From: Candidatus Nealsonbacteria bacterium RIFOXYB1_FULL_40_15
GTDB taxonomy: Bacteria > Patescibacteriota > Minisyncoccia > Minisyncoccales > GWA2-38-27
Assembly: GCA_001821555.1 (NCBI GenBank)
Contig: MHMM01000004.1
Coordinates: 111,525 to 152,338, forward strand
Length of the DNA stretch: 40,814 nucleotides
Direction: 5' to 3'
Positions within the stretch are counted from its first letter, which is position 1, and the number at the start of each line of letters is the position of its first letter. Positions 1-40,814 of the stretch are shown one piece after another. Both the position numbers and the translations under genes were made by a program. The notes below the pieces were generated by a model. The model had not been told where the DNA came from. It was given only the letters and a program-made list of their open reading frames with translations, and did not search any database.

Positions 1-746
1 GATACAATTATCTCTTCGGGAAGACCTGTAATCAAATTCCTGCCCCTTAAAGGAAGCTCTCTTTTTTCTTTTAAAGGATATGCCGAGCCGATTCCTATCT
101 TCATCTCTTCTGCGGCTCTTTCCCCGATCAAAAGTTTGTATTCTTCTTGAGCGTAAGAAATAATATCTTCGTTTAATTTGTCTCCGGCTATCCTCAAGCT
201 TTTTGCAAGAACAATTCCACCCAAAGAAATAACGGCGACCTCCGTAGTCCCTCCGCCAATGTCAACAATGAAATTTCCGGCAGCTTCCTGGACATCCAAT
301 CTAGCTCCTATGGCAGAAGCCATCGGCTCTTCTATGAGAAAAACCTCTCTCGCTCCGGCATTTCTAGTCGCATCTCTTACTGCTTTTCTCTCCACCTCCG
401 TGACGCCAAAGGGTATTCCGACGATAACCCTGGGCCTGGGGCCTATGAGGAACTTTCTTTTATGGACTTTTTCTATAAAATACTTGAGCATTTGCTCTGT
501 TATTTCAAAGTCCGAAACAACTCCTCCAACCAAAGGCCTTGAAGCGACGATATAGGCAGGAGTTCTTCCGACCATCTTCTTGGCTTCTTCGCCTATGGCA
601 AGAACATGGCCTGTCTTTTGATTTATAGCGACAACGGAGGGTTCATTGATAACAATGCCTTTGCCCTGTACATACACCAGAGAATTAGCCGTGCCCAAAT
701 CAATTGCTATATTGCTTGAGAGATAAGAAAATATCCTGTCTATCAT
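1..746 (-). CDS. mreB: Rod shape-determining protein MreB, 3' end truncated by window edge
   Basis: Reverse-strand reading from ATG at 746: MIDRIFSYLSSNIAIDLGTANSLVYVQGKGIVINEPSVVAI...VDIGGGTTEVAVISLGG; actin-fold phosphate motifs. Absent from ORF track because it runs off the edge. Confidence 0.93.
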   Translation of the reverse strand, partial: MIDRIFSYLSSNIAIDLGTANSLVYVQGKGIVINEPSVVAINQKTGHVLAIGEEAKKMVGRTPAYIVASRPLVGGVVSDFEITEQMLKYFIEKVHKRKFLIGPRPRVIVGIPFGVTEVERKAVRDATRNAGAREVFLIEEPMASAIGARLDVQEAAGNFIVDIGGGTTEVAVISLGGIVLAKSLRIAGDKLNEDIISYAQEEYKLLIGERAAEEMKIGIGSAYPLKEKRELPLRGRNLITGLPEEIIV

Positions 747-752
747 AGCTTA

Positions 753-781
753 AATTTATCACAGGCCCAGCATAAAATCAA
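753..781 (-). promoter_or_regulatory. Putative sigma70-type promoter of mreB (TTGATT-17-TAAATT)
   Basis: -35 complement at 776-781, -10 complement at 753-758, 17 nt spacer; predicted start falls at or next to the ATG (746). Confidence 0.5.
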
Positions 782-829
782 ACTGTGCATCGTTAGGCCA
801 AAAGGGACATAAAAAGCGCTTGAAAGAAC

Positions 830-854
830 AGGAGCAGTCAACACGACTGCTCCT
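830..854. terminator. Hairpin AGGAGCAGTC-aacac-GACTGCTCCT downstream of proS
   Basis: Perfect 10 bp inverted repeat with 5 nt loop just past the proS stop; T-rich tract on minus strand. Confidence 0.55.
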
Positions 855-857
855 ATT

Positions 858-2069
858 CTATTTAACCAAATCTTTTATCTTTACCAGTATTGCCCTATCC
901 CTTCCCCTTTCTTTTACCTCCACGCTTTTTTTCTCCAGAGTTTTTTCTGAAACAATTATCCTTTTTGAGATTCCTATAAGATCGGCTTCCGCAAGCTTCT
1001 GGCCGGCAGAAATATCCCTGTCGTCATAAAGAACATCCAGGCCCTTCTTCTTAAGAAGAGAATATATTTCTTTTGCTTCACTGCCCTTGTTAAGCTGTAT
1101 CAGGTGAATGTCAAAAGGAGAAAGCTCTTCGGGCCAGATAATCCCTTTTTGATCGTTATTGATTTCTACGGAAGCCCCCATTAATCTCCCCAGCCCTATG
1201 CCATAGCATCCCATCAATACGGTTTTGTCTTTTCCGTCTTTATCTTTGAACTTTAAATCAAAGGGCAAAGAATACTTGTCCCCGAGCTTGAATATGTTCC
1301 CGACTTCCACCGCCTTCTTTTCAATAAAAACAGAATTCTGGCATTCCGGGCATTTGTCCGCTTTGATCTCTTTGTTTTGGGCTATCCCGCATTTGCCGCA
1401 GACATATATTGTGTCCTCTCCTGCCTCTGTTTCCATCTGAAACTCGTGGGAATACTTTGAAAAGCTTCCTCCCGACGCCAAGGTCAAATAGGTTTTTTTC
1501 TTTATCCCGCATCTTGAAAATATTCTGTTATAGGATTTAATTTGTTTTTTATAATAACTATCCAGATCTTCCTGGCTTGAATGAAAAGAATACAGATCTT
1601 TCATCAAAAACTCTCTCGTTCTCAAAATGCCTGACTTGGCTCTTAATTCATTTCTAAACTTGTCTTGTATTTGAAAAAGATACAAAGGAAGGTCTTTGTA
1701 TGAAAAAATGACTTTCTTTGCCAAAGGAGAAATTATTTCTTCGTGGGTAGCCCCCAAAGCATATTCTTTCCCATTAGCTCCCTTAAGCTTGAAAAGGGCG
1801 TCAAAAGCATCCCATCTTCCTGTTTTTTGCCAATTTTCTTTGGGAGTAAGCGCCGGAAGAAGAAGCTCCTGGCCCCCTTCTTTCTCTATCTCTTCCCTTA
1901 TAATCCCTTCTATTTTCCTAAGGACTTTAAGGCCCAAAGGAAGAAAGGCGTAAACGCCTGCCGATATCTGGTCAATATATCCTGCTCTTGTCAAAAGCGA
2001 ATGAGAAACAGATTCAGAATCTTTCGGGGCTTCTTTTTTGGAACTATAAAAAAGCGTTGATTGAAGCAT
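858..2069 (-). CDS. proS: Proline--tRNA ligase, compact form
   Basis: MLQSTLFYSSKKEAPKDSESVSHSLLTRAGYIDQISAGVYAFLPLGLKVLRK..., class II motifs, GCYGIGLGRLMGA. Start at 2069 is preferred over the ORF-track start because ATG overlaps the rseP stop (TAATG). Confidence 0.93.
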   Translation of the reverse strand: MLQSTLFYSSKKEAPKDSESVSHSLLTRAGYIDQISAGVYAFLPLGLKVLRKIEGIIREEIEKEGGQELLLPALTPKENWQKTGRWDAFDALFKLKGANGKEYALGATHEEIISPLAKKVIFSYKDLPLYLFQIQDKFRNELRAKSGILRTREFLMKDLYSFHSSQEDLDSYYKKQIKSYNRIFSRCGIKKKTYLTLASGGSFSKYSHEFQMETEAGEDTIYVCGKCGIAQNKEIKADKCPECQNSVFIEKKAVEVGNIFKLGDKYSLPFDLKFKDKDGKDKTVLMGCYGIGLGRLMGASVEINNDQKGIIWPEELSPFDIHLIQLNKGSEAKEIYSLLKKKGLDVLYDDRDISAGQKLAEADLIGISKRIIVSEKTLEKKSVEVKERGRDRAILVKIKDLVK

Positions 2070-3139
2070 TAAAATATCCTTATAACATCCCTCACTGTTA
2101 CCCAAACCATAAGGGCGATAAGAACAAAGAAGAAAACACTTGAGACCTTTTGGATAACCAAGGGATTTAGGGCTTTCCCTCTTATCTTTTCTATTACTAA
2201 GAACATAAACCATCCTCCGTCTAGCGCCGGTATCGGAAGAGAGTTAATCAGGGCCAAATGGACTGCTATTATGGCTATAAACTGGAGGAAATAGCTTATA
2301 CCCATTCCGCCTACTTGGGCGAAAAGCTGAAATATCCCGATCACTCCGGTTACTTCTACCCCAGAAGGCAAATTTCCCCTAGAAAAAAGACTTGAAAATA
2401 CAAATATCCAACTTTGGACTATGGCAACAGTTAGACCTATAGTAGCTTGTACGCCCTTTAACGGAGCCAGATACCAGGGATATTTTTTTAAGGCCGTCCT
2501 GGCCAAAGAAATTCCCATGGGACCCGAACCTTCAGGATAAGAGGATCTTACTGAAAGATCTTTTTTGATAATTTGATCTCCTCTTTGGATTTCCAGCGCC
2601 AAGGACTTGCCTAGATTTTCCTGCGATATTTTTTGGACTTGGCCGACTTTGTCTATTTCAACTCCCTCAATTTTTTTGATGATATCCCCTGGTTTCAGCC
2701 CCGAGGATTCTGCGGGAGATTCAGGAGAAACAGCTATTATCTGCACCTTAGGATTTAAAATCCCCGAAGAAACAGAATCTTCCACGGCAGTGGGAGATCC
2801 TATCATCATAACAACCGTTAGGATAACAGCAGAAATAACCCAGAAAGAAAACACGCCTCCAAGGATGATTATAGACTTTTTCCAAAAAGGCTTTTCGGAA
2901 AAACTGCCCGAGTCTTTCACGGGCTCTTCTTGGCCGTATATCTTAACAAATCCGCCGAATGGAATAATATTCAAAGAATAGAGCGTCTCGCCTATCTTCC
3001 TGCCCCATATCCTAGGAGGATACCCCAGCCCGAATTCTTCAACTTTTACTCCAAGCTTTTTGGCCGCTGTAAAATGGCCCAGTTCGTGGATAATTATCAA
3101 AGCTATTAAAGTTAAAACGGCAATAAAGATTAACATCAA
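2069..3139 (-). CDS. rseP: RIP metalloprotease RseP/site-2 protease (M50) with PDZ domain
   Basis: HELGHF zinc motif, PDZ-like segment (SPAESSGLKPGDIIKKIEGVEID), C-terminal NSLPIPALDGGW. Confidence 0.93.
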   Translation of the reverse strand: MMLIFIAVLTLIALIIIHELGHFTAAKKLGVKVEEFGLGYPPRIWGRKIGETLYSLNIIPFGGFVKIYGQEEPVKDSGSFSEKPFWKKSIIILGGVFSFWVISAVILTVVMMIGSPTAVEDSVSSGILNPKVQIIAVSPESPAESSGLKPGDIIKKIEGVEIDKVGQVQKISQENLGKSLALEIQRGDQIIKKDLSVRSSYPEGSGPMGISLARTALKKYPWYLAPLKGVQATIGLTVAIVQSWIFVFSSLFSRGNLPSGVEVTGVIGIFQLFAQVGGMGISYFLQFIAIIAVHLALINSLPIPALDGGWFMFLVIEKIRGKALNPLVIQKVSSVFFFVLIALMVWVTVRDVIRIF

Positions 3140-3246
3140 AAAATAATTTCTAATTTTTAATTTCTAACAAATTTCTAATTGAATTAATGTTTAAAAATTA
3201 AATAAATATAAATTTAATTAAAATTGAAAAATGAAAATTGAAAATT

Positions 3247-3804
3247 TTATAACTCTATTTCTCTTTTTTTATTTTCTCCTATTTCGTCTATTTTCTTTCC
3301 GTATTCGTCAACGATTTTCTGAAGCTCATCTTTTGCCTTAAACTTATCATCTTCTCTGATTTCTCCAGTTTTTGCCTTTTCTTGGACCTCGTCCCAAGCC
3401 TGGGTTCTCCAGTGCCTAATCGTTTTTCTGGCTTCCTCTTGCCTTTCTGAAAGCATTCTTAACAAGCCCTTCCTGTATTCGTCTGTCAAAGGAGGCAAAG
3501 TAAGTCTTATAGTATCTTTATCAACAATCGGGTTTATTCCTATTGATGAGCTGGAAAGCCCCTTCTCTATGGGTTCTAGATAAGATTTATCCCAAGGTTG
3601 GATGATTATCTGTTTGGGCTCGGGGACCGATATCGCAGCCAGCTGTTTTAGGGGCATCTTTTGTCCAAAACAGTCTATTGTAATATCCTCTACCAGAGAA
3701 GCAGAAGCTCTCCCCGCTCTTAATTTCTCCGCTTCTTTTCCCAGAAAGATAATAACTTTGTCCAATTCTGGCTTTATTTTATCTGTTATCTGTTTATAGT
3801 TCAT
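3247..3804 (-). CDS. frr: Ribosome recycling factor
   Basis: LRAGRASASLVEDI...IIIQPWDKSYLEPIEKGL...IRLTLPPLTDEYRKGL. Confidence 0.95.
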   Translation of the reverse strand: MNYKQITDKIKPELDKVIIFLGKEAEKLRAGRASASLVEDITIDCFGQKMPLKQLAAISVPEPKQIIIQPWDKSYLEPIEKGLSSSSIGINPIVDKDTIRLTLPPLTDEYRKGLLRMLSERQEEARKTIRHWRTQAWDEVQEKAKTGEIREDDKFKAKDELQKIVDEYGKKIDEIGENKKREIEL

Positions 3805-3925
3805 CTTATTATTTTGTTATCTTGTTATACTGTCTTTACAATACCAAAATCTCCCGTCCGTATCAAGCAAACATGGTTATTCAAATACCAATCCTATAAA
3901 AAACAGGGAGAAAGTCCTCCGATAG

Positions 3926-4630
3926 TTATATGTTTAATAGCAACGTTTCCAGGGCCAGGCGGCGATTTATATTAGTTGAGGCAACCAAGGTTTTTGTTTT
4001 TTGGATATTTTCAATAATTTCTTTTATCTTCCCGGCAGGATATCCATCCAGGGTCATTGATTCGCCCTTTATTTTTTTTAACATTGCGTTCCTCAAAAAA
4101 AACACCCAGTCATCCAGTATTTTTTCTATGTTTTTTTCTTCTGAATCCTTGGCAAATTTAAACCGGTCCGACAAATCAGATTGAATTAGCTTGATTAATT
4201 CAATGTTTTTAGGATCTTCTTCTATTTTAGCGTAAAACCTTATCTTCTGGACTCTGGACAAAATAGTATCTAGAAGAAGATAAGGATAAGAACTCACCAA
4301 TATAATGTTAGTTTTCTCAAAGGGTTCTTCCATGAATTTAAGAAAGCAATTTTGGGCTTCCCTGTTCATCAAGTGCGCATCCCTGATAACAGCTATTTTG
4401 GTTTCAGAATTATAGGGCTTAAAGATTAATTTCTCCAAAAGCTCCCTTATTTTCTTTATAGAAATAACTTCTTTTTCGGGCTCCACAACAATAAGGTCGG
4501 GGCCTGAAGCAAGCTTTTCGGCAAACCTCAAAGCAAATTCAGTCTTGCCTATTTTTTCTTGTCCGCAAAAAAGAAGAGCATGCGGAAGCCTCTCCGCCGC
4601 AACCAGCATTTTAAGCTGTTTTTCAAACAT
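3926..4630 (-). CDS. holB: DNA polymerase III delta'-like clamp-loader subunit
   Basis: RLPHALLFCGQEKIGKTEFALRFAEKLA; NREAQNCFLKFMEEPFEKTNIILVSSYPYLLLDTILSRVQKI. Confidence 0.8.
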   Translation of the reverse strand: MFEKQLKMLVAAERLPHALLFCGQEKIGKTEFALRFAEKLASGPDLIVVEPEKEVISIKKIRELLEKLIFKPYNSETKIAVIRDAHLMNREAQNCFLKFMEEPFEKTNIILVSSYPYLLLDTILSRVQKIRFYAKIEEDPKNIELIKLIQSDLSDRFKFAKDSEEKNIEKILDDWVFFLRNAMLKKIKGESMTLDGYPAGKIKEIIENIQKTKTLVASTNINRRLALETLLLNI

Positions 4631-5646
4631 TATCTTTTGGCCATTATGCTTTTTTTATAAGCTTCAAGGTTTTCCAGGACAACTCCTGTTCCTTTGGCTA
4701 CGCAAAGCAAAGGATCTTCGGCTATAAAACAAGGCACACCGGTAGAGCGAGCTATAAGCTCGTCTATATTCCTAAGCAAAGCCCCGCCTCCCGAAATAAT
4801 CATTCCTTTATCCATAATATCTGCCGAAAGCTCCGGCGGAGTTTCTCTTAAAACCGCTTTTACGGTTTGGACCATTTCTGCGAGTCTGTCCGAAAGAGCC
4901 TCGCAGATCTCGTTTGATTTTATCTTTATATTTTTAGGCATTCCGGAGATAAGATCTCTGCCCCTTATCTCCATTTCTTTTTCTTCTTTCTCGGGGACAG
5001 CAGTTCCTACCTTCATCTTAATATCTTCTGCTGTTTGTTCTCCAATGGCAAGATTATGCTTCTTTTTGACAAAAGCGGATATCGCTTGGTCAAACTTGTC
5101 CCCTGCCACCCGCAAAGAACAGCTAGTCACCACGCCTCCAAGAGAAATTACCGCAACCTCCGAAGTTCCTCCTCCTATGTCTATTATCATGTGCCCCGAG
5201 CATGAATTAATGGGAATACCAGCGCCTATGGCGGCTAAAATGGGCTCTTTGGCTACATATACCCCTTTTGCCCCGGCAGACATTCCTGCTTCTATCACAG
5301 CTCTTTTTTCGGTGGAAGTAATTCCTGCCGGAACTCCTATCAAAAGCTCCGGCTTGATAAATCCTAATGCTTTGGGGCTTTTTTTTATAAAATGCTTTAA
5401 CATTGCTTCGGTAACTCGATAATCCGCTATAACTCCATCCCTAAGAGGCCTATAAATCTTTATTGTGTCCGGAGTCCTGCCTGTCATCTCTTTGGCTTCT
5501 TTTCCCACGGCCAGAATCCTATTGTCAGCCAGAGTGACTGCAACCACCGAGGGTTCCTGCAAAACAACTCCTTTTGGAAAAGTATAAACGACAGAGTTGC
5601 ACGTCCCGAGATCTATTCCTATTTTTTTATTTAAAAAACTTCTCAT
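4630..5646 (-). CDS. mreB: MreB-family actin homologue (second copy)
   Basis: KKIGIDLGTCNSVVYTFPKGVVLQEPSVVAV...MIIDIGGGTSEVAVISLGGVV; 338 aa. Confidence 0.93.
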   Translation of the reverse strand: MRSFLNKKIGIDLGTCNSVVYTFPKGVVLQEPSVVAVTLADNRILAVGKEAKEMTGRTPDTIKIYRPLRDGVIADYRVTEAMLKHFIKKSPKALGFIKPELLIGVPAGITSTEKRAVIEAGMSAGAKGVYVAKEPILAAIGAGIPINSCSGHMIIDIGGGTSEVAVISLGGVVTSCSLRVAGDKFDQAISAFVKKKHNLAIGEQTAEDIKMKVGTAVPEKEEKEMEIRGRDLISGMPKNIKIKSNEICEALSDRLAEMVQTVKAVLRETPPELSADIMDKGMIISGGGALLRNIDELIARSTGVPCFIAEDPLLCVAKGTGVVLENLEAYKKSIMAKR

Positions 5647-6920
5647 GTTTTTATTCTTCTTTTGATATCAGCTCCGAGTTTCTGGAGTCTTATTTCTATC
5701 TTTTCATATCCTCTGTCTATTTGATAAATATTATGTAAAGTAGTGGTTCCTTTTGCAACCAGTCCGGCTATTATCATGGCCGATCCCGCCCTAAGATCAG
5801 AACTCGGCATTTCTATTCCCATAAGCTGGCTTGGTCCGTATATAATCGCCCGGTGGGGATCGCAAAAGACCATATTGGCCCCCATTTTATTCAGCTGATC
5901 CAAGTATCTCAAGCGCCCTTCAAATAAAGGATCATGTATTAAAGTAGGTCCTTTTGCTTGGGTGGCCAGAACCCCCAGCTCTGGCTGCAAATCCGAGCTG
6001 ATGCCGGGGTAAGGAAGACTTTGGACTTTATCCATGCAAAGCTTGCCTGAAGATTTTACTTTTATTGTCTTTTGGTCCAGAATCTGAAAATCTGCTCCAA
6101 AATCCTTAAGTCTTTTTAGAAAAAGGTCTAAAAAAGAAAGCTCCGCATTCTTTACTAGAACTTCTCCTTTGGTGGCTAAGGCAGCAACTATGAAAGTGCC
6201 CGCTTCTATAGGATCATTGACAAGCTTATGCTTGAACCCTTTAAGCTTGCTTCTGCCCGAAATTGTAATTTCTCTTGCTCCGTTGGCTTCTACTTCAACG
6301 CCCATTTTCTCCAAAACAGACGAAAGGTCCTGAACCTGGTAATCATAATCTGCTATTTTGATCACTGTTTTTTCCGGAAAACCAGCCGAAAAAAGCATCA
6401 TATTCAAAGTGGCCGTTACGCTCATTTCTCTCAACACTACTTCTCTTTTATTCTCTGCTAGACTTTTTCTAGAAAAAGAATATAGCCCTTTTTCAGATGA
6501 AATCTTCACGCCAAGCTGCCTAAATGCGTCCAAATGCGTATCTATAGGCCTTGCTCCTATAACGCATCCTCCGGGAGGAGGCATTTCTACAGACTTGAAT
6601 CTTGAGAGAAGAGATCCTGCCAAAAGTATAGATCCCCTGAACTTTTTAACAAGATCTCGGGGCAAATTAGAGGCCTTTACCTTGCTTGAATTTATTTCTA
6701 TTGCCCTTTCACCCGTCCATCTGACTTCGGCCCCCATCTGCTCCATTATCTTTATCATTTTCAAAACATCTTCTATCAGAGGGATGTTTTCTATGACACA
6801 GGTTTCTTTTGTAAGAAGCGTAGCTGACAAAACAGGAAAGGCCGCATTCTTCGCGCCTCTTATTTCTACCTCTCCCTTAAGAGGTTTTCCGCCCTGAATT
6901 ATGAATTTCTCCTCCATCAT
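5643..6920 (-). CDS. murA: UDP-N-acetylglucosamine 1-carboxyvinyltransferase
   Basis: FIIQGGKPLKGEVEIRGAKNAAFPVLSATLL; catalytic-loop PPPGGCVIGARPIDTHLDAF; DLRAGSAMIIAGL. Start at 6920 (or 6917) chosen because the ORF-track start overlaps the predicted -10. Confidence 0.95.
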   Translation of the reverse strand: MMEEKFIIQGGKPLKGEVEIRGAKNAAFPVLSATLLTKETCVIENIPLIEDVLKMIKIMEQMGAEVRWTGERAIEINSSKVKASNLPRDLVKKFRGSILLAGSLLSRFKSVEMPPPGGCVIGARPIDTHLDAFRQLGVKISSEKGLYSFSRKSLAENKREVVLREMSVTATLNMMLFSAGFPEKTVIKIADYDYQVQDLSSVLEKMGVEVEANGAREITISGRSKLKGFKHKLVNDPIEAGTFIVAALATKGEVLVKNAELSFLDLFLKRLKDFGADFQILDQKTIKVKSSGKLCMDKVQSLPYPGISSDLQPELGVLATQAKGPTLIHDPLFEGRLRYLDQLNKMGANMVFCDPHRAIIYGPSQLMGIEMPSSDLRAGSAMIIAGLVAKGTTTLHNIYQIDRGYEKIEIRLQKLGADIKRRIKT

Positions 6921-6927
6921 ATAGTCC

Positions 6928-6956
6928 ATAATAGATTAATTGGGCGGGCTTGGCAA
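6928..6956 (-). promoter_or_regulatory. Putative murA promoter (TTGCCA-17-TATTAT)
   Basis: Complement of -35 at 6951-6956 and -10 at 6928-6933, 17 nt spacer. Confidence 0.55.
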
Positions 6957-6961
6957 GCGTA

Positions 6962-6990
6962 TTGCAAAACGCCGTTTTTTAGAATAATAT
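6962..6990 (+). promoter_or_regulatory. Putative promoter for PEGA protein (TTGCAA-17-TAATAT)
   Basis: -35 at 6962-6967, -10 at 6985-6990, spacer 17; ATG at 7001. Confidence 0.5.
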
Positions 6991-7000
6991 ATAGTATTAT

Positions 7001-8392
7001 ATGGCTAAAGGAAAAAGAATTCTGATATTTCTTGCTCTTCTAATATTATTCCTGGTGGCAGCTCCTGCCGCTGTTATGTACTGCTTAGGGTGGAGACTAG
7101 ATTTAAAAAACGGGAGAATCACAGAGCCCGGCATGTTTTATTTCAAAGCAAGCCCCAAAACAGCAGATGTTTACCTGGATGGAAAGCTCCAAAAAAGAAC
7201 TGACATATTTTTTGGGTCAATCCTAATAGAAAACCTCGAACCCAAAGAATACGAGATTGAAATAAAGAAAGACGGTTATCACGGATGGAAGAAGAAGCTT
7301 GCCATCCAAAAAAGAGAGGTAACGGAGGCGAAGAATATTATACTCTTTCCTCTGAACCCGAATTTTTCTTTAATTTCCGAGAGCGCAGAATATATATATC
7401 CGGCTCCTGACGGGAGAAAAATAGTGATTAAAGAATATGACGAAGTAAAGAAAAAATGGAGTCTAAAGATACTGGATACAGCCAAGAATTCAAAAACTAA
7501 TCTTCTTTCCGAAGAAGACCTTGGGAAGATAAAGCATGAGTTTTCAAATATTTCTTTTTCTGAAGATTCTGAAAGAATCCTTCTTGAAACAAAATACCAG
7601 GCGAAAAACCGCTACTTTATAGTTTCACTGGCTGATGGAAAGTTTACGGAAGCAGATTTCGGAAACAATGTTTTGGATAAAATAATTCTCCATCCGTCAG
7701 AAAAAACAAAGCTTTTTGTTGCTTTTTCGGAAAAGAAAACAAAAAACTCTGTTCCAGAAAAAAATATTTACGAAGTGGATCTTCTTAAAAAAATAACTTC
7801 TGGGCCATTGGCTAAAAACATATCCGACTTTACAATTTCGGACAGAGACGCCTATTGGATTGATGAAGAAGGATTTCTTTTAAAATCGGGGCTTGATTTT
7901 AAAAATCCCAGGAGAATGAATGTGCAAAAAACAGTCCAGAAAAATTTAACACTCAAAACAGAGGGATCTGAAGTTTTTATGGAGTCAGAACAATCCCTAT
8001 ATATCTTTAATAAAAAGACCTTGTCCTTTGAAAAGCTTTTGGACGGAATAAAAGGATACAGATTATCCCCTAATTCAAAACAGCTTCTCTATTTCAATGA
8101 TAATGAATTGTGGATACTTTTCCTGGAGAAAAAGCACGAACAACCGCATAAAGAAGCAGGAGACAAGGTTTTGGTATCAAGTGAAATAATAGGAGACGCT
8201 TTTTGGCACATAAATAACTATATTGCGTATACTTCTCAAAATAAAGTAAAAATATCGGAAATAGACGACAGGGGCGAATTCAATTCAATTGAATTCTTTG
8301 AGATGGAAAACCCTCAAATGCTGTATAGCCAGAACAATCTCTATATTCTTTCCAAAGGAAGCATTTATTCCTGCCAGGATCTAAAGAATTAG
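7001..8392 (+). CDS. Membrane-anchored PEGA-domain protein with beta-propeller-like C-terminal region
   Basis: N-terminal TM helix, then FKASPKTADVYLDGKLQKRTDIFFGSILIENLEPKEYEIEIKKDGYHGWKKKL (PEGA pattern), then repetitive WD40/propeller-like segments. Confidence 0.75.
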   Translation: MAKGKRILIFLALLILFLVAAPAAVMYCLGWRLDLKNGRITEPGMFYFKASPKTADVYLDGKLQKRTDIFFGSILIENLEPKEYEIEIKKDGYHGWKKKLAIQKREVTEAKNIILFPLNPNFSLISESAEYIYPAPDGRKIVIKEYDEVKKKWSLKILDTAKNSKTNLLSEEDLGKIKHEFSNISFSEDSERILLETKYQAKNRYFIVSLADGKFTEADFGNNVLDKIILHPSEKTKLFVAFSEKKTKNSVPEKNIYEVDLLKKITSGPLAKNISDFTISDRDAYWIDEEGFLLKSGLDFKNPRRMNVQKTVQKNLTLKTEGSEVFMESEQSLYIFNKKTLSFEKLLDGIKGYRLSPNSKQLLYFNDNELWILFLEKKHEQPHKEAGDKVLVSSEIIGDAFWHINNYIAYTSQNKVKISEIDDRGEFNSIEFFEMENPQMLYSQNNLYILSKGSIYSCQDLKN

Positions 8393-8429
8393 GATTTTTT
8401 TACTTGCCACCTGAAGAGCTTGCTAACGA

Positions 8430-8460
8430 AAAACTGCCAGCTAAGATAGCTGACAGTTTT
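8430..8460. terminator. Bidirectional terminator between convergent PEGA gene and rpsI
   Basis: AAAACTGCCAGCT-aagat-AGCTGACAGTTTT, 13 bp arms with one mismatch, A/T tails on both sides. Confidence 0.75.
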
Positions 8461-8476
8461 GTTTTTGAGAAAAATC

Positions 8477-8929
8477 TTATCTTTTTGCCCACTGCGGAGC
8501 TTTGCGGGCTCTCTTTAGGCCAAACTTCTTTCTTTCTCTCATCCTAGGATCTCTTGTAAGATACCCTGCCCGCCTTAATCTTTTTCTGAAATCTGCATTG
8601 AACTCAACCAAAGCTCTGGCTATGCCATGGCGGACAGCTTCGGCTTGGGAATGCATCCCGCCCCCCCTCACAAGAACGGATGATCCGAATTTATTCTCGG
8701 CCTTCATTTTTTCTAAGGAGGACTCTATGATCCCCTGAAGCTCTTTAGTCGGGAAATATTCTTTATAATCAGTCTCGTTTATAAGTATTTTCTTGTCCCC
8801 CTGGGTAAAAAGTCTCACCCTGGCTACAGATGTTTTTCTTCTCCCTACGGCTTCGTAATATCTTCCCGATTTATCTTCGGCTATAAGCTCGTCTATTGTT
8901 ATTTCTTTTTCTTCCTCCATTTTATTCAA
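8477..8929 (-). CDS. rpsI: 30S ribosomal protein uS9
   Basis: YYEAVGRRKTSVARVRL...GGGMHSQAEAVRHGIARAL...RDPRMRERKKFGLKRARKAPQWAKR. Confidence 0.97.
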   Translation of the reverse strand: MNKMEEEKEITIDELIAEDKSGRYYEAVGRRKTSVARVRLFTQGDKKILINETDYKEYFPTKELQGIIESSLEKMKAENKFGSSVLVRGGGMHSQAEAVRHGIARALVEFNADFRKRLRRAGYLTRDPRMRERKKFGLKRARKAPQWAKR

Positions 8930-9272
8930 ATTTTAATCTTTTTATCTGTTCCGCCCTAAGCTTGTTCTTAGGAAGCATGCCGTAAACGGCTTTTTTAAGG
9001 GCGTTTTTCGGCCCCAGCTCGCTGTAAGGGACAGATTTTAAGCCCCCTAGGTATCCTGAATGCCTGTAATACAATTTCTGCTGGTCTTTTTTCCCCGTCA
9101 CCTTTATCATATCCGCGTTCTGAACAACAACCACGCCTCCTTCGTCTTTATTTAAAGCAAAACACGGGTTATCTTTTCCTCTCAATAAAACCGCTATTTC
9201 AGTAGCCAGTCTTCCCAATATTTTTCCTTTTGCGTCTATTGTATGAGTCTGCCTTTCCATATTATTTAACAA
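8922..9272 (-). CDS. rplM: 50S ribosomal protein uL13
   Basis: IDAKGKILGRLATEIAVLLRGKD...YRHSGYLGGLKSV...AVYGMLPKNKL. Confidence 0.96.
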   Translation of the reverse strand: MLNNMERQTHTIDAKGKILGRLATEIAVLLRGKDNPCFALNKDEGGVVVVQNADMIKVTGKKDQQKLYYRHSGYLGGLKSVPYSELGPKNALKKAVYGMLPKNKLRAEQIKRLKFE

Positions 9273-9612
9273 GCTCTATAAAAGCCATTCTTGCTCCGTC
9301 TGATCTTCTGGGAGGAATCTTTACAACTCTTGTATACCCTCCTTTCCTTTCTTTGTACCTTGGGCCTATTTCATTTGCTAGCTTCTTGAAAACTTTTTCA
9401 GAAAATCTGCCCGCAAGAAACCTTTTTGAAGAGAGATCGCCTTTTTTAGCTTTTGTTATTAACTTTTCTGCGACAGAAGAAAGTTCTTTTGCTTTCGCTT
9501 CGGTTGTTTTAATTTTATCTTTTAGAAATAAAGATTCGGATAGGGATCTTATCAATGCCCTTCTGGGATCCGCTTTTCTTGAAAATTTTCTTCCTTTTTT
9601 AAGCTTCTTCAT
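9262..9612 (-). CDS. rplQ: 50S ribosomal protein bL17
   Basis: KFSRKADPRRALIRSLSESLFLKDKIKTTEAKAKELSSVAEKLITKAKKGD...IPPRRSDGARMAFIELV. Confidence 0.96.
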   Translation of the reverse strand: MKKLKKGRKFSRKADPRRALIRSLSESLFLKDKIKTTEAKAKELSSVAEKLITKAKKGDLSSKRFLAGRFSEKVFKKLANEIGPRYKERKGGYTRVVKIPPRRSDGARMAFIELVK

Positions 9613-10535
9613 GATTTTAACTCAAGACCAAGCTTCTTCAGGGCCTTTTTTATCTCCTCCATGCTTTTATCCCCCATTCCTTCAAGTTCAGTCAGAGAAG
9701 ATTCTGATTTCCTTAATAATCCTCCCAGCGTCTTGATATTGTTCTCTATTAAAACGTTTTGAGTTCTTGCTGAAATGTCCATCTCCTCAACTTTATTTTT
9801 CAGCGCGTCTTCTTCTTTGGGTTCTTCTTCTTTTTTAATTTCTTCTGTTTTCCCCGCGATAAGAGAAAAATGATCTACTAAGGTTGTCGCGGCTTGCTTA
9901 AAAGCGTCTTCAGGGGAAATAGTTCCGTCAGTCGTTATCTCTATCTGAAGTCTGTCAAAATCGGTTCTATCACCCACTCTCATATTATCAACTTTATAAT
10001 TTACCTTCTTTATGGGGGTAAATATAGCATCCAGAGGAATAACTCCTATTTCAAGCTTCCCTTGCTTTTTTCTGTTTTCAACGGATTCGTATCCAAGCCC
10101 CTGCTCAATCTGAATCTCTATTTCAAGTTCTGTGTTTTTATCCGTAACATCAGCTATATGAAGATCCTTGTTGATAAGCTCAACCTGGCTTGGCATATCA
10201 AAATCAGCACCCCTTGCTTCTTTTTCGCCCCTTACCTTCAAAACAGCTTTTTGGGGTTCTGACACAAGCATTTTAAATCTTAGGTGCTTTAGATTCATTC
10301 CTATTGTCATAGCGTCTTCCAAAACCCCTTTAACAGGCGAAAATTCATGCTGAACGCCCTTTATTTTCATATGCGTCGCCGCAGCTCCCGAAAGCGAAGA
10401 AAGAAGCGTTCTTCTTAAAGAATTTCCTATCGTAACTCCGTACCCGGGATAAAGGGCTTCTATTTCAAAAACTGCCCAGTCGTCTTTTTTGCTTATTATT
10501 TTAGGTGGCTTTGGTAAAAGTATCATATTTAACAA
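9609..10535 (-). CDS. rpoA: DNA-directed RNA polymerase subunit alpha
   Basis: FEIEALYPGYGVTIGNSLRRTLLSSLSGAAATHMKIKGVQHEFSPVKGVLEDAM; C-terminal HhH domain. Confidence 0.97.
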   Translation of the reverse strand: MLNMILLPKPPKIISKKDDWAVFEIEALYPGYGVTIGNSLRRTLLSSLSGAAATHMKIKGVQHEFSPVKGVLEDAMTIGMNLKHLRFKMLVSEPQKAVLKVRGEKEARGADFDMPSQVELINKDLHIADVTDKNTELEIEIQIEQGLGYESVENRKKQGKLEIGVIPLDAIFTPIKKVNYKVDNMRVGDRTDFDRLQIEITTDGTISPEDAFKQAATTLVDHFSLIAGKTEEIKKEEEPKEEDALKNKVEEMDISARTQNVLIENNIKTLGGLLRKSESSLTELEGMGDKSMEEIKKALKKLGLELKS

Positions 10536-10548
10536 AAACCTTAATTAA

Positions 10549-11181
10549 TTATTTACTGTAAAATTCAAATATTGCTGAAAGTTCTGCTGGAGGAGCTGTC
10601 TCTTCCACTGTGGGCATACCGGCTATTTCGGCCTCCATTTTATCCTTATTAAACTTGATCCAGCCCGGAGACTGTCTTTTTTTGACAAGGGGCTCTGTAT
10701 TTTTAAAGAATGTCTTTGACTTTTTTGAAGGATTTATTGTTATTTTGTCTCCCTTTTTTACCTGGTAAGAAGGTATGTCTACTTTTCTTCCGTTAACATG
10801 AAAATGTCCGTGTCCGACAAGCTGTTTGGACTGTCGCCTTGATTCTGAAAAGCCCATTCTAAAAACCACATTATCCAATCTTGTTTCAAGTTCTTTTATT
10901 AGGAGAACACCCGAATCTTCTTCTTTGGATCTTTTGCTTAATGCCTTTTTCACATATCCTGAAAACTGCCTTTCTCTAAGATTGTACCAGCTTTTAAGCT
11001 TCTGTTTTTCTGCGAGCTCTTTTGAAAATTCCGAACCGGATCTTCTTACTGATTTTTTCGGCTTTTCTCCGGGAGAATAGGGCTTTCTTACAATTGCGCA
11101 CTTCGGGGTATTGCAACGATCGCCTTTGAGAAAAAGCTTAGCTCCTAATTTTCTGCAAATTTTGCATTGTGTCGTATTCAT
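10549..11181 (-). CDS. rpsD: 30S ribosomal protein uS4
   Basis: NTTQCKICRKLGAKLFLKGDRCNTPKCAIVRKPYSPGE; S4 domain LDNVVFRMGFSESRRQSKQLVGHGHFHVNGRKVDIPSYQV. Start MNTTQ avoids overlap with rpsK. Confidence 0.96.
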   Translation of the reverse strand: MNTTQCKICRKLGAKLFLKGDRCNTPKCAIVRKPYSPGEKPKKSVRRSGSEFSKELAEKQKLKSWYNLRERQFSGYVKKALSKRSKEEDSGVLLIKELETRLDNVVFRMGFSESRRQSKQLVGHGHFHVNGRKVDIPSYQVKKGDKITINPSKKSKTFFKNTEPLVKKRQSPGWIKFNKDKMEAEIAGMPTVEETAPPAELSAIFEFYSK

Positions 11182-11183
11182 AA

Positions 11184-11636
11184 TTAAACTCTTCTCGGTT
11201 TTGAAGGCCTGCATCCGTTATGCGGAACAGGAGTCATATCCGTTATTGAACTTATTTCCATTCCTTTTACAGCCAACGACCTTACAGCAGAATCCCTCCC
11301 CGACCCTATGCCTTTCACCACTACGTCAACATGGCTAATTCCCAATTTTTCGGCTGAAAGATAAAGGGCTTCAGCTACTTTTGAGGCCGCAAAGGGAGTA
11401 GCTTTTTTTGTTCCTTTAAAACCAATTGCGCCTGCCGATTTCCAAGCTAAAACTTGTCCTTGCTTATCGGTTAAAGTCATTATGGTGTTATTATACGTGG
11501 AGGAAATAAAAACCTTGCCATCTCGCGACCTAGGCATTTTCTTGGTCTTTGTCTCTTTTCTTACTCCCGCATCCACTTTCTCCTGATCTTTTATTAGCTC
11601 TTCTTCTGTTGGTTTTATTATTCTCTTCTTACCCAT
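11184..11636 (-). CDS. rpsK: 30S ribosomal protein uS11
   Basis: VFISSTYNNTIMTLTDKQGQVLAWKSAGAIGFKGTKKATPFAA...DMTPVPHNGCRPSKPRRV. Confidence 0.97.
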   Translation of the reverse strand: MGKKRIIKPTEEELIKDQEKVDAGVRKETKTKKMPRSRDGKVFISSTYNNTIMTLTDKQGQVLAWKSAGAIGFKGTKKATPFAASKVAEALYLSAEKLGISHVDVVVKGIGSGRDSAVRSLAVKGMEISSITDMTPVPHNGCRPSKPRRV

Positions 11637-11642
11637 ATATTA

Positions 11643-12032
11643 TTATTTTGGGCCCGGGGCCTGTTTCTTTCCCGAACCTACTGTTTTTCTTACATTTCCC
11701 CTTACTGTCCTGCTGTTAGTTTTAGTTCTTTGCCCCCTCACCGGCAGGTTTTTGGAATGTCTGTGGCCTCTCCAGGATCCTATTTCTTTAAGTCTTTTTA
11801 CGTTGGTTATTATATCCCTTTTAAGGTTTCCTTCTATTTTATATTTCTTCTCAATTATATCTTTCAATGTATTAATTTCCTCGGGAGCAAGCTCTGAAGC
11901 TTTTTTAGCGGGAGAAACCTTAGCTTCCGCTAAAACTTTTTTGCTTAAAGAATCTCCTATCCCGTAGATATAGGTTAGAGCCGTTTCTATTCTTTTTTCG
12001 TTGGGGATATTAATCCCTGCAATTCTTGGCAT
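11643..12032 (-). CDS. rpsM: 30S ribosomal protein uS13
   Basis: PRIAGINIPNEKRIETALTYIYGIGDSLSKKVL...GSWRGHRHSKNLPVRGQRTKTNSRTVRG. Confidence 0.97.
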   Translation of the reverse strand: MPRIAGINIPNEKRIETALTYIYGIGDSLSKKVLAEAKVSPAKKASELAPEEINTLKDIIEKKYKIEGNLKRDIITNVKRLKEIGSWRGHRHSKNLPVRGQRTKTNSRTVRGNVRKTVGSGKKQAPGPK

Positions 12033-12034
12033 AA

Positions 12035-12154
12035 TTAAGATCCTTGCCTTTGCTTATGTTTTGGATTTGTTTTGCAGATAACATAAACTCGTCCTTTTCT
12101 CCGGACGATTTTGCAATCTTTGCAAATTTTCTTGATAGAAGGCCTTACTTTCAT
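12035..12154 (-). CDS. rpmJ: 50S ribosomal protein bL36 (Cys-containing form)
   Basis: Not in ORF track (39 aa). Reverse reading: [43 protein letters not shown] overlap with infA stop. Confidence 0.95.
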
Positions 12155-12366
12155 TTTAGCCTATAAACGATTCTTCCCCGGTGGTTGTCATAGGGACTCA
12201 GTTCAACTAGAACTTTATCTCCAGGCATAACTTTTATCCTGTTTATCCTAAGCTTTCCGGCCAGGTGGGCTATAACCTCGCTCCCCTCTTCAAGCTTCAC
12301 TTTGAAACTCAAACTAGGCAAAGCTTCTATGATAACGCCCGTTTTCTTATTCTCTTCTTTATTCAT
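12151..12366 (-). CDS. infA: Translation initiation factor IF-1
   Basis: [61 protein letters not shown]. Confidence 0.96.
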
Positions 12367-12400
12367 TAACTAATTAAACAGTTTAGCAAATAAAGCTTTA

Positions 12401-13588
12401 TCAGTCAAGGATTATAAAAACATTTACATTTTCTGGCACTTTTTTCGAGAAAAATGGCCTCGCCTCAATCTCCGTTCTTAAAATCCCTGGAAGGTTTTTA
12501 AGGAAGATTTCCGCTTCTTTATAGCTCTTGCCCAAAAGAGCATTCTTAAGTTGTTCTTTATCCAGCTGCCTGTACTGGACGCTTTTTATAAAAACATTCA
12601 AAACAGCTGTTTTTTCAGAAAAGTCTATTGATTCAAAAGAATATTCTTTTTCTTGCCTTCCTAATTCCATGCCTTCTTTTTTATTTTTCAACAAAAATTC
12701 TTGGGATATTCTTTCAAGCTCTTCGCCCGAAACAGCTACAGCTGATAAGGATGCTGACATCTCTACGTTAAACTCATTAGAAACATCTCCCTTTTTCTTG
12801 GATTCTTTTTTATCCAGAATTCTAAGATTGTCTCCTCCCTCTAAAATAACGAATCCTTCTTCAAGACCCTCCTTCAAAGAAGAAATTATTTCTTTTTTCA
12901 ATTCTTCCTTAAGGATTGATTCTGCCTGATCCAAATCCTGGTCTGTTACCATAAGAGCGTCTCCTATGCTCCCCCCTTCCATTTTTTCAAATGACTTTGC
13001 ATACACTGTGGTATACATGGGCGTGCCCGCCAGGGCGGGAAAAGCAAATGTCGCAGTATCTATATTATACTCTGGTCCTGCTTCTGCGGCCTCTACTTCA
13101 ACTGTTATTTCTCCTGGTATCACCTTGCCTCCCTTTTTTGTCCTTCCGGGAATTGTTATCTTTTCAAGCGTCCAAAATAGCTTTCCGGAAGAAGAAACAA
13201 TTCGCGAAGGAACAAGGCTTCTTGCGGTGTCTGAATATTCGTTATAAACCGTCACCGCCCCTCTTGCCTTGGTTTCTGACTGGGTTCTTCCCGAAGAAGC
13301 GAATTCCTTTTCTAAAGACAATCCTTTAGAAAAAATCTTGAAGGCAGAACTATTTATGCTGATTATTGCTTTTTCTTTTATTTCTATATGCTCCGATTCA
13401 GGCCAAACCTTCACTTCTGCGGACGAAAAGGCAAAAGATCCTGAAAAAAGAGCAGCCCCCAAAAGGATTAAGAGAATGATCAAAGAAAACACTATTTTGG
13501 GAGTTTTGCTTTTTTTATTTTTTTTCAAATCCCGCCCTTGATCTATTTTCTTTTCCGGAGGCAATATATCAAATATTTTCTTAGTCAT
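12401..13588 (-). CDS. Single-pass membrane protein with baseplate J-like extracytoplasmic region
   Basis: Cytosolic N-terminus, TM helix (IVFSLIILLILLGAALFSGSF), then GKLFWTLEKITIPGRTKKGGKVIPGEITVEVEAAEAGPEYNIDTATFAFPALAGTPMYTTVYAKS, reminiscent of baseplate J-like proteins annotated in Patescibacteria. Confidence 0.6.
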   Translation of the reverse strand: MTKKIFDILPPEKKIDQGRDLKKNKKSKTPKIVFSLIILLILLGAALFSGSFAFSSAEVKVWPESEHIEIKEKAIISINSSAFKIFSKGLSLEKEFASSGRTQSETKARGAVTVYNEYSDTARSLVPSRIVSSSGKLFWTLEKITIPGRTKKGGKVIPGEITVEVEAAEAGPEYNIDTATFAFPALAGTPMYTTVYAKSFEKMEGGSIGDALMVTDQDLDQAESILKEELKKEIISSLKEGLEEGFVILEGGDNLRILDKKESKKKGDVSNEFNVEMSASLSAVAVSGEELERISQEFLLKNKKEGMELGRQEKEYSFESIDFSEKTAVLNVFIKSVQYRQLDKEQLKNALLGKSYKEAEIFLKNLPGILRTEIEARPFFSKKVPENVNVFIILD

Positions 13589-14720
13589 TTTTAAATAATG
13601 AAACTATTATACACGGAACAAATTGAGAGCTTTTAATGCCCGCTTCTATGGATGATAATTTCTTGAAACTTTTAGGAAGCATCACTTTGCGTTTCGCTAC
13701 AATTGTTCTTGCTTCTTTAAGCATGCTTCCTCCTCCAAAAAAATATGCTGGATAGCCGGGATTCTTCAAATTCTTAAATTCTTCCCGCCAATCTCTTTTT
13801 CCAAAAGATAAAGCGTTTTTTACTCTTTCTTCTGATTCGGGGCTCAAGAGCTTGTCCGCGTAATCCTCTTTCAATAATCTGGCTTGATCTTTTTCCAAAT
13901 TCATAACCCTGGCTAGGACCTCCGAGAAATTTAGCCCCCCCATTTCTACCTCCCGAATTAAATCTATTTTCCCTTCTCTGAAAAAAAATAGCTGGGTTGT
14001 CTTTCCTCCTATATCTACAAATAAGGCGTTCTTCATCTTTCCATTGAACATTTCGGGCAAAACTTCGGAAATATGCAAGATTTTTGCGACATCAGCATCC
14101 AGGTCATCAAATATCTTCCTTATCTTCTTAAGATGATTCTTTGGCCCGAAAACAGCTCTAACCTTAAAATCAATCTTCCCTCCTTTGCGCCCCCTCATAG
14201 AAGAAACAGGATACCCTTCTATGCTGGTCCGAATTACATCCAATCTGGTCCATTCTATATCTTGAGATAATATGCCTGTTTTTTTAAAAAATGCTTCTGA
14301 TATTTTTTTCTTGGCAGATCCAACAGCGTTTTCCAAAATAGAATCTTTTTCTTTTTCAGATATTTTCTTCCCTGGATTGCTTCTTTCAAAAGAGCATTCT
14401 GCAGTTGAGGCCTTAAGCACAGAAAGAAGAGCGATAATTTTTGGCTTCTCTATTTCTATTTTATCTTTTTTTGACAAAAGGGCAAATTTTGCGAAGGACT
14501 GTTCAAGACAGCTCTTAATAGCATTTTTAAAATTTTCCAGCTCAAAATCTTCGGGGTTTATAGGGTTTTCAAATGATCCGGTTTCATCTATATAACTTAT
14601 GCCCGAAGATAAAATATTTGTTTTATCTTCTTTTTTTGAAACAATTAGACACTTCACAGCTTCTGTTCCTACATCCAAAACCAGAAAAATCTGCTCCTTT
14701 TTATTAAAAAAGCTTTTCAT
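13581..14720 (-). CDS. FtsA/PilM-like actin-fold ATPase
   Basis: IFLVLDVGTEAVKCLIV (phosphate 1), NALFVDIGGKTTQLFFFREGKIDLIREVEMGG (phosphate 2), YFFGGGSMLKEA (adenosine motif). Confidence 0.75.
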   Translation of the reverse strand: MKSFFNKKEQIFLVLDVGTEAVKCLIVSKKEDKTNILSSGISYIDETGSFENPINPEDFELENFKNAIKSCLEQSFAKFALLSKKDKIEIEKPKIIALLSVLKASTAECSFERSNPGKKISEKEKDSILENAVGSAKKKISEAFFKKTGILSQDIEWTRLDVIRTSIEGYPVSSMRGRKGGKIDFKVRAVFGPKNHLKKIRKIFDDLDADVAKILHISEVLPEMFNGKMKNALFVDIGGKTTQLFFFREGKIDLIREVEMGGLNFSEVLARVMNLEKDQARLLKEDYADKLLSPESEERVKNALSFGKRDWREEFKNLKNPGYPAYFFGGGSMLKEARTIVAKRKVMLPKSFKKLSSIEAGIKSSQFVPCIIVSLFKND

Positions 14721-14803
14721 TAAGATATTATACCATCTTGACTGGCAGGGTTCAATTTGTTAATAAAAACTAATCGCCACTAACTTCTTCTGAAGGGAAT
14801 GTT

Positions 14804-14995
14804 ATGAGAATTGTTCTGGCAACGCTAGGTTTTGGCCTGCTCTTTCTGTCCTTTTATATGGTATTTATGCCCAATCCTATTCCGCCCCTTATAGCAGTGA
14901 TTCTGGCTATCGGTTTAACGGCCAGCGGCATCGGACTTATCCGCGATTCGGGCTTGCGGAAGAGTCTCAACCAATTGCGAAGATACTTCCGGTGA
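14804..14995 (+). CDS. Small two-TM membrane protein, unknown function
   Basis: 63 aa MRIVLATLGFGLLFLSFYMVFMPNPIPPLIAVILAIGLTASGIGLIRDSGLRKSLNQLRRYFR; purine-rich GAAGGGA upstream; followed by a terminator hairpin. Confidence 0.65.
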   Translation: MRIVLATLGFGLLFLSFYMVFMPNPIPPLIAVILAIGLTASGIGLIRDSGLRKSLNQLRRYFR

Positions 14996-15012
14996 TAGGA
15001 GGGGCCCCTGAA

Positions 15013-15040
15013 AAAAGCTGGAGCAGTTGCTCCGGCTTTT
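15013..15040. terminator. Bidirectional terminator between 63-aa gene and alaS
   Basis: AAAAGCTGGAGCA-gt-TGCTCCGGCTTTT, near-perfect inverted repeat with A/T tails between convergent genes. Confidence 0.75.
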
Positions 15041-16885
15041 CTATTCCAGAACGGCTTTTATTCTTCTCACTCCAGCCGAAGACGATTCCTCTTTGAGGAT
15101 TTTAAAATGCCCGAGTTCTGAAGTCCTTTTAACATGCGGGCCTCCGCAAAATTCTTTGGACCAGGCGGAATCAATAGAACCGCCAATGTAATAAACATTT
15201 ACTTTCTCGCCGTACTTTTCTCCGAAAAAATGCAGAGCTCCGGTTTTCTCCGCCTCTTCCCTCAAAAGGGTTATTGATTCAACGGCCAGGTCCTCTTTAA
15301 TTTTTTTATTTACTATTTTTTCCACTCTCTCTATCTCTTTTTCGGTCATTTTCGCAGAATGAATAAAATCAAATCTTAAGCGTTCAGAGGTAATATTGCT
15401 CCCTTTCTGCCTTACATGTTCTCCCAGAACCTCGCGTAAAGCCCTATGAAGCAAATGAGTAGCCGTGTGGTATTTAATTTCCGCGTAACTGTGGCCGCCA
15501 AGCCCGCCTTTGAATTTTTGCTCGCTTCCGGATCTGGAAATCCTCTGATGATTTTCCAGATTTTTTCTGAACTTCGCTGTGTCAACGGACAGCCCTTTTT
15601 CTGCGGCAAGCTCTTGGGTCAATTCAAAAGGGAAACCGTAGGTTGTAAAAAGAATAAAGGGATCCGCGCCTTTTTCAAATTCCTTCAGTCCTTTGGTCAG
15701 AGTTTTTCTGAATCTTTTTTCTTCTTCGGATATTTCTTTTTTAATCTCTTCTGTTTTCAAATTTAATTCAGGATACGCATCCGAATACATTTCGGCCACT
15801 GTTTTTGCTAGATTCGCTAAAGTGCTTTTCATTATTCCCAAAGAATCAGCATATCTCACGCTTCTGCGTATAAGGCGCCTGACAAAATAGCCCCTATCTG
15901 TATTGGAAGGATAAACTCCGTCGGCAATAAGAAAAACAGCCGCTTTTATATGATCAGCAATAATTCTGAAAGATTTCGTCTCCTCGGCATTGTTTCCGTA
16001 TTTCTTGCCGGAAACATTTTCTATATAGTCCAATATGGGCCGATGATTGACCTCAATGACATCGGGGATGCCGCGCAAAGCCATGCCCATGCGTTCTAAA
16101 CCTCCTCCGAAGTCCACATTTCTTCTGGGCAGTTTTCCAAATGATCCGTCTGCATTTCTTACATATTCCATAAAAACAGAGTTCCCTATTTCCAAAAACC
16201 TTCCGCAATCGCAATTAGGGTGGCAATGCTTTCCAAACTTTTCGTCATGCTTTGTCTTAAAATCATAAAATATTTCAGAATCAGGCCCTCCCGGCTCTCC
16301 TCCGGGCATATTCTCCGGACAGCCCCATCTGCTCCACCAATTCTTATTTTTATCATAGTAAAAAATCCTCCCTCCCTGCATGCCGGTTTTGCTTCCATCA
16401 TCTTCTGAACCGATTAAAAGCTCTTTCGCCTCAATGCCTTTTTTTCTAAAAAGATCCTTCCAAATTTCCGCGGATTCATTGTCTTTAGGCAGACTGTTTG
16501 ATTCGTCTCCCATGAATACCGTCGTGTAAATCCTTTCGGGGTCCAACTTTAATTCTGAAACTAAAAATTCAAAAATCCAAGAGAGCTGTTCGCGCTTAAA
16601 ATAATCCCCAAAAGACCAGTTTCCAAGCATTTCAAAAAAAGTGGTATGCCTGTTGTCTCCCACTTCTTCAATATCCACGGATCTAAAGCTTTTTTGAGAA
16701 TCAGCGATCCTTTTCCCCAACGGATGGCTTTCACCTAGAAGATAAGGAACCATCGGCTGCATTCCGCTTCCGGTAAAAAGGGTGGTGGAATCATTTTCTG
16801 GAACCAAAGATGAAGAAGGAACAATTTTATGCCCCCTTTCTTTGAAAAATTCCAGAAATCTGTTTCTAATCTCCTTTGGATTCAT
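15041..16885 (-). CDS. alaS: Alanine--tRNA ligase, short form (catalytic + editing, no C-Ala region)
   Basis: NPKEIRNRFLEFFKERGHKIVPSSSLVPENDSTTLFTGSGMQPMVPYLLGE; editing-domain TATHLLHRALREVLG and CGGPHV; ends at 614 aa. Confidence 0.95.
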   Translation of the reverse strand: MNPKEIRNRFLEFFKERGHKIVPSSSLVPENDSTTLFTGSGMQPMVPYLLGESHPLGKRIADSQKSFRSVDIEEVGDNRHTTFFEMLGNWSFGDYFKREQLSWIFEFLVSELKLDPERIYTTVFMGDESNSLPKDNESAEIWKDLFRKKGIEAKELLIGSEDDGSKTGMQGGRIFYYDKNKNWWSRWGCPENMPGGEPGGPDSEIFYDFKTKHDEKFGKHCHPNCDCGRFLEIGNSVFMEYVRNADGSFGKLPRRNVDFGGGLERMGMALRGIPDVIEVNHRPILDYIENVSGKKYGNNAEETKSFRIIADHIKAAVFLIADGVYPSNTDRGYFVRRLIRRSVRYADSLGIMKSTLANLAKTVAEMYSDAYPELNLKTEEIKKEISEEEKRFRKTLTKGLKEFEKGADPFILFTTYGFPFELTQELAAEKGLSVDTAKFRKNLENHQRISRSGSEQKFKGGLGGHSYAEIKYHTATHLLHRALREVLGEHVRQKGSNITSERLRFDFIHSAKMTEKEIERVEKIVNKKIKEDLAVESITLLREEAEKTGALHFFGEKYGEKVNVYYIGGSIDSAWSKEFCGGPHVKRTSELGHFKILKEESSSAGVRRIKAVLE

Positions 16886-17394
16886 GAATATCTGTGTGCG
16901 ACCACTGAAGCTATGCAGGCTTCAGGCTTTATTTTCGGTTCAAATCCATTGCCCCTTATAAGGCCGGTAAGTTCTTTGACCATATTCTTTGTGGCTCCTT
17001 TTTCTCCTATGTCGGCGTGTATGTAATTAAATTCGTAGCTAAGGTTTTGTCCTTTCAACCTGTCTTCCAAAAGTTCTCTTAGGGATAATGCAAGATCGCA
17101 GGAAAGCAAAATCTCCTGGAGGATCCTGTTTCTCCAATTGACAAATCTCTTGTTGAAGTCTTCAGAATATCGCGTTCTTTTAAGAAAATACCTCCCACCC
17201 TCTCCTTTTCTTAAAACAGCCACTACAACCGGAAAATACGGCTCTGCAGTTGAAGCAGAATCGCATCCGACTATGACCTCGTAAGACATTTCTGGTCTTT
17301 CTTCCATATAGGATTCCATTTCTTCAAGCACCTGTTCTGCTGAAAGCATTCCTTTCGTAGGGTTATAGAATTTTTCCTGCCAAAAACCATTCAT
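16882..17394 (-). CDS. RNase H-like YkuK/DUF458-family protein
   Basis: MNGFWQEKFYNPTKGMLSAEQVLEEMESYM...YEVIVGCDSAST...YIHADIGEKGATKNMVKELTGLIRGNGFEPKIKPEACIASVVAHRYS. Internal ATG at 17394 preferred over ORF-track start at 17484. Confidence 0.75.
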   Translation of the reverse strand: MNGFWQEKFYNPTKGMLSAEQVLEEMESYMEERPEMSYEVIVGCDSASTAEPYFPVVVAVLRKGEGGRYFLKRTRYSEDFNKRFVNWRNRILQEILLSCDLALSLRELLEDRLKGQNLSYEFNYIHADIGEKGATKNMVKELTGLIRGNGFEPKIKPEACIASVVAHRYS

Positions 17395-17439
17395 GCTACT
17401 TTTATAGCAAAAAATACGGATTTCTTCAAATCTTTCCCC

Positions 17440-17469
17440 ATGAGCCTGGCTCATATGAGCCAGGCTCAT
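17440..17469. repeat. Perfect 30 bp palindrome ATGAGCCTGGCTCATATGAGCCAGGCTCAT
   Basis: Equals its own reverse complement; composed of two 15 bp units ATGAGCC(T/A)GGCTCAT, each itself an interrupted palindrome. Confidence 0.95.
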
Positions 17470-17507
17470 TTTGATACAGTGCATACAATCCTAGTTTAAT
17501 TTACAAT

Positions 17508-18242
17508 TCAGAAGAGTTTTGATATCTTTGAAAATTCTTCGGGATCTAAGGAGGATCCGCCGACCAAAAGGCCGTCGTATCCGGATTCTTTTATATACTC
17601 TTCTGCATTTTTTGAATTTACGCTTCCTCCGTAAAGTATTTTGATTTTATCCAAAGGATATATTCCCGATACAACTTTCTTAATAAAAAGCATCATCTTT
17701 TGAGCTTCTTCGGGATCGCACGGCATACCGGTTCCTATCGCCCAAACAGGCTCATAAGCAATGCACAGGCCCTTTGTCTTTAATTTGTTTTGGGAAATAC
17801 CCTCCAAGCTCTCTAAAATCTGCTGTTCAAGTACTTTTTGCTCTTCTCCTCTGTCTCTCTGCTCCCTGCTCTCGCCAATACATAATACCGGCATAAGGCC
17901 TGACTCAAGAACAGAATTTACTTTATTTTTTACCGTCTCGCTCGTTTCGCCCTGTTTTCTTCTTTCAGAGTGCCCTAAGATAATATAACTGCATCCCAAA
18001 GAAGATAACTGCAAAGCAGAAACCTCCCCTGTAAAAGCGCCTCTTTCTTCCCAGTGGCAGTTCTGGGCTCCAAGCTTAAATCCCTGCTTTTTTTGAAATA
18101 AAAAAAGGTAGGCCGAAGGAGGGCAGAAAACAATTTCAGAAGAAGTCTTCTTTATCTTTTTTGAAACAGCAGAAAACAAAGATTTTGCTTCTTTCAAAGA
18201 AGCTGGGTTCATCTTCCAATTTGCGATAATTATAGGTTTCAT
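17508..18242 (-). CDS. tpiA: Triosephosphate isomerase
   Basis: KPIIIANWKMNPASLKEAKSLF; GCSYIILGHSERRK; CIAYEPVWAIGTG; ILYGGSVNSKNAEEY. Start at MKPIIIANWKMN. Confidence 0.96.
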   Translation of the reverse strand: MKPIIIANWKMNPASLKEAKSLFSAVSKKIKKTSSEIVFCPPSAYLFLFQKKQGFKLGAQNCHWEERGAFTGEVSALQLSSLGCSYIILGHSERRKQGETSETVKNKVNSVLESGLMPVLCIGESREQRDRGEEQKVLEQQILESLEGISQNKLKTKGLCIAYEPVWAIGTGMPCDPEEAQKMMLFIKKVVSGIYPLDKIKILYGGSVNSKNAEEYIKESGYDGLLVGGSSLDPEEFSKISKLF

Positions 18243-18261
18243 TATTTTATTATACAAAAAT

Positions 18262-18294
18262 CCAAAGGGACAGGAAAGATCCTGCCCCTTTTTG
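18262..18294 (-). terminator. Hairpin downstream of the 18299 small gene
   Basis: Minus strand GGGGCAGGA-tctt-TCCTGTCCC-type stem (one mismatch) flanked by A/T runs. Confidence 0.55.
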
Positions 18295-18298
18295 ACTC

Positions 18299-18466
18299 TC
18301 ATTCCTCAAAGCCAGTCGCAAGATCCAAGTCCCGACGGTCTTCTCTGTATTCAGGAGGACAACCTATGCAGAAATCTCCAAAACCGCCGTTGTCACGGAA
18401 AAGCCGGCATTCAGTTGCACAAATGCTTGCTTTCCCTGCATCCAACACCAATGTCACTTCTTCCAT
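18299..18466 (-). CDS. Small four-Cys protein, unknown function
   Basis: MEEVTLVLDAGKASICATECRLFRDNGGFGDFCIGCPPEYREDRRDLDLATGFEE; preceded by AAGGAGG 5-6 nt before ATG; CxxxC...CxxC. Confidence 0.65.
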   Translation of the reverse strand: MEEVTLVLDAGKASICATECRLFRDNGGFGDFCIGCPPEYREDRRDLDLATGFEE

Positions 18467-18509
18467 AGCGGGCCTCCTTGAAAAAAGGAACAATATAAGA
18501 ACTCTAATT

Positions 18510-19271
18510 TCAGGATAATCCTCCCTGTATTTCTGTCAATACTTTCACGCCTTGTTTGATAACGGCGATAGTATGCTCAAAATGGGCAGAGAGAGATCCG
18601 TCTTTTGTCTGATATCCGTATCCATCTCTAGCTCTTTTTATATTGTAATCTCCTATGGCCACCATGGGCTCTATGCAAAAAACCATTCCTTCTTTTACAA
18701 CATCTCCCGATCTCCTTTTGCCATAGTTGGCTACCTCGGGTTCTTCGTGCAGGTTCTCTCCTATTCCATGTCCGCAGAGATCCCGGACAACTCCGTATCC
18801 TTGGCTTTCAATATACCTTTGGATAGTATTGCCTATATCTCCAAAAGTGACTCCGGGACGCGTTTTCTTTATGCCCCTCTTGAGAGCTTTTCTTGTAACC
18901 CAGATCAGACGCTGGACTTCAGGACTTACCTTGCCCACGGGCAGAGTAATTGCCATATCCGAATGATAGCCTTTGTAATGCGCCCCTCCATCTAGAGAGA
19001 TTATATCCCCTTCTTTGAGCTTTCTGTCCGAAGGGATGCAATGCACCAGTTCTTCGTTTACGGATGTACAGAGAGTTGCTGGAAACCCTTCGTGCCCCTT
19101 AAAGGATGACTTTGCCCCATAAGACAAAATAAGGGCTTCGGCAGTTTCATCCAGCTCTTTTGTCGTAATTCCGGGTTTTACCATTAAAGATACTTGTTTC
19201 ATTACTTTTGCAAGTATCTGTCCCGCTTCAGCCATCAGCTCTATTTCCTTTTCTGTTTTAATTTTGATCAC
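18510..19271 (-). CDS. map: Methionine aminopeptidase type I
   Basis: IKTEKEIELMAEAGQILAKVM...GDIISLDGGAHYKGYHSDMAITLPVG...GHGIGENLHEEPEVANYG...FCIEPM. Confidence 0.96.
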   Translation of the reverse strand: MIKIKTEKEIELMAEAGQILAKVMKQVSLMVKPGITTKELDETAEALILSYGAKSSFKGHEGFPATLCTSVNEELVHCIPSDRKLKEGDIISLDGGAHYKGYHSDMAITLPVGKVSPEVQRLIWVTRKALKRGIKKTRPGVTFGDIGNTIQRYIESQGYGVVRDLCGHGIGENLHEEPEVANYGKRRSGDVVKEGMVFCIEPMVAIGDYNIKRARDGYGYQTKDGSLSAHFEHTIAVIKQGVKVLTEIQGGLS

Positions 19272-19837
19272 AATATTTGTAAAAGAATATCTTTAATCTT
19301 CAGTTTCAATTCTTCTATTGTTCCCATATTTATTATTGTAAAATCTGCCATCGCAATTGGCCCTCCTTTTTCTACCTTCTCAATTTCATTATAATCTCTT
19401 TTCTTTGACTCTTCTGGCGAAAATGGTCTGAAACGCATTTCAGGATCATTTTCCGCTTTTCTCTCGCTTAACCTTTTGTATCTGATTTCCGGAGGCGCAT
19501 AAACCGCGACGACATGCATTTTATCACCGTACTTCTCCTTTAGCAGTTTGTATTCTGACCAGCTGTAAAGCCCGTCCCCCACTACATTGGAAGCTTTTAA
19601 AAGTTCGTCACATTTAGAAATATTCAGCAAAGCCATCGCAGCCATTCCATGCTTTTTTCTTAACTCCTCTCTTATCAGTTTCTCGCTTTCCTCCCCCGGC
19701 CTTAATCCCCTTTTTTTCACAAGATCTAAGACTATCTGTCCAAATCTCAAAAAAGAAAATCCATGTTTCGCAAATTCATCAGAAGCGATGCTTTTGCCGG
19801 AGCCAGGCATACCCACCACAAACACAATTCGATTCAT
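19268..19837 (-). CDS. P-loop kinase, UPF0200/dephospho-CoA-kinase-like
   Basis: IVFVVGMPGSGKSIASDEFAKHGFSFLRFGQIVLDLVKKRGLRP...YAPPEIRYKRLSERKAENDPEMRFRPFSPEESKKRDYNEI...IAMADFTIINMGTIEELK, matching the remembered layout of archaeal UPF0200 proteins. Confidence 0.7.
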   Translation of the reverse strand: MNRIVFVVGMPGSGKSIASDEFAKHGFSFLRFGQIVLDLVKKRGLRPGEESEKLIREELRKKHGMAAMALLNISKCDELLKASNVVGDGLYSWSEYKLLKEKYGDKMHVVAVYAPPEIRYKRLSERKAENDPEMRFRPFSPEESKKRDYNEIEKVEKGGPIAMADFTIINMGTIEELKLKIKDILLQIL

Positions 19838-20487
19838 ATAACTTTTAATATATCCTCGAAAACCCTCTCTATTGCCTGCTCCCCGTTTATCTCCGCGAGT
19901 CTTTTTGTCTTCTTATAGTAATTGATTATAGGAGAAACTTCTTTTTTAAACCATTCTATCCTTTTCCTTGTCGGCCCAATTTTATCATCATTACGCTGGA
20001 CTAATTTTCCTCCGCACTTAGGACATTCTTTAATATTTTTAAAACTTCCAATATATGGGATTATCTCCTTGCAGGCAGAGCATATTTTTCTTTTAGTAAG
20101 GCGGTTTATAGCTTCTTTGTTTGAGATATCAACTAAAACAGCATTTAGCTTCCAACCATACCATTCGAAAACTTCGTCTATAAGATAGGCCTCTAGGATT
20201 TTCCTGGGATTGCCGTCCATTACAAACCCTTTTAGATTTTTTTTATTTTTCAGCTCTTCTACCCTATCCAGCCAAAGCTTTGTTATAATAGGAGTGGGAA
20301 CCAATTGCCCCTTTCTTAGAACCTCGCTAAGTTTTTTGCCAGTGAAATCATTTTTTTGGGCTCTCGCTCTTAATAAATCACCGCTACCTATATACTCTAA
20401 ACCGAACTTTTTAACTAAAAACTTTGCTTGAGTTCCCTTTCCCGATCCGGACTTTCCAAGCAACGTTATTATCAAAGGATTTTTCAT
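19834..20487 (-). CDS. adk: Adenylate kinase with Cys4 lid
   Basis: LLGKSGSGKGTQAKFLVKKFGLEYIGSGDLLRA; GFVMDGNPRK; lid CSACKEII...CPKCGGKLVQRNDD. Confidence 0.88.
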   Translation of the reverse strand: MKNPLIITLLGKSGSGKGTQAKFLVKKFGLEYIGSGDLLRARAQKNDFTGKKLSEVLRKGQLVPTPIITKLWLDRVEELKNKKNLKGFVMDGNPRKILEAYLIDEVFEWYGWKLNAVLVDISNKEAINRLTKRKICSACKEIIPYIGSFKNIKECPKCGGKLVQRNDDKIGPTRKRIEWFKKEVSPIINYYKKTKRLAEINGEQAIERVFEDILKVI

Positions 20488-20523
20488 TGCTTAATTATAT
20501 CAAACCTTCCGAGACTATCAAAT

Positions 20524-21819
20524 TTAAAACGTTTCATAGTCTCTCATCTGAAGTTGCGAGTTGATCTGCCTCATAGTTTCCAAGACAACAGAAACCACGA
20601 TCAAAAGAGATGTCCCTCCGATAAGAAAGCTAAAGTTGTTCTGGACTCCGGTAAGGCCCCCGACTATTGAGGGCATAACAGCTATCATCCCCAGGAAAAT
20701 AGCTCCTATCAGAAGCACTCTGTTTAGTATGAAATGGATGAATTTAGCTGTAGAGTCTCCTGGCCTTATTCCAGGAACAAATCCTCCCATTCTCTGAAGA
20801 TTCTGGGATATCTGCTTAGGATCAAAAGTAACTGCGGTATAGAAATAGGTAAAGAGAACTACGAGCAAAAAGTAAAGTATTCCCCTTACCCACGGATTGG
20901 CTAAAAACAAAGAAACATTCTGGGCGATATCTCCCATTCTCCCTCCGGCAGATCCCAAGAAGTTGACTATCATTTCAGGGAAGATAAGTATGGACATTGC
21001 AAATATTATAGGCATAACCCCTGCAGGATTTATATTAAGAGGAAGATAAGTTGAAACACCTCCGTACATCTTATTCCCTCTGACTCTTTTCGCGTATGAT
21101 ATAGGAATATTTCTTCTCCCCTCGGTGATAAGCACTACCGCCATTATTATAACCAAAGACATTACGAAAAAGAGAATGTAATTAGGGATTTTTGCGGGAT
21201 CTGTGGATATATCCTGCCAGGCCTGGAAAACATTCATGGGAAAGCCGGCAATAATGCCCGCGAATATCAATATTGAAACTCCGTTGCCAATTCCTTTTTC
21301 GGTTATCAGCTCTCCAAGCCACATCAGAAAAACAGTTCCGGCCGTTATCGTTATTATGGCGGTTATTGTGTCAAAAAGCCCCAAAGCAGGGTATATTACA
21401 GGGCTAGGGCCCCTCTGAAACCAGCTTAGCATGGCATAAGACTGGAGAACCGCTAAAGGAATTGTTAACACCCTCCCCCATTGGTTAAACTTCTTCTTTC
21501 CTGCTTCGCCCTCTTCTTTATAAATCTTTTCTAACTGGGGAAATATCATAGTCAAAAGCTGCAGTATTATGACTGCTGTGATATATGGTCCGAGTCCAAG
21601 CATTATTATAGAAAAATTGCTCAAAGCTCCTCCTGTAAGAACGCTCAATAAGCCGAGAGCCTTAAATCTGTTAAAAAAGCTTTCCAGATTGGATGCGTCC
21701 AGCCCAGGCATAGGGATATTAGCCATAAGCCTGAAAACAGCGAGAACAAACAAAACAAAAATTATCTTTTTCCTAAGATCCGGTATTTTAAAGATTTGAA
21801 GAACTTTTTGATACCACAT
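20524..21819 (-). CDS. secY: Preprotein translocase subunit SecY
   Basis: PDLRKKIIFVLFVLAVFRLMANIPMPGLD; GLGPYITAVIILQLL; YAKRVRGNKMYGGVSTYLPLNINPAGVMPIIFA. Confidence 0.97.
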   Translation of the reverse strand: MWYQKVLQIFKIPDLRKKIIFVLFVLAVFRLMANIPMPGLDASNLESFFNRFKALGLLSVLTGGALSNFSIIMLGLGPYITAVIILQLLTMIFPQLEKIYKEEGEAGKKKFNQWGRVLTIPLAVLQSYAMLSWFQRGPSPVIYPALGLFDTITAIITITAGTVFLMWLGELITEKGIGNGVSILIFAGIIAGFPMNVFQAWQDISTDPAKIPNYILFFVMSLVIIMAVVLITEGRRNIPISYAKRVRGNKMYGGVSTYLPLNINPAGVMPIIFAMSILIFPEMIVNFLGSAGGRMGDIAQNVSLFLANPWVRGILYFLLVVLFTYFYTAVTFDPKQISQNLQRMGGFVPGIRPGDSTAKFIHFILNRVLLIGAIFLGMIAVMPSIVGGLTGVQNNFSFLIGGTSLLIVVSVVLETMRQINSQLQMRDYETF

Positions 21820-22251
21820 TTATTTTATTTCTGACCCTGATTCCTCAATTTTTTCTCTTGATTTTTTAGAAAAACTGCAGTTCTCAAATACGAACTTTTT
21901 CTTTATTTCCCCCGATCCTAAAATCTTTATCTTCGGAGTCCTGCCCTTTATCCTGCGGACAAGCTTTTTTTCTGCGAGAATCCTGGGATTTATAGTTTCA
22001 CCCGCCCTAAAAGATTTCTCAATATCCTTCAGATTGACTGAAGATTCTCGGCTTAAAACCCTAAGAGACCTGTATCCTTTAAGCTTGGGATACTTCTTAA
22101 TAAACTGCCTAATGGCAGGTTCCATTCTTCTCCCGGCCCTGGACTTCTGTCCCTTAAGGCCACGGCCTGAATAGGTGCCTCTTTTCCCCCCTCTTCCTAT
22201 TCTCCTTTTCCCTTTCTTTTTATGTATTGGTTTTAATTGGTTTATCTGCAT
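21820..22251 (-). CDS. rplO: 50S ribosomal protein uL15
   Basis: MQINQLKPIHKKKGKRRIGRGGKRGTYSGRGLKGQKSRAG. Confidence 0.95.
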   Translation of the reverse strand: MQINQLKPIHKKKGKRRIGRGGKRGTYSGRGLKGQKSRAGRRMEPAIRQFIKKYPKLKGYRSLRVLSRESSVNLKDIEKSFRAGETINPRILAEKKLVRRIKGRTPKIKILGSGEIKKKFVFENCSFSKKSREKIEESGSEIK

Positions 22252-22725
22252 TTATTTCAGGCATTTAAGGGCTTTCATCACCGCTTTTGCGTTATTTATC
22301 TTATTAGAAGTTTTTCCTAGTTTTTTTGAAGAAATATTCTTTATGCCAGCCAGAGAACATATGGCTCTCACTGTTCCTCCGGCAACAAGCCCTCTTCCCT
22401 GGACTTGCGGTTTCATCATTATTCTGGCGGCTCCGAATTTGGCCTCAACCGGAAAGGGTATGGTATCGTTTTTCATGGGAACTGTTATCATATTTTTCTT
22501 GGCTACTCTGGTTGCCTTATCCAAAGCTTGCGCGACATCAATTCCCTTTGAAACTCCAAATCCCACTTTGCCTTTTTTATCTCCGACAACCACGCTCGCT
22601 CTGAATTTCAATCTTTTGCCTCCCTTGGTTACTCTCGTAACTCTCGCCAAATCTAAAAGCTTGGATTCAAATTCATCTTTTTTAACAAAACTCCTTCTTT
22701 CAAACTTTGGGGTATTCTTTTCCAT
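22252..22725 (-). CDS. rpsE: 30S ribosomal protein uS5
   Basis: FESKLLDLARVTRVTKGGKRLKFRASVVVGDKKGKVGFGVSKGIDVAQAL...GTVRAICSLAGIKNISSKKLGKTSNKINNAKAVMKAL. Confidence 0.96.
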   Translation of the reverse strand: MEKNTPKFERRSFVKKDEFESKLLDLARVTRVTKGGKRLKFRASVVVGDKKGKVGFGVSKGIDVAQALDKATRVAKKNMITVPMKNDTIPFPVEAKFGAARIMMKPQVQGRGLVAGGTVRAICSLAGIKNISSKKLGKTSNKINNAKAVMKALKCLK

Positions 22726-22729
22726 TTTA

Positions 22730-23074
22730 TTAGAATTTAAGGCCTTCCTTTCTGGCCGATTCGGCTAATGCTTTTACTCTGCCGTGATATTTATACCCTC
22801 CTCTGTCAAAAACAATCTTTCCAAACTTTGCCTCCAGGGCTTTCTTGGCTATGTCTTTGCCTACTTCTTGGGCAACAAGCGTCTTATTCTTCTTTCCTTT
22901 TACTTTTAAATCAGAGGCAGAAACAAGAGTCTTGCCGCTTTCGTCATCAACAATCTGGGCATATATATGGCTGTTTGATCTGAAAACACAAAGTCTCGGG
23001 ATTTTTTTCGTGCCCGAAATCCTGGATCTTATCTTTCTGTGCCTTCTTATTCTTTTTTCCTGTTTTTTCAGCAT
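22730..23074 (-). CDS. rplR: 50S ribosomal protein uL18
   Basis: [45 protein letters not shown]...[26 protein letters not shown]. Confidence 0.96.
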
Positions 23075-23078
23075 ATGT

Positions 23079-23624
23079 TTATCCTTCTGCTCCGGCAGCT
23101 TTTTTGCCGACTTTTTTCCTTACAAATTCACCGACATATCTTATACCCTTGCCCTTGTAGGGCTCTGGCTTTCTAACCTCCCTGATCTTTGCGGCAGTCT
23201 GCCCGACAAGACTCTTGTCAATTCCGGAAACAGTAATGATATTTTTCTCAACTTTAAATTCTATCCCTTCCGGCTTTTCCATTTTTACAGGATGGGAAAA
23301 ACCGACAATTAAGACTAAATCTTTTCCCTCCACATTCGCCTTATATCCCACCCCCTGTATTTCCAGCTTTTTTTCAAATCCTTTGGTCGTTCCTTCTATC
23401 ATATTAGATATCAGTGTTCTGGTAAGGCCCCAGATTGCTTTTGTTTTTTTATTCTCTAGGGCGGGAGAAACTATCACAGACCCTTCTTTCTGTTCAACTT
23501 TTACTTCGGGGCAGAATTCCATGTTTAATTCTCCTTTCGGGCCTTTCACAAAAACCCTGTTGGATTCTATCTTAGCTTCCACTCCCTGGGGTATTTGAAT
23601 TGGTTTTTTTCCTATTCTAGACAT
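23079..23624 (-). CDS. rplF: 50S ribosomal protein uL6
   Basis: [20 protein letters not shown]...VKGPKGEL...[24 protein letters not shown]. Confidence 0.96.
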
Positions 23625-23628
23625 AATT

Positions 23629-24006
23629 TTACCATATTTGGCAGATTAATTCTCCTCCAAGTCTGTTTTTTCTGGCTTCTTTTTCTGTCATTAATCCTTT
23701 TGAAGTAGAAATTATGGCAAGCCCCTGCCCGCCCCTTACAAACTTAATTTCTTTAGACTGCACATATATTCTCTGCCCCGGTTTTGAGACTCTTTTTACT
23801 CCTGCTATGGCATTGTTTTTCAGGTCTATTTTTATTATCCTTTTTTCTTTCCTTCCCTTTTTCTCCACATTCTGCACAAATCCTTCTCTTTGAAGCAAAG
23901 AAACCATTTCAAACTTTATTTTTGAAAAAGGAAACGAAACGCTTTCTTTGGAAACCGCCTGGGCATTTATTATTCTGTTAAGCATGTCTGCTATTGGGTC
24001 TGTCAT
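23629..24006 (-). CDS. rpsH: 30S ribosomal protein uS8
   Basis: MTDPIADMLNRIINAQAV...RVSKPGQRIYVQSKEI...GLAIISTSKGLMTEKEARKNRLGGELICQIW. Confidence 0.96.
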   Translation of the reverse strand: MTDPIADMLNRIINAQAVSKESVSFPFSKIKFEMVSLLQREGFVQNVEKKGRKEKRIIKIDLKNNAIAGVKRVSKPGQRIYVQSKEIKFVRGGQGLAIISTSKGLMTEKEARKNRLGGELICQIW

Positions 24007-24010
24007 ATTT

Positions 24011-24196
24011 TTACCAGCTTGATTTTTTAACTCCGGGAATCTCTCCTTTATTTGCCATTTCCCTGAAGCAGATGCGGCAAAGCCCGAACTTTCTTATAAG
24101 CCCCCTGTTTCTTCCGCATCTGAAACACCGCCTCACAATTCTGGTGCTAAATTTGGGTTTTTTCTTTGATTTTGCTATTCTGGATTTCTTTGCCAT
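24011..24196 (-). CDS. rpsN: 30S ribosomal protein uS14, zinc type
   Basis: [40 protein letters not shown]; 61 aa. Confidence 0.96.
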
Positions 24197-24197
24197 T

Positions 24198-24761
24198 TTA
24201 TTTCTCTTTTTTCAATGGGAATCCAAGCAGCTTCATAAGCTCTACTCCTTCCTCTTTTTTCTTTGCTGTTGTGGCTATCGTTACCTCAAATCCGAAAAGA
24301 ATCCTAGCTTCTTCAGGAGATATTTCGGGAAATATCGTCTGTTCTTTAAAGCCAATGGTGAGGTTTCCCTGATTGTCAAAACACTTTTTATCTATTCCCC
24401 TGAAATCTCTAAGTCTAGGGATAGCGATATTCACAAGCCTGTAAAAGAAATCATACATCTTTTTTCCCCTTAATACAACCTTTACGCCTATGGGCATGCC
24501 TTGCCTTAGCTTAAAAGCGGAAATTGATTTTTTGGCCTTTGTTACAATTGGCTTTTGACCTGTTATCTGGGCAATATTCTCGGAAATCTGCTGTATAGTT
24601 TTTTTCTGTTCGTCCGATGTTTTTTGGGCAACAAGCTTGCCTGCTCCGGAGCTCACAGTTATTTTAGAAATGCGGGGAGCGGCTATAACGCTTTTGTACC
24701 CGAATTTTTCCTTCAAAGAAGGCAATGCTATTTTTATATATTGTTCCTGCGCCGGCTTCAT
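24198..24761 (-). CDS. rplE: 50S ribosomal protein uL5
   Basis: [17 protein letters not shown]...[54 protein letters not shown]. Start at 24761 gives ATGA overlap with rplX. Confidence 0.95.
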
Positions 24762-25063
24762 AATTCTTTTTTGCATTTTTTGCAATATCTATATTTATTC
24801 TTTCCTTCTATTTTGTATCCTAATCTTGAGGGCTTTCCGCATTTAGGACAGATTGCTAAAACATTTGAAACTGAAATAGGGGCCGGAATTTGGACTATCT
24901 GCCCTGATTCTCCCTGCCTCTTGGCCTTCGCATGCTTTTTCTTGAGATTAGCTCCCTCTACCAGAACAGCATTCTCCTTTGGAAAAGATTGTATTATCTT
25001 TCCTTTCTTTCCCCTGTCTTTGCCTGCCATTATTAAAACTGTGTCTCCTTTCTTTATTTTCAT
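24758..25063 (-). CDS. rplX: 50S ribosomal protein uL24 with C-terminal zinc ribbon
   Basis: [44 protein letters not shown]...[30 protein letters not shown]. Confidence 0.95.
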
Positions 25064-25428
25064 AATACTTCCGGGGCCAGATTAATTATTTTTTCAAATC
25101 CCCTGTCTCTAAGTTCTCGCGCCATAGGCCCAAAAAGCCTTCCGCCTCTGGGAGCATTGTTTGTATCCACCACGACAGCCGCGTTGTCATCAAATCTTAT
25201 ATAAGAACCGTCTTTGCGCCTGAAGGATCTTCTCTGCCTTACCACAACAGCCCTCACAACATTATGTTTTTTAATCAGTCTTCTCGGCTCTGCTGTTTTT
25301 ACAACCGCAATGATAAGATCGCCTATTTGCGCGTATCTCCTTCTTGTCGCTCCCAGTATTCTTATGCACTGAATGACTTTCGCTCCCGAATTGTCTGCGA
25401 CATTCAGCATTGTCCTTTCTTGAATCAT
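25060..25428 (-). CDS. rplN: 50S ribosomal protein uL14
   Basis: [26 protein letters not shown]...[51 protein letters not shown]. Confidence 0.97.
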
Positions 25429-25658
25429 ATCTTTCTTATAAATTTAAAAGTCTTGTCTTTGGAAATCGGTTTTGTTTCCTCTATCACAACCGCGTCTCCT
25501 TCTTTGCACTCATTGTTTTCATCATGCGCCTTGTAATTTTTATGCACCTTAAACCTCCTTCTGTATTTTGGATGTTCTTTAATCCTTTCAACCTGCACAA
25601 TGGCGGTCTTGTCTTGTTTTTTGGAAACAACTGTTCCCTTTAACTGTCTTTTAGGCAT
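25425..25658 (-). CDS. rpsQ: 30S ribosomal protein uS17
   Basis: [72 protein letters not shown]. Confidence 0.95.
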
Positions 25659-25836
25659 TTTTATTCTTATTTAAAAATGTAAGCATTCTTGCGATATTTT
25701 TCTTTACAGACCTTATGCTTCTTATATCCTTTACCTTGCCGGCCGCCAAATCAAATCTCATCTGTCTAAGCTTTTCCCTATTTTCTTTAAGAAGGCCCTT
25801 CAGCTCTTCTGCCGGTTTTTTTGAAAAATCTTCCAT
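25651..25836 (-). CDS. rpmC: 50S ribosomal protein uL29
   Basis: KPAEELKGLLKENREKLRQMRFDLAAGKVKDIRSIRSVKKNIARMLTFLNKN. Confidence 0.94.
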   Translation of the reverse strand: MEDFSKKPAEELKGLLKENREKLRQMRFDLAAGKVKDIRSIRSVKKNIARMLTFLNKNKNA

Positions 25837-25838
25837 AA

Positions 25839-26237
25839 TTATCTTTTAATGAATTTTGTTTTAATAGGAAGCTTGTCGGCGGCTTTTCTCAAGGCAATTC
25901 TTGCCTGGTCTTCGGGAATTCCTTCTATTTCAAAAATGATCCTTCCCGGCCTTATCGGAAAAACATAATATTCAACCGATCCCTTTCCTCCTCCCATAGG
26001 AACTTCTGTTCCTTTCTTTGTAACGGGCTTGTCGGGAAATATTCTAATCCAAAGCTTGCCTCCTTTTTTAAGATATCTGATTATGGATCTTCTTGAAGCT
26101 TCTATCTGGCGGGCCGTCACCCATTTGGTATCAAAAGATTTTAATCCGTAGCTTCCAAAACTCAAAACCGAAGCTTTCCTGTCAATTCCCTTGGAAACTC
26201 CCCTGTGCCACTTCCTATGCTTAACTTTTTTTGGCAT
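25839..26237 (-). CDS. rplP: 50S ribosomal protein uL16
   Basis: MPKKVKHRKWHRGVSKGIDRKASVLSFGSYGLKSFDTKWVTARQIEASRRSIIRYLKKGGKLWIRIFPDKPVTKK. Confidence 0.96.
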   Translation of the reverse strand: MPKKVKHRKWHRGVSKGIDRKASVLSFGSYGLKSFDTKWVTARQIEASRRSIIRYLKKGGKLWIRIFPDKPVTKKGTEVPMGGGKGSVEYYVFPIRPGRIIFEIEGIPEDQARIALRKAADKLPIKTKFIKR

Positions 26238-26279
26238 TAAAACCATAATCAAGATATATTACACGAAAAATAATTATTT

Positions 26280-26921
26280 TCAAGATTCAAACTTCTCTCC
26301 TTTATAAATCCAGACTTTGACCCCGATCGTTCCATAAGTCGTAAATGCCTGCTCTAAAGCATAATCTATATCCGCCCTTATGGTTTGACGAGGCAGTCTT
26401 CCGTTTGCCAGCCATTCTCTCCTGGCGATCTCCGCGCCGTTGAGGCGGCCGGAAACTTCTACTCTCGCCCCTTTCACTTCTTTGTTCTCCATCATCTTAG
26501 ACAAAGCTCTTTTTAAGACTCTTCTAAAAGGAACTCTTTTCTCCAACTGCTGGGCAACCCATTGGCCGGAAAGAGACGCCGAAAGCCATGGATTTTTTAT
26601 TTCCCTTATTTCAATCCTTATTTCAGTCTTTTTATCCTTCTTTAAGACTTTTTCTATCTCTTTTTTAAGCATTTCTATTCCTTCTCCCCCTCTGCCGATT
26701 ATTATTCCGGGCTTGGCCGTGGTGATTATAAGGTTGGTTTTGCCTTGGAATCTTTCTATTTCTATCTTTTCTATTCCTGCCTTTCCTATTTTTTTCATTA
26801 TAAGCTTTCTCAACTTGAAATCTTCCTCAAGAAGTTCTGCTGTATTCTTATAAAATCCTCTGGAAAGCCAGTCTTCCAGTCTTCTTCTTCTATATGCTTT
26901 TGGATTAACTTTATGAGACAT
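26280..26921 (-). CDS. rpsC: 30S ribosomal protein uS3
   Basis: MSHKVNPKAYRRRRLEDWLSRGFYK; KH segment AKPGIIIGRGGEGIEMLKKEIEK; GARVEVSGRLNGAEIARREW. Confidence 0.96.
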   Translation of the reverse strand: MSHKVNPKAYRRRRLEDWLSRGFYKNTAELLEEDFKLRKLIMKKIGKAGIEKIEIERFQGKTNLIITTAKPGIIIGRGGEGIEMLKKEIEKVLKKDKKTEIRIEIREIKNPWLSASLSGQWVAQQLEKRVPFRRVLKRALSKMMENKEVKGARVEVSGRLNGAEIARREWLANGRLPRQTIRADIDYALEQAFTTYGTIGVKVWIYKGEKFES

Positions 26922-26923
26922 AT

Positions 26924-27439
26924 TTATACTGATTTTCTTCTGAATATCTTATTCAAACCTTTTTCGCCTTTTGGCTTTTCTTCGGGCAGCTTCCTGTCTA
27001 GAAAATTCCATTCCTTCTTTTTTTCAGATTTTACCTCTTTTTCTTCCTTTTTATTTTCCGCATTTTTATTCAAAGGTTTTGCCTTTTTGATTTTCTTTCC
27101 CTCCTCTATTTCCCTCAAAAACAAGGTTATATGCGAAGTCTTTTTCTGGATTTGGTAGGCAGCTCCCCTGGACCTGCTCATCCATCTTTTCAATTTAGGC
27201 CCTTCTCCGACAGTAACCCTGGAAATCATTAAGTTAGAAGGATCCATCTGATGATTATTTTTAGCATTGGCAACAGCCGAATTAAGCAATTTTAAAAAAG
27301 GAAGGGATGCTTTCTTGACAGTAAACTCCAAAATTGACTGGGCCTGATCCACCTTTTTGTTTTTTATTAAATCCGCAACCAGCCTCGTTTTCCTCGGGGC
27401 TATTCTCAAATAACTTAATTTTACTTTTATTTCTGCCAT
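26924..27439 (-). CDS. rplV: 50S ribosomal protein uL22 with charged C-terminal tail
   Basis: YLRIAPRKTRLVADLIKNKKVDQAQSILEFTVKKASLPFLKLLNSAVANAKNNHQM...GPKLKRWMSRSRGAAYQIQKKTSHITLFLRE, then ~60 aa K/E-rich tail. Confidence 0.95.
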   Translation of the reverse strand: MAEIKVKLSYLRIAPRKTRLVADLIKNKKVDQAQSILEFTVKKASLPFLKLLNSAVANAKNNHQMDPSNLMISRVTVGEGPKLKRWMSRSRGAAYQIQKKTSHITLFLREIEEGKKIKKAKPLNKNAENKKEEKEVKSEKKKEWNFLDRKLPEEKPKGEKGLNKIFRRKSV

Positions 27440-27442
27440 ATT

Positions 27443-27727
27443 TTATACTGTTTTCTCCAGTTCTCTTTGCATTTTGCCTCCATGTCTGGAAAACTTTGTT
27501 GTCGGAGAAAATTCGCCTAGCTTGTGGCCAACCATGTCTTCAGTCACTCTCACCGGAATATGTTCTTTCCCATTATGGACTCCAAATGTAAATCCAACCA
27601 TTTCAGGGGCGATAGAACAGGACCTGGACCAGGTTTTTATGACGCCTGCCGTCTCTGGCTTCAAATTCTTTATCTTTTTTATAACCCTTTCATCTATATA
27701 GGGACCTTTTTTTAATGACTTTGACAT
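27443..27727 (-). CDS. rpsS: 30S ribosomal protein uS19
   Basis: [19 protein letters not shown]...[48 protein letters not shown]. Confidence 0.97.
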
Positions 27728-27728
27728 A

Positions 27729-28532
27729 TTATTGCTTTATTTTCTTTCTTCTTTGAATTATGAGTTTTGTGGTCCACTTCTTTCTCTTCCTTGTCTTGAC
27801 TCCCAATGCATGCTTGCCCCAAGGAGTTTTCGGATACTTTAGGCCGATTGGCTGGCGTCCCTCTCCTCCTCCGTGGGGATGGTCGCATGGATTCATCGCA
27901 GTTCCTCTGACAGCAGGCCTTCTTCCTTTGAGTCTTGAGCTTCCTGCTTTCCCGATGTTTATATACCTCCACTCTGAATTGGAAACTGATCCTATGCTTG
28001 CAAAACAATTTTTTAGTATTTTCCTTATTTCTCCTGACGGCATTTGGAGATTGGAATATTTTTCTTCGTGAGCCAAAACCTTGGCTGAAGAACCTGCTGA
28101 TCTTACTATTTTTCCTCCTGATCCGGGAATAAACTCTATGTTGTGGACGGAAGAGCCGACAGGAATATTTTCAAGCTTCATTCTATTCCCATCTTTTAGA
28201 TCTGTCTTTTCTGCGCACATAACCGTGTCTCCCTGTTTTACTCTATCGGGAGCTAAAGCATATCTTTTTTCTCCATCCTCGTATTCTAAAAGCATTATAA
28301 ATGCCGTTCTGTAAGGATCGTATTCCAAAGAAATAACTTTGGCTGGAATATTCTGTTTTTTTTGGGCAAAATCAATAATCCTGTATCTTCTTTTGACTCC
28401 TCCTCCCCTATGGCGGACGGTTATCCTTCCTTGATTATTCCTCCCAGCATTGTTTTTTAACGTTAAAAGCAATCCTTTATGAGGCTTCTTTTTGGATAAA
28501 TGCTTTGTTGATCTTATTATTTTTTTCCTCAT
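27729..28532 (-). CDS. rplB: 50S ribosomal protein uL2
   Basis: [26 protein letters not shown]...[22 protein letters not shown]. Confidence 0.97.
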
Positions 28533-28533
28533 T

Positions 28534-28878
28534 TTATCTTGGGAGCACCTCTATTGACTGCCCTTCCTTTATTCTTACTATTGCTTTTTTATAACCCTTT
28601 CTCCATCCCTCAAGCCTTCTCCCTGATCTTCTTTTCTTTTTTGGAATGTTTATAATCTTTACATCAATAACTTCAACCTTATAAAGACTTCCCACTGCCT
28701 TGGCTATCTCGGGTTTTGTGGCGGGCTTAAAAACCTTGAACACGTATTTATTCTTTTCTGAAAGGCCGGTTGCTTTTTCGGTAACATGCGGGGAAGAAAG
28801 AATATTCCAAGCAGAGTTTTCTCCGGCCGTCGGCTTTTCTTCTTTATTCTTTTTTACCTTTTTTTTCAGTATAGCCAT
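28534..28878 (-). CDS. rplW: 50S ribosomal protein uL23
   Basis: NILSSPHVTEKATGLSEKNKYVFKVFKPATKPEIAKAVGSLYKVEVIDVKIINIPKKKRRSGRRLEGWRKGYKKAIVRIKEGQ. Confidence 0.95.
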   Translation of the reverse strand: MAILKKKVKKNKEEKPTAGENSAWNILSSPHVTEKATGLSEKNKYVFKVFKPATKPEIAKAVGSLYKVEVIDVKIINIPKKKRRSGRRLEGWRKGYKKAIVRIKEGQSIEVLPR

Positions 28879-28882
28879 GGAA

Positions 28883-29512
28883 TTATTTAACAAAAGTTTT
28901 CTTTATTCCCTCCAAAGAATCTTTTAATATTACCACGTACTTTTTATTTAACAAGTCCAATGCATTCATATCTTTGGCCTGAACGGCAGAAATCTTTTTT
29001 ATATTCCTAAAAGACAATACGGTGTTCTTATCCATTCCGGGCAGAATCAGCATTCCCGAATCGTTCTTTATTATCTTATTTATTAAATTAGCTGCTTTTT
29101 TCGTGGAGGGCTTCTCTGCTTCAAATCCATCCCAAACCAACACGAATTTATTCCTGGCTTTTTCAGACAAAACCGAAAGCAGAGCTTTTCTTCTTATTTT
29201 TTTAGGAATTATTTTTTTATAATCTTTTTCGGTTGTGGGCCCGAATGCCACGCCTCCTCCTACCCATATGGGAGACCTTCTTGATCCGTGCCTTGCCCTG
29301 CCTGTTCCTTTCTGCCTCCACGGCTTTTTGCCTCCTCCCCTCACCTCCCCTCTATCTTTTACTTTAGCCGTTCCCTGCCTTCTGTTGGATGCCTGACTCA
29401 AAACAACTTGATGCACTAAATCAGCGTTAAAATCCAGTCCGAAAATTTCTTTAGGAAGCTCAATCTCCCCCGCTTTTTCTCCTTTTTTATCAAAAACTAA
29501 GGCCTTTATCAT
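28883..29512 (-). CDS. rplD: 50S ribosomal protein uL4
   Basis: LVHQVVLSQASNRRQGTAKVKDRGEVRGGGKKPWRQKGTGRARHGSRRSPIWVGGGVAFGP. Confidence 0.96.
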   Translation of the reverse strand: MIKALVFDKKGEKAGEIELPKEIFGLDFNADLVHQVVLSQASNRRQGTAKVKDRGEVRGGGKKPWRQKGTGRARHGSRRSPIWVGGGVAFGPTTEKDYKKIIPKKIRRKALLSVLSEKARNKFVLVWDGFEAEKPSTKKAANLINKIIKNDSGMLILPGMDKNTVLSFRNIKKISAVQAKDMNALDLLNKKYVVILKDSLEGIKKTFVK

Positions 29513-30096
29513 ATTCTTATTTCCAAAAGCGTTCCTTTCCTGCCGGGAACTGCGCCCTTGATTGCTAAAATATTGCTTTCTAAATCTATTTTTTGAATTT
29601 TTAAATTCTTGACAGTCACTCTTTCTGAACCCATCCTTCCAGCCATTTTTCTGCCCTTAATCACCCTTTGGGGAAACCTGCATCCGGTGGATCCTATCGT
29701 CCTTTCTTCATGTTTGGTTCCATGAGTAGATGATCTGCCCCTAAAACCCCATTTTTTGACTGCTCCGGCAAATCCTTTTCCCTTTGATATGCCTGAAACT
29801 TTTATTTTCTCTCCTTCGGAGAATATGGAAATATCTATCATATCTCCTATTTTATACTCTTTTTCAGGATCAAACTCTCTTATATGCCTATAGGGCTTTG
29901 ACTTTAATGGCTTTTTTATTTTTTTAGGAACCAGTTCTTCGTATCCTATTTGAACAGCAGAATACCCGTCTTTTTCTTTTCCTTTAAGCTGGAGAACAAA
30001 ACAGGGGCCTGCTTCAACCAAAGTTACGGGAACTATTTTTCCTTCGGCGTCAAACATCTGCGTTGTTTTTAATTTTTTTCCCAATATATACTTCAT
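29509..30096 (-). CDS. rplC: 50S ribosomal protein uL3
   Basis: MKYILGKKLKTTQMFDAEGKIVPVTLVEAGPC...SGISKGKGFAGAVKKWGFRGRSSTHGTKHEERTIGSTGCRFPQRVIKGRKMAGRMG. Start at 30096 from homology. Confidence 0.96.
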   Translation of the reverse strand: MKYILGKKLKTTQMFDAEGKIVPVTLVEAGPCFVLQLKGKEKDGYSAVQIGYEELVPKKIKKPLKSKPYRHIREFDPEKEYKIGDMIDISIFSEGEKIKVSGISKGKGFAGAVKKWGFRGRSSTHGTKHEERTIGSTGCRFPQRVIKGRKMAGRMGSERVTVKNLKIQKIDLESNILAIKGAVPGRKGTLLEIRI

Positions 30097-30173
30097 ATCA
30101 CTTGAAAACCGGGCAAATAGCCCGGCTTCCCGCAATTGGCTATCTTGCAAAAAAACAATAAATTAGCTTATAC

Positions 30174-30506
30174 TCATGACTTTATTTCAATATCCACTCC
30201 AGCGGGCAAGGTAAGATTGCTCAATGCCTCAATTATGGAAGGATTCAAATTCAGAATATCAATCATCCTTTTGTGGACTCTCGTTTCAAACTGCTCTCTG
30301 GCGTCCTTATGCACAAAAGTAGACCTATTTACCGTATATTTATGGATCTCTGTAGGAAGCGGAACAGGACCTGATACTTCAGCTCCGTGCCTTAAAACAG
30401 TATCCACTATCTGCTTGGCTGAATTGTCAATCACCTTGTAATCAAAAGCCTTCAGCTTTATTCTTACTTTCGGCTTTGCCTCCGTTTTTTCTTCTTTTAT
30501 CGGCAT
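30174..30506 (-). CDS. rpsJ: 30S ribosomal protein uS10
   Basis: [73 protein letters not shown]. Confidence 0.96.
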
Positions 30507-30559
30507 TTTCTTTAAAGAACGCAGAACCCCGCTTAGCTTTTAACCCAGCGGGGATTTCA

Positions 30560-31759
30560 TTAATTTATTATTTTTGTGACGACTCCTGCTCCGACTGTCT
30601 TTCCTCCTTCTCTGATCGCGAATCTTTGCTGTTCCTCCAGCGCAATCGGAGAAATCAGTTTTACCTTAAAAGTAATTGTGTCTCCAGGCATAACCATTTC
30701 CGTGCCTTCGGGCAATGTAACTTCTCCGGTCACATCCGTGGTTCTTACGTAAAACTGGGGTTTATATCCTTTAAAGAAAGGCGTATGCCTGCCTCCTTCT
30801 TCTTTGGTCAAAATATATACTTCCGATTCAAATTCTGTATGAGGAGTAACTGTTCCCGGCTTTACTAGGACCTGTCCTCTTTCCACATCTTCTTTTTTAA
30901 GGCCTCTCAAAAGTATTCCGACATTGTCTCCGGCCCTTCCTTCGTCAAGTATTTTGTTGAACATTTCTACCGAAACCGCAGTGGTTTTGACAGTGGGCTT
31001 TATTCCTATCAACTCCATTTCCTCGTTCTGTTTTATAATCCCTCTTTCTATTCTTCCTGTTGCCACAGTTCCTCTTCCCTCAATGGAGAAAACATCTTCA
31101 ATGGCCATAAGGAAAGGCTTTTCGGTGTCTCTGACAGGTTCGGGTATATAATTATCAAGGTAAGAAACAAGTTCGTATATGGGCTTTGCGGCTTCGTCAT
31201 CCGCAGACTTTGACTCTAATGCTTTCAAGGCAGATCCTCTTACAATAGGAGTCTGGTCTCCGGGAAATTCATACTTCTTGAGAAGCTCTCTTATTTCCGA
31301 CTCCACAAGCTCTAAAATTTCAGGATCGTCAACCTGGTCAACTTTATTCAAAAATACAACTACTGAAGGAATCGCCACTTGATGGGCAAGCAATATATGC
31401 TCTCTTGTTTGAGGCATGGGTCCGTCTGGAGCTGAAACTACGAGAATAGCTCCGTCCATCTGCGCGGCTCCCGTAATCATATTTTTAATATAATCTGCGT
31501 GTCCCGGACAGTCTATGTGAGCATAATGCCTTTTCTCCGACTCGTACTCCAAGTGGGAGACCGATATAGTAAGGCCTCTGGCCTTTTCTTCGGGAGCGGC
31601 ATCAATCTGATCAACGCTCTTTTCGGATTTGACAAATCCTTTCAAAGCCAAACAATGCAATAAAGCCGCAGTCAGAGTCGTCTTGCCATGGTCAACATGT
31701 CCTATGGTTCCGACGTTAACGTGGGGCTTTCCTCTTTCAAACTTTTCTTTTTCTGCCAT
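30560..31759 (-). CDS. tuf: Elongation factor Tu
   Basis: [23 protein letters not shown]...[43 protein letters not shown]...NKVD. Confidence 0.98.
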
Positions 31760-31855
31760 TTTTTTATCCGGAAACTATGAATAATGAATCAGGAATCAGA
31801 ATTGCTTAATTCCTAATTCTGAACTCATAATTTCCTTTAATTTTATTTTAATCGT

Positions 31856-31884
31856 ATTTTAAATGATTATAACTAAAAGTCAAG
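31856..31884 (-). promoter_or_regulatory. Putative tuf promoter (TTGACT-17-TAAAAT)
   Basis: Complement of -35 at 31879-31884 and -10 at 31856-31861, 17 nt spacer, ~90 nt AT-rich leader to tuf. Confidence 0.5.
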
Positions 31885-31889
31885 ACCTT

Positions 31890-33995
31890 TTACCTTCTTT
31901 TCCCCTCTATTACCTCCTGGGAAATATTGAATGGAACTTCTTCGTAATGATCAAACTCCATTGTAAAGTTTCCTCTTCCCTCGGTGATTGATCTTAAAGA
32001 TGTGGCATATCCGAACATTTCAGCCAAAGGAACTTTTGCGTCTATAACCTTCAGATTCAGTCTGTCTTTGGTTTCTTCTATTTTGCCTCTTCTGGCCGAA
32101 AGGTCTCCTATCGCGTCTCCAAAGAAGTTCTCCGGCACTATTACTTCAAGCTTCATTATGGGCTCAAGCAAAACAGCTTGGGCTTTTTTGGAGGCATCCT
32201 TAAATGCCATAGAGGCTGCTATTTTAAAAGCGTTTTCTGAAGAATCTACATCGTGGAAAGAGCCGTCATAAAGAACGGCCTCCACGTCAACCATAGGATA
32301 TCCTGCAACCACTCCCTTTTCCATTGCTTCCCTTATGCCCTTTTCTACCGCAGGAATAAATTCTTGAGGGATAACCCCTCCCTTTATTTCATTTTTGAAT
32401 TCAAATCCAGAACTCCTTTCTTTCGCAGAAACTTTAAGCCACACATGGCCATACTGCCCTCTTCCGCCGGACTGCCTTATATATTTTCCTTCTGCTTCAG
32501 CTGAAGATTTTACAGTTTCCCTGTAAGCAACTTGGGGCCTGCCCACCGAAGCTTCTACATTAAACTCTCTCTTCATCCTATCTACTAAAATATCCAAATG
32601 CAGTTCTCCCATTCCAGAAATGATAATTTCCCCCGTTTCAATATCTGTTTTTACTCTAAATGTGGGATCTTCGTCAGAAAGTCTCCTTAACGCCTCTCCC
32701 ATTTTCTCCTGGTCCTCTTTGGATTTAGGTTCTATTCTTATAGAAATAACCGGTTCAGGAAAGCTAATCTGCTCAAGAATTATAGGAGCTGTTTCATCGC
32801 ACAAAGTATTTCCCGTTCTTGTGTTCTTCAGTCCCACGGTAGCTCCTATATCTCCTGCATATATTTCCTGCACCTCCTCCCTTTCCGCCGCATGCATTCT
32901 TAATATTCTTCCTACTCTTTCTTTTTCTCCGGTTGAAGAATTCAAAACGTAAGAGCCCGCCTTGAGAGTTCCAGAATAAACCCTAAAATAAGTCAATGAT
33001 CCCACATAGGGATCAGCGGCTATTTTAAAAGCTAAAGCTGAAAACTTTTCAGAGTCATCCGCTTTTCTCTCCTCCTCCTCTTTTGTTTTGGGATTTATTC
33101 CCTTTACCGAAGGAAGCTCTATGGGCGACGGAAGGTAATCGCAAACTGCGTCAAGCATTAATTGGACTCCCTTGTTTTTGAGGGCAGTTCCCGTAAACAC
33201 GGGAATAAGTTTGTAATTTATTACCGCGTTTCTTAATATCTTTTTTATATCCTCGGTTTTTATTTCTTCTCCGGCCAGATATTTTTCTAAATAAGATTCG
33301 TCTTCTGAAACAATCTTTTCTATCATTTTCTCTCTCCATGCTTTTGCCTGGTCTTTGAGATTCTCGGGGACCGGTTCTCTTTTCATTGTTTGTCCGAAAT
33401 CGCCCTCAAATAAAATGGCTTCCATATTCAGAAGATCAATTACCCCTTTGTGGGCCTGCTCTTCCCCTATGGGAATTTGCATGGCAACCGCATTAGGGGA
33501 AAGCTTTTCTAATATTGATTTGAAACTGTTTTCAAAAGAAGCTCCCGTCCTGTCCAGTTTGTTTATAAAGCAAATTCTCGGGACATTAAACTTATCCGCC
33601 TGCCTCCAAACTGTTTCGGATTGGGGCTCCACTCCGGCAACTCCGTCAAAAACAACAACAGCTCCGTCCAAAACCCTAAGAGATCTCTGGACCTCCGCTG
33701 TAAAATCAATATGTCCCGGAGTGTCTATAAGGTTTATCCTATGTTCGTTTTCCTTGGTTTTTTCTTTATATGTCGGAGTCCAGAAGCAAGTTGTCGCCGC
33801 TGAAGTGATAGTTATCCCTCTTTCACGCTCCTGCTCCATCCAGTCCATAACAGCGGCCCCCTCGTGAACTTCTCCTATTTTGTGGGATATGCCGGTGTAA
33901 AATAAAATACGCTCCGAAACCGTTGTTTTCCCGGCGTCTATATGGGCGATAATGCCAATGTCTCTTACTTTATTTATAGGATATATTCTCGGCAT
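31890..33995 (-). CDS. fusA: Elongation factor G
   Basis: [63 protein letters not shown]...[25 protein letters not shown]. Confidence 0.98.
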
Positions 33996-34001
33996 ATGAA
34001 A

Positions 34002-34469
34002 TTACCACGCAAAATGAGCGAATGCCCTGTTCGCCTCGGCCATTCTGTGAGTATCCTGCTTTTTCTTGACCGCCCATCCGGTATCGTTGGCGGCTTCCAT
34101 TAACTCTCCTGCAAGCTTTATGGCCATGGGCTTTCCTTTTTTTGATCTTGCTCCTGTTATAATCCACCTAAAAGCAAGGGCCAGCTTTCTTTCTCCTTTT
34201 ACCTCCACCGGAACCTGATAAGTTGCCCCTCCGACTCTCTTTGATTTTACTTCTATTTGAGGCGAAGCATTTCTAAGAGCAAGTTCAAAAACTTCTATTG
34301 GGTCTTTTCCGGTTTCTTTTTTGACGTGTTCAAAAGCCCCATAGACTATTTTTCTAGCTATGGTTTTTTTTCCTTCTTCCATCACATAGTTTATAAGCTT
34401 GGAAACAACTGCGCTGTTATAAACAGGATCTGGCTCTAATACTCTTCTTTGTATTTTTCCTCTCGGCAT
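34002..34469 (-). CDS. rpsG: 30S ribosomal protein uS7
   Basis: DPVYNSAVVSKLINYVMEEGKKTIARKIVYGAFEHVKKETGKDPIEVFELALRNASPQIEVKSKRVGGATYQVPVEV. Confidence 0.97.
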   Translation of the reverse strand: MPRGKIQRRVLEPDPVYNSAVVSKLINYVMEEGKKTIARKIVYGAFEHVKKETGKDPIEVFELALRNASPQIEVKSKRVGGATYQVPVEVKGERKLALAFRWIITGARSKKGKPMAIKLAGELMEAANDTGWAVKKKQDTHRMAEANRAFAHFAW

Positions 34470-34472
34470 ATT

Positions 34473-34886
34473 TTATTTCTTTTCTTTTTTAGCTCCGTAT
34501 TTGCTTCTGCCCTGCTTTCTTCCTTCCACGCCGCCGGCATCAAGCACGCCTCTCACCACGTGGTATCTTACTCCCGGAAGATCCTTGACTCTTCCTCCTC
34601 TGATAACTACTACCGAATGCTCCTGAAGATTATGTCCTTCTCCGGGAATATATGCTGTCACCTCCATTCCGTTAGTCAGCCGCACTCTAGCCACTTTTCT
34701 TAAAGCAGAGTTTGGCTTTTTGGGCGTAACCGTAAAAACCTTTAAGCAGGTTCCTTTTTTAAAGGGAGAATTATAATGTTTGGGCCTGTTTTGCAGGACA
34801 TTAAAACCAAAGGCAAGAGCCGGAGTTTTGTCTTTTTTACCCTTGCTCTTTCTGTTTCTCTTTATCAACTGATGTATCGTGGGCAT
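34473..34886 (-). CDS. rpsL: 30S ribosomal protein uS12
   Basis: [24 protein letters not shown]...[70 protein letters not shown]. Confidence 0.97.
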
Positions 34887-34925
34887 TTTAACAAATTAAA
34901 AATAAGCGAATCCGCTATTAAATGC

Positions 34926-34954
34926 AATTTAGCAAATAAAAACTTTGCTGTCAA
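34926..34954 (-). promoter_or_regulatory. Putative str-operon promoter (TTGACA-17-TAAATT)
   Basis: Complement of consensus -35 TTGACA at 34949-34954 and -10 at 34926-34931, spacer 17, upstream of rpsL. Confidence 0.65.
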
Positions 34955-34958
34955 TAAT

Positions 34959-35585
34959 TTATAGCGCTGAAACCAAGGGAATTCCCGTTAAAACTAAAAA
35001 TATAGATCTTATAATATAAAAAAGTATGTCAAAAAACCAGGGAAAGAAAAATATTATGAATATAAGAATAAAGAAGCCGTAGCGGGAAAGAACAATTCTA
35101 AATTGCTCTGAAGAAGGAATTAAGCTGAAGAGAATATGGGAGCCGTCCAGGGGCGGGATTGGAATTAAATTAAATAAAGCCAAGAGCAAGTTAATAAATA
35201 CAATATACCCTGTAGCCTGGATAAAGGTTCCCGAAAACCCGAGGTATAGAAGAATTCTCAACAAGATTCCAAAAAATAAAGCAATAAAAAGATTTGAGCC
35301 GGGACCGGCAAAAGAAACTTTGAGCTCTCCCCATTTTTTATCCCTGAAATTATTGGGATTTATAGGAACGGGCTTTGCCCACCCTATCAGAGGAGCTCCG
35401 AGAAAAGCCAAGGAAAGAGGCACCAAAACGGACCCCACGGGATCCAGATGCTTCAGGGGATTCAGAGTTAGCCGTCCCATATATTTTGCGGTAGGATCTC
35501 CCAAACTGTAAGCTAAAGCCCCATGGGCTATTTCATGGATCATTATGGAAAACATCAGAATAATAAGGGTAAAAATTACAAGCAT
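34959..35585 (-). CDS. Site-2 protease family protein (M50)
   Basis: MIHEIAHGALAYSLGDPTAKYMGRLTLNPLKHLDPVGSVLVPL...LFNLIPIPPLDGSHIL; multi-TM. Confidence 0.9.
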   Translation of the reverse strand: MLVIFTLIILMFSIMIHEIAHGALAYSLGDPTAKYMGRLTLNPLKHLDPVGSVLVPLSLAFLGAPLIGWAKPVPINPNNFRDKKWGELKVSFAGPGSNLFIALFFGILLRILLYLGFSGTFIQATGYIVFINLLLALFNLIPIPPLDGSHILFSLIPSSEQFRIVLSRYGFFILIFIIFFFPWFFDILFYIIRSIFLVLTGIPLVSAL

Positions 35586-35608
35586 GCTTTTTTTACTATA
35601 TCATAGTC

Positions 35609-35637
35609 TTGAAAAAAATAGAAAGATATGATACTAT
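35609..35637 (+). promoter_or_regulatory. Putative rpmB promoter (TTGAAA-17-TACTAT)
   Basis: -35 at 35609-35614, -10 at 35632-35637, spacer 17, 28 nt before the rpmB ATG. Confidence 0.5.
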
Positions 35638-35665
35638 CAAAACATTAAAAATTACTTGAAAGATT

Positions 35666-35887
35666 ATGGCAAGACAATGCATAGTTTGCGGAAAAGGTTA
35701 TACAAACTCAACCACCCTGGTAAAACTAAGAGGGAAATTTAATCCTACTGCAAAATATAGAAGATACCCCAACCTGCAGTGGGTTTTTATTCCGTTGGAA
35801 ACAAATAGGAAAAAATTCAAAGAATTTGCCGGAAAAAGGATAAAGGCCTGCACTGAATGCATAAAGGCTATCGGAAAAGGAAATTAA
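35666..35887 (+). CDS. rpmB: 50S ribosomal protein bL28
   Basis: MARQCIVCGKGYTNSTTLVKLRGKFNPTAKYRRYPNLQWVFIPLETNRKKFKEFAGKRIKACTECIKAIGKGN; two CxxC pairs. Confidence 0.85.
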   Translation: MARQCIVCGKGYTNSTTLVKLRGKFNPTAKYRRYPNLQWVFIPLETNRKKFKEFAGKRIKACTECIKAIGKGN

Positions 35888-35897
35888 AGTCATCATG

Positions 35898-35973
35898 CGG
35901 GGCATGGTGTAATGGCAACATACACGCATGGGGTGCGTGTGATTTCTGGGTTCAAATCCCAGTGCCCCGACCA
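35898..35973 (+). tRNA. tRNA-Pro (anticodon GGG), encoded CCA
   Basis: Acceptor CGGGGCA/TGCCCCG, D-stem GTGT/ACAT, anticodon stem CACGC/GCGTG with loop ATGGGGT, T-stem CTGGG/CCCAG with loop TTCAAAT, discriminator A, CCA. Confidence 0.9.
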
Positions 35974-35982
35974 GAGTTTCCG

Positions 35983-36034
35983 CCCAAGGCGTGAACCCGA
36001 GGCTCATCAGCCTTGGGCTGAGATCAGCCTCGGG
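35983..36034. repeat. Interleaved inverted-repeat array CCCAAGGC...CCCGAGGCT...GCCTTGGG...AGCCTCGGG
   Basis: 35983-35990 pairs perfectly with 36010-36017; 35996-36004 pairs perfectly with 36026-36034. Confidence 0.85.
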
Positions 36035-36038
36035 CTGG

Positions 36039-36057
36039 CAAATCTCAGTACCCCGAC
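36039..36057 (+). repeat. Degenerate copy of tRNA-Pro 3' end
   Basis: CAAATCTCAGTACCCCGAC versus CAAATCCCAGTGCCCCGAC (35953-35971): 17/19 identical. Confidence 0.75.
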
Positions 36058-36065
36058 TCAAATAG

Positions 36066-36092
36066 AAAAACAGCTTTCAGGAAGCTGTTTTT
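36066..36092. terminator. Strong bidirectional terminator
   Basis: AAAAACAGCTT-tcagg-AAGCTGTTTTT, perfect 11 bp stem. Confidence 0.85.
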
Positions 36093-36276
36093 CAGTGATG
36101 AATTAAAACTCTGCAGTATCAGGAAAGATTCATGGAAAGATTTCCAAGTGGGATTCTTCATGCGTCCGCCACGGCGAGCGCAAATTCAGATTCCCTTTTT
36201 TGTTGGTATAGTCCAGAATCTATCCTAGATCCACAGAGCCAACTTAATTATAACTCTGGCAAATTAGGAGTCAATA

Positions 36277-37335
36277 TCAAATTTTCAATTGTTCAACTAA
36301 CTGCTTTATAAGGAAGACTACGACAGGAGGAGGCATAAGACTGTAAGAAGGAATTCCGTTGTCATCTCCAACCTGCCACGGCTTTTCTTCTACCTTAATA
36401 TCCTTTCCTTCTCCTGAATAAACATATTCGGGCGTAATTTCGTAGCCGTCCAAAAACTCTTCTGCCTTGTCTGCCGGAACAGAATTTCTAAGCAGAACTT
36501 TTGGTATTCCATAAAGAGAAAATGCCTGCTTGATAAGGTATTCGTCTTTATCCAGTCTTTCTTTTATCGGCCCTATTCCAAGCTCGTCTCCTTCTTTCTG
36601 AACCAATCTTGGGCCCGAACATTCCGGATTGTCGCATTTCAAAAAGTATTCTCCTTTTTCATATTCCACCTCCTTGGTCGGCAAAAGCTTCAAATTTCTT
36701 GAAGTTTGGCACAAAGGACATATTCTTCTGTACTTTATCCTTTCGTCTATTACATTTTCAGGAACATCTATAAGAACAAGGATATCAGGGTCGTCTCTGT
36801 ATTCAATCAAATCCCTGAAAAATAAAGAGTATGAAACTTGATCAAGCTCTCTGGGAAAACCATCTATAAAAAGAGCTTTCTTCCCCCTTTTAGCTATCTC
36901 CCGTTTTGCAAGAGACAAAATAAGCTCCGAGGGGAGAAGTTTTGAAGTGCTCCTTGATTCCAAAGAAGACACTATCTCTTCTAAAGACATGAATCCTCTG
37001 TAATTCTTTTTCAAAAAGTTCAAAAGCTCTTCTTTTTTGGCAGGGTCCTGCAATTCTTTGTCTATATCTCTTATCATATCCCCTATTGAAAAATGCTCTA
37101 TTCTATCTTTATCCACCACCTCCTTAAGCATTTTTGCATAGGTGCCCTTGCCTGAATTTTTCTTGCCCAAAAGATATGCTATAAAAGTTTTATCCTTCAA
37201 ATATTTTCTCAATCTTTCTATTTCATCCCCCGCTTTAAGCTCAAAATACTTTTTCCTGTCTTCGGCCAAAGTAAGGTCAAACTTAGGAGAATCCTCAATC
37301 TTTGTTTTAAACAGCGGAAATTCCAAATCTTTCAT
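36277..37335 (-). CDS. Divergent adenylate kinase-like nucleotide kinase with extra N- and C-terminal regions
   Basis: FIAYLLGKKNSGKGTYAKMLKEVV (P-loop), ALFIDGFPREL, zinc-lid-like CPLCQTSRNLKLLPTKEVEYEKGEYFLKCDNPEC; start MKDLEFPLF at 37335. Confidence 0.75.
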   Translation of the reverse strand: MKDLEFPLFKTKIEDSPKFDLTLAEDRKKYFELKAGDEIERLRKYLKDKTFIAYLLGKKNSGKGTYAKMLKEVVDKDRIEHFSIGDMIRDIDKELQDPAKKEELLNFLKKNYRGFMSLEEIVSSLESRSTSKLLPSELILSLAKREIAKRGKKALFIDGFPRELDQVSYSLFFRDLIEYRDDPDILVLIDVPENVIDERIKYRRICPLCQTSRNLKLLPTKEVEYEKGEYFLKCDNPECSGPRLVQKEGDELGIGPIKERLDKDEYLIKQAFSLYGIPKVLLRNSVPADKAEEFLDGYEITPEYVYSGEGKDIKVEEKPWQVGDDNGIPSYSLMPPPVVVFLIKQLVEQLKI

Positions 37336-37348
37336 AAAATAATTGCGA

Positions 37349-37481
37349 AACAATAAAGTTTTTGGCAGCTTTCGCAGGCTTTTTGGCACGGTGTCGCCTA
37401 GGGCGACCAAAAGGCCGAGAATGCAGATAGCGAAAATCCGCTGGGATTTTAGACTATCGGTGCAAGAAAACTTTTATTGTT
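37349..37481. repeat. Structured element bounded by terminal inverted repeats
   Basis: AACAATAAAGTTTT ... AAAACTTTTATTGTT (one extra T); inside GTCGCC-tag-GGCGAC (37393-37407) and GATAG cg AAAATCC gctg GGATTTT aga CTATC (37426-37458). Confidence 0.75.
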
Positions 37482-37490
37482 GAGCTAATT

Positions 37491-38294
37491 TTAATAAGTA
37501 AACTTTATGTCTCCTGACTCTTTAGTTAATAATACTTCTATACCAAAATTTTCAAGTCTTTTCAATACTTCTTCTGAAGGATGCCCCCACTTATTCACCC
37601 CTACCGAAATAATGGCTTTTTTGGGAGAAACTTCTTCCAAAAACTCCTCTGTGCTAGATGTCTTGCTCCCATGATGGGAAATTTTTAGCAGATCAGCTTT
37701 GAGGTTATATCTTTCTAAAAGCTCCTTTTCTTTTTTTCCGGATATGTCTCCGGTCAAAAGAATAGAATGTTCTTTGATTTTAAGAAAGCCCGCGATAGAA
37801 GTGTCGTTGGAATCTTCTCCTAACTCTTCAAGGGGATGAATTATTTCAAGAAAGCTCTCTTGGGAAAGGACAATTTTCTGGCCTGATTTTGCAAGAATAA
37901 TATCAGAACCTTCTTCTCCGATCAATTCTTTCCATTCTTGCCAATCGGCAGTTTCTGTCTTGAATCCGGTCCACAAGATTCTCTTTACATTATAATTCCT
38001 TAAAACTTCCAATAACCCATACAAATGGTCTGAATCAGGATGAGTAAGAACAATAAGCTCTATGTCTCTGTCATAAAAAGGCATTTCGTTAGAAAGCTTT
38101 TCCAACACTTTTGCATCCGGTCCTCCATCAATGAGAACCTGGAATGTTTCTCCTATTTCAATATATATGCTGTCTCCCTGTCCTACGTCAAAAAAGATAA
38201 GCTCTATTTCCTCTTCTTTATCTTTGAGCCCAAAAAACAGCAAAACTAAAAATAAAGCAATTAAGAACAAGGAAATCAAAAGCTTTTTCTTCAT
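37491..38294 (-). CDS. ComEC/Rec2-like metallo-beta-lactamase fold protein, membrane-anchored or secreted
   Basis: N-terminal TM/signal; ELIFFDVGQGDSIYIEI...VLIDGGPDAKVLEKL...LIVLTHPDSDHLYGLLEVL...LLTGDISGKKEKELLE...ISHHGSKTSSTEEFLEEVSPKKAIISVG. Confidence 0.88.
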   Translation of the reverse strand: MKKKLLISLFLIALFLVLLFFGLKDKEEEIELIFFDVGQGDSIYIEIGETFQVLIDGGPDAKVLEKLSNEMPFYDRDIELIVLTHPDSDHLYGLLEVLRNYNVKRILWTGFKTETADWQEWKELIGEEGSDIILAKSGQKIVLSQESFLEIIHPLEELGEDSNDTSIAGFLKIKEHSILLTGDISGKKEKELLERYNLKADLLKISHHGSKTSSTEEFLEEVSPKKAIISVGVNKWGHPSEEVLKRLENFGIEVLLTKESGDIKFTY

Positions 38295-38310
38295 CTGATT
38301 TATGATAGCA

Positions 38311-38342
38311 CAAAAAAAGCTTCGCAGTCCTGCCGCGAAGCT
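38311..38342 (-). terminator. Rho-independent terminator of the 38368 gene
   Basis: Minus strand AGCTTCGC-ggcaggact-GCGAAGCT followed by TTTTTTTG. Confidence 0.85.
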
Positions 38343-38367
38343 AAGCTCCTCAAAGAGATTGCTCCTC

Positions 38368-38700
38368 TCAAATCCCCCATATTTCATTGAACGCTTTCAA
38401 GAGAGCGTCGGCAATCCTCATTGCCGACTCCCTTTCTTCCAGGGCCTTGGAGAGATTTCCATCGGCTTCTAAAAAATCTCTACTTTTCGCCGAAAGCAGG
38501 GAATTAAGTTTTTCATTGTCTTTCTCCAATCGCTCAATCCTAACTCTCTGAGCCTCATAAGCGCTCTCGAGTTGTAAAACCCTCTCCCGGAATACTCTAT
38601 TGTCAGCAAGAGCTTTTGAAACTTCAGCCACTAACCTTGCCCGATCTTCCCTTGATTCTCCCAATAATATCTCGAGTTGTCTTTTCGTCTGTAGTGCCAT
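38368..38700 (-). CDS. Small predicted coiled-coil protein, unknown function
   Basis: MALQTKRQLEILLGESREDRARLVAEVSKAL...LQLESAYEAQRVRIERLEKDNEKLNSLLSAK...; AAGGAG 7 nt upstream of ATG at 38700. Confidence 0.65.
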   Translation of the reverse strand: MALQTKRQLEILLGESREDRARLVAEVSKALADNRVFRERVLQLESAYEAQRVRIERLEKDNEKLNSLLSAKSRDFLEADGNLSKALEERESAMRIADALLKAFNEIWGI

Positions 38701-38789
38701 CTCTCTGCTCCTTAATTTTAAAAGGTCAAAAGAACCTGCTAAACGATTTGTTCTTATTACCACCCGATAGATAAATTGTCAACAAAACA

Positions 38790-38815
38790 AAACCCCGCCC
38801 TTTTGGGGCGGAGCT
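38790..38815 (-). terminator. Terminator of the 38826 gene
   Basis: Minus strand CCGCCC-caaaa-GGGCGG followed by GGTTTTGTTTTG. Confidence 0.65.
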
Positions 38816-38825
38816 TCAAACTGCT

Positions 38826-39020
38826 CTATGCTGCTTTCTGTAATTCTGCGGCCTTGTCTTTTCCTAAAACTTTCCAGCATTCGTGGGTTCCTACCTGGGA
38901 CTTTGCTACCGCAAAGAACCTGTCCCTTCCTTTTGCTGTTCTTTTTTCTATTCTATACTCATCTGTCTTGAATTTCTTCTTGCTAAGAACATCATAAAAT
39001 TCCATTACTTCTTTTGCCAT
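38826..39020 (-). CDS. Small conserved-looking hypothetical protein (64 aa)
   Basis: MAKEVMEFYDVLSKKKFKTDEYRIEKRTAKGRDRFFAVAKSQVGTHECWKVLGKDKAAELQKAA; own upstream TATAAT and downstream terminator. Confidence 0.65.
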   Translation of the reverse strand: MAKEVMEFYDVLSKKKFKTDEYRIEKRTAKGRDRFFAVAKSQVGTHECWKVLGKDKAAELQKAA

Positions 39021-39174
39021 ATAAAAATAGGTTAAGCATTCTTATCGACCTTTTAGGAATTAAGGTATCTTTTTAATGCCTTATTATAGCTTAAATTAAG
39101 CAAGAAGGACAGTCAAGCCCCGTAGAAGAATTTTATCAGGAATCTTATCTGCTTAAAGCTAAGCTAAAATTTCT

Positions 39175-40185
39175 CTACGGGGCAAGCGGTTTTTTAACAA
39201 TAACAGCTCCTCCCAGCATTTCTTCTCCCCTGTAGAACACAACTGATTGGCCCGGAGTTATGGCTCTTTGCGGCTCTCTGAAAATAATCTTATTCTTCTC
39301 CAAAAGAGCATCCGAGGATTTATGCCTGTATCTTATTTTAGCTCCAACTTTAAGGGGAAACTTAGGTTCTTTTCCTGAAATCCAATTTTCGTTTTTAAAA
39401 ACCAGCTCCCTTGAAAAGAGATCTTCTTCGTTTCTAGAGACAATTACCGAATTATCTTTAATGTTTTTTTCTATAACATAGTAAGGCCCGCCAGAAAGCC
39501 CGATTCTTCTCCTTTGGCCTATGGTATAAAGCCAAAGCCCCTGATGTTCTCCTAGTACATTTCCCTCTTTATCAACGACATTGCCTTTATCTACGCCTAA
39601 ATTCTCTTTTAGGAATTCTTCTATATTAGAGGAGATAAAGCATATTTCCTGCGATTCCGGCTGGTTATAGACAGGGAGAGCTGATTTTCTCGCAATTTCT
39701 CTAACTTCTGATTTTTTGTATTCTCCCAAGGGAAACAATGTTTTCTTTAGAATATTCTGGCTTGATTTCCAGAGGAAATAGGATTGGTCTTTTTCTTTAT
39801 CTTCTGCCTCAAAGATCTTTCCTTCTTTAATCTTTACATAATGGCCCGTAGCCAAATAATCCGCATTAAACTTATCAAGGTTTTTAAAAAGAAGGTTAAA
39901 TTTTACAATTTTATTGCATAAAACGCATGGATTGGGGGTAAACCCTTCTTTATTATCCTTGATAAAAGAATCTATGATCTCTTTTTTAAACTCTTTCCTA
40001 TAATCCAAAACACAGAATTGTATTCCAATTCTTTCTGCCACCGATTTTACCCTTTTTTCGTTTTCAATATATCCTGAATGCAACCTAAAATGGACTCCGA
40101 TCGGGCAAAAACCTTCTTCTTTTAAAAGCAGTGCTGTAACAGAAGAATCCACTCCCCCGGACATTGCAACCAATACTGTTTTCAT
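39175..40185 (-). CDS. mnmA: tRNA-specific 2-thiouridylase MnmA
   Basis: TVLVAMSGGVDSSVTALLLKEEGF; TPNPCVLCNKIVKF; DYLATGHYVK; DQSYFLW; QPESQEICFI; GQRRRIGL. Confidence 0.95.
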   Translation of the reverse strand: MKTVLVAMSGGVDSSVTALLLKEEGFCPIGVHFRLHSGYIENEKRVKSVAERIGIQFCVLDYRKEFKKEIIDSFIKDNKEGFTPNPCVLCNKIVKFNLLFKNLDKFNADYLATGHYVKIKEGKIFEAEDKEKDQSYFLWKSSQNILKKTLFPLGEYKKSEVREIARKSALPVYNQPESQEICFISSNIEEFLKENLGVDKGNVVDKEGNVLGEHQGLWLYTIGQRRRIGLSGGPYYVIEKNIKDNSVIVSRNEEDLFSRELVFKNENWISGKEPKFPLKVGAKIRYRHKSSDALLEKNKIIFREPQRAITPGQSVVFYRGEEMLGGAVIVKKPLAP

Positions 40186-40311
40186 AAATATATACTATAT
40201 TATTAAGGGTTAAAATAAAATGGCCGGCCCGAGGGCTGCCAGTTCTGATTTTTAATAAACCTTAGAAATTCAGAGTTAACACCATTTTCTGCGCAACAAA
40301 ACATGAAAATA

Positions 40312-40334
40312 GAAAAAGGCTGCGCGAGCAGCCT
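40312..40334 (-). terminator. Rho-independent terminator downstream of the 40412 gene
   Basis: Minus strand AGGCTGC-tcgc-GCAGCCTTTTTC. Confidence 0.8.
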
Positions 40335-40411
40335 ATGTTTCGGATAATTTCGTCTGTCGCATCCCAATAACCCATAGGTTGTCCTTTCGAGAATCTGATC
40401 GGTTCCTTTTA

Positions 40412-40726
40412 TTATTGATTAATTATAGCCCCAACCAAATTGTTGAGAAATCTGATTTCTCTCCTCTTCGCCTCCTGGTCCCGACTCAATTCTCCGATTG
40501 GGCTGTTTAGGAGCTCTGCTAACCTTTCTGGATCCTCCTCTCTGCCCGGAAACTCAGCTTCTTTTTCAAAACGAAGCTTGTCCACCAAAATTCCAATTGT
40601 GTGAAGATTCCCATCTTTCAGTTCGGCGGCAAGCAGTTCTTCAGGAACCAGATCCAAAAGGTCTTCGCCATAATAACCGGGGTTGCTTTCAATCAACATC
40701 ATTGCAATCTCTCTTACCGTTCTCAT
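40412..40726 (-). CDS. Small hypothetical protein (104 aa)
   Basis: MRTVREIAMMLIESNPGYYGEDLLDLVPEELLAAELKDGNLHTIGILVDKLRF...; AAAGGA upstream of ATG; downstream terminator at 40312. Confidence 0.6.
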   Translation of the reverse strand: MRTVREIAMMLIESNPGYYGEDLLDLVPEELLAAELKDGNLHTIGILVDKLRFEKEAEFPGREEDPERLAELLNSPIGELSRDQEAKRREIRFLNNLVGAIINQ

Positions 40727-40814
40727 GAGATATCCTTTCGCAAAGAAGTTCTGGCGGTTTATTTATATGAACTGCCTTAAAATTATCATAGGGAGCAAAA
40801 AATGTAAATATTTC

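Follow-up and report, generated by a model that had tools for sequence, protein, structure and literature searches.

The intergenic DNA in front of an adenylate-kinase-like (ADK-like) gene of Candidatus Nealsonbacteria raises a simple question: does the strongly folded element found there regulate the gene that follows, or is it a repeat that arrived from elsewhere? The window, by which we mean the whole stretch of DNA analyzed (40,814 nucleotides), carries the element between two minus-strand genes. A metallo-beta-lactamase-fold (MBL), ComEC-like gene (37491..38387, -; PF00753) ends with its stop codon 5 nt from the element, and the ADK-like gene (36277..37337, -; PF00406) begins 7 nt beyond the element's other end, at an ATG (37335-37337) chosen to match the MKDLEFP start seen in relatives. 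The preliminary description of this locus had proposed a structured unit of ~133 bp, either a cis-regulatory RNA of the ADK-like gene or a MITE-like element. The structured element proved real, with a small correction to its extent: the true unit spans 37345..37485 (+), 141 bases, and is slightly longer because a GC/GC pair and a conserved tandem GA/GA mismatch close outside the earlier ends.

The window element forms a closed three-way junction, with a long terminal helix that has the tandem GA/GA mismatch near its end, followed by two arms. The long helix previously drawn from the ends is indeed present. According to alignment pairing, its outer part joins 37345..37354 (+; GC, tandem GA mismatch, AACAAT) to 37476..37485 (+; ATTGTT, GA, GC), and it continues as an inner part (37358..37367 with 37461..37470, both +) with covariation in 9/9 pairs. 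The tandem GA/GA mismatch is found in 78 of 123 copies. Arm 1 consists of helices 3 and 4, an apical hairpin and a 7-nt bulge. Helix 3 pairs GCTTTC (37368..37373, +), which is followed by a near-invariant TCGCAG, with GAATGC (37419..37424, +), which is preceded by an invariant CGAGA. Helix 4 pairs GGCTTTTTG with CAAAAGGCC (37377..37385 with 37408..37416, both +; covariation in 8/9 pairs) and carries the bulge GCAYGGT (GCACGGT in the window; 37386..37392, +), near-invariant in the alignment. Both the intermediate helix 3 and helix 4 with its bulge had been overlooked, while the 6-bp GTCGCC/GGCGAC hairpin had been recognized correctly and tops the arm as GTCGCC-TAG-GGCGAC (37393..37407, +; arms 37393-37398 and 37402-37407). 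The same is true of the nested GATAG-AAAATCC hairpin, which makes up the whole of arm 2 (37426..37458, +), with the halves GATAG..AAAATCC (37426-37439) and GGGATTTT..CTATC (37443-37458), a conserved CGCTGG turn and a bulged A. Folded as RNA, the + strand, antisense to both flanking genes, reaches -54 kcal/mol (z = -4.9; none of 200 shuffles did as well), whereas the - strand is weaker (-42.7 kcal/mol, z = -4.1). Covariance model R1, built on a 19-sequence alignment that includes the window sequence itself, scores the window copy at 128.7 bits (E 3e-34 in the source genome). The element also holds a GGCATGGT string reminiscent of HDV; an HDV-like ribozyme was rejected, since the helices are nested and lack the HDV pseudoknot, and the relaxed Rfam matches to the window include no HDV family.

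Comparison among family members revealed very strong structural selection on the element. In the alignment of 19 members, 204 compensatory cells were counted as opposed to 61 +/- 7 in shuffles, and 40 of 50 base pairs have changed on both sides among aligned members. Sliding the 3' partner by a single base lowers pairing from 95.6% to about 40-44%, and no slide of 1-3 bases leaves more than 43.5%. The loops TCGSAG/CGAGA, GCAYGGT and CGCTGG are near-invariant in the alignment while the helices vary. The mismatches are asymmetric: in pair columns of two model-fitted alignments, G.T outnumbers A.C (118:30 and 138:36) and G.A outnumbers T.C (72:3 and 101:6), and the ratios are 26:12 and 20:1, respectively, in a MAFFT alignment that was not fitted to the model. 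Moreover, the + strand gives the more stable fold in 58 of 60 copies. Together with the excess of G.T and G.A, this indicates that the maintained fold is that of the strand antisense to the genes.

We then asked how widely the element occurs. Searching 100 related genomes at the DNA level returned full-length homologues ~70% identical, with several per genome in some. Of 247 genomes of the order, 100 gave matches to the covariance model, with 1-13 copies each and a very patchy distribution; Candidatus Nealsonbacteria and Wildermuthbacteria are among the carriers. In the window's own family just 2 of 14 genomes have the element, and in a wider sample of the phylum 29 of 380 do. Further copies in the same genome had been named as a check for a MITE, but the source genome contains a single copy. 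No match was obtained in viral contigs scanned with a strict pattern, in plasmids and E. coli genomes searched with one family member, or in a phage collection searched with the window sequence. The earlier remark that the element belongs to no known riboswitch class was borne out by Rfam, where no family reached the gathering threshold and relaxed matches were at chance level (the only weak one of note being COG3860 RNA, E 0.55). In the open-access literature searched, we found no description of the element family or of such repeats in Patescibacteria, and the family is apparently unrecorded so far.

The mobility of the family is seen in the presence and absence of copies at orthologous sites. 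The window's MBL-ADK junction lacks the element in four family members (G003, G004, G007 and G008), where the gap measures from a few to ~20 nt; since the same gene pair exists without it, the window element is an insertion. In a further genome, G010, the junction holds an unrelated hairpin instead (L140). Similarly, no counterpart of copy G201:C1:71200 was found at the equivalent junction in those congeners that allowed a comparison. Several of these congeners (L150-L160) have other, unrelated hairpins at that junction, as judged by eye. Across different species the post-stop gap holds unrelated long hairpins (for example with TACGAAT-rich arms or a CGTCATTGCGAGG repeat), and in the G201 congeners and G010 hairpins of many families seem to take turns at one post-stop spot. 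In 30 of 78 cases a copy has its closest relative within its own genome, as opposed to 1.7 in shuffles, an excess that points to amplification within genomes; for example, G096 carries 6 copies that are 99% identical. Copies behind the same gene (rpsG, rplC, frr) in different genomes are mostly not mutual nearest relatives, with the exception of three rpsG copies at 0.77-0.86 identity, and insertion behind these genes thus recurs independently.

In two genomes, G096 and G074, the element occupies the center of a ~235-bp MITE that has terminal inverted repeats, with ends GGGTAAAGT...ACTTTACCC (L097, L099, L203, L206, L207, L071). Most copies of this MITE are flanked by 7-bp AT-rich target duplications (AAATATA, AATAATA, TTTTAAA, TATTATT, TAATATA, TTTGATA). 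Its left end occurs at 9 places in these genomes; those read hold either the element or a version that lacks part of it, such as L060 with an internal deletion of the element, and no transposase was seen between the MITE ends at the places read out. The element proper shows no consistent target duplication, at most one weakly above chance: 5-bp flank repeats at one offset were observed 3 times against 0.1 expected, with many offsets tried. In the window, the weak candidate is TAATT, at 37340..37344 (+) on the left and 37486..37490 (+) on the right. The MITE with its clean duplications may be a different element that captured a family member. The MITE-like reading of the locus is largely upheld: the family is multi-copy and amplified in relatives, absent from orthologous sites and, in two genomes, contained in a MITE with 7-bp duplications, but the element itself lacks a consistent duplication and its covarying, strand-specific structure goes beyond an ordinary MITE. 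Some copies occur in composite arrangements. Head-to-head inverted pairs were seen at L107:8953-9256, L247:7305-7766 and L248:6353-6642, spaced by ~16 nt in two of the three and by ~160 nt in the third. At L122:8201, L115:6110 and L108:881, the element is nested within the loop of a shorter relative or immediately adjoins one; this relative shares the GCGAGG...CCGAGC ends and carries a GGAACCAC motif.

The placement of copies relative to genes, counted on simple ORF calls rather than curated genes, is far from even. An antisense gene has its stop codon 0-10 nt from the element's 3' end in 54 of 123 copies, while the mirror arrangement occurs in 2 of 123. Between co-directional genes, antisense copies outnumber sense ones by 64 to 14; of these 64, 44 are no more than 10 nt from the stop, compared with 19.8 expected if copies were placed uniformly in their own gaps. 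Flanking bases past the first ones hold no information that could represent a target motif for this position. Most of the genes that precede the copies are core genes: rpsG (6 among those scanned), rplC (4), frr (3), dnaK, secD, alaS and dnaB (2 each), as well as gyrA, nrdA, nusG, secY, GAPDH, TIM and more. Such a preference for a few core genes exceeds what neutrality alone would give and could mean a host function. Polarity matches the majority coding strand 67:11; because the directions of replication and transcription agree in most loci, the two are inseparable as causes of the orientation.

Among possible mobilizing enzymes, Y1 transposases (PF01797) were detected in 76 of 100 carriers and 56 of 147 non-carriers (odds ratio 5.1, with kinship ignored). 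There was no Y1 match in 24 of the 100 carriers, and no element copy at any of the 30 best Y1-transposase loci, so this enzyme only co-occurs statistically with the element, without physical linkage in those 30 loci. G084, a single-contig genome of the order that is not listed as a carrier, has 16 Y1 matches, eight of them almost identical and of IS200 type. Integron integrase did not exceed the cut-off in any of 20 carriers. Reverse transcriptase (PF00078) was detected in 7 of 20 carriers and is absent from G000; given this low share, a retroelement or reverse-transcriptase link was rejected as a general explanation.

Overall, we consider the element to be probably a copy from a non-autonomous, mobile, structured intergenic repeat family of Patescibacteria, akin to REP, ERIC and MITE sequences. 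The family is dispersed and amplifies within genomes, and its copies appear and disappear at orthologous sites. Compensatory mutation keeps one strand folded, namely the + strand of the window, which is antisense to the flanking genes. As to how such a family might work, the folded single strand would be recognized by a trans-acting enzyme when the element moves. Copies would last mainly behind stops, where, in gene-dense genomes, they spare both the upstream gene and the start region of the next one. The fixed orientation may result from one-strand insertion at replication or transcription forks, or from selection on the transcript. The window copy would have inserted into the narrow space that separates the MBL-fold gene from the ADK-like gene, and any effect on adk expression would be incidental.

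A riboswitch-like RNA in the leader of the ADK-like gene would account for a highly structured element 7 nt upstream of the start, but it is very improbable: the same gene pair does without the element in four family members, homologues adjoin unrelated genes, the strand present in the ADK mRNA would be the less stable, non-selected one, and Rfam gave no match at threshold. When relatives are compared as the preliminary description had recommended, the covariation is there and a conserved position upstream of the orthologous kinase is not, and the proposal of a cis-regulatory RNA for this gene is not supported. Even less credible is an integron-type attC site, a folded bottom strand behind a stop codon. 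Direct post-stop placement and selection on the antisense strand are just as in attC sites, yet the preceding genes are core genes in their chromosomal places rather than cassettes, only the element was inserted at the window junction, IntI stayed below the cut-off in all 20 carriers, and the sequence is far more conserved than among attC sites.

Two further explanations attribute a function to the copies themselves. Possible, if doubtful, is a host-adapted 3'-end element, in which a post-stop hairpin stabilizes the upstream mRNA or tunes ribosome release or operon expression ratios, as in some E. coli REPs, with mobility supplying the copies and selection retaining them. The tight placement behind core genes (rpsG, rplC, frr, dnaK, gyrA, secD, nrdA, alaS) and the other, unrelated hairpins that relatives often have at the same spot agree with this explanation, as does the finding that ribosomes can stall at some E. 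coli REPs located no more than 15 nt from a stop (PMC12306157). It is difficult to reconcile with a structurally selected strand that is antisense to the mRNA, and with patchy presence even in close relatives. The remaining explanation, a multi-copy non-coding RNA or ribozyme made from the + strand whose invariant loops act in trans, appears unlikely. The near-invariant internal loops (GCAYGGT, TCGSAG/CGAGA, CGCTGG), the compensatory changes and a G.T that is 2-4 times commoner than A.C in pair columns would all suit an RNA, and the G.T share of pairs (3-4% in the element and 6% in tRNAs from the same loci) is not decisive between RNA and single-stranded DNA. Against this stand the copies located inside operons on the antisense strand, the absence of the element from most genomes of the order and, at the window copy, the lack of a promoter-like site nearby.

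If the element is a mobile repeat, as we favor, it bears on a group with very small, gene-dense genomes in which small mobile repeats have been little described. The family offers a handle on how intergenic regions are colonized and on whether hosts make use of hairpins in operon expression, and the covariance model would allow several hundred copies to be annotated. It also calls for caution, as strong covariation and a leader position may both be features of a mobile repeat and do not amount to a riboswitch. The window contains other repeats as well. At 39117-39183, at the 3' end of the ORF 39175-40185 (-), lies a 19-nt inverted repeat with 89% complementarity (GCCCCGTAGAAGAATTTTA), a possible terminator or another hairpin, and a perfect 30-bp palindrome (ATGAGCCTGGCTCATATGAGCCAGGCTCAT) is found at 17440-17469, at the 5' end of the ORF 16882-17484 (-).

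Set beside known systems, the element lacks the defining properties of attC sites and riboswitches as well as the size and tag that define REPs, and it has only part of the properties of MITEs, namely terminal inverted repeats, small size, no coding content and dispersed copies with both filled and empty orthologous sites. We raise, tentatively and as rather doubtful, the idea that the candidate phyla radiation harbors a new class of mobile nucleic acid. Its members would be branched hairpins whose loops are invariant; an enzyme would recognize them as one folded strand, and they would be inserted with the same polarity each time behind the stops of highly expressed genes, possibly in connection with translation termination, transcription or the replication fork. 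Integron attC sites share with it a folded antisense strand directly behind a stop codon and differ by their integrase (none in 20 carriers here), their cassettes, their less conserved sequence and the absence of branching. REP/BIME/REPIN sequences of Gammaproteobacteria, with their RAYT transposases, are likewise dispersed intergenic palindromic repeats thought to move in trans, many within 15-20 nt of a stop codon and sometimes in inverted pairs. However, REPs are single hairpins of 20-40 nt with a GTAG (GTAG/GGAG) or CGTC tag and linked RAYT genes, whereas the element is a three-way junction of 130-145 nt flanked by only RA and G, with no tag and no RAYT found beside it. ERIC sequences come closer in size, being ~127-bp imperfect intergenic palindromes near gene 3' ends, where a review of MITEs notes effects of them (PMC10969869), with a mobilizer that is not identified. 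They reach tens to hundreds of copies in contrast to the low copy number seen here, and the element is branched, has conserved loops and a fixed orientation to genes, and showed no similarity in E. coli genomes. Finally, prokaryotic MITEs such as QMITE2 of Coxiella and the Correia elements are short and non-coding, with terminal inverted repeats and high turnover, and some families, QMITE2 among them, have a 3' untranslated location (PMC10969869); the element's place inside a MITE in G096 and G074 adds to this likeness. On its own it showed no consistent target duplication and, among the MITE copies read in G096 and G074, no parental transposon; a further difference is that its structure is kept by compensatory changes.
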